This document shows positions 1 through 46,419 of a stretch of 46,419 bases of DNA, in pieces. The notes under the pieces were generated by a model, which worked only from the letters and a program-made list of their open reading frames with translations, searched no databases and was not told where the DNA came from. The stretch is from an uncultured Prevotellaceae bacterium. GTDB lineage: Bacteria; Bacteroidota; Bacteroidia; Bacteroidales; Muribaculaceae. The translations under genes were made by a program, and so were the position numbers. The stretch lies in assembly GCA_900320055.1 (NCBI GenBank), contig ONQS01000035.1:1-46419 (forward strand). The letters are read 5' to 3'. Numbering within the stretch: position 1 is the first letter of the stretch; each line of letters begins with the position of its first letter.

Positions 1-671
<671 letters not shown>

Positions 672-726
672 TATTTTAGTTTTTAGTTTTTGGTTTTTAG
701 TTTCTTGTCTTTAGTTGTTAGTTCGA
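672..726 (-). repeat. ACTAAAA-type heptamer leader repeat before pruA
   Basis: Read on the minus strand, the rocD-pruA gap carries repeated ACTAAAAACTAAAA and ACTAACAACTAAAG units directly before the pruA ATG. The same type of repeat, in the same sense orientation, precedes the kinase gene starting at 17005 and glyA at 18622. No conserved coding potential is seen. Function unknown. Confidence 0.6.
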
Positions 727-811
727 TGGACAAGTTCATGATCCTTTATCCATTAAACTTTAAACATCAAGTGCCGCAAGCCACATGGATTGCGACACTT
801 GGTGACGTAGA

Positions 812-2092
812 TTATCCGAACATCTGCTCGAAGGTCTTCTTGATGATGGCGATGGCCTCCATCAGTTCCTCCTTGGTGATGCACAAGGGAGGTGCAAAGC
901 GGATGATGTGGTCGTGGGTCGGCTTGGCCAGCAGGCCGTTGTCACGCAACTTCAGGCAGATGTCCCAAGCGGTCTTGCCCTCGACGGGTTTGGTGACGAT
1001 AGCGTTCAACAGACCGCGGCCACGCACTTGCACGATAAACGGTGAGTTGATCTTCTTAATCTCCTCGCGGAAGATCTTACCCATCTTCTCGGCGTTCTGG
1101 ACGAGTTTCTCATCCTTAACCACCTTCAGTGCCTCCACGGCTACGCGGGCTGCCAGCGGGAAACCGCCGAAGGTCGAGCCGTGCTCGCCGGGCTTCACGT
1201 TGAGCATGATCTCATCGTCGGCCAAGCATGCCGATACGGGAAGCACGCCACCACCCAGGGCCTTGCCCAGGATCACGATGTCGGGACGGATGCCGTCGTG
1301 CTGGCAGCACAGCATCTTGCCCGTGCGGGCGATACCGGTCTGAACCTCATCGGCGATAAACAGCACGTTGTGTTCGTGACACAGGTCGAAGCATTTCTTC
1401 AGGTAGCCATCATCGGGTACAAACACGCCGGCCTCGCCTTGAATGGGCTCTACGATAAAGGCGGCAACCTCTTTGCCGTATTTCTCAAGCGCCTTCTTCA
1501 GCGCGTCGGGATCGTTATAAGGAATGCGGATGAAACCGGGGGTCAGGGGACCGTAGTCAGCATAACTGCTGGGATCGTCACTCATTGTGATCACGGTAAC
1601 TGTGCGGCCGTGGAAGTTGCCCTCGCAGCAGATGATCTTCACCTTGTCGTTGGGGATACCCTTCTTGGCAACACCCCAGCGGCGAGCCAGTTTCAAGGCG
1701 GTCTCGACGCCCTCGGCACCAGTGTTCATAGGCAGAACCTTGTCATAGCCAAAGTATGAGTGCATAAACTTCTCATACTCGCAGAAAGCCTCGTTGTAGA
1801 ACGCACGCGAAGTCAGGCACAACTTGTTGGTCTGATCCTTCAGAGCCTTCACGATGCGGGGATGGCAGTGACCCTGGTTGACGGCAGAGTAGGCCGACAG
1901 GAAGTCGAAGTATTTCTTTCCCTCAACATCCCACACATAGATGCCTTTACCCTTCTTCAGGACAACGGGCAGCGGGTGGTAGTTGTGAGCGCCGTAGCGT
2001 TCTTCCATATTGATGTAACTCTTGGTTTTTGCGCCCAAAGCATTGGGCTTGCTAAGATCCTTCTTAGAGGCTTTAACTGATGGTTTTTTCAT
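812..2092 (-). CDS. rocD: Ornithine--oxo-acid aminotransferase
   Basis: This is a class III PLP-dependent aminotransferase that moves the delta-amino group of ornithine to 2-oxoglutarate, giving glutamate semialdehyde. The 426-residue length is close to that of the family. Visible landmarks are [13 protein letters not shown] near residue 32, the cofactor-site segment [13 protein letters not shown] near 122, [13 protein letters not shown] near 246 and the Schiff-base lysine in ILGKALGGG (K277). It lies upstream of pruA in the same direction, which fits an ornithine-to-glutamate pathway unit. The basic N-terminus ([15 protein letters not shown]) precedes the conserved core, so a slightly later start is possible. 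A TATATTTG -7 box lies about 54 nt upstream. Confidence 0.95.
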
Positions 2093-2145
2093 TGATTCAG
2101 TTGTTTAGTAATAAAGTTAATGATAAAGATTATTGTTTCTGCTCG

Positions 2146-2153
2146 CAAATATA
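2146..2153 (-). promoter_or_regulatory. Bacteroidota -7 box for rocD
   Basis: TATATTTG on the minus strand matches the TAnnTTTG consensus. It gives a leader of about 50 nt before the rocD ATG. No convincing TTTG is seen at the usual upstream distance. Confidence 0.5.
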
Positions 2154-2243
2154 ATGTATTTTTATCGGTTCGTTTTGAGTTTTACAATATTTAACGCAAA
2201 GGCGCTTGACACGGTTATTGGCCTCGATCTATCCTCAACATAT

Positions 2244-2278
2244 AAAGCCACCCTGCTGGTATTGTGCAGGGTGGCTTT
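2244..2278 (-). terminator. Terminator hairpin after rng
   Basis: A perfect 13-bp stem (2244-2256 with 2266-2278, loop of 9 nt) is flanked by A and T runs on both sides. It begins 25 nt past the rng stop codon and could work in both directions between rng and rocD. Confidence 0.8.
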
Positions 2279-2302
2279 GATGCTTCATGCCTGACCTATG
2301 GG

Positions 2303-3946
2303 TCATTGCTGGCCGTCGTCGGCTGCGGCAGCGCGATGTTTTGAGCGTCGTTCCTTCTTGCTCGTCTCGCTACTGCTGGTGTCTTTTTCCTCCTTAAGGT
2401 CAATTTCGTTATGGTCTTTGTCGATAACCTTATACTCCAGGTAATTGAGCGACTGGTCGGGTAGGATGCGGAATTTTCGCTTGAATTCCCGTCTCCACTT
2501 CCAGTATTCACTCATCAAGCCCTTCTTGAGGTAGGCGTCGACAAAGGGATGGACATACATAATGAAGTTGTTCACCTTCAGCGTGTGGACAAGGTAATCA
2601 ATCTTGTCCTTCAACTTGTCGGTAAACAGCAGCGAGGGTTGCACTTCTCCTGTGCCGCCACATGACGGGCATGTCTCGGCGGTGGCGATGTCCAGGGCGG
2701 GGCGTACACGCTGGCGCGTAATCTGCATCAGACCGAATTTGCTCAGCGGCAAGATGTTGTGCCGAGCGCGGTCTTTCTGCATCGCTTCGCGCATGTGTTG
2801 GTACAGTTCCTGGCGGTGTTCGGCCTTGGCCATGTCGATGAAGTCGATCACGATAATGCCGCCCATGTCGCGCAGTCGCAGTTGGCGGGCTATCTCGTCC
2901 GCTGCTAGCAGGTTCACGTTCAGTGCATTGCTCTCTTGGTCGGTGCTGGTGCGCGAGCGGTTGCCTGAGTTCACGTCAATCACGTGAAGGGCCTCGGTGC
3001 TCTCTACGATTATGTATGCGCCCGACTTGAAGGATACCGTCTTGCCAAATGATGACTTGATCTGCTTGGTGATGCCGAATTTGTCAAATATGGGCATGTC
3101 ATCACTGTAGAGTTTGACGATATCACTGCGATCGGGGGCTATCTGGGTCACATAGTCGTGGATTTGTTCATACACTTCGGCATTGTTGACTTGAATGCTC
3201 TCAAAATCAGGGTTCAGAATATCCCTTATCTCACCGACGGCACGACTTTCTTCCTCATACACGAGGCTTGGTGGCGTGACTTGTTGCACCTTGGCAATGG
3301 CGTCGTCCCAAGCCTTGATAAGCATCTTGAGTTCGCTGTTCAGTTCTGCGGCGCGTTTGTTCTCGGCCGAGGTGCGGACTATAACCCCGAAGTTCTTCGG
3401 CTTCATGCTCTCGATGAGCCGACGCAAGCGTGTCTTCTCGGCGTGATCCTTAATCTTTTGTGACACCGAGATGCGGTCGTGGAACGGGGTAAGCACCAGA
3501 TAACGGCCCGTGAAGGTGATTTCGGTGGTCAGTCGCGGCCCTTTGGTCGAAATGGGCTCTTTGGCAATCTGGACCAGCAGTTCTTGGCCCTGGGTCAGCA
3601 CGTCATTGATCGTGCCGTGCTTGTTGGTGTCGGGCTGGTTCTTGACCTTGCTGATGCTTGTCGGACGCTTGTTTGCATTTGCGCGCACCGTCTGGATGTA
3701 TTGAGAGAATGTGTTGAACTGTGAACCCAAATCAAGGTAATGAAGGAATGCGTCTTTGGAGTGGCCCACGTTGACAAACGCGGCATTCAGTCCCGGCATC
3801 AGTTTCTTTACCTTGGCAAGGTAGAGGTTGCCCACGGCATAGGAGGCGTCTCTTGTCTCCCGCTGCAATGACACGAGGCGGCCATCTTCGAGCAGTGCCG
3901 TCGTCATGTCACGGGGCGTGACGTCAACTACTAGTTCACTTCTCAT
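2303..3946 (-). CDS. rng: Ribonuclease E/G family endoribonuclease
   Basis: This is a single-strand-specific endoribonuclease for rRNA and mRNA processing, RNase G-like in size (547 residues). The N-terminal S1-like region starts with SELVVDVTPRDMTTALLEDG, followed by GNLYLAKVKKLMPGLNAAFV. The DNase I-like catalytic core has IDVNSG and GGIIVIDFIDM, with the metal-ligand aspartates. The zinc-link CPSCGGTG follows near residue 430. The charged C-terminal tail (KKERRSKHR) is lineage-specific. As is common in Bacteroidota, it lies downstream of the HU gene. The 381-nt gap to the COX24-type gene shows no clear promoter; an imperfect TATATTTA lies upstream of the ATG. Confidence 0.93.
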   Translation of the reverse strand: MRSELVVDVTPRDMTTALLEDGRLVSLQRETRDASYAVGNLYLAKVKKLMPGLNAAFVNVGHSKDAFLHYLDLGSQFNTFSQYIQTVRANANKRPTSISKVKNQPDTNKHGTINDVLTQGQELLVQIAKEPISTKGPRLTTEITFTGRYLVLTPFHDRISVSQKIKDHAEKTRLRRLIESMKPKNFGVIVRTSAENKRAAELNSELKMLIKAWDDAIAKVQQVTPPSLVYEEESRAVGEIRDILNPDFESIQVNNAEVYEQIHDYVTQIAPDRSDIVKLYSDDMPIFDKFGITKQIKSSFGKTVSFKSGAYIIVESTEALHVIDVNSGNRSRTSTDQESNALNVNLLAADEIARQLRLRDMGGIIVIDFIDMAKAEHRQELYQHMREAMQKDRARHNILPLSKFGLMQITRQRVRPALDIATAETCPSCGGTGEVQPSLLFTDKLKDKIDYLVHTLKVNNFIMYVHPFVDAYLKKGLMSEYWKWRREFKRKFRILPDQSLNYLEYKVIDKDHNEIDLKEEKDTSSSETSKKERRSKHRAAAADDGQQ

Positions 3947-4327
3947 CGCAGTTGGTGTGGGTGATATACATATTTGTAATAAGTCATTAAATATATTATA
4001 TACTTTAATATATTATATTGCACGTTGCCACTTGCCTGGCCGTGGTTTCGCTTCGCGGTCGGGAAGCGGGGGCGGCTGCTGGGGGTGTCCCGCTGGACAC
4101 GAGGCGCGTGGTGGTGCGAGGGTGGGGGAGCGGTGGCGAGGGATAGTCTCTTGGGGCTTTTCCACTATCGCCTTGAAATAGTAAGACAGGAACAAACCAA
4201 TCGACGTGATGGTGGCAATTTGGCGGCATTGTGCCGCTCATTGCTTTGACCATCTCTTGCGCCAATTCGTTTGTTCCCGCTATTTCACAGTCGTCATCAG
4301 TGTTAGTCCTCTTAAGCGAGAAGAAGA
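3947..4327. other. Gene-free stretch with a GC-rich patch
   Basis: No convincing gene is seen here. From about 4030 to 4145 the sequence turns strongly GC-rich and G/C-skewed, unlike the AT-rich flanks. It contains the compact palindrome GTGTCC/GGACAC (4085-4100, 4-nt loop). The open frames across it have repeat-like Pro/Arg-rich products and no homology I recognise. Confidence 0.5.
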
Positions 4328-4420
4328 TTACTTCTTGTTTTTATGACGATTCTTGCGCAGTCTTTTTTTACGCTTGTGCGTTGCCATCTTGTGGCCTTTA
4401 CGTTTCTTTCCGTTTGGCAT
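4328..4420 (-). CDS. AURKAIP1/COX24-type small basic ribosomal protein
   Basis: This is a 30-residue, very basic protein starting MPNGKKRKGHKMATHKRKKR and ending RLRKNRHKNKK, too short for most gene callers. It matches the small AURKAIP1/COX24-domain proteins of Bacteroidota. Their relatives are mitochondrial small-subunit protein mS38 and mycobacterial bS22, so a place in the small ribosomal subunit is likely. It sits 76 nt downstream of the HU gene in the same direction and could share its transcript. The stop is TAA at 4328-4330. The family match is from memory of the sequence pattern; the function is inferred from the family. Confidence 0.85.
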   Translation of the reverse strand: MPNGKKRKGHKMATHKRKKRLRKNRHKNKK

Positions 4421-4496
4421 AGTCGTAAAATGTTGTTAGAGTGTATATTGTGATTAAAATATGATGAAAACTTTTGTCGGTAGGGTTGAGTCTGGA

Positions 4497-4769
4497 TTAC
4501 TTCACCTGCTCCATGAACACCTTAGCGGGTTTGAAGGCCGGAATCTTGTGCTCCGGAATGATGATAACGGTGTTCTTGCTGATGTTGCGGGCGGTCTTCT
4601 GTGAACGGGTCTTCACGATGAAACTGCCAAAGCCACGCAGGTATACATTCTCGCCATTGGCCAGAGAATCCTTTACGGTGTCCATAAACTTCTCAACGGT
4701 TTCCAGAACCGATGCTTTGTCAATGCCTGTCGATTTAGCGATTTCGCTAACGATTTCTGCTTTAGTCAT
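4497..4769 (-). CDS. HU-family DNA-binding protein
   Basis: This is a 90-residue histone-like protein that bends and compacts DNA as a dimer. The N-terminal helices (MTKAEIVSEIAKSTGIDKAS) are followed by the DNA-binding arm region beginning GFGSFIVKTRSQKTARN. The typical GRNP-like tip is replaced by ARNISKNT, a form common in Bacteroidota HU paralogues. The IPAFKPAKVFMEQV end matches the family C-terminus. It is separated by a 385-nt intergenic region from the divergent MIP18-family gene and is followed by the COX24-type gene. Confidence 0.93.
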   Translation of the reverse strand: MTKAEIVSEIAKSTGIDKASVLETVEKFMDTVKDSLANGENVYLRGFGSFIVKTRSQKTARNISKNTVIIIPEHKIPAFKPAKVFMEQVK

Positions 4770-5137
4770 TGTTATACGTTTGTTTTATTGTTTGTTAAAA
4801 ATGATAATGAATTACACTTTGTTATGCGCTTGATTGACAGACTGTTAAACGCTTCATTTGCCATAGAGACAACAAATAAAAAGCGCCCAAATACGAGCCC
4901 CTTGTCAATTTTGCGACTGCAAATATCGCACTTTTTTTCTAATTAAGCGCTAATATTCAGCATTTTTTATAAAATTTTTTGATTTTTCTCCCCTCGTTGC
5001 CTCAGCAACTTTTGGTGGTCAAAAAGTGATGGCAGGCCTCGGAATGCTGTCAGGGAAATATCCGCCTCGGCGTGAGCCTGCGTTTACCGATGAGCAACAT
5101 TTGATTTTTTTATTAGCGTTAGTTTGGACTTTTTGAT
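4770..5137. other. Divergent intergenic region HU / MIP18 gene
   Basis: No gene is seen. The HU side is AT-rich, with an imperfect -7 box (GATATTTG on the minus strand, 4920-4927). A short dyad GCAGGC/GCCTGC (5032-5037 and 5076-5081) lies in a GC-richer island. The MIP18-gene -7 box follows at 5138. Confidence 0.4.
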
Positions 5138-5145
5138 TAATTTTG
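5138..5145 (+). promoter_or_regulatory. -7 box directly before the MIP18-family gene
   Basis: TAATTTTG matches TAnnTTTG and ends 9 nt before the ATG at 5155. A transcript from here would have almost no leader. Confidence 0.5.
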
Positions 5146-5154
5146 CGGCCAGTT

Positions 5155-5475
5155 ATGGAACAAGAACAGAAATTGACAATCGAGGAAGATATCATCAAGA
5201 TGCTCAAGACGGTCTATGACCCCGAGTTGCCTGTTGATGTCTATAGCCTGGGCCTGATTTATAAAATCGACCTGGCCGACGACGGTCATGTCGACATCGA
5301 CATGACGCTCACGGCCCCCAACTGCCCCATCGCCGACTTCATCTTCGAGGACGTCAGACAGAAGGTCGAGAGCGTCGATGGTGTCACCAGCGCCACGGTC
5401 AACCTGGTGTTTGAACCCGAGTGGGATCCGCGCATGATGACCGATGAGGCCAAACTCGAGTTGGGCATGATGTGA
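5155..5475 (+). CDS. MIP18/DUF59-family iron-sulfur cluster assembly factor
   Basis: This is a 106-residue single-domain protein of the MIP18 (DUF59, SufT/PaaD-like) family, which helps load iron-sulfur clusters onto client proteins. Family landmarks are the VYDPELPVDVYSLGLIY start and the reactive-cysteine motif TLTAPNCPIADFI near residue 60. The end is VFEPEWDPRMMTDEAK. The ATG at 5155 is chosen over an in-frame TTG at 5143 because that TTG lies inside the -7 box. The LpxH-like gene follows after 30 nt in the same direction. Confidence 0.9.
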   Translation: MEQEQKLTIEEDIIKMLKTVYDPELPVDVYSLGLIYKIDLADDGHVDIDMTLTAPNCPIADFIFEDVRQKVESVDGVTSATVNLVFEPEWDPRMMTDEAKLELGMM

Positions 5476-5505
5476 TGCCGTCCCCAAGACATTGACAACC
5501 GAATC

Positions 5506-6270
5506 ATGGCTGGCTGTAACACATATTTTATTTCCGACCTGCATCTGGGGGCCAAATACATGACCGACCACCTGGAGCGGGAACGTCGTGTGTGCCGCTT
5601 TCTAGATACGATCAAGGACGATGCGGCTCAACTATTCCTGCTCGGTGACATTCTCGATTATTGGTATGAGTATAAATATGTCGTTCCGCGTGGATACATT
5701 CGCTTTTTGGGCAAACTGGCGGAACTGGCCGACAGCGGCGTGAGCATCACTTGGGTGACCGGCAACCACGACGTGTGGCTCTTCGACTACCTGCGGGACC
5801 AGATAGGGCTCACCGTGCTCAACGGCCACACCGTTGTCGAGGCTCAAGGCAAGCGCATACTCATCTCGCATGGCGACGATGTGGGCGTGCAACCCGTCAT
5901 GTATCGTTTCACCCGCTGGTGCTTTTATAACAAGGTGTGCCAGTGGCTCTATGCAGCCATCCATCCCAGGTGGACCTATCTCATCGCCACAGGATGGTCC
6001 AATGAGAATCGCACGCGCCGCAATCCAGAGCAGCAGCGCGACATCTCGGAGCGTGCCGCCGCCAGGCTGGTGGACTTCTCGCGGGATTATCATCGCCAGC
6101 ACCCCGATGTTGAGGCCTTTGTCTATGGTCACATCCACATCGCCCGCCTGTGTGAGGCCCACGATGGCATGCCGCCCGTCATCTTCCTGGGTGAGTGGAT
6201 TTCGCTCAACTCCTATGTCGTGATGGACACCCAGGGCAACTTCTCGCTGCGTTATTTTGTCGAGAAGTAA
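5506..6270 (+). CDS. lpxH: UDP-2,3-diacylglucosamine diphosphatase, LpxH-like
   Basis: This is a calcineurin-like metallophosphoesterase. In lipid A synthesis this family cleaves UDP-2,3-diacylglucosamine to lipid X and UMP at the inner face of the cytoplasmic membrane. The metal-site motifs appear in order: DLHLG (D11, H13), LLGDILD (D48), GNHD (86-89), SHGDD (H122) and YGHIH near residue 205. The length of 254 residues fits Bacteroidota LpxH homologues. It starts 30 nt after the MIP18-family gene and is probably cotranscribed with it. A 16-bp hairpin at 6457-6494 closes the unit. A related phosphoesterase role cannot be excluded. Confidence 0.85.
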   Translation: MAGCNTYFISDLHLGAKYMTDHLERERRVCRFLDTIKDDAAQLFLLGDILDYWYEYKYVVPRGYIRFLGKLAELADSGVSITWVTGNHDVWLFDYLRDQIGLTVLNGHTVVEAQGKRILISHGDDVGVQPVMYRFTRWCFYNKVCQWLYAAIHPRWTYLIATGWSNENRTRRNPEQQRDISERAAARLVDFSRDYHRQHPDVEAFVYGHIHIARLCEAHDGMPPVIFLGEWISLNSYVVMDTQGNFSLRYFVEK

Positions 6271-6456
6271 AAAAACTTTGCTGGCCTCTTGTCGCTGATT
6301 TTCAGCACGATATAACCATTAACACAAGCGTTTTGCTGAAAAATATGTTTTATAACATGCAATTTTTGTGTACATGGTTCAAAAAATCACTTTATTTTTG
6401 CGCCATAAACCTGAAACAATCTTTTTTACCTTAGAAATTTTACCTATTTGAAACCT

Positions 6457-6494
6457 AAAAAGGAATTTTAAGCCGAGGCTTAAAGTTCCTTTTT
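6457..6494 (+). terminator. Long hairpin terminator between lpxH and ispD
   Basis: AAAAAGGAA (6457-6465) pairs with TTCCTTTTT (6486-6494), and TTAAGCC (6468-6474) with GGCTTAA (6477-6483), with a 2x2 internal loop. The flanking A and T runs suit termination in both directions. The T run leads into the -33 element of ispD. Confidence 0.7.
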
Positions 6495-6498
6495 AATT

Positions 6499-6530
6499 TT
6501 TGCTCTTCCTCTGTTTTTTGCGTAACTTTG
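6499..6530 (+). promoter_or_regulatory. Promoter of ispD
   Basis: TTTG (6499-6502), a 20-nt spacer and TAACTTTG (6523-6530) match the Bacteroidota -33/-7 consensus exactly. The ATG at 6555 lies about 20 nt after the expected transcript start. Confidence 0.75.
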
Positions 6531-6554
6531 CAATCGCTAAATGTTAGGAATACG

Positions 6555-7241
6555 ATGAGAACGATAGCAATCATAGTCGCCGGTGGCAGCGGCACGCGCT
6601 TTGGGGCGCAGTTGCCCAAGCAGTTTTTGGAATTGGGCGGATTACCCATCCTGATGCGCACCCTCATGGCTTTTGACCAGGCCCTCGAGGGTGTGGAACA
6701 CGAGATTGTCGTGACTCTTCCCGGCACTCAAGTCGGACTATGGCACAACCTGTGTGAGCAATACGGCTTTGCGGTGCAACATCGCATTGTGCCGGGTGGC
6801 GAGTCGCGCTGGCATAGTGTCAAGAATGCGCTCGACAGCATCGATGATGCCGACAGCGTAGATGTCATCGCAGTCCACGATGGCGTCCGTCCGCTGGCAA
6901 CAGCATCTCTCATCACCCGTGTGCTGGATGCCGCACGCCACAGTGGCGCAGCCATACCAGTGGTGATGCTCAACGACTCGGTGCGGCAAGTCATCGGCGA
7001 GGCCAGCCATGCGCTCAATCGATCCACATTACGCGCGGTGCAGACGCCTCAAGCCTTCGATGCAAGGCTGTTGCTGGATGCCTATTCGCTGCCTTATCAG
7101 CCCGCATTCACCGACGACGCATCGGTTGTCGAATGCCTCGACCGACCCATCACCTTGGTCGACGGTGATCCGCATAACCTGAAGATTACCCGCCCCATGG
7201 ACCTGGCCATGGCAGAATACCTCTTGAACCAAGATGCCTGA
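6555..7241 (+). CDS. ispD: 2-C-methyl-D-erythritol 4-phosphate cytidylyltransferase
   Basis: This enzyme joins MEP and CTP to form CDP-ME in the non-mevalonate isoprenoid pathway. The nucleotide-binding N-terminus IIVAGGSGTRFGAQLPKQF, the VHDGVRPL segment near residue 110 and the TDDASVVE motif near 190 are diagnostic. The length of 228 residues is normal. An in-frame TTG further upstream lies within the -7 box, so the ATG at 6555 is taken. The 3' end overlaps recG by 8 nt, implying coupled expression. Confidence 0.95.
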   Translation: MRTIAIIVAGGSGTRFGAQLPKQFLELGGLPILMRTLMAFDQALEGVEHEIVVTLPGTQVGLWHNLCEQYGFAVQHRIVPGGESRWHSVKNALDSIDDADSVDVIAVHDGVRPLATASLITRVLDAARHSGAAIPVVMLNDSVRQVIGEASHALNRSTLRAVQTPQAFDARLLLDAYSLPYQPAFTDDASVVECLDRPITLVDGDPHNLKITRPMDLAMAEYLLNQDA

Positions 7242-9333
7242 CCTGCGCCGAACCGACATACAGTATCTGCACGGTGTGGGACCTAAACGGGCTGAATTGC
7301 TCCGCAAGGAATTGGGCATCAACACCTATTACGACCTGTTGTACTATTTCCCCTTCCGCTATATCGATCGTAGCGTCATCAACCGTGTGGCCGATCTGCA
7401 TGGCGATGAACCGGCGGTACAGTTGCGGGGGCGTTTCATCACATTCACCACCGCGGGTGAGGGGCGCAAGCGCCGATTGCAAGCCCTGTTCACCGATGGA
7501 TCTGGCACCATCGAGGTGGTATGGTTCAATCGTGTGGCCTCGATACAGAAGACTTATAACACCAACACGCAGTACATCCTCTTCGGCAAGCCATCGATGT
7601 TTAACAACCACTTAAACATCGTCCATCCCGAGGTGGACCCGCTCACTGTCGAGAACGAGACCCAGGGTCTCACTGGCGTGTATAACCTCACCGAGGTGTT
7701 GCGCAACCGCTCTTTCACCTCGCGTGCGATTCACAAACTCATTGTCGGTCTGCTTAATACACCGGCGGTGCAACACGTTGCCGACACGCTTCCTCCCGAA
7801 CTGATCAACCGTTTCCACCTCATGTCGCTGGCCGAGGCTCTCCACAACATCCATCTGCCCAGTAATCAGCAAGCCTTGCAGCGGGCGCAGTTCCGGCTCA
7901 AGTTTGAGGAACTCTTCTTCCTGGAACTCAATATACTGCATTACATCAAGGGCAGTAGCCGCCGCCTGGTGGGACATGTGTTCGGTCGTGTGGGAGCCTA
8001 CTTCCACGACTTTTATAACAACATCCTCCAGTTTCCCCTCACGGGTGCGCAGAAGCGCGTGATCCGCGAGATGCGTCACGACATGGGCAGCGGCAAGCAG
8101 ATGAACCGACTCTTGCAGGGCGACGTGGGCAGCGGCAAGACCATAGTGGCATTTATGACGGCTCTGATTGCGCTCGACAATGGTTATCAAGCCTGCATCA
8201 TGGCTCCCACCGAGATCCTGGCTGGGCAGCACCTCGATACGATCAAGCCCCTGGCCGATGCCATTGGTGTCAAGGTGGCTCTCTTGACGGGATCTACACG
8301 CAAGAGGGAGCGGACCATGATCCACGAGGCGCTGATGAGTGGAGAGTTGCAGATCCTTATCGGCACCCATGCGCTGATCGAGGACACGGTGCAGTTCCGC
8401 AATCTCGGGCTGGCGATTATCGATGAGCAGCACCGCTTCGGCGTCGCCCAGCGTGCACGCCTTTGGAGCAAAAACCGCGTCGCACCGCCCCATGTGCTGG
8501 TCATGACGGCCACTCCCATCCCGCGCACGCTGGCTATGACCGTCTATGGCGACCTGGATGTGTCGGTCATCGACGAGTTGCCGCCAGGACGCAAGCCAGT
8601 CACCACAGTGCTGCGTCATGAGCCCGACCGGTTCAAGATGTACCAGTTTGTCGGATCCCAGTTGCGACAGGGGCGCCAAGCCTACATTGTATACCCCCTC
8701 ATCGAGGAAAACGAGAAACTCGATCTGCATGCTTTGGAGCAGGGCTATGAGCAGGTGAGTGAAGTGTTCAGACAGTATCGCGTGGCGATGGTGCACGGGC
8801 GCATGAAGCCCGACGAGAAGGACCACCAGATGATGCTCTTTGCCAGTGGACAAGCCAAGATTCTCGTGGCAACTACTGTCATCGAGGTTGGCGTCAACGT
8901 GCCTAATGCTTCGGTTATGGTCATTGAGGATGCCGAGCGCTTTGGCCTGTCCCAGTTGCACCAGTTGAGGGGCAGGGTAGGGCGTGGCGCAGACCAGAGT
9001 TATTGCATTCTGATGGCTCGCACCGACCTGAGCCGGGACACCCGTCACCGACTTCAAGTGATGACCCAGACCAACGATGGTTTTGTCGTGGCCGAGGAGG
9101 ATATGAAACTGCGAGGCCCCGGCGACATGGAGGGCACGCAACAGAGCGGCATCGCCTTCAACCTGCACATCGCTAATCTGGCGCAGGACGGCCAAATCAT
9201 TCAGATGGCACGCAATGCCGCCGAGGACTATCTGCGTGACGATCCGCAGATGGATACGCCCTGGGGCCGTAAGATGGCGGCACATATCCGGGAAATCTTT
9301 GACAAACAGACCAATTGGGGACTGATCAGTTAG
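7234..9333 (+). CDS. recG: ATP-dependent DNA helicase RecG
   Basis: This helicase remodels branched DNA such as stalled forks and Holliday junctions. The 699-residue protein has an N-terminal OB-fold wedge region (about 60-150) and a two-lobed superfamily 2 helicase. Walker A is GDVGSGKT near residue 295, DEQH lies in IIDEQHRFG near 395, and motif III is TATPIPRTLAMT. Motif VI is QLRGRVGRG near 575. The C-terminal part LRGPGDMEGTQQSG is family-specific. It overlaps ispD by 8 nt. The dockerin protein that follows begins a new, unrelated unit after 63 nt. Confidence 0.96.
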   Translation: MPDLRRTDIQYLHGVGPKRAELLRKELGINTYYDLLYYFPFRYIDRSVINRVADLHGDEPAVQLRGRFITFTTAGEGRKRRLQALFTDGSGTIEVVWFNRVASIQKTYNTNTQYILFGKPSMFNNHLNIVHPEVDPLTVENETQGLTGVYNLTEVLRNRSFTSRAIHKLIVGLLNTPAVQHVADTLPPELINRFHLMSLAEALHNIHLPSNQQALQRAQFRLKFEELFFLELNILHYIKGSSRRLVGHVFGRVGAYFHDFYNNILQFPLTGAQKRVIREMRHDMGSGKQMNRLLQGDVGSGKTIVAFMTALIALDNGYQACIMAPTEILAGQHLDTIKPLADAIGVKVALLTGSTRKRERTMIHEALMSGELQILIGTHALIEDTVQFRNLGLAIIDEQHRFGVAQRARLWSKNRVAPPHVLVMTATPIPRTLAMTVYGDLDVSVIDELPPGRKPVTTVLRHEPDRFKMYQFVGSQLRQGRQAYIVYPLIEENEKLDLHALEQGYEQVSEVFRQYRVAMVHGRMKPDEKDHQMMLFASGQAKILVATTVIEVGVNVPNASVMVIEDAERFGLSQLHQLRGRVGRGADQSYCILMARTDLSRDTRHRLQVMTQTNDGFVVAEEDMKLRGPGDMEGTQQSGIAFNLHIANLAQDGQIIQMARNAAEDYLRDDPQMDTPWGRKMAAHIREIFDKQTNWGLIS

Positions 9334-9396
9334 TCTCCGGGCCTCAGTGTTATAGAGTTAGAACAATCAGACAATAATCAAATAGAAAAGTAGTAT

Positions 9397-10974
9397 ATGA
9401 AAACAAGTGGCTTTTTACGTGAAGTGGCATTGACGCTCTGTCTGCTGGCATCGTCGATGCTGTGGCTAGATGCTGGTGCCCAAGGCACCTATGCCGATGT
9501 CAATGGTGATGGACGAGCCGATATCTCTGATGTCACTTCACTCATCGATTTCCTATTGAAAAACGACGGCTCGGCTGGACATGCAGGCCTGAACCGTGGC
9601 TTTGTCAAGGTGACCGATTATGGCGCTGTGGGCGATGGTGTGACCGACGACACCGAGGCTCTCGAGCGGGCATTCGCTTATGCGGGTGAGAATCAGGTCG
9701 CGGTCTATTTCCCTGCCGGCATCTACATGATACGCCGCCCACTCACGCTCATGAGCGGGATGGAAATCTATGGCGATGGTTACAATTCCATCATCCGTAA
9801 GTTCCCGGCCGCTTGGCACAAACTCACCGATGCCATATCGACGGGTGTGTATAACAACGATGAGGACCATACCATCACACTCAAGGTGGATGGTATCAGT
9901 GGATATCATGTGGGGGACCATTGTTTCATCTCCTATTCAAGCAACCCTTTCCTGCCGGCCAACACCAGGGCACGCTACTGCTCCTATGGTGAGATAGCCG
10001 AGATTAACCAGACTCCGATTCAAGAGGGTGGCCTCACAAAGTATGAGGTGAAGTTCAAGAGCGCCTTCGATAGCCAGAAGCATGGCGTGGTTTACCCCCA
10101 TCCGGTAGGTGCCGTGCTCTCTACCTCGTTCCCGCTGCTGCGCTCCTGGGCCTTCAAGGATGAGTGCATCAACGTCTATATCCACGACCTCTGCCTCGAC
10201 GGCAATCGGCAGACCGACGGTCCCACCTACAATGGCGTGACCTATGAGCCCATGGAGTGGGCCAACGGCTGTATCCACTTCGATGCCTATGGCACCAGCA
10301 AGGTCAATGGCATCTCCTACAACAATCACTCCTATAACCACATCGTGCAGCGCTGCAAGATCATCAATTCGTCCTATGACGGCGTCAGCGATCAGGGCGA
10401 GGGCGGACTCTATGTCAAGAACTGTGTCCTCGAGAACAACGCGATGCACGGTGTGCACATGGGTACCATCTTTGCCGAGGCTATCATATCCGGCAACACC
10501 ATGACGGGCAATGGCCAGCGTGGAGCCGGTGTCTTTTTCTGCCAGGAGGTGACCAATGTGATCATCGATAACAACACCATCACCTCGTTCCATCACGGCT
10601 GCAGCGACGAGGAGTATGCCTCGGTGGGTAAGTTCAACATCATCCGTAACAACACCTTCCGCAACATCACCAGTTATGTGTTCGACTTTCTCAAGTCCAC
10701 AGCCGCGAGCCGTGGCGGCGGTCTGCTCATCACCGGCAATAAGATTCAGGGACTCAGCGAGACGATGTTTGCTGGCAATTACCTGAATGATGTCATCCTC
10801 ACATACAACACCATTGAGAGTGTGACTAAGGTTCCCTCGACGCTCATCAGGACCAACGGCTCCAATGGCGTCATCATCATGGGCAACACCTTGCCATCGG
10901 GCACTTCCATCTCCACGCCCGTGACGGCCAACAATGCCACCAACCTCGTCAACGCTTCCAACTCCTGGAACTAG
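9397..10974 (+). CDS. Secreted beta-helix (pectate-lyase-like) protein with N-terminal dockerin repeat
   Basis: This is a 525-residue exported protein. It has a signal peptide (about 1-29), then one calcium-binding dockerin repeat, DVNGDGRADISDVTSLIDFL (about 33-53). A Pectate_lyase_3-type start follows (VTDYGAVGDGVTDDTEALERAF, about 71-92), then a right-handed parallel beta-helix with many N-rich turns (SGNTMTGN, IIDNNTITSF, IIRNNTFRN). Such proteins are usually polysaccharide lyases or hydrolases, but no catalytic residues can be named here. A dockerin at the N-terminus with a single repeat is unusual; the other three dockerin proteins in the window carry theirs at the C-terminus. Confidence 0.8.
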   Translation: MKTSGFLREVALTLCLLASSMLWLDAGAQGTYADVNGDGRADISDVTSLIDFLLKNDGSAGHAGLNRGFVKVTDYGAVGDGVTDDTEALERAFAYAGENQVAVYFPAGIYMIRRPLTLMSGMEIYGDGYNSIIRKFPAAWHKLTDAISTGVYNNDEDHTITLKVDGISGYHVGDHCFISYSSNPFLPANTRARYCSYGEIAEINQTPIQEGGLTKYEVKFKSAFDSQKHGVVYPHPVGAVLSTSFPLLRSWAFKDECINVYIHDLCLDGNRQTDGPTYNGVTYEPMEWANGCIHFDAYGTSKVNGISYNNHSYNHIVQRCKIINSSYDGVSDQGEGGLYVKNCVLENNAMHGVHMGTIFAEAIISGNTMTGNGQRGAGVFFCQEVTNVIIDNNTITSFHHGCSDEEYASVGKFNIIRNNTFRNITSYVFDFLKSTAASRGGGLLITGNKIQGLSETMFAGNYLNDVILTYNTIESVTKVPSTLIRTNGSNGVIIMGNTLPSGTSISTPVTANNATNLVNASNSWN

Positions 10975-11048
10975 ACAAGGTGTTCTCGAGGGTACAGCCT
11001 CGCTATCAGATTCAACAATCAACGTGTGATTATCTATTTTGATAAGCC

Positions 11049-11645
11049 ATGAAGGCGTTTTATTTCATCTATCACATCGTGCTCACCCTCTTGGGCTGCT
11101 TCCTCTTGTTCATTGTTGGGGTTTTCTTTTTGGGTAACTACTACAATATTTTCGCTCAAGCGGGAGGCCGTTCCGAATTCCTCATGGGGAGAGCATTGCT
11201 GGATGTCGCGTTTGCGGCGATCTTCTTGATTGTGATGACGGTGATTTCATTGTTGATTCGTCACCGCACGATTACCAGGCGGCTTCGTGTCAAGACCTTT
11301 TTGCTGGAATCAGCCGTTCTGGTGATTGATATACTGGTCACGTTATCCATGTGGGCCACTTCTGTTCCAGATGGAATGATTGGGATTGGAGATGATGATT
11401 ACTATTTCCTGAAAGAGGTTTCCGCTACCGACTCAACCGTCAGGTATCAACTGTTCGATGACGGGATGATTCTGGTGCTGGATGCCGATTTCAGGAAGCC
11501 TAATCTTGGCATGAAGGTGGGACGTGACAGCCTGCGTCGCTTCAATATCGAGCAGGTACCTAACGGTATGGAACTGCGCGATGGGACCATCCTGCCCGTC
11601 ATCAGGGTTTATGATGGCTACATGAACGACGTGACCGTGAAATGA
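11049..11645 (+). CDS. Membrane protein of unknown function
   Basis: This 198-residue protein has three predicted membrane segments in its N-terminal 110 residues (about 5-30, 53-73 and 84-106). A soluble domain of about 85 residues follows, rich in short beta-like stretches (VRYQLFDDGMILVLDADF). No family is recognised. It starts 74 nt after the beta-helix gene in the same direction and may follow it on one transcript. The 261-nt gap after it holds the M23-gene promoter. Confidence 0.7.
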   Translation: MKAFYFIYHIVLTLLGCFLLFIVGVFFLGNYYNIFAQAGGRSEFLMGRALLDVAFAAIFLIVMTVISLLIRHRTITRRLRVKTFLLESAVLVIDILVTLSMWATSVPDGMIGIGDDDYYFLKEVSATDSTVRYQLFDDGMILVLDADFRKPNLGMKVGRDSLRRFNIEQVPNGMELRDGTILPVIRVYDGYMNDVTVK

Positions 11646-11851
11646 AGGCTTTGTCAGGATAACACCTGTTCATTGTCTAGCGCATACTCCGAAGCGGGGT
11701 GCGAAATCCAAATTTTGGTTTCAAAACTGTTTGCATTTGTGAATTTTTTATCTAACTGGCTTCTAGTATGTTGTGAAACTTTATTTAGATATCGAAACCA
11801 AACTTTACACTTTTTAGCACACTAAATACCCTACCTTCCAAAATAATTACC

Positions 11852-11859
11852 TACCTTTG
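11852..11859 (+). promoter_or_regulatory. -7 box for the M23/LysM gene
   Basis: TACCTTTG matches TAnnTTTG, 47 nt before the ATG at 11907. No TTTG is present at the consensus upstream distance. Confidence 0.5.
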
Positions 11860-11906
11860 ACCGTTCTTTGATAAAAACAGACTTAGAAAATTACCTTATT
11901 TATATA

Positions 11907-12929
11907 ATGAGTATTACTAAAAAATTATATGTCGCCTTGGCGGCGATGACATTATGCGTGTGCGGCATGACTGCTCAAAATCTCCAGTCGGCCTCAACCT
12001 ACAGCAAGATGCATAACAACCTGTTGGCTAAGCAGAATCGTGTCAAGGATCAGATTCGTGTCCAGGAGGCTCAGAAGTATGCTGCTGACTTGTATGAGGA
12101 ATGCGAGCCCGAGCCCGACATCTACACGGAGGGTTGGGATAGCGACCTCGTCAATTGCTATAAGGACGCCAACGTGCCCAATACCAAGGTGCTCGACGTG
12201 CGCCACTATGTGATGCCCATCAGGGGTAACTACGTGACTTCCCACTATGGATATCGTCCACAGTTCGGCCGCTCCCACAAGGGGGTCGACCTGCGTTCGG
12301 CTATCGGAGATACCGTCTACTCGGCATTCTCGGGGCGAGTGCGCTTGACGCGCTTTGAGCGCGGCGGTTACGGCTTCTACGTTATCGTTCGCCACGAGAA
12401 CGGTCTGGAGACGGTCTATGGTCACTTGTCACGCTTCCTGGTCAAGCCCAACCAGTATGTCAAGGCTGGTCAGCCCATCGCTCTGAGTGGCAACACGGGA
12501 CGCAGCACGGGCCCCCACCTGCACTTCGAGACACGCTTCATGGGCTATGCCATCAATCCTGAGGCCATCTTCGACTTCTCAAACCGTTGCACCCACACCG
12601 ATAGTTACACCTTCTCCAAGAGCACCTATACTAAGTCTCGCGACTATGCTCCCAGCAAGCGTTATGCTTCGGCTAAGAAGAGTGTTGCCGCTGCTGCCGA
12701 CGAGAAGGACTCCAAGAGCCGTTACACCAGCAGCAACAAGCGCGACAAGGCCGCTGCCTCCTCGACACGCGAGAGCCGTGAGAGCAGCCGCTCAACCTAC
12801 AAGGTGCGCAAGGGTGACAACTTGGGAAAGATCGCTTCGGACAACAACATGACGGTGGCTCAACTCAAGAGACTCAATGGTTTGACCAATAACAACGTTG
12901 AGGCTGGTAAAGTCCTGCGTGTGAAGTGA
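11907..12929 (+). CDS. Secreted M23 peptidase with C-terminal LysM
   Basis: This is a cell-wall endopeptidase-type protein of 340 residues. A signal peptide (1-23) is followed by a helical linker, then an M23 (LytM) domain at about 100-235. The zinc ligands are visible: H124 and D128 in HKGVDL, and H204/H206 in GPHLHFE. A Ser/Lys-rich linker leads to a LysM peptidoglycan-binding domain (YKVRKGDNLGKIASDNN, about 296-340). With intact zinc ligands it is probably active, unlike the degenerate EnvC/NlpD types. The ATG at 11907 is preferred because it starts the signal peptide. A perfect 11-bp terminator follows at 12968. Confidence 0.9.
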   Translation: MSITKKLYVALAAMTLCVCGMTAQNLQSASTYSKMHNNLLAKQNRVKDQIRVQEAQKYAADLYEECEPEPDIYTEGWDSDLVNCYKDANVPNTKVLDVRHYVMPIRGNYVTSHYGYRPQFGRSHKGVDLRSAIGDTVYSAFSGRVRLTRFERGGYGFYVIVRHENGLETVYGHLSRFLVKPNQYVKAGQPIALSGNTGRSTGPHLHFETRFMGYAINPEAIFDFSNRCTHTDSYTFSKSTYTKSRDYAPSKRYASAKKSVAAAADEKDSKSRYTSSNKRDKAAASSTRESRESSRSTYKVRKGDNLGKIASDNNMTVAQLKRLNGLTNNNVEAGKVLRVK

Positions 12930-12967
12930 TCCGCCTGAAAGCGGCACTTATCCGATTTATAACACAG

Positions 12968-13007
12968 CATCCGCACTCAAAACCCATCGAGTGCGGATGT
13001 TTGTTTT
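12968..13007 (+). terminator. Terminator after the M23 gene
   Basis: An 11-bp perfect stem, CATCCGCACTC (12968-12978) with GAGTGCGGATG (12989-12999), is followed by TTTGTTTT. It overlaps the stop of the convergent gene at 13006. Confidence 0.85.
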
Positions 13008-13545
13008 AATCCTTGTACAGATAGCGATACACTTGGGTGAATTGTTGCCGGAATCGGTCCTGAAACTTATCCAACCGCCGATCAAACGTGAATCCTTGGG
13101 TCTGTGCCGACAGTTTCGTGACACGGTTGCGGGTGATGCGCTGGATGTCGTAGTTGCTCAGCGGGTAGTGGCACGTCACATAATAGTCGTTATAGGTGAG
13201 GTAGTGGCGCTTGACAATGTCGCTGCGTGTGACGTTGCGGTCGGTCTTGAGCACGATGCGGTCACCGCCGCGCAGCACCAGCGTGAGACTGTCGCCCTGG
13301 GCAATGTGGAGCAAGCCCTCATCGTAGGTCACTTGCAGGGCATAGGTCACAAAACCTGACGCGCCGATTGAGGCTTCGATGGCAAAGCGGGCGGCATGGA
13401 AGTAGTCGTCATACATCACGTCCTGATGCCATAGCACATAGCGGGTGCCGTCGTCCCTGTAGTGGTCGACTCTCACCTGGGACACTGCGGGCATGACCGC
13501 CACCAGTATTCCGAGACACAATGCCTGCATCCGCTTGCTAATCAT
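13006..13545 (-). CDS. Secreted protein of unknown function
   Basis: This 179-residue protein has a signal peptide (MISKRMQALCLGILVAVMPA). The body is beta-rich, with many Tyr/Asp residues (DGTRYVLWHQDVMYDDYFHAAR). No family is recognised, but the pattern suits a small periplasmic protein of Bacteroidales. A perfect promoter (TTTG, 20 nt, TACTTTTG) ends only 4 nt before the ATG at 13545, so the mRNA would be leaderless or nearly so. A start at ATG 13530 would give a normal leader but lose the positive n-region of the signal peptide. Confidence 0.7.
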   Translation of the reverse strand: MISKRMQALCLGILVAVMPAVSQVRVDHYRDDGTRYVLWHQDVMYDDYFHAARFAIEASIGASGFVTYALQVTYDEGLLHIAQGDSLTLVLRGGDRIVLKTDRNVTRSDIVKRHYLTYNDYYVTCHYPLSNYDIQRITRNRVTKLSAQTQGFTFDRRLDKFQDRFRQQFTQVYRYLYKD

Positions 13546-13549
13546 GGCG

Positions 13550-13581
13550 CAAAAGTAAGACAATCGCTCCAATTACCCAAA
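13550..13581 (-). promoter_or_regulatory. Promoter abutting the start codon of the gene at 13545
   Basis: On the minus strand, TTTG (13581-13578), a 20-nt spacer and TACTTTTG (13557-13550) match the consensus. The ATG begins 4 nt after the -7 box. Confidence 0.7.
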
Positions 13582-13612
13582 TTCTGTAAATCCTAATCAC
13601 TCCCGATAACGA

Positions 13613-13652
13613 GGACGTGCCACAATTCGCGGTAATGAATCATGGCACGTCC
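13613..13652 (-). terminator. Stem-loop downstream of the C10 protease gene
   Basis: GGACGTGCC (13613-13621) pairs perfectly with GGCACGTCC (13644-13652). It lies 20 nt past the stop of the protease gene. The U-tract is weak. Confidence 0.5.
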
Positions 13653-13672
13653 GTTTGCTGTGTACAGGCCGG

Positions 13673-16048
13673 TTACTCGCCCTTCAGTATCTTGTCGATG
13701 ACCATGTTGACGTCGGCAATGTTGATCTCGCCGTCACCATTCACGTCGGTGATCGCAATGGCGCTTGGGGTGTCGATGCCTAGTAGCAGGACGTTGACCA
13801 CCTCGCTTACATCCGAGATATTGATCTCTCCGTCGTGGTTCACGTCGCCGCGCTCCCAGTCGATAAGCACACGCATGCGGTTGCTCCACGGCGATAGGGT
13901 GCCGTCGGTGTATGCCGTCTGCACGCGCAGGCCGTAGTCGCCAGGCTGCATGTCGTTGAGCGTGAATGAGGTATCTGTGATGCCTTCAACATACAGGGCA
14001 TGGGTCAAATCCACAGGAGTGTAATCGTCGCCGGCAAACACCTCGACTTGGCACAGCACCACGCGCTTGCCGGTGGCTGTGGTCAGTCTGATGTGGGCTT
14101 CGCCAGTAGCGGGGCATGGCAGCAGCAGGCATTGCTCGGTCTCCTCATTGCTCACCACGATGGTGGTGTCATGATCGCCGCAACTGATCTTGAGCGGTGC
14201 CGACGCGTCGTTGCCACTCGAGTGCGCGATCACCTTGATGGTGGCCTTGCCATGGTTGCCATACATGTCTAGCGCGGGTGTCTCGATCCAGCCCTTGCTC
14301 TTCGATGTACCCAGTATCACGTTGGTGTCGCTGCGGTACACCTTGCTGCCGCTCCAGCCGGGCAGGGTGGTGATTTCATCGAGTTTGGATGCCCAGTCCG
14401 TTGTGCTGGTGCCTGAGTATTCGCTCTTGTCAAACGACTCATGCAGTCTTAGTTCGTTATAGAGCACGCGGGCCACTTCCAGGTTGTAACTGCTCACGTT
14501 GTGTCGCGGTGTGGCATCCTGCCACTCTGCGCGGAACGACGATGGCGTGATATCAGCAGGGGCAAGCATCACGGGGTCGTAAGTCTCAAGCAGGCATTCG
14601 CCTGTCAGGTGGATGACCTTGTCATCTGCCCCCTCACTGCGCAGCGTGATGGTTGCCGTGTGCATGCCGATTGCTGTCGGGCTATAGGTGATGATCAAGT
14701 GCTGGCCTTGCTGAGCCGCGGTTTGGCTGATGTGGTCGGTGCTGAGGGTAAAGTAGCCCGTGGCATCGTCCAGTGTCACGCTGATGTCTGACGTGAGTTT
14801 CACTCCCTTGACATTGATGGCCTTATAGGCAGTGCTGTCCACATAGGCGCGGGCGGTTAGCCTCGACAGGCCGGCCTTGATGGTGGGACCGCTGGCGGGT
14901 GGCTCGATGCCGATCAGCAGTTGTTGATCCACGTTGAAGTACTCACCTCCGCCCTTGAAGGCGTTGAGTGCGTAATAGGCATTGCCGGTTCCGCTCCAGC
15001 CCCAGTTGATGTGGTAGGTGTCGTCGCTGGCATCATAACCGTCGATGTTAAACGCGTGACCCGACCAGGTCGCGGTGTAGGCACACATGACGATCGGGCG
15101 TTGGTTCACCAGTTCCTCTTGGATGATGGCTCCCCATTCCTCGTCACTATAGTTCACTCCGCTCCACCAGTCCTCCTTCGACACCAGTTCCACGTCACTG
15201 TCATAGCCAAAGCGTTTGATGGTCGACAATATTCTGTAACTGCTGGCACCGCTGCCGTCGGGCGAATAGTCCATATGCTCCGATTGGCCCACGTAGCGCA
15301 TGAGTTTGGCCACGGCGTTGGCTTGGTCATCGTTGTAACCGCCATGGTAGTAACGGTCGAGCATATTGTCCCAGTCAAAGGTGGTCGACGGCAATGTTTC
15401 CAGCGAGATGTTGTGGGTCTGTGTGGTGTAACTCGGTACGGATGATGTCGGTCCGGTAGGATACTTCCAGTAGTAGAAGACCATGGCGGTCGAGGTGGCG
15501 GCGCAGCCGGTCACGCTGTGATGGCCGTTCACCTCAGGGCACTCGCGATTGTAGGGCTCGCCTTGGTCCCAAAGTGCCGTGAGCAATGGTTCCACACTCT
15601 CATAGCCCTGTGACGACACACGGCGTGGACCGCCCACGTTACTCTCGACTGACAGATCGGGGTGGGACAGCAGGTAGGCCATTTGACCCTGATACAATTC
15701 GAGCCAAACTCGCATGTTGCAGGGGATATTGTTCATGTCAAGGGGCGCATCACCATGGGCGAGAATTTCGCGCGCTCGGTCATCGCCCGAGACAATCAGG
15801 TAACTGTCGCTGGTGTTGAAGATGTAGTAGAGCGCATCGCCCGCGCCAGTCGTCCCCCTCTCGGTGTGCACCAGCCGCACTTGGGCGCTGGCGGGGGCAT
15901 GCTTCGGCCCGATGGTGGCATGCGAGGCAGCATAGCGCTGAGCAGTGGCCTGGGCTGTAGTGACATCGATTGGTGCCGATACGGCCTGCATCGCTGCAAG
16001 CGCTGTGATGGCTACAAACAGAATTCTCTTGGCTGACTTGGTGTTCAT
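13673..16048 (-). CDS. C10 (streptopain-type) cysteine protease with fibronectin-like and dockerin modules
   Basis: This is an exported 791-residue protease precursor. A signal peptide (1-25) is followed by an inhibitory propeptide (about 26-150). The C10 papain-like domain has catalytic C182 in TGCAATSTAM and H331 in SGHAFNIDGYD, plus the conserved HINWGWSG. Beta-sandwich regions follow. The C-terminus has two dockerin repeats (DVNHDGEINISDVSEVVNV and DVNGDGEINIADVNMVIDKI). Both catalytic residues are present, so activity is likely. Relatives include SpeB and the Prevotella interpain. A TATATTTG -7 box lies about 120 nt upstream. No linked inhibitor gene is seen. Confidence 0.9.
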   Translation of the reverse strand: MNTKSAKRILFVAITALAAMQAVSAPIDVTTAQATAQRYAASHATIGPKHAPASAQVRLVHTERGTTGAGDALYYIFNTSDSYLIVSGDDRAREILAHGDAPLDMNNIPCNMRVWLELYQGQMAYLLSHPDLSVESNVGGPRRVSSQGYESVEPLLTALWDQGEPYNRECPEVNGHHSVTGCAATSTAMVFYYWKYPTGPTSSVPSYTTQTHNISLETLPSTTFDWDNMLDRYYHGGYNDDQANAVAKLMRYVGQSEHMDYSPDGSGASSYRILSTIKRFGYDSDVELVSKEDWWSGVNYSDEEWGAIIQEELVNQRPIVMCAYTATWSGHAFNIDGYDASDDTYHINWGWSGTGNAYYALNAFKGGGEYFNVDQQLLIGIEPPASGPTIKAGLSRLTARAYVDSTAYKAINVKGVKLTSDISVTLDDATGYFTLSTDHISQTAAQQGQHLIITYSPTAIGMHTATITLRSEGADDKVIHLTGECLLETYDPVMLAPADITPSSFRAEWQDATPRHNVSSYNLEVARVLYNELRLHESFDKSEYSGTSTTDWASKLDEITTLPGWSGSKVYRSDTNVILGTSKSKGWIETPALDMYGNHGKATIKVIAHSSGNDASAPLKISCGDHDTTIVVSNEETEQCLLLPCPATGEAHIRLTTATGKRVVLCQVEVFAGDDYTPVDLTHALYVEGITDTSFTLNDMQPGDYGLRVQTAYTDGTLSPWSNRMRVLIDWERGDVNHDGEINISDVSEVVNVLLLGIDTPSAIAITDVNGDGEINIADVNMVIDKILKGE

Positions 16049-16168
16049 AATTTGGGTGATGACTTGAATTGGGATAGTTAATGATTAAATGATTGCTGTA
16101 TTATTTGTAACATATTATGATTCAGCGCAATGGAGTGGATTTTACACGGGTGTTGCGCCGAGCGGTTG

Positions 16169-16176
16169 CAAATATA
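16169..16176 (-). promoter_or_regulatory. -7 box for the C10 protease gene
   Basis: TATATTTG on the minus strand is a perfect -7 match, giving a leader of about 115 nt. No clear -33 element. The rest of the 324-nt gap (16049-16372) shows no gene. Confidence 0.45.
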
Positions 16177-16310
16177 CGCAATTATTTCGTCTTGAACTCA
16201 TATTATAAACGGAAAATCTCAGATTCCCGACGATTTGTTAACATCAACACACGGCGATGGCCTCATGCTCCGGTTACGTGCAGCATAGATACAGCGATGG
16301 GCCATATCCT

Positions 16311-16340
16311 CATGTCGCAACCGTAATGGCTTGCAACATG
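16311..16340 (-). terminator. Stem-loop after the first deoxynucleoside kinase gene
   Basis: CATGT and GCAA (16311-16320) pair with TTGC and ACATG (16331-16340), with one mismatch and further CC/GG pairing in the loop. It sits 33 nt past the stop at 16373. The poly-U tract is poor. Confidence 0.4.
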
Positions 16341-16372
16341 GGTGCTGGCCCACTTGTGTCTCGCTTGCGTAC

Positions 16373-17005
16373 TTAACGCTGCTGGTTGAAGGGGGAGAAG
16401 ATGCCGTACAGGTTGGCGTCTATCTTGTCGCACACCTGCTGGAAGTCCTCGGGACGGTCGCCAAATTTCACCTCGTCACCATTGATGATGACCAGATTGC
16501 CCTTGTAGTCGGCAATCCAGTCCTCGTAGCGCTTGTTCAGTCCCTCAAGGTAGTCTAGACGCATCGTCTGCTCATAGTCGCGACCGCGCTTCTGGATCTG
16601 TTGCACCAGGTTGGGGATGGTCGAGCGGATGTAGATCATCAGGTCGGGCATCTTCACCAGCGACATCATCAACTCAAACAGGTCCTTGTAGTTGTTAAAG
16701 TCACGGTCGCTCATGTGACCCTGGCCATGCAGGTTGGGAGCAAAGATGCATGCGTCCTCATAGATGGTGCGGTCCTGGATGATGTTCTCATCGCTCTGCG
16801 AGATCTCGACCACTTCCTTAAAACGCTTGTTCAGAAAGTAGATCTGCAAGTTAAACGACCAGCGCGACATGTCGGCATAGAAGTCTTCCAGATAGGGATT
16901 GTTGTCCACCGGTTCAAAGCGGGGGCTCCATCCGTAGTGTTTGGCAAGCAGTTTGGTCAATGTGGTTTTGCCGCTGCCGATGTTTCCTGCTACTGCGATA
17001 TGCAT
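16373..17005 (-). CDS. Deoxynucleoside kinase, copy A
   Basis: This enzyme phosphorylates deoxynucleosides for the salvage pathway (dNK/dCK-dGK family). It has 210 residues, with a P-loop AGNIGSGKTT at 6-15, the RWSFNLQIYFLNKRF helix near 48 and the DRT motif in QDRTIYEDA near 78. The lid region is KRGRDYEQTMRLDY near 140. It lies 83 nt downstream of a paralogue with the same architecture. Together they recall the paired kinases (dAK/dGK-like) of Firmicutes, but the substrate cannot be told from sequence. An ACTAAAA-repeat leader precedes the ATG. Confidence 0.9.
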   Translation of the reverse strand: MHIAVAGNIGSGKTTLTKLLAKHYGWSPRFEPVDNNPYLEDFYADMSRWSFNLQIYFLNKRFKEVVEISQSDENIIQDRTIYEDACIFAPNLHGQGHMSDRDFNNYKDLFELMMSLVKMPDLMIYIRSTIPNLVQQIQKRGRDYEQTMRLDYLEGLNKRYEDWIADYKGNLVIINGDEVKFGDRPEDFQQVCDKIDANLYGIFSPFNQQR

Positions 17006-17036
17006 ATTATCTAGTTTTTTAGTTTTTAGTTTTCAG
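17006..17036 (-). repeat. ACTAAAA-type leader repeat before kinase A
   Basis: On the minus strand the gap reads ACTGAAAACTAAAAACTAAA and further A-rich sequence into the ATG. It belongs to the same repeat class as 672-726 and 18501-18617. Further upstream (17050-17088) GAGTTAAGAGTTAAAAG forms a second, unrelated short repeat. Confidence 0.55.
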
Positions 17037-17088
17037 TTGAAGGCGGATGCCAACTATTAACTGTTCTCTTTTAACTCTTAACTCTCAA

Positions 17089-17715
17089 TTAGTCCAGCGG
17101 GCCGAAGATGCCAAACATCGTCGCATCAATCTTGTCGACAATCGAGGCAAAGTCCTCTGGGCGGTTTTTATAGTCCATGCCGTCAACGTCGATGATCAGT
17201 TTGCGACCCTGGTACGTCTTCATGACAAACTCCTCGTAACGATCGTTGAGGTTTGACAGGTACTTGAGCGGCATCGTCTGCTCGTAGTCGCGCCCACGCT
17301 TGCGGATGTTGTCCACCAGGTGAGGGACACTCGAGCGCAGGTAGATCATCAGGTCTGGGAGGCGCACGATGGTCATCATTTGTTCAAACAGTTCCATATA
17401 GGTCTCAAAGTCGCGGTCGTCCATATTGCCCATGTCATGATTGTTGGCCGTGAAGATGTACACGCCCTCAAAGATGCTGCGGTCCTGGATGATGGTCTTC
17501 TTGCTAGCGTTGATACCCAAGATGTCCTTGAAACGCTGCTTCAGGAAAAACACCTCTAGGGCAAACGACCAGCGCTTGATGTCCTTGTAGTAGTCGCTCA
17601 GATAGGGATTGTCTACAACGGGCTCCATAAAGGGTTCCCAGCCGTAGTGCTTGGCTAGCATCTCGGCTAGGGTAGACTTGCCGCTCCCGATATTTCCTGC
17701 TATTACGATGTGCAC
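17089..17715 (-). CDS. Deoxynucleoside kinase, copy B (GTG start)
   Basis: This paralogue of the preceding entry has 208 residues. The P-loop is AGNIGSGKST, the DRS motif QDRSIFEGV and the lid KRGRDYEQTMPLKY. A GTG at 17715 aligns with the first residue of copy A (MHIAVAGN versus VHIVIAGN). A well-matched promoter (17780-17751) lies inside any longer reading frame, so the GTG start is preferred over the ATG at 17808. The pair is probably one operon with kinase B first. Different substrate specificities (purine versus pyrimidine) are plausible but not shown. Confidence 0.88.
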   Translation of the reverse strand: MHIVIAGNIGSGKSTLAEMLAKHYGWEPFMEPVVDNPYLSDYYKDIKRWSFALEVFFLKQRFKDILGINASKKTIIQDRSIFEGVYIFTANNHDMGNMDDRDFETYMELFEQMMTIVRLPDLMIYLRSSVPHLVDNIRKRGRDYEQTMPLKYLSNLNDRYEEFVMKTYQGRKLIIDVDGMDYKNRPEDFASIVDKIDATMFGIFGPLD

Positions 17716-17750
17716 GGTTCTGTTAATGTTTTGGGTTGTTTTACAAACCA

Positions 17751-17780
17751 CAAAATTAAGCCTTTTTGTCACTGCCGCAA
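17751..17780 (-). promoter_or_regulatory. Promoter of the kinase pair
   Basis: On the minus strand, TTG (17780-17778), a 19-nt spacer and TAATTTTG (17758-17751). It decides the GTG start of kinase B at 17715. Confidence 0.65.
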
Positions 17781-17886
17781 TCATCACCGTCAAGAAAGTT
17801 ATTAACACTTTGACTTTTTTACCTAAACATGAAAAAATTAAGAACTATTCTCTATCATCTATTCACTATTATCTAAAAAAAAGCAT

Positions 17887-17894
17887 TACCTTTG
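17887..17894 (+). promoter_or_regulatory. -7 box for the flavin reductase gene
   Basis: TACCTTTG matches TAnnTTTG, 34 nt before the ATG at 17929. No TTTG is found at the consensus spacing. Confidence 0.5.
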
Positions 17895-17928
17895 CCGCAG
17901 ATTGCTAGGCAATCTTTTTATCGAGACA

Positions 17929-18504
17929 ATGAAGCAAAACTGGAGACCTGGAACCATGATATACCCGTTGCCCGCGCTGCTGGTCAGTTGCGGCGCCACC
18001 CCCGAGGAGTATAACGTCTTCACGGCGGCTTGGACGGGTACAATCTGCAGCGATCCGGCTTTGTGTTATGTGTCGATACGTCCCGAGAGGTACAGCCATG
18101 GCATCGTCGAGCGCAACATGGCATTCACGCTCAACCTCACCAGCCGCGACATGGCACGGGCCACCGACTGGTGTGGCGTGCGCTCTGGCCGTGACTATGA
18201 CAAGTGGCAACAGATGCACATCACGCCCGTCAAGGGTGAGACCGTCGACGCCCCCTACATTGCCGAGGCTCCAGTGAGCATCGAGTGCCGCGTGCGCGAT
18301 ATCATGCGACTGGGCACACACGACATGTTTATTGGCGAAGTGGTCAACGTCATTGCCGACGACCGCTACATCGACCCGCAGACTGGGGCGCTCGACCTCA
18401 AGGCAGCCGACCTGATCACCTACTGCCACGGGCACTACTACTCGCTTGGCGACGAGATCGGCCACTTCGGATGGTCAGTCCGCAAGAAGCCCAAAAAGGA
18501 CTAA
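17929..18504 (+). CDS. Flavin reductase family (FMN-binding split-barrel) protein
   Basis: This 191-residue protein has the fold of flavin reductases (DIM6/NTAB type) that bind FMN. Visible family features are the start MKQNWRPGTMIYPLPALLVS, the segment NVFTAAWTGTICSDPALCYV (about 31-50) and SIRPERYSHGIVERNMAFTLN. The SIECRVRDIMRLGTHDMFIGEV part forms the barrel's second half. It may reduce flavin or act in an electron-transfer role; the substrate is unknown. A later ATG than the longest frame is used because it begins the conserved domain. The stop codon is the first part of the ACTAACA repeat before glyA. Confidence 0.85.
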   Translation: MKQNWRPGTMIYPLPALLVSCGATPEEYNVFTAAWTGTICSDPALCYVSIRPERYSHGIVERNMAFTLNLTSRDMARATDWCGVRSGRDYDKWQQMHITPVKGETVDAPYIAEAPVSIECRVRDIMRLGTHDMFIGEVVNVIADDRYIDPQTGALDLKAADLITYCHGHYYSLGDEIGHFGWSVRKKPKKD

Positions 18505-18617
18505 CAACTAACAACTAACAACTAACAACTAAAAACTAACAACTAACAACTAACATAACTTTAATACTAACATCTAGAAACTAACAACTAGCGACTAGAA
18601 ACTAAAAACTAAAAAAA
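18501..18617 (+). repeat. ACTAACA/ACTAAAA heptamer array before glyA
   Basis: A run of about fifteen ACTAACA-like units (CTAACAACTAACAACTAAC and variants ACTAAAA, ACTAGAA, ACTAGCG) fills the gap and starts in the flavin reductase stop codon. It ends 5 nt before the glyA ATG. It is the longest member of the sense-oriented leader repeat class in this window. Confidence 0.8.
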
Positions 18618-18621
18618 ATCA

Positions 18622-19902
18622 ATGGAACGAGACAAAGCGATTTTTGACATTATCGAGCGCGAACATCTGCGTCAGCAGCACGGCATTGAACTCATTGCCA
18701 GTGAGAACTTCGTCAGTGAACAGGTCATGCAGGCCATGGGCAGTTGCCTGACCAACAAGTATGCCGAGGGTTATCCTGGACACCGCTACTATGGTGGTTG
18801 CCAGTGTGTTGACGAGAGCGAGAACCTCGCCATCGAGCGCCTCAAACAGATCTTCGGTGCTGAGTACGTTAACGTACAGCCCCACTCGGGCGCTCAGGCC
18901 AACATGGCTGTCTTCATGGCATGCCTCAAGCCTGGTGACAAGTTCATGGGCCTCAATCTGGCTCATGGTGGTCACCTCTCACATGGTAGCCCCGTCAACT
19001 TCTCGGGTCTGATGTTCCAGGCTTGCGAATATAACGTTACTCCCGACACCAACCTCGTCGACTACGACCAGATGGAAGAGGTGGCACAGCGCGAGCATCC
19101 CAAACTGATCGTTGGTGGTGCCAGCGCCTATAGCCGTGAGTGGGACTACGAGCGCATGCGCAAGATCGCCGACAGCGTCGGAGCACTGCTCATGATCGAC
19201 ATGGCACACCCCGCTGGCTTGATCGCCGCAGGTCTGCTCAAAAACCCCTTGAAGTATGCTCACATCGTTACCAGCACCACCCACAAGACCCTGCGTGGTC
19301 CCCGTGGCGGTATCATCCTGCTCGGTAAGGACTTCGACAATCCTTGGGGCAAGACCACCAAGAAGGGCGTCATCCGCAAGATGTCGTCACTGCTCGACAG
19401 CGCCGTATTCCCCGGCGTGCAGGGCGGTCCCCTCGAGCACGTGATTGCTGCAAAGGCTGTTGCCTTCGGTGAGATTCTGCAACCCTCGTTCAAGGACTAT
19501 GCCATCCAGGTGCGCACCAATGCCGCCGCTATGGCACAGGCCCTCATCGACAAGGGTTACAAGATCTGCTCGGGCGGTACCGACAACCACTGCATGCTGG
19601 TTGACCTGCGCACCAAGTATCCCGAGTTGACCGGTAAAGTGGCTGAGGCTGCACTCGTTGCTGCCGACATCACTGTCAACAAGAATATGGTTCCCTTCGA
19701 CGACCGCAGCGCCTTCCAGACCAGCGGTCTGCGTCTGGGTACTCCCGCCATCACCACCCGTGGCCTCAAGGAGGACAAGATGGGCGACATCGTCGAACTC
19801 ATCGACACCGTTCTGCGTGCCCCCGAGGACGAGGCAGTCATCGCCGCCGTTCGTGGCAAGGTCAACGAGATGATGAAGGACTATCCCATGTTCGCATGGT
19901 AA
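18622..19902 (+). CDS. glyA: Serine hydroxymethyltransferase
   Basis: This PLP enzyme interconverts serine and glycine, charging tetrahydrofolate with a one-carbon unit. The 426 residues fit the family. Landmarks are [11 protein letters not shown] near residue 22, [13 protein letters not shown] near 47, [12 protein letters not shown] near 83 and the PLP lysine K222 in [12 protein letters not shown]. The C-terminal [17 protein letters not shown] helps bind folate. Codon use is strongly biased to C-ending codons, as expected for high expression. The repeat-rich leader is noted separately. A 14-bp stem-loop ends the gene. Confidence 0.97.
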
Positions 19903-19960
19903 AGATTTAAGTTGGGCCCGCGCTCAACTTAGTCTAAGCATTCAGATTAAAAGTTTTAAG

Positions 19961-19997
19961 AGCATCCGCTTTCCGATAGACGGAGAGTGGATGCTTT
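19961..19997 (+). terminator. Terminator after glyA
   Basis: AGCATCC (19961-19967) pairs with GGATGCT (19989-19995). The stem continues inward to about 14 bp with G-U pairs, and TTTC follows. Confidence 0.7.
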
Positions 19998-20013
19998 CTG
20001 TTCGTTATGTTCT

Positions 20014-20090
20014 ATCCGTCATCCCCGCTATCACCGTCATTCCCGTTCTCACCGTTTTTTCCGTTTAATCCGTTAACCCCGCTGGCAATT
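20014..20090 (+). repeat. Irregular CCGTT/CCCG tandem repeat
   Basis: About eight CCG-containing units (CCGTCAT, CCCGCT, ACCGTCATT, CCCGTTCT, ACCGTTTTTT, CCGTTTAAT, CCGTTAACC) follow at 7-11 nt intervals between glyA and the BspA-like gene. No coding pattern. Function unknown. Confidence 0.5.
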
Positions 20091-20114
20091 TTTGCGGTTT
20101 ATTCATCATTTTCT

Positions 20115-20144
20115 TTTGAAATTTGATTATATTTACTATTTTTG
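20115..20144 (+). promoter_or_regulatory. Promoter of the BspA-like gene
   Basis: TTTG (20115-20118), an 18-nt spacer and TATTTTTG (20137-20144). The ATG lies 29 nt further. Confidence 0.6.
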
Positions 20145-20173
20145 CAACAAAATAACTTAATAAATCATCACTT

Positions 20174-22516
20174 ATGAAAAAAATCTATCTCTTTAAGGCG
20201 ATTGCCCTAGTGGCGATTCTCACTTGTGCGTTGAGCGCCAGCGCTGCAACCTCAACTTTCACGAAGAATGGCATCACCTACCAGTTGACGACTTACTCTG
20301 ACGACAGTGGTGTCCTCACCGTCCAGAACAAGGGCTATTTCAATTCCTATTCAGGCGTTGTGAACATTCCTGATAGCGTTGAATATAGCGACAGATTGTA
20401 TCCTGTTACGGGAATTGGCTATCAGGCGTTTAAGAACTGCACAAGCCTCACGGCAGTCACGATACCCGAGGGCGTATCGATGTTGCTGAACGAGAGTTTT
20501 GCCGGTTGTACCTCGCTGACGAAAATCACCCTGCCCAGCACGATGTACAGCATTTACAACAATGCCTTTACCGGTTGCACTGGCTTGACGAGCATTACCT
20601 GCTTGAGTGAAACGGCCAGATCGTTCAATGCCAACAACTTTGACACAAGCACCTATTCCAACGCCACGCTGTATGTACCGCAGGGCTCAAAAAGCAGTTA
20701 CCAGAGTACTGCGGCCTGGTCACAGTTCTCCAACATACAGGAAATCAATAAGTTTGTGGTTGACGGCATCTATTACACAGTAACCAGCGGCAACAATGTC
20801 AGTGTGACCTACAGGGATTCGCCGAATTATCGCAGTTACTATGGCAAAGTGCATGTACCTGAAACCGTGACCTATCATGGCGTGACTTATACCGTGACAG
20901 CGGTTGGCGAATCAGCCTTCAGGGAATGCACGACGGCCGATAGGAAGTTATCAGTCACGCTTCCCAACACAGTACAAACCATCGAAACCTATGGTTTCTA
21001 TATGTCTAATCTCTATTACATTGAGTTGGGCACGGGGCTTAGGTCTATAGGCGGACTGGCTTTTGCGGGCACCGAGAACTCGCTTAATATCATTAACTGT
21101 CATGCGATGAATACACCCACGGTTCAATTAAACACGTTTGCCGAAGAGCACTATGAAAATACCATCCTGTGGATACCTCGCATGGCGTATGGCAGATATA
21201 CGAGCGCAAACTATTGGAAGAACTTTAACCTGAATAATCTGTTTTATGGCTATGACTTCCAGATTGACGGTGTCTATTATGGAATCAACTCCTATGTGAA
21301 TACCGTTGAGGTATCGGCTTACGCCATTAAGACCGATACTACATCGTTGTTCAGTGCCTTTTCTACTCTGGGGAGTGTTACCATTCCTCGCACTGTGACT
21401 TACCAAGGGGTCGAGTATACCGTCAATCGTATTGGCCCGGCTGCGTTCTATAGTTGGCACATAAATGACATATCATTGCCAAATAGCATCGAGAGTATAG
21501 AACTGAACGCATTTTATGATGTTGATAATTTGGAACACATCAATTTCTCAGAAGGTGTGACCAGTATCGGTAGAATGGCATTTGCAGATTGCAGCAGTCT
21601 GCAGAAAGTTATGATACCCAATACTGTCAAATCCATCGATTATGCGGCTTTCTCTGGATGTTCTGCTCTCGATACCCTGATTTTAGGCGCTGGCGTGGAA
21701 CAGATTGGCAAAAGTGCATTCAGAACATGTACCAATCTCAGTATTGTGCTCAGTTTTCCGCTCATTCCGCCCGTAATATCTAATGATGTCTTTGCTGATG
21801 TGACCTATAATAATGCTAAATTATATGCTGCGGTTTCGGCACTTCCTGCCTATCAGGCCGCTGTGGGGTGGCGAAACTTCAATCATATTGTGAATATGCA
21901 CACGCTTGACGAAGCCTTGAATGCGCCAGGTGGAAACATCCATTTTGAAGAAAGCGACTATTCCTGGATCGTGTGGGACGATGGAGAGAGGCTCTTTGCC
22001 AAGTCAGGCAATGCGGGTGTGCATAATAGTTCTTCGACGCTGCGGACCACTGTCAAAGTTTCTGAACCATCCATCTTGTCGTTTGATTTCAAGGCGTGGG
22101 GCGAGAGTGATATGAACGCGCCAAACACACACTATGATGAATGCGTGTTTATGGTGAACGGCACTTCGATATTCCGTTATGGAGCCCTTGACAACGATTG
22201 GGAGACCTTCACTTATGAACTGCAGCCCAATGTCACCTACCAACTGCGTTGGTACTATCACAAGGACGTGAGTGACAACGGCGAGGGTGACTACTTCGCC
22301 TTGGACAATATCAAGATTGAGCCTAAGAGCATTCGCGGTGATGTGAATGGCGATAGCAGCGTCAACATCACCGACGTGACGTCCCTGATCGACTACTTGC
22401 TTAGTGGTAATGTTGACGGCCTCAATCTCGCTGCTGCCGACTGCAACAACGATACCAATGTTAATATCACCGACGTGACGACTCTGATCGACTACCTGCT
22501 CAGCGGCACTTGGTAA
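20174..22516 (+). CDS. Secreted BspA-like leucine-rich-repeat protein with C-terminal dockerins
   Basis: This is a 780-residue exported protein. A signal peptide (1-24) is followed by blocks of BspA/TpLRR-type repeats of 23 residues (GYQAFKNCTSLTAVTIPEGV, SFAGCTSLTKITLPST). These are arranged in several repeated modules, each opened by a short beta domain (VDGIYYTVTSG, IDGVYYGINSY). A beta-sandwich, possibly sugar-binding, region lies at about 570-720. Two dockerin repeats end the protein (DVNGDSSVNITDVTSLIDYL and DCNNDTNVNITDVTTLIDYL). Such proteins mediate adhesion or complex assembly; the partner is unknown. In the second dockerin repeat the first loop reads DCNND. Confidence 0.85.
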   Translation: MKKIYLFKAIALVAILTCALSASAATSTFTKNGITYQLTTYSDDSGVLTVQNKGYFNSYSGVVNIPDSVEYSDRLYPVTGIGYQAFKNCTSLTAVTIPEGVSMLLNESFAGCTSLTKITLPSTMYSIYNNAFTGCTGLTSITCLSETARSFNANNFDTSTYSNATLYVPQGSKSSYQSTAAWSQFSNIQEINKFVVDGIYYTVTSGNNVSVTYRDSPNYRSYYGKVHVPETVTYHGVTYTVTAVGESAFRECTTADRKLSVTLPNTVQTIETYGFYMSNLYYIELGTGLRSIGGLAFAGTENSLNIINCHAMNTPTVQLNTFAEEHYENTILWIPRMAYGRYTSANYWKNFNLNNLFYGYDFQIDGVYYGINSYVNTVEVSAYAIKTDTTSLFSAFSTLGSVTIPRTVTYQGVEYTVNRIGPAAFYSWHINDISLPNSIESIELNAFYDVDNLEHINFSEGVTSIGRMAFADCSSLQKVMIPNTVKSIDYAAFSGCSALDTLILGAGVEQIGKSAFRTCTNLSIVLSFPLIPPVISNDVFADVTYNNAKLYAAVSALPAYQAAVGWRNFNHIVNMHTLDEALNAPGGNIHFEESDYSWIVWDDGERLFAKSGNAGVHNSSSTLRTTVKVSEPSILSFDFKAWGESDMNAPNTHYDECVFMVNGTSIFRYGALDNDWETFTYELQPNVTYQLRWYYHKDVSDNGEGDYFALDNIKIEPKSIRGDVNGDSSVNITDVTSLIDYLLSGNVDGLNLAAADCNNDTNVNITDVTTLIDYLLSGTW

Positions 22517-22549
22517 CTGAAAGATTCGCCCTCGCTGTTTGTTGGGTAG

Positions 22550-22739
22550 TCAGGCCTCGTGTGAGATGTCACGCGCCATAGCGTTCAGGATGTTACATTG
22601 GTCGCGACTGATGGTGCGGCGCTCGTTGTGGTGTGGCCATGGAGCAAGTAGCAACAACTTGCCGTCGGCACAAGCGTCAAATCGACGGCCGCAACTCACC
22701 TGCCCATTGTCTCTTCTTTTGGAATTCTTCTTGATTCAT
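22550..22739 (-). pseudogene. Small unknown gene with own promoter, apparently frameshifted
   Basis: From ATG 22739 the frame reads MNQEEFQKKRQWAGEL and stops at 22677 after 20 codons. Shifted by one base near 22692, an open frame continues CGRRFDACADGKLLLLAP and ends DISHEA at 22550. Together they would make a protein of about 64 residues of no recognised family. The downstream part could also start at GTG 22699. A well-formed promoter precedes it, which argues that it is or recently was a gene. It is divergent from fabG. Confidence 0.4.
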
Positions 22740-22746
22740 CGTGATG

Positions 22747-22777
22747 CAAAGTTACAAATCACCGCTGTAATAGGCAA
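22747..22777 (-). promoter_or_regulatory. Promoter of the small gene at 22739
   Basis: On the minus strand, TTG (22777-22775), a 20-nt spacer and TAACTTTG (22754-22747). The ATG lies 7 nt further. Confidence 0.55.
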
Positions 22778-22803
22778 GAAGAAAGAGGAAATTCCAATGC
22801 TGA

Positions 22804-22888
22804 CCGAGGCAGGGCCTCGGCATAGGAAACTGGGCGGGCGGTTGTTGGTCAAGCATGGCAGTCCTCTGTGCCACGGCATTGCCGTGGC
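22804..22888 (+). other. Two perfect stem-loops upstream of fabG promoter
   Basis: CCGAGGC/GCCTCGG (22804-22820, 3-nt loop) and GCCACGGC/GCCGTGGC (22870-22888, 3-nt loop) lie between the divergent small-gene and fabG promoters. They may be operators or terminators; no U-tract follows either. Confidence 0.5.
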
Positions 22889-22905
22889 GAGAATAGGGTT
22901 GCGGT

Positions 22906-22936
22906 TTTGCAGTCTCGACAATAATGATTAACTTTG
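22906..22936 (+). promoter_or_regulatory. Promoter of fabG
   Basis: TTTG (22906-22909), a 19-nt spacer and TAACTTTG (22929-22936). The leader would be about 55 nt. Confidence 0.75.
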
Positions 22937-22997
22937 CACCCGATTTTTTAATTGACGACCAATCACTAACTACTATTAATAAAGAAGAGAAGAAAAA

Positions 22998-23711
22998 ATG
23001 AAGATGTTAGAAGGAAAAGTGGCGCTCATCACTGGCGCCGCAAGGGGCATCGGCAAGGCCATCGCCCTGAAGTTTGCCGCAGAGGGCGCTGATGTCGCCT
23101 TTACCGACCTTGTTATCGACGAGAACGGCAAGCAGACCGAGCAGGAAATCGCAGCCCTGGGCGTGCGCGCCAAGGGCTATGCCAGCAACGCTGCTAACTT
23201 TGAGGAGACCGAGGCCGTCGTGAAGCAGATTCACGAGGACTTTGGCCACATCGATATCCTGGTCAACAATGCCGGTATCACCAAGGACGGTATCATGCTG
23301 CGCATGACCGAGCAGCAGTGGGACGCCGTCATTGCCGTTAACCTCAAGAGCGCGTTCAACTTCATCCACGCCCTGGTGCCCATCATGATGCGCCAGCGCA
23401 ACGGCTCCATTATCAACATGGCATCGGTAGTGGGTGTGCACGGCAATGCCGGACAGGCCAACTATGCTGCCAGCAAGGCTGGACTTATCGCTCTGGCCAA
23501 GAGCATTGCTCAGGAGATGGGCAGCCGCGGCATCCGCGCCAACGCTATCGCTCCGGGCTTTATCGACACCGCTATGACCCAAGCCCTCAGTGAGGACGTC
23601 CGTAAGGAATGGTGCCAGCGCATCCCCCTGCGGGCTACCTTCCTCGCCAGCGATATGTCGGCCTATGTGACCGGTCAGGTCATCCAAGTCGATGGTGGCA
23701 TGAACATGTAA
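22998..23711 (+). CDS. fabG: 3-oxoacyl-[acyl-carrier-protein] reductase
   Basis: This is an NADPH-dependent short-chain dehydrogenase of fatty acid synthesis. It has 237 residues, with the Rossmann motif TGAARGIG (12-19), NNAG (90-93) and the active-site residues S143, Y156 and K160 (NYAASKAG). The end GQVIQVDGGMNM is typical for FabG. The protein is about 10 residues shorter than usual, in the segment near WCQRIPLRATFLASDMSAY. A second ATG at 23004 is an alternative start. A 12-bp hairpin follows at 23750. Confidence 0.92.
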   Translation: MKMLEGKVALITGAARGIGKAIALKFAAEGADVAFTDLVIDENGKQTEQEIAALGVRAKGYASNAANFEETEAVVKQIHEDFGHIDILVNNAGITKDGIMLRMTEQQWDAVIAVNLKSAFNFIHALVPIMMRQRNGSIINMASVVGVHGNAGQANYAASKAGLIALAKSIAQEMGSRGIRANAIAPGFIDTAMTQALSEDVRKEWCQRIPLRATFLASDMSAYVTGQVIQVDGGMNM

Positions 23712-23749
23712 TATGCCTGAGGCCTTATCGGCACGCCTACGTCATCAAC

Positions 23750-23793
23750 GAGGCTGCGTCAACATTCTCTATCAGGGATGATGACGCAGCCTC
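23750..23793 (+). terminator. Terminator after fabG
   Basis: GAGGCTGCGTCA (23750-23761) pairs perfectly with TGACGCAGCCTC (23782-23793), followed by ATCCTTATTT. Confidence 0.7.
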
Positions 23794-23917
23794 ATCCTTA
23801 TTTATGCCAGGGTACCCGCTTCCAATCGCTGGGTGTGTCATCATTCAACACCTTGCCTGCTTGGTCTTGCACGGCTATGCGGCTAGTGTGTCCAAGGCCT
23901 ACTTCCTTTTTATGCGT

Positions 23918-23949
23918 TTTGACAAAATGCGGAACTTTACCTATATTTG
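23918..23949 (+). promoter_or_regulatory. Promoter of the dockerin protein gene at 24024
   Basis: TTTG (23918-23921), a 20-nt spacer and TATATTTG (23942-23949). The leader is about 70 nt. Nothing else is seen in the 312-nt gap apart from the fabG terminator. Confidence 0.75.
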
Positions 23950-24023
23950 CGGTCACCTGAGCATGTTCAGGCCATTGTGGATGTATATTAATATTATAAT
24001 GAACTGTCCTAATTCTTAAGATC

Positions 24024-25913
24024 ATGTCCAACAGAATGTTTCTTGCGCTGATGGCGATGCTTGTAGTGCTCGCTGCAGATGCTCAAATCAGTCAGCCCAT
24101 GGCATCAAGTCAGCAACCGTTGTCGTTAAAGCGTGTTGCTCCTAGGCTTGAGGTCAAGGAGATGCAATTGCGTGCTCCCGGAACGCCAGTCCGCGATTCC
24201 GAATCCGCGCCTCAAGTGCTAAAACCCTTCTACAGGCGTCCTGCGGGAGCATTTTATTGCTCGATGATTGCCAAAAATGGAGTGGGAGGGTACAGTTATA
24301 ATACGGAATTTGTGCAACTCAAGCCGTTTGCCGACTACACGCTTTACTCATGGGTCGACGGTGCGGATGCCAACACACATTACTTCTGGGATGTCTATAA
24401 TCAGGACGGCGGCTCGACTCAGTATGAATCCGAAGATTGCGTCGTGAGTTATGGTCTGAACACGCGGCAAGACATGCCTAAGTTATTGGCCGTAGATGGT
24501 GATCCCGACGCATCGACATCCAATGGGTATGAGTATCAGATGCCTTACTATCGCAATCCTATGGGCAGTGGCACCGGTGACGATCCGATCGTCTCTTCGT
24601 TACCTGTCGCTCAGGCATGGGCTACCGTCAATCCTCAATCGATGGGCGATGAAGATGGTATCGAATACCTGCTCTCGAGCAAGACCACTTGCGCCAGAGG
24701 CCGCAACGGTGATCTCTACAACACATGGGTGACCTACTATGGCGCGACGCCCTGTGAGGGCTATGAGCGTGGTTGGTGGTTCGGAAAGAATGCCTCCCAC
24801 GTCGATGGCATGGCCCAGGCCTTTGAGCGGCCGGAGCATCCCTATGTGCTCACCAAGGTCTATATGATGATGTCTGATGACCTTGAGTGCACTGCGCCCG
24901 TCAAGTTGCATTGCAAAGTGTATCGCCTCAACTATATTCTTCCCTATGATGACGAGGAGTCCGCCATTTTGTTGGACAACTTCGACCGCACGCTGCAACT
25001 GATCGTCACTGGCGAGGCCACCATCACGCCCACCACAGCCTCGGCCAAGAATGGCTATGTGGAGTTTACCCTCTATGGTCACGACGAGTACGATGAGTCA
25101 CTTGTGTATGAGTATACCCCGACCATCGACTTCCCCATCCTGATAGTCGTGGATGGGTATAACGACCCCGAGGCAGCCGCTCTGGCTCGATTCTCGGCAT
25201 TTATCAGCGCCGATTACAATGTGGATGAGGGCTTTGGTGAGACGGCCTACCTGAAGTATCCTTGGACGGACAGTAACGGCAGCTTTACCGGAGAGTATTA
25301 CTGGCGAGGCTTGAATAATTTCTTCAGCATCGGACAGATGAAGACTGCCTTTTCGATCTTTGTCGTTGCTGATCACCCCTATATCACCCTGCTGTATCCC
25401 CAACAGGGGAGAGAATACCACTTCCCGAATGAGGGTGGGGAGATGACCCGGAACATCGATGACAACGGCTCTATGATCACTGTCGATGGACTGTGGTTCC
25501 TCTCCTCATTGATGGTCGATGATGATGAGTGGGAAGTAGTCTGCCCGAACGGTGACGACATCCCCGATTGGCTCGACATCTCACTCGAGGATGTCGGTGA
25601 GAGGGACGAGGGACATGTGGTGCAGGCCCGTGTACAGGCCGAGCCTTTGAGTGACGATTTGGACTATCGTGAGGCTATCGTGCGCTTCAGGATTTCAGGC
25701 GATTACTTCGATTACAAGTTTACGCAAGGCGAAAAAACGACTCCGTTCCCGCCTGATGATGAAATCAACATCGCCACCATCAATGCCATCATCAACGTGA
25801 TCTTGGGTGGCCATGTCGATGACGATATCTTGCGGCAACTTGACTTTAATCAGGATGGTGAAATCAGCATTGCCGATGTCAATGCGGTGGTCAAGATTAT
25901 TCTCGAGTCTTAG
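24024..25913 (+). CDS. Secreted protein of unknown function with degenerate C-terminal dockerin
   Basis: This 629-residue exported protein has a signal peptide (about 1-20, ending LAADAQ). The large middle part is beta-rich, with many aromatic and acidic residues and no family I recognise. A BACON-like or Ig-like domain (about 470-570) may be present near ISLEDVGERDEGH. The C-terminus has two dockerin-like units. The first (DDEINIATINAIINVIL) lacks the usual DxNxDG loop; the second (DFNQDGEISIADVNAVVKII) is intact. It is transcribed from its own promoter and converges with the DUF695 gene. Confidence 0.75.
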   Translation: MSNRMFLALMAMLVVLAADAQISQPMASSQQPLSLKRVAPRLEVKEMQLRAPGTPVRDSESAPQVLKPFYRRPAGAFYCSMIAKNGVGGYSYNTEFVQLKPFADYTLYSWVDGADANTHYFWDVYNQDGGSTQYESEDCVVSYGLNTRQDMPKLLAVDGDPDASTSNGYEYQMPYYRNPMGSGTGDDPIVSSLPVAQAWATVNPQSMGDEDGIEYLLSSKTTCARGRNGDLYNTWVTYYGATPCEGYERGWWFGKNASHVDGMAQAFERPEHPYVLTKVYMMMSDDLECTAPVKLHCKVYRLNYILPYDDEESAILLDNFDRTLQLIVTGEATITPTTASAKNGYVEFTLYGHDEYDESLVYEYTPTIDFPILIVVDGYNDPEAAALARFSAFISADYNVDEGFGETAYLKYPWTDSNGSFTGEYYWRGLNNFFSIGQMKTAFSIFVVADHPYITLLYPQQGREYHFPNEGGEMTRNIDDNGSMITVDGLWFLSSLMVDDDEWEVVCPNGDDIPDWLDISLEDVGERDEGHVVQARVQAEPLSDDLDYREAIVRFRISGDYFDYKFTQGEKTTPFPPDDEINIATINAIINVILGGHVDDDILRQLDFNQDGEISIADVNAVVKIILES

Positions 25914-25934
25914 ATTGGGGTGGGGCCGAAGCGC

Positions 25935-26384
25935 TTAGTCTTCGCCGCTGCCCACTTCACACTCGCACATCTCGCGGTACTCTTGCCAGTCGGGATCTTC
26001 TTCGGCTTCAAATTGCAACGGTAGTGCGGGAAAGGGTGACATCACCTCGTTAAACTTGCGCTGGAAGATGTGCAGGCTATGAGTGTAAAACACCCAGTCG
26101 CGGCGACCGTCGCCGGTGTAGATGCCCGTCATGATGGCTATGGGGTCTTTGTCGAAGCACTCGTTCAAGGCATCGGTGACTTCCTCCATGATCTTGCTGT
26201 CGGCATATTGCGGCAGCAGGCGGTCGTTGCCCTCGTAGCACCACGAGACTTCGACCCGGTAGCGGTAGCGTCCGGTCTCAATCACGTTCTGCAGGTCGCG
26301 GCGACCGGTCACCAGTATCAGGTTGCCATTGTCGCTCTCGGCGGGTGCGGTCCACCAGTCGTTGCTGATTTTCAGTTTAGCCAT
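25935..26384 (-). CDS. DUF695-domain protein
   Basis: This cytosolic protein of 149 residues matches the DUF695 pattern: an early NDWWTAPAESDNGNLILVTG segment and the core RYRYRVEVSWCYEG. The late part TGIYTGDGRRDWVFYTHSLH is close to the family signature, followed by an acidic tail. The molecular function is unknown. It is the last gene before the presumed left edge of the mobile element, since the genes beyond it are phage-like. Confidence 0.75.
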   Translation of the reverse strand: MAKLKISNDWWTAPAESDNGNLILVTGRRDLQNVIETGRYRYRVEVSWCYEGNDRLLPQYADSKIMEEVTDALNECFDKDPIAIMTGIYTGDGRRDWVFYTHSLHIFQRKFNEVMSPFPALPLQFEAEEDPDWQEYREMCECEVGSGED

Positions 26385-26513
26385 ACTCTGTTGCGATGTG
26401 GGTGGTTATTATCTTGAGGTGGATGGGCCATCAGGATTGCCGCTGGCCCATCGCTGGCGCAAATTTAATCATAATTCCGCTAATGTCGGTTTTGTGGGAT
26501 TATTTTATTGGTT

Positions 26514-26523
26514 TCGGTACCGA
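26514..26523. other. 10-bp palindrome in the presumed boundary region
   Basis: TCGGTACCGA is a perfect 10-bp palindrome flanked by T runs. It lies 22 nt before the 21-bp direct repeats. It may be part of an attachment or operator site. Confidence 0.35.
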
Positions 26524-26544
26524 TTTTTGTGCTTTCAGAATCGG

Positions 26545-26597
26545 AAAATCACCCCCATAAGACTCAAAATACCCCCAAAAATGCAGAAAATATCCCC
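26545..26597 (+). repeat. Three direct repeats with exact 21-bp period
   Basis: AAAATCACCCCC, AAAATACCCCC and AAAATATCCCC begin at 26545, 26566 and 26587. The 21-bp period equals two helical turns, so proteins bound to the repeats would lie on one DNA face. The location between host gene DUF695 and the first element genes suggests recombinase arm sites or operator iterons. This is inference. Confidence 0.6.
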
Positions 26598-26650
26598 TCA
26601 ATGGCTTGTTAATAACTTTTTTTTGCTTACTATTTTGCGTTCCCATTCAT

Positions 26651-26677
26651 AACCTGCTGAAATGCAGGTTTTTTTGT
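26651..26677 (+). terminator. Intrinsic terminator at the element edge
   Basis: AACCTGC (26651-26657) pairs with GCAGGTT (26664-26670, 6-nt loop), followed by seven Ts on the plus strand. No plus-strand gene ends here, so it may shield the element or end a short RNA. Confidence 0.65.
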
Positions 26678-26730
26678 TTATTCTTGTGGGATGTGGAGAG
26701 AGGGCGCGACAATAATTCGGAAACAAACCG

Positions 26731-27603
26731 TCAATTCCAGCCGGTCACTTTGCCGTTCTTTATATAGATGTACATGTTCTTATACACCCATTGCTGGCCG
26801 TAACTGGCGGAGTTGATGTGCTCGGGCTGTCCTTTTGCAATCCTAACCAGGTCGGAAGCCATGCCAACCTTAACATTGCCGTCAAGAGCAGCATCAACCA
26901 TTTCCTTGCCGTATTTCTTGGCGTATGAGTCAATGTCTGACTTCGGGATGAAGTTGTCCATGCTCTCGACCGCTGTTGCTATTCCGCCATCGTTCACAAG
27001 GTAATAACCTGCCTTCATCACGTCAGGCATTGCGATGATCTCCTTGAATGTCCATGTTGTTTTGTGGGCATCTATCTTTTCTCCTGTATCGAAGTCGTGA
27101 AGAGTGTATGAGCGGAACACGAATTTTTTGTCCTTGTTGACTCGTTCATATTTTTCCTTGAAACCGAGTGTGATGAAAGGAAAGAAACCGATGAATTGGG
27201 TATGGTTCTCGAAATAGACTTCTTCTCCTGTTTCTTTGTCTTCAAGGATAAGGAAGTACCCGGTAAGCTGTCCTCTGATTTTTTTCTCTTCGATGCCTGT
27301 TACATGGAATGTCTTTCCCTGGACTTCATTAAAACTCACTTTTCCGTCAAGCCAAGTACTCCCATCGGTAACCTTTATGCCCTTGCCGAAACGGCCTTCA
27401 GGGTTGATTGACGATTTATAGGATGATGATACAGGAATGACGAAAAGGTCTTGGCCGACATAGTACTGTACAAACCTCATCACATTCTTTGTGCTGTCGT
27501 ACCGGTACTCAATCGCATTATTTGGCTTTGCCGCTGATGCCACTCTCACCTGTGCCGCTGTGATGAGCGGCAGCAAGGCGAGAAAGATTGCTAACTTTCT
27601 CAT
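26731..27603 (-). CDS. Secreted protein with SmpA/OmlA-like C-terminus
   Basis: This 290-residue exported protein has a signal peptide (1-17, ending TAAQ). The middle region is beta-rich (GKGIKVTDGSTWLDGKVSF, TGIEEKKIRGQLTGYFLIL). The C-terminal 50 residues follow the SmpA/OmlA (BamE-like) pattern: KVGMASDLVRIAKGQPEHIN, then YGQQWVYKNMYIYIKNGKVT. It lies 3 nt after the repressor gene on the same strand, so it should be expressed in the lysogen. A cell-surface role that changes the host, as in lysogenic conversion, is an inference from position. Confidence 0.65.
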   Translation of the reverse strand: MRKLAIFLALLPLITAAQVRVASAAKPNNAIEYRYDSTKNVMRFVQYYVGQDLFVIPVSSSYKSSINPEGRFGKGIKVTDGSTWLDGKVSFNEVQGKTFHVTGIEEKKIRGQLTGYFLILEDKETGEEVYFENHTQFIGFFPFITLGFKEKYERVNKDKKFVFRSYTLHDFDTGEKIDAHKTTWTFKEIIAMPDVMKAGYYLVNDGGIATAVESMDNFIPKSDIDSYAKKYGKEMVDAALDGNVKVGMASDLVRIAKGQPEHINSASYGQQWVYKNMYIYIKNGKVTGWN

Positions 27604-27606
27604 GTC

Positions 27607-27930
27607 TTATTGGTTCTGTAACTGTTTGATTTTGTCCTGCAGGTTGCGGATTGTCTCCTGCTGCATTGAAATCACATCGACGAGGTTGTCGAGGCGTTTC
27701 GCCTGGGCGGTCTCGGTGTCGCCCTTGAGCATGCTGCCCTCATCACGGAGCAACCAGTTGCAATCTATCTCGGGGAATTGTTGCGCCACGGCCACCAGGG
27801 TGGCGACGTTTACGCGCTGGCCGTTGAGTTGTCGCCAAAGGTTTGCCTGGGTTGAGCCGACCTTCTTGGCGAATGCCGTTTGTGAGAGTCCGCTGTACTC
27901 GATGACAGCGAGTAATTTTTCGGTAATCAT
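27607..27930 (-). CDS. XRE-family helix-turn-helix repressor
   Basis: This 107-residue protein has a CI/Cro-type helix-turn-helix in its first 65 residues (VIEYSGLSQTAFAKKVGSTQ, then ANLWRQLNGQRVNVATLVAV). A coiled-coil C-terminus follows (VDVISMQQETIRNLQDKIKQ), probably for dimerisation. The position, divergent from the long plus-strand early operon with the dyad ATAATACG/CGTATTAT between them, makes it the likely maintenance repressor. No self-cleavage domain is present, so an SOS-type induction through RecA is not expected from this protein alone. Confidence 0.85.
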   Translation of the reverse strand: MITEKLLAVIEYSGLSQTAFAKKVGSTQANLWRQLNGQRVNVATLVAVAQQFPEIDCNWLLRDEGSMLKGDTETAQAKRLDNLVDVISMQQETIRNLQDKIKQLQNQ

Positions 27931-27992
27931 AGAGCATTGTGTATTTATTGGTTTTATAGTGCTTTTGTTAATTATGGTTAAATATCGCCCAA

Positions 27993-28033
27993 ATAATACG
28001 GAAAGGTATTGTTATTATACAAAAACGTATTAT
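27993..28033. promoter_or_regulatory. Dyad operator over the early promoter
   Basis: ATAATACG (27993-28000) and CGTATTAT (28026-28033) are perfect inverted repeats flanking an inner GTAT/ATAC pair (28006-28009 and 28017-28020). They straddle the -33/-7 region of the early operon, as expected for the XRE repressor. The binding is inferred. Confidence 0.5.
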
Positions 28034-28038
28034 CTTTG
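28009..28038 (+). promoter_or_regulatory. Early promoter of the element
   Basis: TTG (28009-28011), a 19-nt spacer and TATCTTTG (28031-28038). It precedes the gene at 28118, with an AT-rich leader of about 75 nt. Confidence 0.7.
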
Positions 28039-28117
28039 CAACATACAAACATTAACAACGCAAAGTTAAGTGAAAGTTTTTTAATATCAAAACATTTTTA
28101 ATCAAAAAGTTACGAAC

Positions 28118-28426
28118 ATGGAAGAGAAAAATTTGAACGAGGCACAGGTCGCCGAGCAGACCACCTCACAGGAGAACGTGAACGAGCAGGTCAACGAAAT
28201 GACCGAGTTGGAAATCCTCAAGGGCGAGAACGAGCTACTGCAGAAGCAGTACGAGAGCGAGAAGAAGTCTTGCCTCCGCTACTACCGCCAGATGAACATG
28301 CTGAAGCAAGCCATCACCAAGCTCACCGAAGAGGGGAAGGTCACCGAGGAGGATGTCGTGAAGGCAGTCCTTGCTGGTCAGAACCTGATGAGCCTTGAAG
28401 ACCTGCTTTTCACCCTGGCGGACTAA
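28118..28426 (+). CDS. Small acidic coiled-coil protein, first early gene
   Basis: This 102-residue protein has a Gln/Glu-rich N-terminus (NEAQVAEQTTSQENVNEQ) and a long predicted coiled coil (EILKGENELLQKQYESEKKS, about 33-75). No family is recognised. As first gene after the early promoter and repressor operator it could act early in the lytic switch, but nothing in the sequence shows how. It is followed by a 595-nt gene-free, highly structured stretch. Confidence 0.7.
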   Translation: MEEKNLNEAQVAEQTTSQENVNEQVNEMTELEILKGENELLQKQYESEKKSCLRYYRQMNMLKQAITKLTEEGKVTEEDVVKAVLAGQNLMSLEDLLFTLAD

Positions 28427-28439
28427 CCACTAAGCACAT

Positions 28440-28800
28440 TCCGAAGTTTGGTCAACTTCACGGCCTCTCGCGATGAGGGCCGCCGCAGTAGCACAAGAGC
28501 AGTGCCGCCCATGCCCGGGCAAGATGGAGAGTGCGAGTCCTCCCTGCGGAACACAGCAGAGTTCCTTGACATGATGGCTGCAAGATAGTAGAAGGCTACA
28601 GACTTGCGACAAATCCAGCCGCCCGAGCTGGTGGTGTGACCAGGCACCGTGAACCTGGCGGGGACAATCGTAACTGGCCCCGAGAACCCAGTGACGAGTA
28701 AGAACGAAAACGACAATAGTATCTGCCATACAACATATACGATTGAGATTTGCTCATAAGGTCCCGCAAGGGACACCCCGCTAAGCCGATGGGGGTACGA
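28440..28800 (+). ncRNA. Candidate structured RNA region A
   Basis: This stretch has no plus-strand gene but a dense chain of perfect stems. They include GAAGTT/AACTTC (28443-28459), a small cloverleaf (28483-28549), GCAAG/CTTGC enclosing GTAG/CTAC (28580-28607) and CCAGC/GCTGG (28615-28631). CCAGG/CCTGG (28640-28658) and GTCCC/GGGAC with a GCAA tetraloop (28761-28774) follow. A long-range 8-bp stem CAATCGTA/TACGATTG (28665-28672 with 28738-28745) encloses ACTGG/CCAGT. This argues for a folded RNA rather than coding DNA. The family is not recognised; some stems exclude each other. Confidence 0.55.
28483..28550 (+). ncRNA. Mini tRNA-like cloverleaf
   Basis: Stems occur in tRNA order: CCGCAG/CTGCGG (28483-28488 with 28544-28549), TA linker, GCAC/GTGC, one base, GCCC/GGGC (6-nt loop), 5-nt variable region and GGAG/CTCC. 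The last loop contains GCGAGT. At 67 nt and with 4-bp arms it is smaller than a normal tRNA. It is unlikely to be a decoding tRNA. Confidence 0.4.
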
Positions 28801-28844
28801 TCTATGTCCTGGAGGGGCATGGTGGGCCAAAGGAACTGGCGGTC

Positions 28845-28923
28845 GGGACGGTAGCTCGGATAATAACTTGGTAGAGCGCTCGTGATGAACGAGAGGTTGG
28901 CGGTTCGAATCCGTCCTGTCCCA
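28845..28923 (+). tRNA. tRNA-like gene with abnormal D-loop and anticodon loop
   Basis: The acceptor GGGACGG/CTGTCCC (one G-U), D stem GCTC/GAGC, stem CTCGT/ACGAG, 5-nt variable region AGGTT and T arm GGCGG-TTCGAAT-CCGTC are all in place, with discriminator A at 28923. But the D-loop has 16 nt and the anticodon loop only 5 (GATGA). With two more bases the loop would resemble tRNA-Ile (GAT). It is either a decayed phage tRNA or a tRNA mimic; no CCA is encoded. Confidence 0.6.
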
Positions 28924-29021
28924 CACCTAATTTGTGTGTTTTTCATGGTATTTATAAGTGCTCCCGCCCATGTCGTGAGACACAGCGGGTTCTTTTGATA
29001 ACAACTAACATTTTACGATAT

Positions 29022-29222
29022 ATGGAGACAATGACAACAAACACTACGGACACCATCCGTAACATGGAGGTCGGCGATGTGCTGACCTTCCCCATCGAGA
29101 AGGCCGACACCATCCGCACCATCGTGTGGACACGTCTGCTGCCTGAACGGTCAAGGGGTATGCGCTGGACTACGATCCTGGACAAGGAACTTGCCACCAT
29201 CACATTGAAGCGCATAGCATGA
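29022..29222 (+). CDS. Small protein of unknown function
   Basis: This 66-residue protein contains the segment MEVGDVLTFPIEKADTIRTI, resembling small phage proteins with a GD-turn beta fold, and a basic C-terminus. The ATG at 29022 follows an AT-rich leader with AACTAACATTTTACG. It ends in an ATGA overlap with the next gene, so translation is probably coupled. Family and function are unknown. Confidence 0.6.
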   Translation: METMTTNTTDTIRNMEVGDVLTFPIEKADTIRTIVWTRLLPERSRGMRWTTILDKELATITLKRIA

Positions 29223-29443
29223 CACGCCAGGACATCGAGAACCGCCTGCTTGAGAACATCCTCGCAGTGACCGCAGGGATGACGGTGGGCAAGCGCAAAG
29301 CCGCCCGCATCGTGGGTGGCGAAAAGAAACTGGAACGGCTGCTGGTCGAAGGAAAGGTCGGCTGCACCGGAAAAGGAAAGGGCCAGAGCGGAAAGTGGCG
29401 CTTTGACCTGTCCCAGGTACTGCAACACTGCAGGCCTGCATAA
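29219..29443 (+). CDS. Small basic protein, possibly DNA-binding
   Basis: This 74-residue basic protein overlaps the preceding gene by 4 nt (ATGA). The sequence TVGKRKAARIVGGEKKLERL followed by LVEGKVGCTGKGKGQSGKWR looks like a small helix-turn-helix followed by a beta wing. Such proteins occur in Bacteroidota phages and conjugative elements. No named family can be given. Confidence 0.55.
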   Translation: MTRQDIENRLLENILAVTAGMTVGKRKAARIVGGEKKLERLLVEGKVGCTGKGKGQSGKWRFDLSQVLQHCRPA

Positions 29444-29452
29444 CTGCCACAA

Positions 29453-29471
29453 AAGTCAAACAATTTAATTC
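29453..29471 (+). promoter_or_regulatory. Leader element copy 1 (AAGTCAAAC type)
   Basis: AAGTCAAACAATTTAATTC, with one extra A relative to the consensus, precedes the ATG at 29482. It is one of six copies in the element. Here it occurs without the upstream promoter part. Confidence 0.65.
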
Positions 29472-29481
29472 ACGGAAAGAA

Positions 29482-29655
29482 ATGAAGAAGTTTTTTATCA
29501 TCGTATCGGTCGCCCTGCTGCTGATGAGTTACATCCTCATCCCTGCTGACGCGCCTGTTGAGACCGTACGCAAGTGGCTTGCCACCGAGGTCTTCGCACT
29601 CGCATTGCTCTACTTCGTGTTCCACATGGTGGGCTGGGAGAAGAGCAATCGTTAA
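29482..29655 (+). CDS. Small two-helix membrane protein
   Basis: This 57-residue protein has two predicted membrane segments (FFIIVSVALLLMSYIL, about 4-19, and VFALALLYFVFHMVGW, about 37-52) joined by a short loop PADAPVETVRKWLATE. The size and topology recall holin-like or superinfection-type phage membrane proteins, but its early position speaks against a lysis role. It is preceded by leader copy 1, and its stop codon lies inside the GTTAAA start of the next promoter module. Confidence 0.65.
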   Translation: MKKFFIIVSVALLLMSYILIPADAPVETVRKWLATEVFALALLYFVFHMVGWEKSNR

Positions 29656-29768
29656 ACAATGTTGGTGGGTCAAAAATAACGGCAATTCCGTTGCCCGTAA
29701 TCCGCCAATAATCACTATCTTTACAATGCTTTAATTACTATAAGTCAAACATTTAATTCTTACGAAAC
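29651..29768 (+). promoter_or_regulatory. Promoter-leader module copy 1
   Basis: GTTAAA (29651), GTTGGTGGG (29661), inverted repeat GGCAA/TTGCC (29681-29695), -7-like TATCTTTA (29716-29723) and leader AAGTCAAACATTTAATTCT (29742-29760), then ATG 29769. The GTTGGTG to -7 distance is 55 nt, as in the other two copies at 38389 and 44570. Confidence 0.7.
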
Positions 29769-30425
29769 ATGGAAAAGAAAGAATTGAAAAAAAGCGTGTT
29801 TGAGACGCTGAACGCAATCGACGTCAACGAACACACCGAGAAGAAGAACGGGCTGACCTATCTGAGTTGGCCGTGGGCATGGGCAACCGTCAAGGGGCTT
29901 TACCCCGACACCGCCTATGAGGTACGCCATTGGGACGGCAAGCCGTTCTACTATGATGAGGTACTCGGCTACATGGTTGAGACCTCGGTCACCATCCAAG
30001 GCGAGACCAAGACAATGTGGCTGCCTGTGATGGACAGCAAGAACAAGGCTCAAAAAGCGCAGCCGTACACATACACCGTTTTCTACAAAGGTGGCAAGAG
30101 CGAAGAAAAGACTGTCGAGGCCGCGACGATGTTCGACATCAACACCGCAATCATGCGTTGCCTGGTCAAGAACCTTGCGATGTTCGGGTTGGGGTTGTAC
30201 ATCTATGCCGGTGAGGATCTGCCCGCAGCTGTTGTCGAGCAAGCCAAGGAAGCCGCAGCCGCTGAGTTGCCACAGGCCATCGAAGAGATGAAGTCTGTAA
30301 AGAGCCGCGACGAATACCTCGCTTGCTGGGACAAATGGGCTCGCAAGCGCCCTGAATTTAGTGTCAATGGGCATGACTTCTACAAAATCGCTGTCGAGAT
30401 TGGCTCAAAATTCCCTCAGCAGTAA
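29769..30425 (+). CDS. DUF1071 (Sak3-type) single-strand annealing protein
   Basis: This 218-residue phage recombinase probably anneals complementary single strands during replication and recombination. The DUF1071 signature is clear: KNGLTYLSWPWAWATVKGLY near residue 27, GYMVETSVTIQGETKTMWLP near 67, and then MDSKNKAQ and TAIMRCLVKNLAMFGLGLYI near 130. It stands directly before a PD-(D/E)XK nuclease gene. This is the usual annealase-exonuclease pairing, analogous to Red beta/exo. It is transcribed from promoter-leader module copy 1. Confidence 0.85.
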   Translation: MEKKELKKSVFETLNAIDVNEHTEKKNGLTYLSWPWAWATVKGLYPDTAYEVRHWDGKPFYYDEVLGYMVETSVTIQGETKTMWLPVMDSKNKAQKAQPYTYTVFYKGGKSEEKTVEAATMFDINTAIMRCLVKNLAMFGLGLYIYAGEDLPAAVVEQAKEAAAAELPQAIEEMKSVKSRDEYLACWDKWARKRPEFSVNGHDFYKIAVEIGSKFPQQ

Positions 30426-30437
30426 TTTTCTACGATC

Positions 30438-31478
30438 ATGATAAGATTTGAAGACCTAAAGCAGTCGGCGGTAGTGTTTAATGAGGATGCTCATACCTAC
30501 CGCCGTGGCGATGAGGAATTGAGTGGCATCACCGGCCTCATCCATTCAGTGTTGCAGTTGGGCGTTTACCCCGAGGCAAACGAGTTTGTCAAGCAGGTGC
30601 AGATCCCGAAGGCTGGGCACTACGGCACTTGCGTCCACAAGGCCATTCAGACCTTTGACACCATCGGCATCGAGGCCACCCAGTTCCCCGAGGTTGTTCA
30701 CCACACCCGCGACTATGGTGATGTGTTGTTCCCTGCCCATGACGTGTCCTACGAGTTGCACCTCTACCGCACCCACAAGCCGACCAAATGCCGCACACTT
30801 GCCAGCGAGTTCACCGTTTCACATGGTCACTATGCGTCGCAGATTGACAGCACATGGGTCGATGATGATGACAACATCTACCTGGTGGACTTCAAGACCA
30901 ACAACCTGGATTATTACCCCGGCGGCAAGGCTGGCCTCATGGAGTACCTGTCATGGCAGCTCAGTTGCTATGCGGTGATGTTCGAGTTGCAGACGGGTTT
31001 GAAGGTCAAAGGGCTCTATGGTCTATGGATCCGCAAAGAGGACTGCGAGAGATGGGAAATCGCACGCATACCTGACGAGCAGGTTCTCAAGTTGTTGGAG
31101 ACTGAACTGGTCGTCAACCCCGACGGCTATCCTCATTTCCTCTACATCAATGAGGGGATGCAGGTGTACAACACTAAGGCCGATATGGTGGAAGCACCCA
31201 CCAAAGGTCTGGTGGTGCCACAGGAAATCACCACGGCAATCGCCAACCTGGTCAAGGCCGAGAAGGCCGCCAAGCTGATGAAGGAGAAACTGCGGGAACT
31301 CATGGAGAAGCATGGTGTCACCAAGTGGGAGTGCGATGCCTTCACCGCATCCATCGGCAAGGACAGTGTCGCCAATAGTTTTGACGCTAAGGCGCTGGAA
31401 ACTGCCGATCCCGAGACCTATAAGAAATATCTCAAGAGCGTAAAGAGAAAAGGAAGTTTTACCATTAAAGCGAAGTAA
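30438..31478 (+). CDS. PD-(D/E)XK-family nuclease
   Basis: This 346-residue protein belongs to the RecB-like/phage exonuclease type. The core has HKAI near residue 62, then ASQIDSTWVDDDDNIYLVDF followed by KTNN (about 130-153). This holds the metal-binding aspartates and the catalytic lysine. LSWQLSCYAVMFELQTGLKV follows near 170. A basic, helical C-terminus (LVKAEKAAKLMKEKLRELME) may bind DNA. It follows the annealing protein after 12 nt and probably resects ends to produce its single-stranded substrate. Confidence 0.8.
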   Translation: MIRFEDLKQSAVVFNEDAHTYRRGDEELSGITGLIHSVLQLGVYPEANEFVKQVQIPKAGHYGTCVHKAIQTFDTIGIEATQFPEVVHHTRDYGDVLFPAHDVSYELHLYRTHKPTKCRTLASEFTVSHGHYASQIDSTWVDDDDNIYLVDFKTNNLDYYPGGKAGLMEYLSWQLSCYAVMFELQTGLKVKGLYGLWIRKEDCERWEIARIPDEQVLKLLETELVVNPDGYPHFLYINEGMQVYNTKADMVEAPTKGLVVPQEITTAIANLVKAEKAAKLMKEKLRELMEKHGVTKWECDAFTASIGKDSVANSFDAKALETADPETYKKYLKSVKRKGSFTIKAK

Positions 31479-31484
31479 TCAGTT

Positions 31485-31925
31485 ATGATGACAGTAGATG
31501 ATATGATGTCAACACTAAAGGACATCAACCGATTAAAGAACTTCGTCAATGGTGGGTATCTCAATGCTATCGGCCGCCCAAATGGCGAGGATGAGTATAA
31601 TCCAACCATTTACAAGTTTGGTCGAGGGTTCAACAAGGATGACAGGTTCAATGCTTGCCCGACCCACTCAATTAGATATAATTCGTGGAAGGGAATATAT
31701 GGCAATAGCGGCTGTTCAAGCATCTTGAGTATTGGAAACGATACGTTGTTTTGGCGTTGCTTTGACCAATACCTTAACCAGCACCAAGACGAAATTCTTA
31801 ATGCAGTTGCCGACCTCATGCAGATTGAACTGCAAAAGAACATCGACGTATTGAAAGATGAACGGCAACGAATTTCAAACACTATTGATTTATTAACGAA
31901 AGGAGGACAAGATGTCACTGAATAA
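31485..31925 (+). CDS. Unknown early protein
   Basis: This 146-residue protein lies between the nuclease and ssb genes. The N-terminal half is beta-rich (GGYLNAIGRPNGEDEYNPTI) and the C-terminal half helical (NQHQDEILNAVADLMQIELQ). It overlaps the ssb start by 14 nt, and the strong ribosome-binding site of ssb (AAAGGAGG at 31899-31906) lies in its last codons. The family is not recognised. Confidence 0.6.
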   Translation: MMTVDDMMSTLKDINRLKNFVNGGYLNAIGRPNGEDEYNPTIYKFGRGFNKDDRFNACPTHSIRYNSWKGIYGNSGCSSILSIGNDTLFWRCFDQYLNQHQDEILNAVADLMQIELQKNIDVLKDERQRISNTIDLLTKGGQDVTE

Positions 31926-32385
31926 GAGTTTTCTTATCGGCAACGTCGGCAAGGATCCCGACGTGAGAGCCAACGATAACGGCAAGTGGGCGACCTTCAC
32001 CCTCGCCACTACCGACCGTGCATACACCACATCAAAGGGTGTTCAAGTCCCGGAACGTACCGAGTGGCACAACATCGTTGTCAGTCACCCTGGACTGGTG
32101 GGAGTTGTTGAGCAGTACGTCCGCAAGGGCACCAAGCTGTTCATCGAGGGCAAGATCAGGACAAGGAAGTACACCGACCGCAGCAACAACGAGAGGTACG
32201 TCACCGAAATCTACGTTGACAACTTCGAGTTGCTGGGTGGCCGTCCCGAGCAAGCCAGTGCTCCAGCCCCTGGCGCACCTGCCCCTGCGGCACCAAACCC
32301 TAACCCTCCGTTCTACAACCAGCAGCGCAGTCAGGCACCCGGTGCTCCCTCGTTTGGCGGGAGCGGCAACCCTGCACCTTACTGA
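31912..32385 (+). CDS. ssb: Single-stranded DNA-binding protein
   Basis: This OB-fold SSB has 157 residues. The family start LNKSFLIGNVGKDPDVRAND, the ERTEWHNIVV segment near residue 45 and the EQYVRKGTKLFIEGKIRTRK region near 65 are canonical. The C-terminal third is Pro/Ala/Gln-rich and ends GNPAPY. The acidic DDDIPF-type tip that binds partner proteins is missing, as in some phage SSBs. It has a strong Shine-Dalgarno sequence, rare in this genome. It acts with the annealing protein and nuclease upstream. Confidence 0.93.
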   Translation: MSLNKSFLIGNVGKDPDVRANDNGKWATFTLATTDRAYTTSKGVQVPERTEWHNIVVSHPGLVGVVEQYVRKGTKLFIEGKIRTRKYTDRSNNERYVTEIYVDNFELLGGRPEQASAPAPGAPAPAAPNPNPPFYNQQRSQAPGAPSFGGSGNPAPY

Positions 32386-32386
32386 T

Positions 32387-32644
32387 ATGGCACGCAAGGT
32401 TGAATGCGGGCAATTCCTCGTCATCGAGGCAACCCGCGCTGAGATGCACCGCGCATGCGGCTCCCCTGGTATCTGCGACTACTGCGGCAAGGTCTCCGAC
32501 AATGGTTACTACATCGCAGTCATCAACCAATGGTTCTGCCCCAAGTGCTACGAGGAGTGGAAAAAGGATGCGAGGTATTATCCCCAGGACAGACCTGTCG
32601 AAGAGCGGAATTATCAGTATTACTCCAAACTGCTTTGCGTATGA
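32387..32644 (+). CDS. Small zinc-binding-type protein
   Basis: This 85-residue protein has two Cys pairs, CDYCGK near residue 28 and CPKCYEEW near 47, which should form one treble-clef or ribbon-type zinc site. It starts one base after the ssb stop and ends in an ATGA overlap with the next gene. The basic and aromatic C-terminus carries no known motif. It may bind nucleic acid or a partner protein; no family is recognised. Confidence 0.6.
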   Translation: MARKVECGQFLVIEATRAEMHRACGSPGICDYCGKVSDNGYYIAVINQWFCPKCYEEWKKDARYYPQDRPVEERNYQYYSKLLCV

Positions 32645-33087
32645 TAATCCACCTGCGAAAAGACCAGGGCCACGTCACCGACCAAAGGACGCTTGACCAG
32701 TGCATGGCTTGGCTCCCGAATGGTGACTATGTGGCGACCATTGAGACCAGGGCGCAATGGGAGAAGCGGCAACCCCGCTCACTCAGCCAGAACGCCCTGT
32801 TCTATGTGTGGTGCTCCTCGATCGCCAACTTCTTCAACGCGACCTATGGCGATGATCACTGGAACAAGGACAACGTTCACGACCTTTTCTGTGAGATGTT
32901 CAAGCAGCCTTTCGTGCTGCCTAACGGCCAGGTCATCGACAAGTGGGTGGAGACATCGAAGCTCACCAAGAAGCAGATGACCGAGTTCATGAACAAGATC
33001 CAGTCCTATATGGCCACCGAGCACGGGGCAACCGTACCGCTGCCCGATGATGACAAGTACAGGGACTTCCAACTGGAATACAGTTAA
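32641..33087 (+). CDS. NinB-like recombination protein (tentative)
   Basis: This 148-residue protein resembles lambda NinB (Orf). The segment EKRQPRSLSQNALFYVWCSS (about 40-59) matches the conserved RxLxQNaxxhaxl motif. HDLFCEMFKQPFVLPNGQVI follows, then the SKLTKKQMTEFMNKIQSYMA helix. NinB binds single-stranded DNA and helps recombination, which suits the preceding ssb and annealase genes. It is the last gene before the 1.4-kb structured region and is followed by a perfect terminator. Confidence 0.5.
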   Translation: MIIHLRKDQGHVTDQRTLDQCMAWLPNGDYVATIETRAQWEKRQPRSLSQNALFYVWCSSIANFFNATYGDDHWNKDNVHDLFCEMFKQPFVLPNGQVIDKWVETSKLTKKQMTEFMNKIQSYMATEHGATVPLPDDDKYRDFQLEYS

Positions 33088-33127
33088 TTTTTTCATAACT
33101 ACTTAACGAGACTTTTGCATTTTCTAT

Positions 33128-33156
33128 CCACCGGCCACCTGTGAAGGCCGCCGTGG
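33128..33156 (+). ncRNA. Stem-loop at the start of structured region B
   Basis: CCAC (33128-33131) and GGCC (33133-33136) pair with GGCC (33146-33149) and GTGG (33153-33156). It follows an imperfect -7 box (GACTTTTG, 33110-33117) that could start region B. Confidence 0.35.
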
Positions 33157-33202
33157 GTTTTCCAATGTTTTAAGGTTATTAGTTAATGTTTAAAGATGGT
33201 TT

Positions 33203-33226
33203 ACCCCGCTCGTGCAGCGGGGTTTT
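33203..33226 (+). terminator. Intrinsic terminator after the NinB-like gene
   Basis: ACCCCGCT (33203-33210) and AGCGGGGT (33216-33223) form a perfect 8-bp stem with a 5-nt loop, followed by TTT. It separates the upstream operon from the structured region. Confidence 0.85.
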
Positions 33227-33243
33227 CATGGCGGTGACGGTCG

Positions 33244-33306
33244 GCGCGTGAAAAATGAACTCTTGAAAAAGCCGCGCGTCCCTGGTCCGATTCCAGGGCT
33301 GCCTCA
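33244..33306 (+). ncRNA. T-arm-like hairpin element
   Basis: CCCTGG and CCAGGG (33280-33285, 33293-33298) enclose the 7-nt loop TCCGATT, nearly the same T-loop (TCCRATT) as in the tRNA-like RNA at 34338. GCGCG/CGCGC (33244-33277) lies just upstream. The acceptor-like pairing is poor. It may be a decayed tRNA. Confidence 0.35.
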
Positions 33307-33354
33307 CAGTAATTTCTTTTTCATAATGATTAAAGATTTGGAGTTATTACATTT

Positions 33355-34071
33355 CATCACCCCTGCCGTGAGGCACGGGTGAGGCAACACCTGGCCCGGG
33401 AAGGGCGAAATCATACTAAGTGCTTTTAAAGGTTTGTTAATACAGATAGATACCCTGCCAGCCGTGAGGCTCGCAGGTGGACATTACCCGTCCTGCTGGG
33501 GTACTTGCAGGTTCTTCGTGGATGGGAGTGTCGGTAACGCGCTCCATTGCTCAATGAGGCTCCGGACATCCACGAACCCCATCACTGCTGGTCGGGGTGA
33601 GCGGTAACGCCACCCTCGGAATAAATGATAACAGGCTTCGGCCTGCCACGCTCAAAAAGTCTCGCACGGCCAGCAGAACCCATCACATCGACACGGGCAA
33701 GACTTGTCTTGCTGTCCGCCACCCGTGGCGATGAAATTAAAGCGCGCCAGCGGTTTAATCAGCAATTATGCGTTGACGATGAGTATCACAGGCATGGCGC
33801 GCTATCAGAGCCGATGTTGGCGGCTTCGGCTCAACCCATCACACGGCAGGATGGCGGGAACGGCAACGCCCCGCTGAACAACAACCACAGCCGCAAGGCT
33901 GTGCTCTCGAGAACATAGGACATCCTGCCTAATCATCACGCCGAGGGTGCCCAGTAACCGTATCGCAAGGCCTGGGGATAACATCTCACCACCCTCGGCG
34001 AACTCATAGGCCTACCACAGCCATGGGAGGGCGGGGCCTCACCCCTATAACGTTCCAACGCCCTCCCTTTT
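33355..34071 (+). ncRNA. Candidate large multi-domain noncoding RNA (region B)
   Basis: About 700 nt without a credible gene hold at least nine domains closed by perfect stems. Closing stems: 33358-33381; 33454-33477; 33515-33524 with 33567-33576 (10 bp); 33585-33591 with 33670-33676; 33686-33697 with 33722-33733; 33741-33749 with 33795-33803 (9 bp); 33808-33814 with 33826-33832. Then 33845-33853 with 33921-33929 (9 bp, three-way junction); 33939-33949 with 33990-34000 (11 bp); and 34025-34033 with 34059-34067 plus TTTT, a likely terminator. Inner hairpins carry GTGA, GTAA, GCAA and TTCG tetraloops. CATCAC recurs before five domains. The style recalls GOLLD/ROOL RNAs of phages; family membership is untested. 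Confidence 0.65.
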
Positions 34072-34084
34072 CATCGCATCCTTG

Positions 34085-34185
34085 CAAGGTGGCCGAGTTG
34101 CCGGCCTTAACGCAGCGCTTTTTGTAAAAGAGTTGGAGTGGCAGCGAGCCACGGAAGACCCGCTTGGTCGAGTACCAGGCCGCGT
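34085..34185 (+). ncRNA. Class-II tRNA-like sequence lacking an acceptor stem
   Basis: GGTGGCCGAGTTGCCGGCC resembles a Ser/Leu-type D arm. CTTTTTGTAAAAG resembles an anticodon arm with TGT (Thr). GTGGC/GCCAC (34138-34152) could be the long variable arm and CTTGG-TCGAGTA-CCAGG (34163-34179) a T arm. No matching acceptor strands are found. It is probably a decayed tRNA or a mimic. Confidence 0.35.
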
Positions 34186-34337
34186 AACATGAACGGTATT
34201 TTCCACATCTAATGTGGTGCGTTTTATCGCAGTGACATTTATCGCAGTGGTACGCTACAAGTTACCTAAAGGTATGATTGAAAGAATTGACATTTTAATT
34301 CACTTAATCCACCCTCCCTGCTGTGAAGCGATGGCAC

Positions 34338-34463
34338 GGGGATGAAGACCTGCACGATGGGCAATGCAGGTAGCAGATTGGCGAGGGAGAGACTCGCACC
34401 ATTACCACTTGAGCCAATCTGCGAAGTAGCGATGAGCAGCGGGTCCAATTCCCGCCATCCCCG
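34338..34463 (+). ncRNA. 126-nt tRNA-like RNA with expanded arms
   Basis: A 7-bp acceptor GGGGATG/CATCCCC (34338-34344 with 34456-34462) and a T arm GCGGG-TCCAATT-CCCGC (34439-34455) are perfect, with discriminator-like G at 34463 and CAA after it. In place of D and anticodon arms there are CCTGCA/TGCAGG (34349-34370) and a 10-bp stem GCAGATTGGC/GCCAATCTGC (34373-34422). The latter contains a small GAG/CTC hairpin. The length and arms exclude a normal tRNA. An insertion in a tRNA or a tRNA mimic is possible. Confidence 0.55.
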
Positions 34464-34493
34464 CAACAAACACATTTTCTTTCCGTGTTTCGG

Positions 34494-34533
34494 GTCCCGT
34501 GCGCTGCCAGTAACCTCGGCCACGGGACTTTTC
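34494..34533 (+). terminator. Terminator at the end of structured region B
   Basis: GTCCCGTG (34494-34501) and CACGGGAC (34521-34528) form a perfect 8-bp stem, followed by TTTTC. Confidence 0.75.
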
Positions 34534-34535
34534 TA

Positions 34536-34550
34536 AAGTCAAACATTTAA
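34536..34550 (+). promoter_or_regulatory. Leader element copy 2 before the HNH gene
   Basis: AAGTCAAACATTTAA lies 17 nt before the ATG at 34567, directly after a terminator. No -7 box is seen between the two, so expression may depend on read-through. Confidence 0.65.
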
Positions 34551-34566
34551 TGAAATATCAACATAT

Positions 34567-35223
34567 ATGGCAAGAAAAATAATTCCAGACCTCAGTGGTC
34601 AGAGATTTGGTCGCTATCTCGTTCTTCGAAAAGACGAAAACAGATGCGACTCCAGAGGGCGACATGATTTCTATATTTGCAAGTGTGATTGTGGCGCAAT
34701 TCGTTCTGTCAAAAAGTATGATCTTTTATGCGGAACAAGCAAAAGCTGTGGATGTGCGACAAAAGAACGTATTAAAGCCGCTGATTTCAAACATGGCTAT
34801 TCGAGGACGCGACTTTATCACATTTACCAAATGATGAAATACCGCTGCTATAATCCAAAATATTCAAGTTTTAAGGAATATGGCGGTCGTGGTGTAACTG
34901 TCTGCGATGAGTGGCTTTCAGACCCTATGAACTTCATCCGCTGGGCGCTCAATAACGGCTATGATGATACGTTAAGCATCGACCGGATTGATGTGAATGG
35001 GAACTACGATCCTAATAATTGCAGGTGGGCAACCAGTAAGGCCCAGCAACGTAACAAGAGAAAAGCCTTTTTAATCGTTTTTGATGGAGTTGAGCGGTCG
35101 TTTGCTGACGTATGCGATGAGAACGGTGTTAGCAGAAGAAACGCTTGGCAACACTGGATGAGACACAAGGACAAAACAAAACTTGTCGAATACATAAAAA
35201 GTCATGCGCTTTCAGCTTCGTAA
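34567..35223 (+). CDS. HNH homing-type endonuclease
   Basis: This 218-residue protein is of the phage HNH/AP2 type. An N-terminal zinc-type part (YICKCDCGAIRSVKKYDLLC, then SKSCGCATKER) resembles DNA-binding domains of homing endonucleases. The core RLYHIYQMMKYRCYNPKYSS, GGRGVTVCDEWL and SIDRIDVNGNYDPNNCRWAT is the widely spread phage HNH module. The C-terminal KAFLIVFDGVERSFADVCDE is a target-recognition-type repeat. Its place directly after the structured RNA region and its many mobile relatives suggest a selfish gene. It overlaps the helicase gene by 20 nt. Confidence 0.8.
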   Translation: MARKIIPDLSGQRFGRYLVLRKDENRCDSRGRHDFYICKCDCGAIRSVKKYDLLCGTSKSCGCATKERIKAADFKHGYSRTRLYHIYQMMKYRCYNPKYSSFKEYGGRGVTVCDEWLSDPMNFIRWALNNGYDDTLSIDRIDVNGNYDPNNCRWATSKAQQRNKRKAFLIVFDGVERSFADVCDENGVSRRNAWQHWMRHKDKTKLVEYIKSHALSAS

Positions 35224-36427
35224 TTATCAACAACGGGCAAGCGACGCTGCGGTGAACTACTTCACGAGCAACACCAAGGGCAACGGACTGCTGATCCTGC
35301 CGACTGGTGCAGGAAAATCACTGGTGATTGCCGACATCGCCTCCAAGATTGACGAGCCGCTGATCGTGCTGCAGCCGAACAAGGAAATCCTGGAACAGAA
35401 CTACAAGAAGCTGCTCTCATATGACGTGTTCGACTGCTCAATCTACTCTGCGAGCCTCAACCGAAAGGAAATCAACCGCATCACATTCGCTACCATTGGC
35501 AGCGTGATGGGCCACTTGGACGATTTCAACGTGTTCCACAAGATCATCATCGACGAGTGCCACCTGGTCAACCCAGGTGAGGGGCAGTACAAGGAGTTCA
35601 TCGAGGCCGTCGAAGGCCGCAAGGTGGTCGGACTGACCGCCACACCGTTTCGCCTCGGCCAGACGATAGACCCCAAGACGATCAACTGGAAGGTGCCGCA
35701 GTACGGCAGCATCCTCAAATTCATCACCCGCACACGTCCCCGCATCTTCGACAGGGTGCTCTACTTCTGCCAGGTGCGTGAACTGCTCGACAAAGGCTAC
35801 CTCGCACAGATGCGCTACTTCGACATGGTCAAGATAGAGGGTGAGCGCGTGAAGATGGAAAACGTGAAGCTCAACACCACCGGTGCCGACTATGATGAGA
35901 AATCGCTGAAGGCTGAGTTTGAGCGAGCCGACTTCTACGAATACACCCTGCAGATCGTCAACAGGGTGCTTCACCCGAAGGATGGCAAGCCGAGGAACGG
36001 CATACTGGTGTACACGAAGTTCGTCGAGGATGCCGAGCGGTTGACCTGGGACCTCGACGGCGTGTGCGAGATGGTATCAGGTTCGACGCCCATGAAGAAG
36101 CGAGAGGCGATACTTGAACGCTTCAAGAGTGGCGAGACCAAGGTAGTAGCCAATGTAGGGGTTCTGACTACAGGCTTCGACTATCCGGCACTGGACACGA
36201 TCGTTTTGGCCAGGCCCACGATGTCGCTTGCACTCTACTACCAGATGGTCGGCCGTGCCATCCGTCCCTATCCTGGTAAGGTGGGCTGGGTGATTGACCT
36301 CTGCGGGACTGTTTCCAAGTTCGGCGAGGTGGCAGACTTGGAGGTGGACCAGGAAGGAGCCAACAAATGGATCATCACCGGCACCAAGGAAAAGAAACAA
36401 CTGACTAACATAATAATGAGGAAATGA
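35204..36427 (+). CDS. DEAD/DEAH-box superfamily 2 helicase
   Basis: This 407-residue phage helicase is of the SSL2/UvsW-like type. It has a Q-motif-like start RFQLRNYQQRASDAAVNYFT, Walker A LILPTGAGKS near residue 30 and the DECH box in IIIDECHLVNPGEG near 113. Motif III is GLTATPFRLG and motif VI is QMVGRAIRPYPGK near 345. It probably unwinds or remodels DNA during element replication. It overlaps its neighbours on both sides (20 nt and 4 nt), consistent with one operon. Confidence 0.9.
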   Translation: MRFQLRNYQQRASDAAVNYFTSNTKGNGLLILPTGAGKSLVIADIASKIDEPLIVLQPNKEILEQNYKKLLSYDVFDCSIYSASLNRKEINRITFATIGSVMGHLDDFNVFHKIIIDECHLVNPGEGQYKEFIEAVEGRKVVGLTATPFRLGQTIDPKTINWKVPQYGSILKFITRTRPRIFDRVLYFCQVRELLDKGYLAQMRYFDMVKIEGERVKMENVKLNTTGADYDEKSLKAEFERADFYEYTLQIVNRVLHPKDGKPRNGILVYTKFVEDAERLTWDLDGVCEMVSGSTPMKKREAILERFKSGETKVVANVGVLTTGFDYPALDTIVLARPTMSLALYYQMVGRAIRPYPGKVGWVIDLCGTVSKFGEVADLEVDQEGANKWIITGTKEKKQLTNIIMRK

Positions 36428-36990
36428 GAGGCAACAAATTTTTCGCAAAGAAGGTTTACATCGTGCCAGGCAGCGCACACCGCTTCCGCACCGAGCACGA
36501 TGCCAAGTTCTACTGCCAGCAACGTGGCATAGACTTCGCCACCGTTGAGAAATACGACTCAACGAAAGAGTATGAGCGTTGGCTGTATCTTCAGCAGGAA
36601 CAACGCTTGGGACACATCAGCGGTCTGCAGCGTCAGGTCGAGTACGAGCTCATTCCCGAGAAGAGCGAACAGGTCTATGTTCGTGACCGCATCACCAAGG
36701 ACTGGATAGTGCAGAACGAGCATTACCCGACGCAGAAGGCTGCACACGCCCGCTGCAAGGAGTTGGGCATCCAGTACGCCTCGGCGCAGTGCGCCAAGAA
36801 GGTCGAGAAGGTGTTCAAGAAATCGGTCATCGAGAAGAACGCCGTTTACACCGCCGACTTCGTGTATGTGCGTGACGGTGCCACCATCGTCGAGGACTGC
36901 AAGAGTGAGATTACCAGGAAGGAGGCCGACTACGTCCTCCGCCGTAAGCTGATGCTCCATGTGCATAACATCCGAATTCTTGAGACATGA
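36424..36990 (+). CDS. DUF1064-like nuclease-type protein
   Basis: This 188-residue protein shows the DUF1064 pattern. The HISGLQRQVEYELIPEKSEQ segment near residue 60 is followed by YTADFVYVRDGATIVEDCKS near 145 (a PD-(D/E)XK-like D...DxK core). KEADYVLRRKLMLHVHNIRI closes it. A lineage-specific insertion (about 80-135) with a PTQKAAHARCKELGIQYASA segment separates the two halves. The family is thought to act as an endonuclease or resolvase in phage replication. It overlaps the helicase gene by 4 nt (ATGA). Confidence 0.65.
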   Translation: MRGNKFFAKKVYIVPGSAHRFRTEHDAKFYCQQRGIDFATVEKYDSTKEYERWLYLQQEQRLGHISGLQRQVEYELIPEKSEQVYVRDRITKDWIVQNEHYPTQKAAHARCKELGIQYASAQCAKKVEKVFKKSVIEKNAVYTADFVYVRDGATIVEDCKSEITRKEADYVLRRKLMLHVHNIRILET

Positions 36991-37003
36991 AAACGACAGC
37001 ACT

Positions 37004-37786
37004 ATGGAAGACGGATGGATCAAGATTTATCCTCACCGCCTGTTGGAGTGGGAGTGGTACGATGACGCGAACATGTTCCGGCTGTTCATGCACCTGCTCC
37101 TGAAAGCGAACTACAAGGATAAGCAATGGCACGGGATCACCATAAAGCGTGGCCAGTTGGTCACGTCCCTGGTGAACTTGAGCGCTGAAACGGGCCTGTC
37201 TTTGCAAACAGTTAGGACTTGTTTGGCCAGATTAACAATCACTGGCGAGATTAACAAACAAGTAACACACAAATACACATTGTTAACTGTCTGTAAATAT
37301 GGCAAATATCAGCAAGGGCAACAAGACAGCCAACACGCAACTAACACGCAACTAACAACAACTTCAGAAACTAAGAATAATAGAAAGAAAGAAATAATAA
37401 AAACATCTACTAACGTAGATGCAAAAAGGCCAAGTTTTGTTGAGCCTGCTTTTGAAGAGTCATTTTCTGCATGGCTGGAGTATAAGCATCAGCGCCGGGA
37501 GTCTTACAAGAGTGACATGTCGCTGAAGGCTTGCTATAACAAACTTGTCAAGCTCGCTGGTGGCGACCCCGCCGTGGCGATGGCTATCGTCGAGCAATCA
37601 ATGGCTAATAACTGGGCGGGACTGTTCCCGCTTAAAAACGAGAGACCGAATGGAACCGCAATCAATCAACCAACTGGTGACCCGAGGCGACAGGAACGTA
37701 TGCAGCTCGCCGAGGGATATGCAGCAACTATCGCCCGACTTGCGGCGGAGGACGACGCTCGTGCTGCAAACGTACGGCAGCCGTGA
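37004..37786 (+). CDS. Phage replication initiation-type protein (DnaD/winged-helix)
   Basis: This 260-residue protein starts with a winged-helix region (EDGWIKIYPHRLLEWEWYDD, FRLFMHLLLKANYKDKQWHG, KRGQLVTSLVNLSAETGLSL). It is typical of phage primosome/replisome-organiser proteins. An Asn/Thr/Gln-rich linker and a C-terminal helical domain (SFSAWLEYKHQRRESYKSDM) follow. The ATG at 37004 starts the conserved part; an in-frame ATG at 36959 would overlap the preceding gene. It probably loads the replicative helicase at the element origin. The 3' end overlaps the next gene. Confidence 0.7.
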   Translation: MEDGWIKIYPHRLLEWEWYDDANMFRLFMHLLLKANYKDKQWHGITIKRGQLVTSLVNLSAETGLSLQTVRTCLARLTITGEINKQVTHKYTLLTVCKYGKYQQGQQDSQHATNTQLTTTSETKNNRKKEIIKTSTNVDAKRPSFVEPAFEESFSAWLEYKHQRRESYKSDMSLKACYNKLVKLAGGDPAVAMAIVEQSMANNWAGLFPLKNERPNGTAINQPTGDPRRQERMQLAEGYAATIARLAAEDDARAANVRQP

Positions 37787-38393
37787 GAACTTCATGAAGG
37801 TTTTCGACCCGATGCTGCAGTTGACGGCCGGGCGCGACCCCGAGCACGCCATCTTGAGCGAGAAGGCCCCGTCGCTTGTCGTTATGAAGAAGGCATACGG
37901 CGACAACTTCCCCGTGATGTGGCTCATGCAGCAGATCCTGGAACTGGTCGTCTATTCCAACTCCAAGGGGACGCTGAACGACTACCAGGCAGAGTTCCTC
38001 GCCAACGCCATCGTCAACGAGTACTACTACCTCAAGGCCTCCGAGCTGCTGCTGTTCTTCTATCAGTTCAAGACCGGCAAGTACGGACGTTTCTATGGTG
38101 TCGTTGACCCTATGATGATAACGCAGGCCCTGGAAGTGTTCGTCACCGAGCGAAAGCGTGTGATTGAGCAGAGCGAGAAGGCGCAGGAACGTGCCGAACA
38201 GGCCGAATGGGCTAAGACGAAGGTCAGTCCCGAGGAATGGTGCCGACGCGTCGGCTTGCCTGAGTGCCACAGTGCCATCGAGGTGATGCGGATGCGTGAC
38301 CGGATCATCAACTTCATCGAGGGCGTTGTCTGGTGCATCAACTTCATGTGGACTTTGGTTAATGCGCCAAGCACTTACAGAAATCCACGTTAA
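37650..38393 (+). CDS. Unknown helical protein overlapping the replication gene
   Basis: This 247-residue protein starts MEPQSINQLVTRGDRNVCSS and contains LVLQTYGSRENFMKVFDPML and NDYQAEFLANAIVNEYYYLK. Similar phage proteins often lie next to DnaD-type initiators and may work as helicase loaders, but I recognise no defined family. The long helix ERKRVIEQSEKAQERAEQAE (about 165-185) suggests a coiled coil. With this start it overlaps the previous gene by 137 nt in another frame; a later start (ATG 37719) cuts the overlap to 68 nt. Its stop lies in the GTTAAA of module copy 2. Confidence 0.6.
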   Translation: MEPQSINQLVTRGDRNVCSSPRDMQQLSPDLRRRTTLVLQTYGSRENFMKVFDPMLQLTAGRDPEHAILSEKAPSLVVMKKAYGDNFPVMWLMQQILELVVYSNSKGTLNDYQAEFLANAIVNEYYYLKASELLLFFYQFKTGKYGRFYGVVDPMMITQALEVFVTERKRVIEQSEKAQERAEQAEWAKTKVSPEEWCRRVGLPECHSAIEVMRMRDRIINFIEGVVWCINFMWTLVNAPSTYRNPR

Positions 38394-38498
38394 AAAGAGT
38401 TGGTGCGACGCAAAAAGGGCGAAAATCAGAACCGCCCAAGGTTACATCAGTATTAACTTTACAGTGCAACCAATATAAAAGTCAAACATTTAATTCTT
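38389..38498 (+). promoter_or_regulatory. Promoter-leader module copy 2
   Basis: GTTAAAAAGAGTTGGTG (38389-38405), inverted repeat GGGCG/CGCCC (38417-38437), -7-like TAACTTTA (38454-38461), leader AAGTCAAACATTTAATTC (38479-38496), then ATG 38499. The GTTGGTG to -7 distance is again 55 nt. Confidence 0.7.
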
Positions 38499-40448
38499 AT
38501 GAACGAGACAACCAAGAAACAATTCGACGAGCTGAAGGCCAAGAACCCGGACGCAGTCCTGCTATTCCGCGTGGGAGACTTCTACGAGACCTACTACGAT
38601 GACGCAGTCACGGTGTCTGATGTCTGCGGCCTTACGCTCACCAGGGTTGACTCCACATTCCACTACAAGGAGCCAGCCTACATGTGTGGTTTCCAGCACC
38701 ATGCGCTCGACACCTACCTGCCCAAGCTGGTGCGTGCAGGACAGCGCGTGGCCATCTGCGACCAACTGAATGAACCAACGGCCAAAGAGCCGAAAACAAG
38801 TCAAACATTTAATTCAAAGCGAAACATGGAAAAGAAGAATGAAATCAAGAATGTGCCCATCAGCGCCATTCAGCCGAGTCCTCGAAACCCTCGCAAGACC
38901 TTTGACGAGGTTAGCCTCCAGGAACTCGCCGACAACATCAAGCAACAAGGATTGTTGCAGCCTATCACCGTGAGGCCCATCATTGACCTGGCCGACCAGG
39001 AAGGCAACCTCTGCAAGTATGAGGTTGTATGCGGTGAACGCAGGTTCCGAGCCGTCAAGATGAACGGCGACGAGACCATCCCCTGCATTGTGAGAGACCT
39101 CGACGACGAGACCGCCTATGAGGTGATGATTACGGAGAACCTACAACGTAAGGACATTGACCCGATGGAAGAGGCGTTTGCCTTCAATGAACTTGTCAAG
39201 GCCGGGAAGTCCTGTGATGAGATTGCCCAGCGTTTCGGCAAGCCTCTGCGCTTCGTTCAGTCGCGCGTCAAACTCGCAACCCTCATCCCCGAGGCGAAGA
39301 AACTCGTAACCGATGGGAAAATGGACATCGGTTGTGCGCAGATCATCTGCAAACTCAATGAGAGTGACCAGAAGCGCTTCATTGAAGCCTACGAGTACCG
39401 AGGTGAATACAACAAAATGCAGGCAAAGCAGTTCACCGATGGCATTTTCCGTTACTTGAGAAATGCCCCCTGGGACAATGACTACACTGGTGGCTGCAAT
39501 CGTAAATGCGCTGATTGCCCCTTCAACAGCAACAATGCTGGCTGCTTGTTCTATGACATGTCCGGTGATGGCAGGTGTACCAATGCCGAGCAGTTCAGGG
39601 TTAAGCTCAACCAGTTCTACTATGACCTCATCAACAACGAGCGAGATGTGCTGCTCAGAGCTGATGAGGACTTTGTGAAGGACGGAACCTGCATTGTGTC
39701 TTCGTGCTCCTATGGCGACAAGGAACTGTGCGAGAAAATTCTCAAGCCGTTCAGGGATGAAGGCTTCAAGGTCGTTGATCGTTCCGATGTGTTCGACTGG
39801 GGCGAACTTGACGAGGAGGACGATGCCGAGGAAATCAACGAGAACAAGGACAAGATGTACCGCTGCGTGATAGTGTCCTCATATTACAGGGGTAACCTTG
39901 AAGTACGCATCGCATGGCTTGACTTCAAGGGCGAACCCGAAGAGGTTGACCCAACCGCTGTGGAGGCGAGGAAACTGGTGGCAAAGAGAGAACATCTCAT
40001 CACCCAGCGCAGCGAAGCCGTTCTCAAGGCTCTTCGTGAAGTCATCGAGAAGGGCACTGAATGTGACACCGAGGACCTATACGAGTCCGAGAGGGTTGCT
40101 CTCTGCACCAAAATACTGATGAGCCTTCCGTACCCAACGCGCCACGATCTTGGCGCAGACGATGCGAAGAAGTCGGCCAAACTTGCACTTGCCGGATTGA
40201 GGAAAGATGGCGATGGGTATCTGTTCAAGACCTTGCGCCTCTTCATCCAGTGCACCCTCATGGGGCATAATGACTATGAAGGTGTCGGCATGGCAACTGT
40301 TGAGAAGGTCGCCGAACAATGGGACTATGATAGTGCCGTTGATGCGAAAGCAAAAGCCATGCACAAGTTCGAGAAGCGCATCCAAGATGTAGAGTCAAAA
40401 CTCACCGCCCTGGGCTACAATGCCGAGGGCAAGAAACTCGACTTCTGA
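38499..40448 (+). CDS. MutS domain I fused in frame to a ParB-family protein
   Basis: Residues 1 to about 95 match MutS domain I, the mismatch-reading domain ([40 protein letters not shown]). Residues from about 110 are a ParB/Spo0J N-terminal domain ([33 protein letters not shown]) followed by a helix-turn-helix ([20 protein letters not shown]). A Cys-rich stretch ([17 protein letters not shown]) and a long unassigned C-terminus follow. The join is encoded by a copy of the AAGTCAAAC leader, so the ORF may be two genes that lost a stop. A ParB-only product from ATG 38826 is likely. Function in partitioning or gene control is unknown. Confidence 0.75.
38798..38815 (+). promoter_or_regulatory. 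Leader element copy 3, inside the MutS/ParB frame
   Basis: AAGTCAAACATTTAATTC is identical to the leader of module copy 2. It is read in frame as part of [11 protein letters not shown], 10 nt before the ATG at 38826. Confidence 0.75.
38826..40448 (+). CDS. ParB-family protein, internal-start form
   Basis: This is the probable second product of the preceding frame: 540 residues from ATG 38826 ([20 protein letters not shown]). The start follows a full leader element, and the sequence around it (GAAACATGGAAAAGAA) is almost the same as at the DUF1071 gene start (29769). The domains are as given for the long form, without MutS domain I. Which form dominates cannot be told from the sequence. Confidence 0.6.
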
Positions 40449-40792
40449 TGGAAACGAGGATCAACGACTACGAGAGGGATGTGCTTGTCCCTCTCGTTTG
40501 CGACATACTGAGGAACGCCCCGTGGACGATGTCGGCCCTGTCGATAGCCGAGGCCATCCGTCGCCAGGGGCACCCTGCGAGCACAAGGCAGGTGCGCCGT
40601 GCCATCAACTACATCAGGGTTAATGGCATCATCCCCTGCGTCGCTTCCAGCCCAAAAGGTTTTTTCGTGGCTTCTAACGAGATTGAGATCAGCGAGTGCA
40701 TATCAACCCTTGAGGCTCTTGCCGACTCCATACAGGAAGTCATTGAGGCCCTGCGAGGGCAGATGTACAACAAGTTCGGGTTTAGGCTATGA
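40448..40792 (+). CDS. Winged-helix-type small protein
   Basis: This 114-residue protein has a predicted winged helix (MSALSIAEAIRRQGHPASTR, QVRRAINYIRVNGIIPCVAS, KGFFVASNEIEI). A short C-terminal helix follows (ECISTLEALADSIQEVIEAL). It starts in the last base of the ParB stop (TGATG arrangement), so translation is coupled. The RQGHPASTRQVRR part is the likely recognition helix. A role in transcription control of the element is plausible but unproven. Confidence 0.65.
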   Translation: METRINDYERDVLVPLVCDILRNAPWTMSALSIAEAIRRQGHPASTRQVRRAINYIRVNGIIPCVASSPKGFFVASNEIEISECISTLEALADSIQEVIEALRGQMYNKFGFRL

Positions 40793-40824
40793 AACTACTG
40801 TTAAACTAAACACTCAACAGCACT

Positions 40825-41955
40825 ATGAAAAGTTTTACAACCAAACTTTCGCCAGAGCGTCAGGTAATCTTCTGCTCCTACGTTGACCATGTCACCGCAA
40901 AAGGTGCAGGTTCTTATGACCGCACGATTGGCTATGTGTTCTCATTCCTCTGCGAGGTTGAGGACATCACCAAGAAGGGCTACAACGATTACCGCAAGAA
41001 GCACGCTGCGGAAATCATCCAATACAAACAAGGCGATGCGATACAGGACTTCATGGCTTATTGCGGTGTTCAGATTGGCAGCATACGCAAAAAGGTGAAG
41101 CCTAAAGCGCTTGACAAGCGTGTCACACTTGACAAGAAAGCGCAGGAAATCCTTAACGGTTTCGCGATCTGGATTGTCAAGGAGAATGCCTATACACCCA
41201 ACACAGTCAGAGGTTACCTCGTTGGTGCTAAGGATTTCCTTACATACACCACAACCGTCACCACCGAGACGGCACAGCGTTATAAAGCCTCACTTGAGGA
41301 GTTGAACCGTGCCCCTCGCACGATCAACAATAGACTGAATGCCGTTGACTGCCTCGCCCGGTATTTGGGCAAGCAAATCAAGATTAAGCGTCTGAAGATA
41401 CCGAGGACGTTGAGCCTTGAGAATGTGCCCACCGAGCGAGAGGTGGCCAAGTTACTTGAATACTGCAAGGAGCACAGCGAAAAGGTATATATCTGGATCA
41501 GGTTACTGTCAACGACTGGTGCCCGCATCCATGAGTTCCTTATGTTCACTTACGAGATGGTTGCTGCTGGCCATGTTGACCTCAAGGGAAAAGGCAACAA
41601 GGTAAGACGTTTCTTCTTTTCCCCAAAGGTCCAGCAGGAGTGCGCCGAATATGCGGAAAAGCATGACCTCAGCGGCATTATTGCATCCAACAGGTCTGGG
41701 GGTATGTGCTCTACGAGAGGTGTTGCCCAGCAGTTGCGTGCCATGGCAGCGAAAGCCGGTGTCCCTGTTGAGAAATGCCATCCTCATGCCTTCCGTCACT
41801 TCTTCGCCAAGATGTATCTCAAGCGGAGCAAGACCAAGGACGTGACGGAGCTGGCCGAGCTGCTCGGTCACTCTGGCCTCAACACTACGATGATCTACAT
41901 CAAGCGCAGCCAGCAGGAGCAGCAGAAATCGTTTAACAAAAATGTTGACTGGTAA
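40825..41955 (+). CDS. Tyrosine recombinase (phage integrase family)
   Basis: This 376-residue site-specific recombinase has an N-terminal SAM-like core-binding domain (YTPNTVRGYLVGAKDFLTYT, about 125-205). The catalytic domain has Arg I in STTGARIHEF (about residue 234), the lysine region KGKGNKVRR, HxxR in HPHAFRHFFAKM (about 319-322), LGHSGLNTT and the nucleophile Tyr in MIYIKRS (about 357). All catalytic residues are present. Unlike most integrases it sits inside the early operon, far from the presumed left edge. It overlaps the methylase-like gene by one base. It could integrate the element, resolve dimers or invert DNA. Confidence 0.92.
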   Translation: MKSFTTKLSPERQVIFCSYVDHVTAKGAGSYDRTIGYVFSFLCEVEDITKKGYNDYRKKHAAEIIQYKQGDAIQDFMAYCGVQIGSIRKKVKPKALDKRVTLDKKAQEILNGFAIWIVKENAYTPNTVRGYLVGAKDFLTYTTTVTTETAQRYKASLEELNRAPRTINNRLNAVDCLARYLGKQIKIKRLKIPRTLSLENVPTEREVAKLLEYCKEHSEKVYIWIRLLSTTGARIHEFLMFTYEMVAAGHVDLKGKGNKVRRFFFSPKVQQECAEYAEKHDLSGIIASNRSGGMCSTRGVAQQLRAMAAKAGVPVEKCHPHAFRHFFAKMYLKRSKTKDVTELAELLGHSGLNTTMIYIKRSQQEQQKSFNKNVDW

Positions 41956-42764
41956 TGAAAAAGATAATTGACAGCCTCGGCAGCTACTCCTACAGCAAGG
42001 GCCGTGATTTCTCACTTGTCTTTGAGGATTTGCTTGACTGGCTCATTGCTACCTTTGACGTGGCGAATGTAATCGTGCACAAACTGGACTACTCTGCCAT
42101 CTTCGAGGAACGCAAGGAAGATAACCCCGTGTTCTTTGAGGTGCTTGTCCGATGGGCGCAGATGACTGAGGCTGGTGTGAACAAAGAAGGCTCTTTTGAT
42201 TTCTTCGGCACCATGTATGAGGAAGTCGTAAAAGGGAAGTTCAAATCATCTGCCATGGGTCAGTTTTTCACCCCTCTACCTCTTTGCAAGATGATGGGTG
42301 AAATGGTACTCAATACGCACGACGTTACAATCAATGACTGCGCCTGCGGTAGCGGTCGCACACTCCTCGGCCACTGGGCCGTCACCGACAAAACGAAATT
42401 CCACTACTACGTTGGTGAAGACCTCGACCCTGTGTGTGTGAAGATGTGCACCTTGAATTTTATGATGAACGGCATGATGGGCCTGGTAGTCCACCATGAC
42501 GCACTTGCACAGGATTTCCTCGGTGCCTATGAGGTGAATGAAATCAAATGGCCATTTCCAAATCCAGCGTGCAGCATCCGCAAGCTGGACGAGGCGCAAT
42601 ACAAATCACGCATCCAATGGCTTGTTGCCCGAGCAAAGGGTAAGAGCATAAAGCAGAAGTGCGAGTTTGTTATGCAGCCTAATGTTCCAGAGGATGAGGA
42701 ACTGAGCGCACCCGTGCCTCGTGTTCCTAAGCAGCTGTCGCTATTCAATCTTGATGAACTATGA
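41955..42764 (+). CDS. N6-adenine methyltransferase-like protein lacking motif IV
   Basis: This 269-residue protein resembles the HsdM-like N-6 DNA methylase core. It has MYEEVVKGKFKSSAMGQFFT (the QFFTP signature) near residue 77, SAM-binding motif I in NDCACGSGRTLLGHW near 127 and GEDLDPVCVKMCTLNFMMNG near 153. At the place of the catalytic (N/D)PP(Y/F) motif the sequence reads HHDALAQDFLGAY and NEIKWPFPNPACS. No NPPF is visible, so activity is doubtful. It may be a SAM-binding decoy or antirestriction protein. It overlaps the next gene by 4 nt. Confidence 0.75.
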   Translation: MKKIIDSLGSYSYSKGRDFSLVFEDLLDWLIATFDVANVIVHKLDYSAIFEERKEDNPVFFEVLVRWAQMTEAGVNKEGSFDFFGTMYEEVVKGKFKSSAMGQFFTPLPLCKMMGEMVLNTHDVTINDCACGSGRTLLGHWAVTDKTKFHYYVGEDLDPVCVKMCTLNFMMNGMMGLVVHHDALAQDFLGAYEVNEIKWPFPNPACSIRKLDEAQYKSRIQWLVARAKGKSIKQKCEFVMQPNVPEDEELSAPVPRVPKQLSLFNLDEL

Positions 42765-43435
42765 AGAAGCGCAAAAGATGGACACAAGCCGAGGATGACT
42801 ACCTACGCAAGATATACCCAGAGAGGTCTAACGAGGAAGTCGCCATGTGGCTGCACCGCTCCAAACGTGCTGTCATGGCTCATGCCTACATCCTCGGCGT
42901 CCACAAGTCGCCCGAGTTCGCCGACAAGCAGAAGCGCAAAGGGCAGTTCAAGAAAGGCCAAACGCCACACAACAAAGGCAAAAGCCGCAAATACTGGGCT
43001 TCACCAGAAGCCGAGGAACTGATGGCAAAAGGGCAATTCAAGCCTGGGCAGGTGCGTGATGATAACCCCAACGGGAGGAAGAACAAACCCATCGGTCACG
43101 AGAAGGTCTATGCCGACGGCTATGTGTGGATCATCACCGAGCACGGCCGAAAGCAGAAGCACCGCTGGGTGTGGGAACAGGCCCATGGGCCCATTCCGCC
43201 CGACCACTGCGTGAAGTTCCGTGACGGCAACCGGCAGAACTGCGCCCTCGACAACCTGTACTTGGTCAGCCGTGCCGACCATGCCAGGGAGACAAGGGCT
43301 GCACTCTCACCCGAGCAGAAGAAAGAGATCATGAGGAAGGTGCACGATGGTCGCCGTGCGAGCATACGCCGCGACAAGCTGCGCCTCAAATGGGGCCTCG
43401 AGCCCGAAGGAAAACTTATCAAACGAATAAAATAG
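42761..43435 (+). CDS. HNH endonuclease with N-terminal SANT/Myb-like part
   Basis: This 224-residue protein starts with a Myb/SANT-like helix triple (RWTQAEDDYLRKIYPERSNE, EVAMWLHRSKRAVMAHAYIL). A basic repeat-like linker (KRKGQFKKGQTPHNKGKSRK) follows. The HNH core is KHRWVWEQAHGPIPPDHCVK, then FRDGNRQNCALDNLYLVSR. This is the typical phage homing endonuclease layout (also used in HNH_3 proteins). The two HNH genes of the element are of different subtypes. It follows the methylase-like gene with a 4-nt overlap, so it could also serve as a nuclease partner to it. Confidence 0.85.
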   Translation: MKKRKRWTQAEDDYLRKIYPERSNEEVAMWLHRSKRAVMAHAYILGVHKSPEFADKQKRKGQFKKGQTPHNKGKSRKYWASPEAEELMAKGQFKPGQVRDDNPNGRKNKPIGHEKVYADGYVWIITEHGRKQKHRWVWEQAHGPIPPDHCVKFRDGNRQNCALDNLYLVSRADHARETRAALSPEQKKEIMRKVHDGRRASIRRDKLRLKWGLEPEGKLIKRIK

Positions 43436-43442
43436 AACCGAC

Positions 43443-43826
43443 ATGAGTTTATTAGACTTTTTCAGACGAAAGAATTACGCCTCGCCGTACTATGGCGGCA
43501 AGGGCGCATTATTTGAGGGCTCTGCAGTCCCGTTTAGGCCAGAGCCAGAGACAGAAAAGCCCAAGGAGCCGGCGACAATCGAAACACCCGCTCCAGTACG
43601 TTTCACCCCCACGAGCGCAGCCCCCGGCTGGGAGCAGCGACGCTTTGTACTGGCATGTAAGATTGCGCTCCAGGAACGCCGCAGCGTTGTGCTCGGCAAA
43701 CTCAAGGCAACCGACATGCAGATAGCCGCGAAGGCCCGTTGCCTTTCCGATGCGATTATCAAAGAACTACAAACCCATCAATTCAAGAGTGACGATGACG
43801 AAGGACGAACTGAGAATGCTGAGTGA
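43443..43826 (+). CDS. Unknown protein
   Basis: This 127-residue protein has a Pro/Glu-rich middle (PEPETEKPKEPATIETPAPV) and a helical basic C-terminal half (RRFVLACKIALQERRSVVLG, KAKATDMQIAAKARCLSDAI). It overlaps the next small membrane protein gene by 32 nt. No family is recognised. Confidence 0.6.
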   Translation: MSLLDFFRRKNYASPYYGGKGALFEGSAVPFRPEPETEKPKEPATIETPAPVRFTPTSAAPGWEQRRFVLACKIALQERRSVVLGKLKATDMQIAAKARCLSDAIIKELQTHQFKSDDDEGRTENAE

Positions 43827-43971
43827 GGGCGACCCGACGCCCGACATCGAGAGGGAAGCCCGTGCCGTGGTGTTCTTCTTTCTTGTGGTCTTGTGTGCCA
43901 TCCTGGTATGCGTCCTGACCATGGGACTGTGCTACGGAGCGTATGAACTTGTGATGTGGTTGATAGCATAG
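43795..43971 (+). CDS. Small single-span membrane protein
   Basis: This 58-residue protein has an acidic N-terminus (MTKDELRMLSEGDPTPDIER). One strongly hydrophobic helix follows (VFFFLVVLCAILVCVLTMGL), with a short continuation to the end. The start ATG at 43795 lies in the end of the preceding gene. The next gene begins 2 nt after its stop. The function is unknown; its size resembles phage membrane-active or exclusion proteins. Confidence 0.6.
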   Translation: MTKDELRMLSEGDPTPDIEREARAVVFFFLVVLCAILVCVLTMGLCYGAYELVMWLIA

Positions 43972-43973
43972 TC

Positions 43974-44261
43974 ATGGCAGGTTACATCTATGCGGTCATC
44001 AAGGGTGAGAAAGCCCTGGAAAAATATTGCGAGAAGCGGTGGGGTGAGAGACCTCGTTTCATGGAGAGTTTTGCCCACATCAATGAAGTGACCATTGAGC
44101 GCATCGAGGAGATGTCGCCAACCGATGACGGGTATAAGCAGTATTTCATCCTGTACATGGTTGACCCGAAACATGAGAGTCTATTGACAAGTTTCAGCAG
44201 AATAAGATCACAGGTGCATGAGGCTATCAGAACTGGTACGGCTCGCTTGCTCGCTTCGTGA
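43974..44261 (+). CDS. Unknown protein
   Basis: This 95-residue protein starts MAGYIYAVIKGEKALEKYCE and has a core EEMSPTDDGYKQYFILYMVD. It seems a mixed alpha/beta fold. It is preceded by the small membrane protein (2 nt gap) and overlaps the next gene by 44 nt. No family is recognised. Confidence 0.6.
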   Translation: MAGYIYAVIKGEKALEKYCEKRWGERPRFMESFAHINEVTIERIEEMSPTDDGYKQYFILYMVDPKHESLLTSFSRIRSQVHEAIRTGTARLLAS

Positions 44262-44418
44262 GCAGAACGAGATGGAGAATGACCCCGACGTGCTCATTAT
44301 GGGTGGCAACGGGGTATTGTATGACTTCGAGGTGGGGTATGTGCCTGAGCAGTTCGACGGCTTCGACACCGCTTACCCCGCCTGCATAAAACTTGTGGCG
44401 CATGAAGCCGACGAATAG
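44218..44418 (+). CDS. Small unknown phage-type protein
   Basis: This 66-residue acidic protein (MRLSELVRLACSLREQNEME, then NDPDVLIMGGNGVLYDFEVG) resembles the common phage proteins in which an LxxLLxxxxDPDxxV motif is followed by beta strands. The name and function are unknown. It overlaps genes on both sides. Confidence 0.55.
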   Translation: MRLSELVRLACSLREQNEMENDPDVLIMGGNGVLYDFEVGYVPEQFDGFDTAYPACIKLVAHEADE

Positions 44419-44569
44419 CCATCGCTACGAAGTCGGCCAGCCGGTCCTGTTCAATGGCCGAACCGTGACGATCGAGAAACGGGGCATCAACATCAACAAG
44501 TGGCCAGTGTACCAGGTGGACGGTACATGGGTGCATGAGAAGGAACTCACCCCACCTCCGCCAATTTGA
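44402..44569 (+). CDS. Small unknown protein (55 residues)
   Basis: The frame from ATG 44402 to TGA 44569 encodes a beta-type small protein (RYEVGQPVLFNGRTVTIEKR, then WPVYQVDGTWVHEKELTPPP). It looks like a compact SH3-like barrel (GQPV, TVTIEKRG, YQVDGTWV). The start overlaps the previous gene by 17 nt. Its stop lies directly before promoter-leader module copy 3. Confidence 0.6.
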   Translation: MKPTNSHRYEVGQPVLFNGRTVTIEKRGININKWPVYQVDGTWVHEKELTPPPPI

Positions 44570-44686
44570 GTTAAAAAGCGTTGGTGGGGTACTTTTTCGG
44601 CGGGTTTCGTTGCCCGTTATCCGCCGAAAATGACTAACTTTACGGTAGTTAATTTTATAAGTCAAACATTTAATTTTTCAACGGAA
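44570..44686 (+). promoter_or_regulatory. Promoter-leader module copy 3
   Basis: GTTAAAAAGCGTTGGTGGGG (44570-44589), inverted repeat CGGCGG/CCGCCG (44598-44626), -7-like TAACTTTA (44635-44642), leader AAGTCAAACATTTAATT (44659-44675), then ATG 44687. The GTTGGTG to -7 distance is 55 nt. Confidence 0.7.
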
Positions 44687-45019
44687 ATGACAACCAAAGA
44701 ACTGCTTGCCCTGCCCAGGGCGAACCAATCCAGTGAACTTAAAAAGTGGGTCTCGGTGCTCATCGTGCCAACCGAGCAAGTGTTTGAGGACACGCCTTTC
44801 CGCGTCATGGCCTTCATCGGCTGTGTGTGCGAGAACGGGCGCAACGTCCCCAGGAACGTCATCACCACGGGCGACATCCTCAACTGGGAACATGGCACTG
44901 ACCGTCTCTTGATGGACATGGATGCCGAGACCAACTGCGTGATGGTGTACAAGCCTGGTTACAGGATACAGGTTTACGGAGGCGGTGGCAGCACCTTCGC
45001 CAAGGTTGTCAAACCCTAA
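44687..45019 (+). CDS. Unknown protein behind module copy 3
   Basis: This 110-residue protein (MTTKELLALPRANQSSELKK) has a beta-rich core (EDTPFRVMAFIGCVCENGRN, ETNCVMVYKPGYRIQVYGGG). No family is recognised. It stands behind the third promoter module, as the DUF1071 and MutS/ParB genes do behind the first two, so the three are likely co-regulated. An upstream in-frame TTG lies in the module and is not used as start. Confidence 0.6.
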   Translation: MTTKELLALPRANQSSELKKWVSVLIVPTEQVFEDTPFRVMAFIGCVCENGRNVPRNVITTGDILNWEHGTDRLLMDMDAETNCVMVYKPGYRIQVYGGGGSTFAKVVKP

Positions 45020-45031
45020 CACTACGAGACT

Positions 45032-45289
45032 ATGATTATGAAGGAATTCAACAGCCACGATGCAAAACTGATTGAGCTTGGCGCTTTGCGTGCTCGCATC
45101 GTCACCCGCGACGGACGCCCGGCCAGGATCGTGAGCTGGAACGCTAAAGGCAGCCACCCCATCGTGGCCCTTGTGGATCTGGGCCCGCTCGAGAAAGCCC
45201 ACCAGTACACGATTGAAGGAAAGACCGACAGCCGCGACAACGTAAAAACCAACAGCGACCTGCTCATTGAGGAAGGAGGTGAGGAATGA
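45032..45289 (+). CDS. Small unknown beta-barrel-like protein
   Basis: This 85-residue protein has an SH3-like pattern (NSHDAKLIELGALRARIVTR, DGRPARIVSWNAKGSHPIVA). It ends EEGGEE, which is encoded by a strong Shine-Dalgarno cassette (GAAGGAGGTGAGGAATGA) that starts the next gene. A second ATG (45038) is an alternative start. No family is recognised. Confidence 0.55.
   Translation: MIMKEFNSHDAKLIELGALRARIVTRDGRPARIVSWNAKGSHPIVALVDLGPLEKAHQYTIEGKTDSRDNVKTNSDLLIEEGGEE
45268..45289 (+). repeat. Shine-Dalgarno/stop-start cassette, copy 1
   Basis: GAGGAAGGAGGTGAGGAATG contains AAGGAGG 6-7 nt before an ATG that overlaps a TGA stop. The second copy lies at 45459-45477. Such strong sites are unusual in Bacteroidota. 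Confidence 0.6.
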
Positions 45290-45477
45290 AGGTGAGATTT
45301 CATAGTCTGCTACGCTATATGGACAAGCGAATGTGGAAGGTAACCCTTCTCCCTACAGTAGAGATTGGCAGAAGGCAAGCGTCTTATGCAACTGACAGGT
45401 GTAATTGGGTAGAATTCACTTGGCTCTTCTGGACCATAATTGTTGAATTTGGCTTTAAGGAAGGAGGTGAGGAATGA
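45286..45477 (+). CDS. Small unknown protein
   Basis: This 63-residue protein (MKVRFHSLLRYMDKRMWKVT) is rich in Trp and basic residues. It overlaps the previous gene by 4 nt (ATGA) and ends with the same GGEE residues. The repeated Shine-Dalgarno cassette at its 3' end starts the next gene. No family is recognised. Confidence 0.5.
   Translation: MKVRFHSLLRYMDKRMWKVTLLPTVEIGRRQASYATDRCNWVEFTWLFWTIIVEFGFKEGGEE
45459..45477 (+). repeat. Shine-Dalgarno/stop-start cassette, copy 2
   Basis: AGGAAGGAGGTGAGGAATGA repeats the copy-1 sequence and again places AAGGAGG before an ATGA overlap. Confidence 0.6.
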
Positions 45478-45644
45478 GCAAGCCGTATCGCAAGTGGAAA
45501 GTCACCATCAAGGAAGTGTTCAGTGAACTTCCCATACACACCGAGTTGCACGGTCCTTTCGACCTCGACGACGTGAAAGACCACTTCGGGCTTGAAGAGC
45601 CTGACGTGGAATGGTACAAAATCGAAGAAATCAAAAACGAATAG
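45474..45644 (+). CDS. Small unknown protein (56 residues)
   Basis: The frame from ATG 45474 to TAG 45644 encodes a charged protein (MSKPYRKWKVTIKEVFSELP, then FDLDDVKDHFGLEEPDVEWY). It starts in the second Shine-Dalgarno cassette with an ATGA overlap. The next gene begins 2 nt after its stop. No family is recognised. Confidence 0.6.
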   Translation: MSKPYRKWKVTIKEVFSELPIHTELHGPFDLDDVKDHFGLEEPDVEWYKIEEIKNE

Positions 45645-45646
45645 CA

Positions 45647-45991
45647 ATGAAAACAAAACGGATGTACATAGCAACGCCGATTAACGGCAGACACGATGCA
45701 GTTGACATCAACGAGAAACTCGCATTGGCAGAGAAGCGCATCGGCGTCCTCAAGCAAGTCCTCGGCGATGACCCCGACTTCAAGGACTATGAACTGTTCA
45801 GCACGTTCGACCTGCCGCACGACCCGCAGGACTACAGCGAGGCACGGCGCATGGGCGACTGCATCACCGCAGTGATGAACTGCGACGCCATCTACCTCGA
45901 CCACGGCTGGCTCCAGTCGAAGGGGTGCAACCTGGAATACCGGGCTGCGAAGATCTACGGCAAGGAAATCTTTGAATTTGACAAGCTGTAG
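45647..45991 (+). CDS. DUF4406/nucleoside deoxyribosyltransferase-like protein
   Basis: This 114-residue protein belongs to the nucleoside 2-deoxyribosyltransferase-like fold. It has a RMYIATPINGRHDAVDINEK start, ARRMGDCITAVMNCDAIYLD near residue 68 and HGWLQSKGCNLEYRAAKIYG near 88. This matches the DUF4406 proteins found in many phages. A nucleotide-metabolism role (base exchange or nucleotide sensing) is known for the fold but unproven here. It starts 2 nt after the previous stop. Confidence 0.75.
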   Translation: MKTKRMYIATPINGRHDAVDINEKLALAEKRIGVLKQVLGDDPDFKDYELFSTFDLPHDPQDYSEARRMGDCITAVMNCDAIYLDHGWLQSKGCNLEYRAAKIYGKEIFEFDKL

Positions 45992-45994
45992 CCG

Positions 45995-46279
45995 ATGGAT
46001 GAGGAAATGGAAGGTCTGCGGGAGCAGCTGTGCCAAACCATAGAAGTCCTCTACGAAGACCAGTACGCGCTAATCATCATCGGCGAGACCGAGCAGGATG
46101 ACGAGAACACCAACTTCCGCATAGGCGGGACTTCCGTCATGCCCGACGGTGGCTCGGCCATCCTCCTTGCCAACATCATCAGCGCCGCCATGGAGAAGAA
46201 CTCAGAACTGCGTGACATCATCCGCTTGGCGATGATGGTTTACGATGAAGATAACCCTAACCCAATCCACTTGAACTGA
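45995..46279 (+). CDS. Unknown acidic protein
   Basis: This 94-residue acidic protein (MDEEMEGLREQLCQTIEVLY) has a beta-hairpin-like middle (QYALIIIGETEQDDENTNFR) and a helical end (SAILLANIISAAMEKNSELR). No family is recognised. It lies 3 nt after the preceding gene and 1 nt before the next. Confidence 0.55.
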   Translation: MDEEMEGLREQLCQTIEVLYEDQYALIIIGETEQDDENTNFRIGGTSVMPDGGSAILLANIISAAMEKNSELRDIIRLAMMVYDEDNPNPIHLN

Positions 46280-46280
46280 C

Positions 46281-46419
46281 ATGAAGTGCTGCTATTGCCA
46301 CAGGGATCTGCCGATTGAGGCGTTCCCGCTCAAGTACGGACATGTGCGCTACAAGTCCTGCCGTGAGTGTTACGCCCTTGGCCACTCCTGCCTTCGCCCA
46401 GAGCCGAAGCCGAAGCGCC
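46281..46419 (+). CDS. Small zinc-finger-like protein, 3' truncated by window end
   Basis: The frame from ATG 46281 stays open to the window edge (46 codons). It has CCYCHRDLPIEAFPL near residue 3 and SCRECYALGHSC near 26, a probable zinc ribbon of two Cys pairs. Similar small Cys-rich proteins in phages bind DNA or other proteins. The C-terminus is outside the window. Confidence 0.55.
   Translation, partial: MKCCYCHRDLPIEAFPLKYGHVRYKSCRECYALGHSCLRPEPKPKR

Follow-up and report, generated by a model that had tools for sequence, protein, structure and literature searches.

A chain of predicted structured RNA modules in a noncoding island among phage genes of an uncultured Prevotellaceae bacterium

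What lies between a NinB-like gene and an HNH endonuclease gene on a phage-related contig of an uncultured Prevotellaceae bacterium, where an initial annotation saw no credible ORF and proposed a large folded phage RNA? The window analyzed here (46,419 nucleotides) is one contig of a 2.6-Mb genome in 73 contigs, and its gene content, including integrase, SSB, NinB-like and helicase genes, is that of a phage or prophage. The main noncoding island is followed by the HNH gene and then by a DEAD/ResIII helicase gene (Table 1). The HNH endonuclease gene, identified by PHROGs, sits at the helicase start, and because it is absent in L002, L003, G283 and G336, in which the island abuts the helicase gene directly, it looks like a later insertion.

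A protein-coding role for the main island was rejected, and on this point the initial annotation was borne out. The longest ORF listed in the island has 97 aa; none of two plus-strand and two minus-strand ORFs compared matched Pfam up to an E-value of 1, and the two plus-strand ORFs had no match in PHROGs at 1e-3. A tblastn comparison found no convincing conserved frame among the relatives: the 97-aa ORF was matched in short pieces only, and a 64-aa ORF (34342-34536) was partly conserved, being open in L003 with a 16-residue gap, open over its last 36 residues in G336, broken in L002 and matched over 10–12 residues in the other relatives. Elsewhere in the window, a 649-aa protein (38499-40448) is an odd fusion of MutS domain I (E-value = 1e-25) at the start with a following ParB N-terminal domain and HTH, and a 699-aa protein (7234-9333) with a helicase-like part matches phrog_34613 (unknown).

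The main island contains 11 perfect stems of at least 8 bp (loops up to 100 nt), compared with a mean of 1.8 and a maximum of 8 in 500 dinucleotide-Markov sequences, and six of at least 9 bp, compared with a mean of 0.47 and a maximum of 4 in 500. In a scan stepped by 300 bases, the two stem-richest segments (10 and 9 stems) overlap the island, the next having 7 and the median being 3. The long stems named in the initial annotation are present, as are the stem closing its three-way junction (bead D), GUAA, GCAA and UUCG loops, and the GC hairpin of its likely terminator. The mean folding z-score in the island is -1.8 on the plus strand and -1.5 on the minus strand, and -0.4 in the other plus-strand segments; the excess is modest and without strand specificity, and the second island shows little excess. 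Rfam gave no match at the gathering cut-off in the whole window and none up to an E-value of 5 in 33080-34570. GOLLD, ROOL, HEARO, group I and II introns, tmRNA and RNase P, with which a comparison had been proposed, were among the models without a match, and there is thus no ground to assign the region to GOLLD, ROOL, introns or tmRNA.

Table 1. Features of the two noncoding islands (positions in the window)
Feature	Positions	Strand	Remarks
Main island	33088-34566		between NinB gene (ends 33087) and HNH gene (34567-35223)
AU-rich segment starting TTTTTTCAT, then hairpin CCACCGG...CCGTGG with GUGA loop	33088-33157	+	sequence, motif count
GC hairpin, then TTTTCAT	33203-33223	+	8-bp stem
T-arm-like hairpin CCTGG-TCCGATT-CCAGG plus GCTGCCT	33281-33304	+	similar stretch in L053
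AU-rich seed segment CTTTTTCATAATGATTAAAG..., weakly FopS-like	33317-33349	+	antisense to ATGAAAAAG starts
CATCAC, GUGA-type hairpins, AU-rich CTAAGTGCTTTTAAAGG segment	33355-33480	+	repeat D5
Probable H-type pseudoknot, ACCC/GGGT and CCTGC/GCAGG	33486-33511	+	pattern
Bead A: 10-bp helix, inner GUAA hairpin	33515-33576	+	alignment
Bead B: multi-helix junction, GUAA and UUCG hairpins	33585-33676	+	
Module C: two hairpins	33685-33803	+	33741-33803 is a perfect 9-bp stem
Bead D: three-way junction	33845-33929	+	perfect 9-bp stem
Bead E: 11-bp helix	33939-34000	+	perfect stem; also in L054 and, by eye, L174
Terminator-like GC hairpin, then TTTTCAT	34025-34071	+	perfect 9-bp stem, 34025-34067
E1: two covarying hairpins, linker GGAAGAYCC	34132-34188	+	
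T1, tRNA-like	34338-34462	+	acceptor GGGGATG/CATCCCC, D-like arm, T-arm
Perfect 10-bp stem	34373-34422		
Terminator-like hairpin GTCCCGTG...CACGGGAC TTTT	34494-34535	+	before HNH and helicase genes
Second noncoding island	28427-29000		tRNA-like, then FopS-like sRNA
Second-island tRNA-like	28845-28922	+	acceptor and T-arm pair, odd anticodon arm
FopS-like sRNA: GTGTTTTTCATGGTATT and GUGA hairpin	28936-28999	+	Rfam RF04319

The structure of the E1 element is conserved and covarying. The initial annotation had counted this stretch (34085-34185) among its tRNA-like RNAs, which E1 is not, and had named covariation as support for an RNA; such covarying pairs were found among the E1 relatives. Of seven E1 sequences compared, BLAST supplied five, and the other two (G283b and L051) were picked by eye. 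In this set, compensatory changes on both sides occur at eight of the 13 predicted pairs, a helix count that, like those for the beads and T1 members given below, is biased upward by picking by eye. A model of E1 (R1) matched five of 101 genomes of the genus (E-value ≤ 0.01), five of 397 of the family (≤ 0.005; one match, in G094, inside an apparent gene) and one of 393 of the order (≤ 0.001), namely the window's own; it recognized relatives outside its training set in G207 (E-value = 4.6e-7) and G237 (3.7e-5), and also viral ones. In 61 loci, chosen largely by the E1 pattern, it found 33 matches. In an alignment of 25 distinct rows, which was fitted to the model and includes some chance rows, 96.1% of the cells pair, compared with 69.0% after shuffling and at most 43.8% after sliding; double-sided changes occur at nine of nine pairs, and further pair types are not above the shuffled level (174/500). 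Among the matches to R1, those in L176 (G094), L127 and L130 look like coding or chance when their sequences are read, and the weak viral rows L140, L144, L145, L153, L164 and L172 were judged so by score; all nine were kept in the 25-row count.

Eleven beads, picked by eye, form eight of eight outer-helix pairs with seven distinct 5' arms, and none of the 90 cross combinations pairs fully. The inner hairpin has seven pairs in ten aligned beads (70 cells, none broken; six pairs with double changes), and the outer helix, which was misaligned by MAFFT, has one to three broken cells of ten at eight of nine pairs. By our reading, seven of the 11 beads fold alone with a GNRA hairpin; the GUAA inner hairpin of bead A comes from the alignment and is missing from its own minimum-energy fold. 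GNRA beads are often separated by CATCAC in the relatives. When CATCAC was taken as a border of segments between successive motifs (counted without L051 and L054), a helix of at least 7 was found in four of 17 segments versus 24 of 272 cross pairs, and the motif is therefore no clean delimiter of helices. The pattern of the probable pseudoknot occurs in five viral stretches (L054 and L057 among them) and five genome contigs, the two sets overlapping; four of these contigs are of uncultured Prevotellaceae bacterium (RUG362, RUG412 twice and RUG755), which we take to be cow-rumen genomes. Its stem 1 differs in L120 and L122, and single-sequence folds form one stem or the other, never both. A match of the pattern in Pseudomonas looks like chance, and another pattern, TTATGCG, gave 22 stretches with no relative of the island among them.

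A search with NinB gave six viral loci. Most of the island is kept in L002, without 33681-33839 and 33931-34061, and in L003, without 33229-33480 and 33681-34024; modules come and go as wholes between close relatives. The module at 33355-33480 is common to L002 and L054 (also L174, by eye), module C in G336 differs with compensating changes (by eye), and ORFs lie between the modules in L054 and G336. A DNA search gave matches in seven of the 101 genus genomes: by inspection, the island is syntenic in the window's own genome, G283 and G336, whereas the island of G333 has another location, by our reading a phage that carries an ERF-like gene; the matches of 33308-33347 in G135, G305 and G324 are gene starts and not islands. 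Among 18 loci scanned by element patterns, nine (the window, L002, L003, L050 of G283, L054, L174 and the near-identical L120, L133 and L148) show the order pseudoknot, bead, E1; L122 has the same order by eye, missed by the patterns, and the other eight lack at least one element or have another order. T1 lies behind E1 in the window, L002, L003, L054 and L174, and ahead of it in L051, L121, L137 and L175. A compact form of about 340 nt (L120, L133, L148 and L122) consists of an AU-rich segment with a hairpin, ATCAC, pseudoknot, bead, CATCAC, E1 and a GC hairpin. It sits in another kind of prophage, perhaps Mu-like; of five proteins of L120 compared with Pfam, three matched AAA_22, DnaB_C (below the cut-off) and Phage_tail_S, and two had no match. 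Among named phages, no DNA match was found to the main island, to the second island or to 321 nt taken from the compact form, and no description of such an array was found among the articles retrieved in searches on phage tRNAs and tRNA-likes, ornate RNAs, T4 RNAs, FopS, TMERs and phage sRNAs.

It is well supported that the main island represents a new RNA class, built as a chain of separate modules rather than as one fixed fold. The suggestion of a possibly new class of folded phage RNA gains from the lack of an Rfam family, the covariation in E1 and the element order common to different prophages.

T1 had been recognized as tRNA-like in the initial annotation (34338-34463), and it does form seven of seven acceptor pairs and five of five T-arm pairs of a canonical tRNA. 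The loop of its D-like arm holds ATGGGC, and a 10-bp helix stands in place of the anticodon arm; an ordinary anticodon arm is absent, ARAGORN gave no call in the window, and no Rfam tRNA was found in the main island. As judged from its sequence, T1 is a tRNA-like element without a usable anticodon. Six members keep the acceptor, the D-like arm with the ATGGGC loop and the T-arm, and the segment between the latter two varies among relatives. Their helices, with hand-picked arms, comprise 94 Watson-Crick pairs, six G.U, no A.C and one other; in the T1 alignment, broken cells occur at nine of 17 pairs, mostly via the row of L051. In L050 (G283:C70, about 14465-14640), T1 is split by an inversion, seen by eye, that is flanked by short inverted repeats; this is either an assembly artefact or a phase switch.

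A strict finder for an acceptor plus a T-arm gave one plus-strand match in each of the two noncoding islands of the window and no other match on either strand. It gave nothing in 40 simulated contigs, and at least one match in 10 of 14 island pieces. The second-island element scores 26.4 bits with the Rfam tRNA model, below the cut-off of 29, and the T-arm-like hairpin of the main island has no convincing nearby 5' acceptor strand. ARAGORN assigned two-base anticodons (6-nt loops) to four tRNA-likes of the relatives, two in L052 and one each in L053 and L048; one kind of these occurs in both L052 and L053. Other tRNA-likes have a 10-nt loop (L051, by eye) or a single arm (L054/L174), and L004, L049 and L052 have ordinary tRNA calls as well. 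In L175 and L162, an AU-rich TTTTTCAT segment lies within the tRNA-like and replaces the anticodon arm, with seven and six of seven acceptor pairs, respectively; the laboratory 'tRNA scaffold' offers a comparison for such an arrangement.

A report on FopS (PMC11697453) describes these Bacteroides sRNAs as about 65–70 nt long, pairing with the start region of susC-like mRNAs and blocking translation, and as bound by RbpB, with RbpB CLIP peaks in their 5' part; FopS sequence is also mentioned there in a Caudovirales phage. The FopS-like element of the second island scores 21.5 bits against RF04319 (cmscan), below the cut-off of 56, and the main island gave no match to this model up to an E-value of 5. 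The conserved FopS seed GUGUUUUUCAUGGUAUU is exact over 17 nt at 28936, whereas the main island has just a part of it. At the FopS 5' end, host FopS loci agree with the second island in 20 of 20 nt, and an AU-rich FopS-like element that scores below the cut-off in the window's own genome is identical in 40 of 40 nt to the island of L150. A tRNA-like directly precedes a FopS-like element in the window, L002 and L003 (in L003 by eye). At E-values ≤ 1, the FopS model matched in 12 of 14 genomes or records, with two matches above the cut-off, both on bacterial-genome contigs outside islands; since a control set was also matched in three of 14 (one above the cut-off), the weak rows prove little. 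Matches to the Rfam models BTnc231 and G-CSF_SLDE were below their cut-offs. Two adjacent sub-cut-off FopS-like matches lie at L125 of the window's own genome (G000:C61:22000-22800), where the 40 nt shared with L150 are found.

The motif UUUU(U)CAT is antisense to AUGAAAA start codons, as in the FopS logic of Bacteroides. In 18 island pieces (14,042 bases), selected by eye and in part related to one another, the plus strand has 30 copies of it and the minus strand none, against an expectation of 2.25, and 16 of the 18 pieces have at least one; the rest of the window has one on the plus and nine on the minus strand. No TTTTCAT is present in the island of L122, and some of the T runs may be terminator tails. 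In 10 of 19 pieces, no shuffle out of 300 reaches the score of the FopS 5' consensus; in the main island 5/300 do, and in four pieces at least 20. For inserts of the tRNA-likes, this score is reached by 1/300 (L175), 2/300 (L162), 2/300 (L006) and 9/300 (L137), and is chance-like in L005 (122/300) and L136 (226/300), as it is in the compact form (L148, 130/300). The sequence ATGAAAAAGAAATTA, antisense of 33310-33324, has six other sites in the window's own genome with at most one mismatch, compared with none for a reversed-pattern control; five of them start ORFs of at least 105 aa (one is maybe an internal Met), and four of the five starts look signal-peptide or lipoprotein-like by eye. This agrees with the FopS logic, but because AUGAAAA is a usual start of secreted proteins, most UUUUUCAU segments would seem to target secreted proteins. 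The start-codon-antisense motif and the link to FopS had not been foreseen in the initial annotation.

The exact Bacteroidetes -7 box of the sigma-ABfr promoter, TANNTTTG, is absent from the plus strand of 33088-34566 and 28400-29020, and going upstream on that strand, a full promoter-like match is first reached at 23918; read-through transcription and processing are therefore assumed, and the island is probably read on the plus strand along with the surrounding genes. Our preferred reading, which we put forward tentatively, is that the island may be transcribed as one array of antisense RNAs that are directed at start codons in the manner of FopS, the tRNA-likes and hairpins serving for processing and stability. 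Its AU-rich UUUUCAU segments would pair with host mRNAs for secreted and envelope proteins at their AUGAAAA start region and block translation. The tRNA-likes would supply cut sites for RNase P and RNase Z and protected ends, so that their anticodon arms would be free to vary, and the beads and pseudoknot could stabilize the pieces or dock a protein. Against this stand the absence of a promoter near the island, the weak FopS likeness of the main island, the compact form being no better than chance in this respect, the lack of any role for the beads and E1 beyond stability, and the sparse distribution of E1 in the genus and order genomes.

Other functions were also considered. Phage tRNAs with anticodon-loop mutations have been proposed to evade tRNA-targeting defences (PMC10264068), and the tRNA-likes, whose anticodon loops are missing, enlarged or of 6 nt, might likewise shield the phage from host anticodon nucleases or absorb tRNA-targeting defence proteins, the rest being passengers. 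The two-base ARAGORN anticodons fit this idea; T1, however, has no visible anticodon and could therefore hardly substitute for a cleaved tRNA, and the beads, E1 and the UUUUCAU motif are left unexplained; we regard decoys as unlikely. It is likewise unlikely that the AU-rich segments act as a sponge that would titrate host RbpB or compete for FopS partners and so relieve repression: the AU-rich blocks that host loci and phage islands have in near-identical form and the position of the RbpB CLIP peaks speak for it, but the rest of the island would be left unexplained. A leader that controls the helicase operon downstream of it in cis, at the level of transcription or translation, would suit the island's direct contact with the helicase gene in L002, L003, G283 and G336 and the terminator-like hairpin at 34494-34535; the same elements, however, stand beside other genes in ERF-type and other prophages, and we regard a leader as quite improbable.

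GOLLD and ROOL are large, helix-rich RNAs of phages and prophages found near tRNAs, and the initial annotation had likened the region to them. Its size, stem density, GNRA loops and terminal tRNA-like would agree with a single ornate particle, but whole modules are gained and lost, ORFs lie between them and a compact form exists, and we regard one fixed particle as very unlikely. The region differs from GOLLD and ROOL also in its variable length and in having no Rfam match. Least probable are hairpins acting as DNA, as single-stranded recombination or replication sites beside the SSB, NinB and helicase genes; the position in a recombination and replication gene block and the folding excess on both strands would fit, whereas the exceptions in T1 helices (G.U but no A.C), the strand-specific UUUUCAU motif and the tRNA-like anatomy speak against this reading.

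Extending the array reading, it is conceivable, though doubtful, that rumen Bacteroidales phages carry polycistronic regulatory-RNA arrays, in which non-decoding tRNA-likes would be both scaffold and cut site for sRNAs antisense to host envelope-gene starts. The tRNA-likes of L175 and L162 would then be a natural version of the tRNA scaffold, and E1, the beads and T1 would be new RNA families. If true, this would add several unlisted structured RNA families for a group of phages that has been little studied, connect phages with an established Bacteroides sRNA circuit, provide a natural non-decoding tRNA chassis for small RNAs, and suggest cleavage and removal tests for why phages carry tRNA-like genes.

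Among known systems, FopS/GibS (RF04319), as described in PMC11697453, resemble the islands in an AU-rich 5' segment of the UUUUUCAUGGUAUUAG type, a GUGA-loop hairpin and many copies per genome; the islands differ in their sub-cut-off (second island) or missing (main island) match, in having no exact -7 box, and in being embedded in an array with tRNA-likes, a pseudoknot and beads. T1 differs from the phage tRNAs that evade anticodon nucleases by altered anticodon loops (PMC10264068) in that its anticodon arm is replaced or lost. Like the tRNA-like domain of tmRNA (RF00023), T1 has an acceptor and a T-arm without an anticodon, but the T1 of L054 scored only 17.2 bits (E-value = 0.007) against the cut-off of 47. 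In the T1 of L121 (about 3863-3952, reverse-strand numbering), the third acceptor pair is G.U, which marks alanine tRNAs and tmRNA, whereas the other five T1 compared have G-C. Phage T4 also makes stable RNAs without an assigned role, C and D, from a region of tRNA genes. The tRNA-miRNA RNAs (TMERs) of gammaherpesviruses and the tRNA-snoRNA transcripts of plants link a non-decoding or plain tRNA to a regulatory RNA, and tRNA-processing enzymes cut them; these belong to other domains of life, no homology is claimed, and processing is here only predicted.

Two further RNAs were noticed. An alignment of L004, L006, L007, L008, L037, L038, L051 and L052 (A4) contains a recurrent RNA with TTTCAT, an AAGTCG/AAGCCG box and ACTGG, the closing stem of which shows some compensatory changes and also broken cells. 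In the second island, an RNA at 28427-28850 with GAGTTCCTTGACATGATGGC shares motifs, by eye, with RNAs near the tRNA-likes in L038/L053, L048 and L052, and is possibly another large structured phage RNA.
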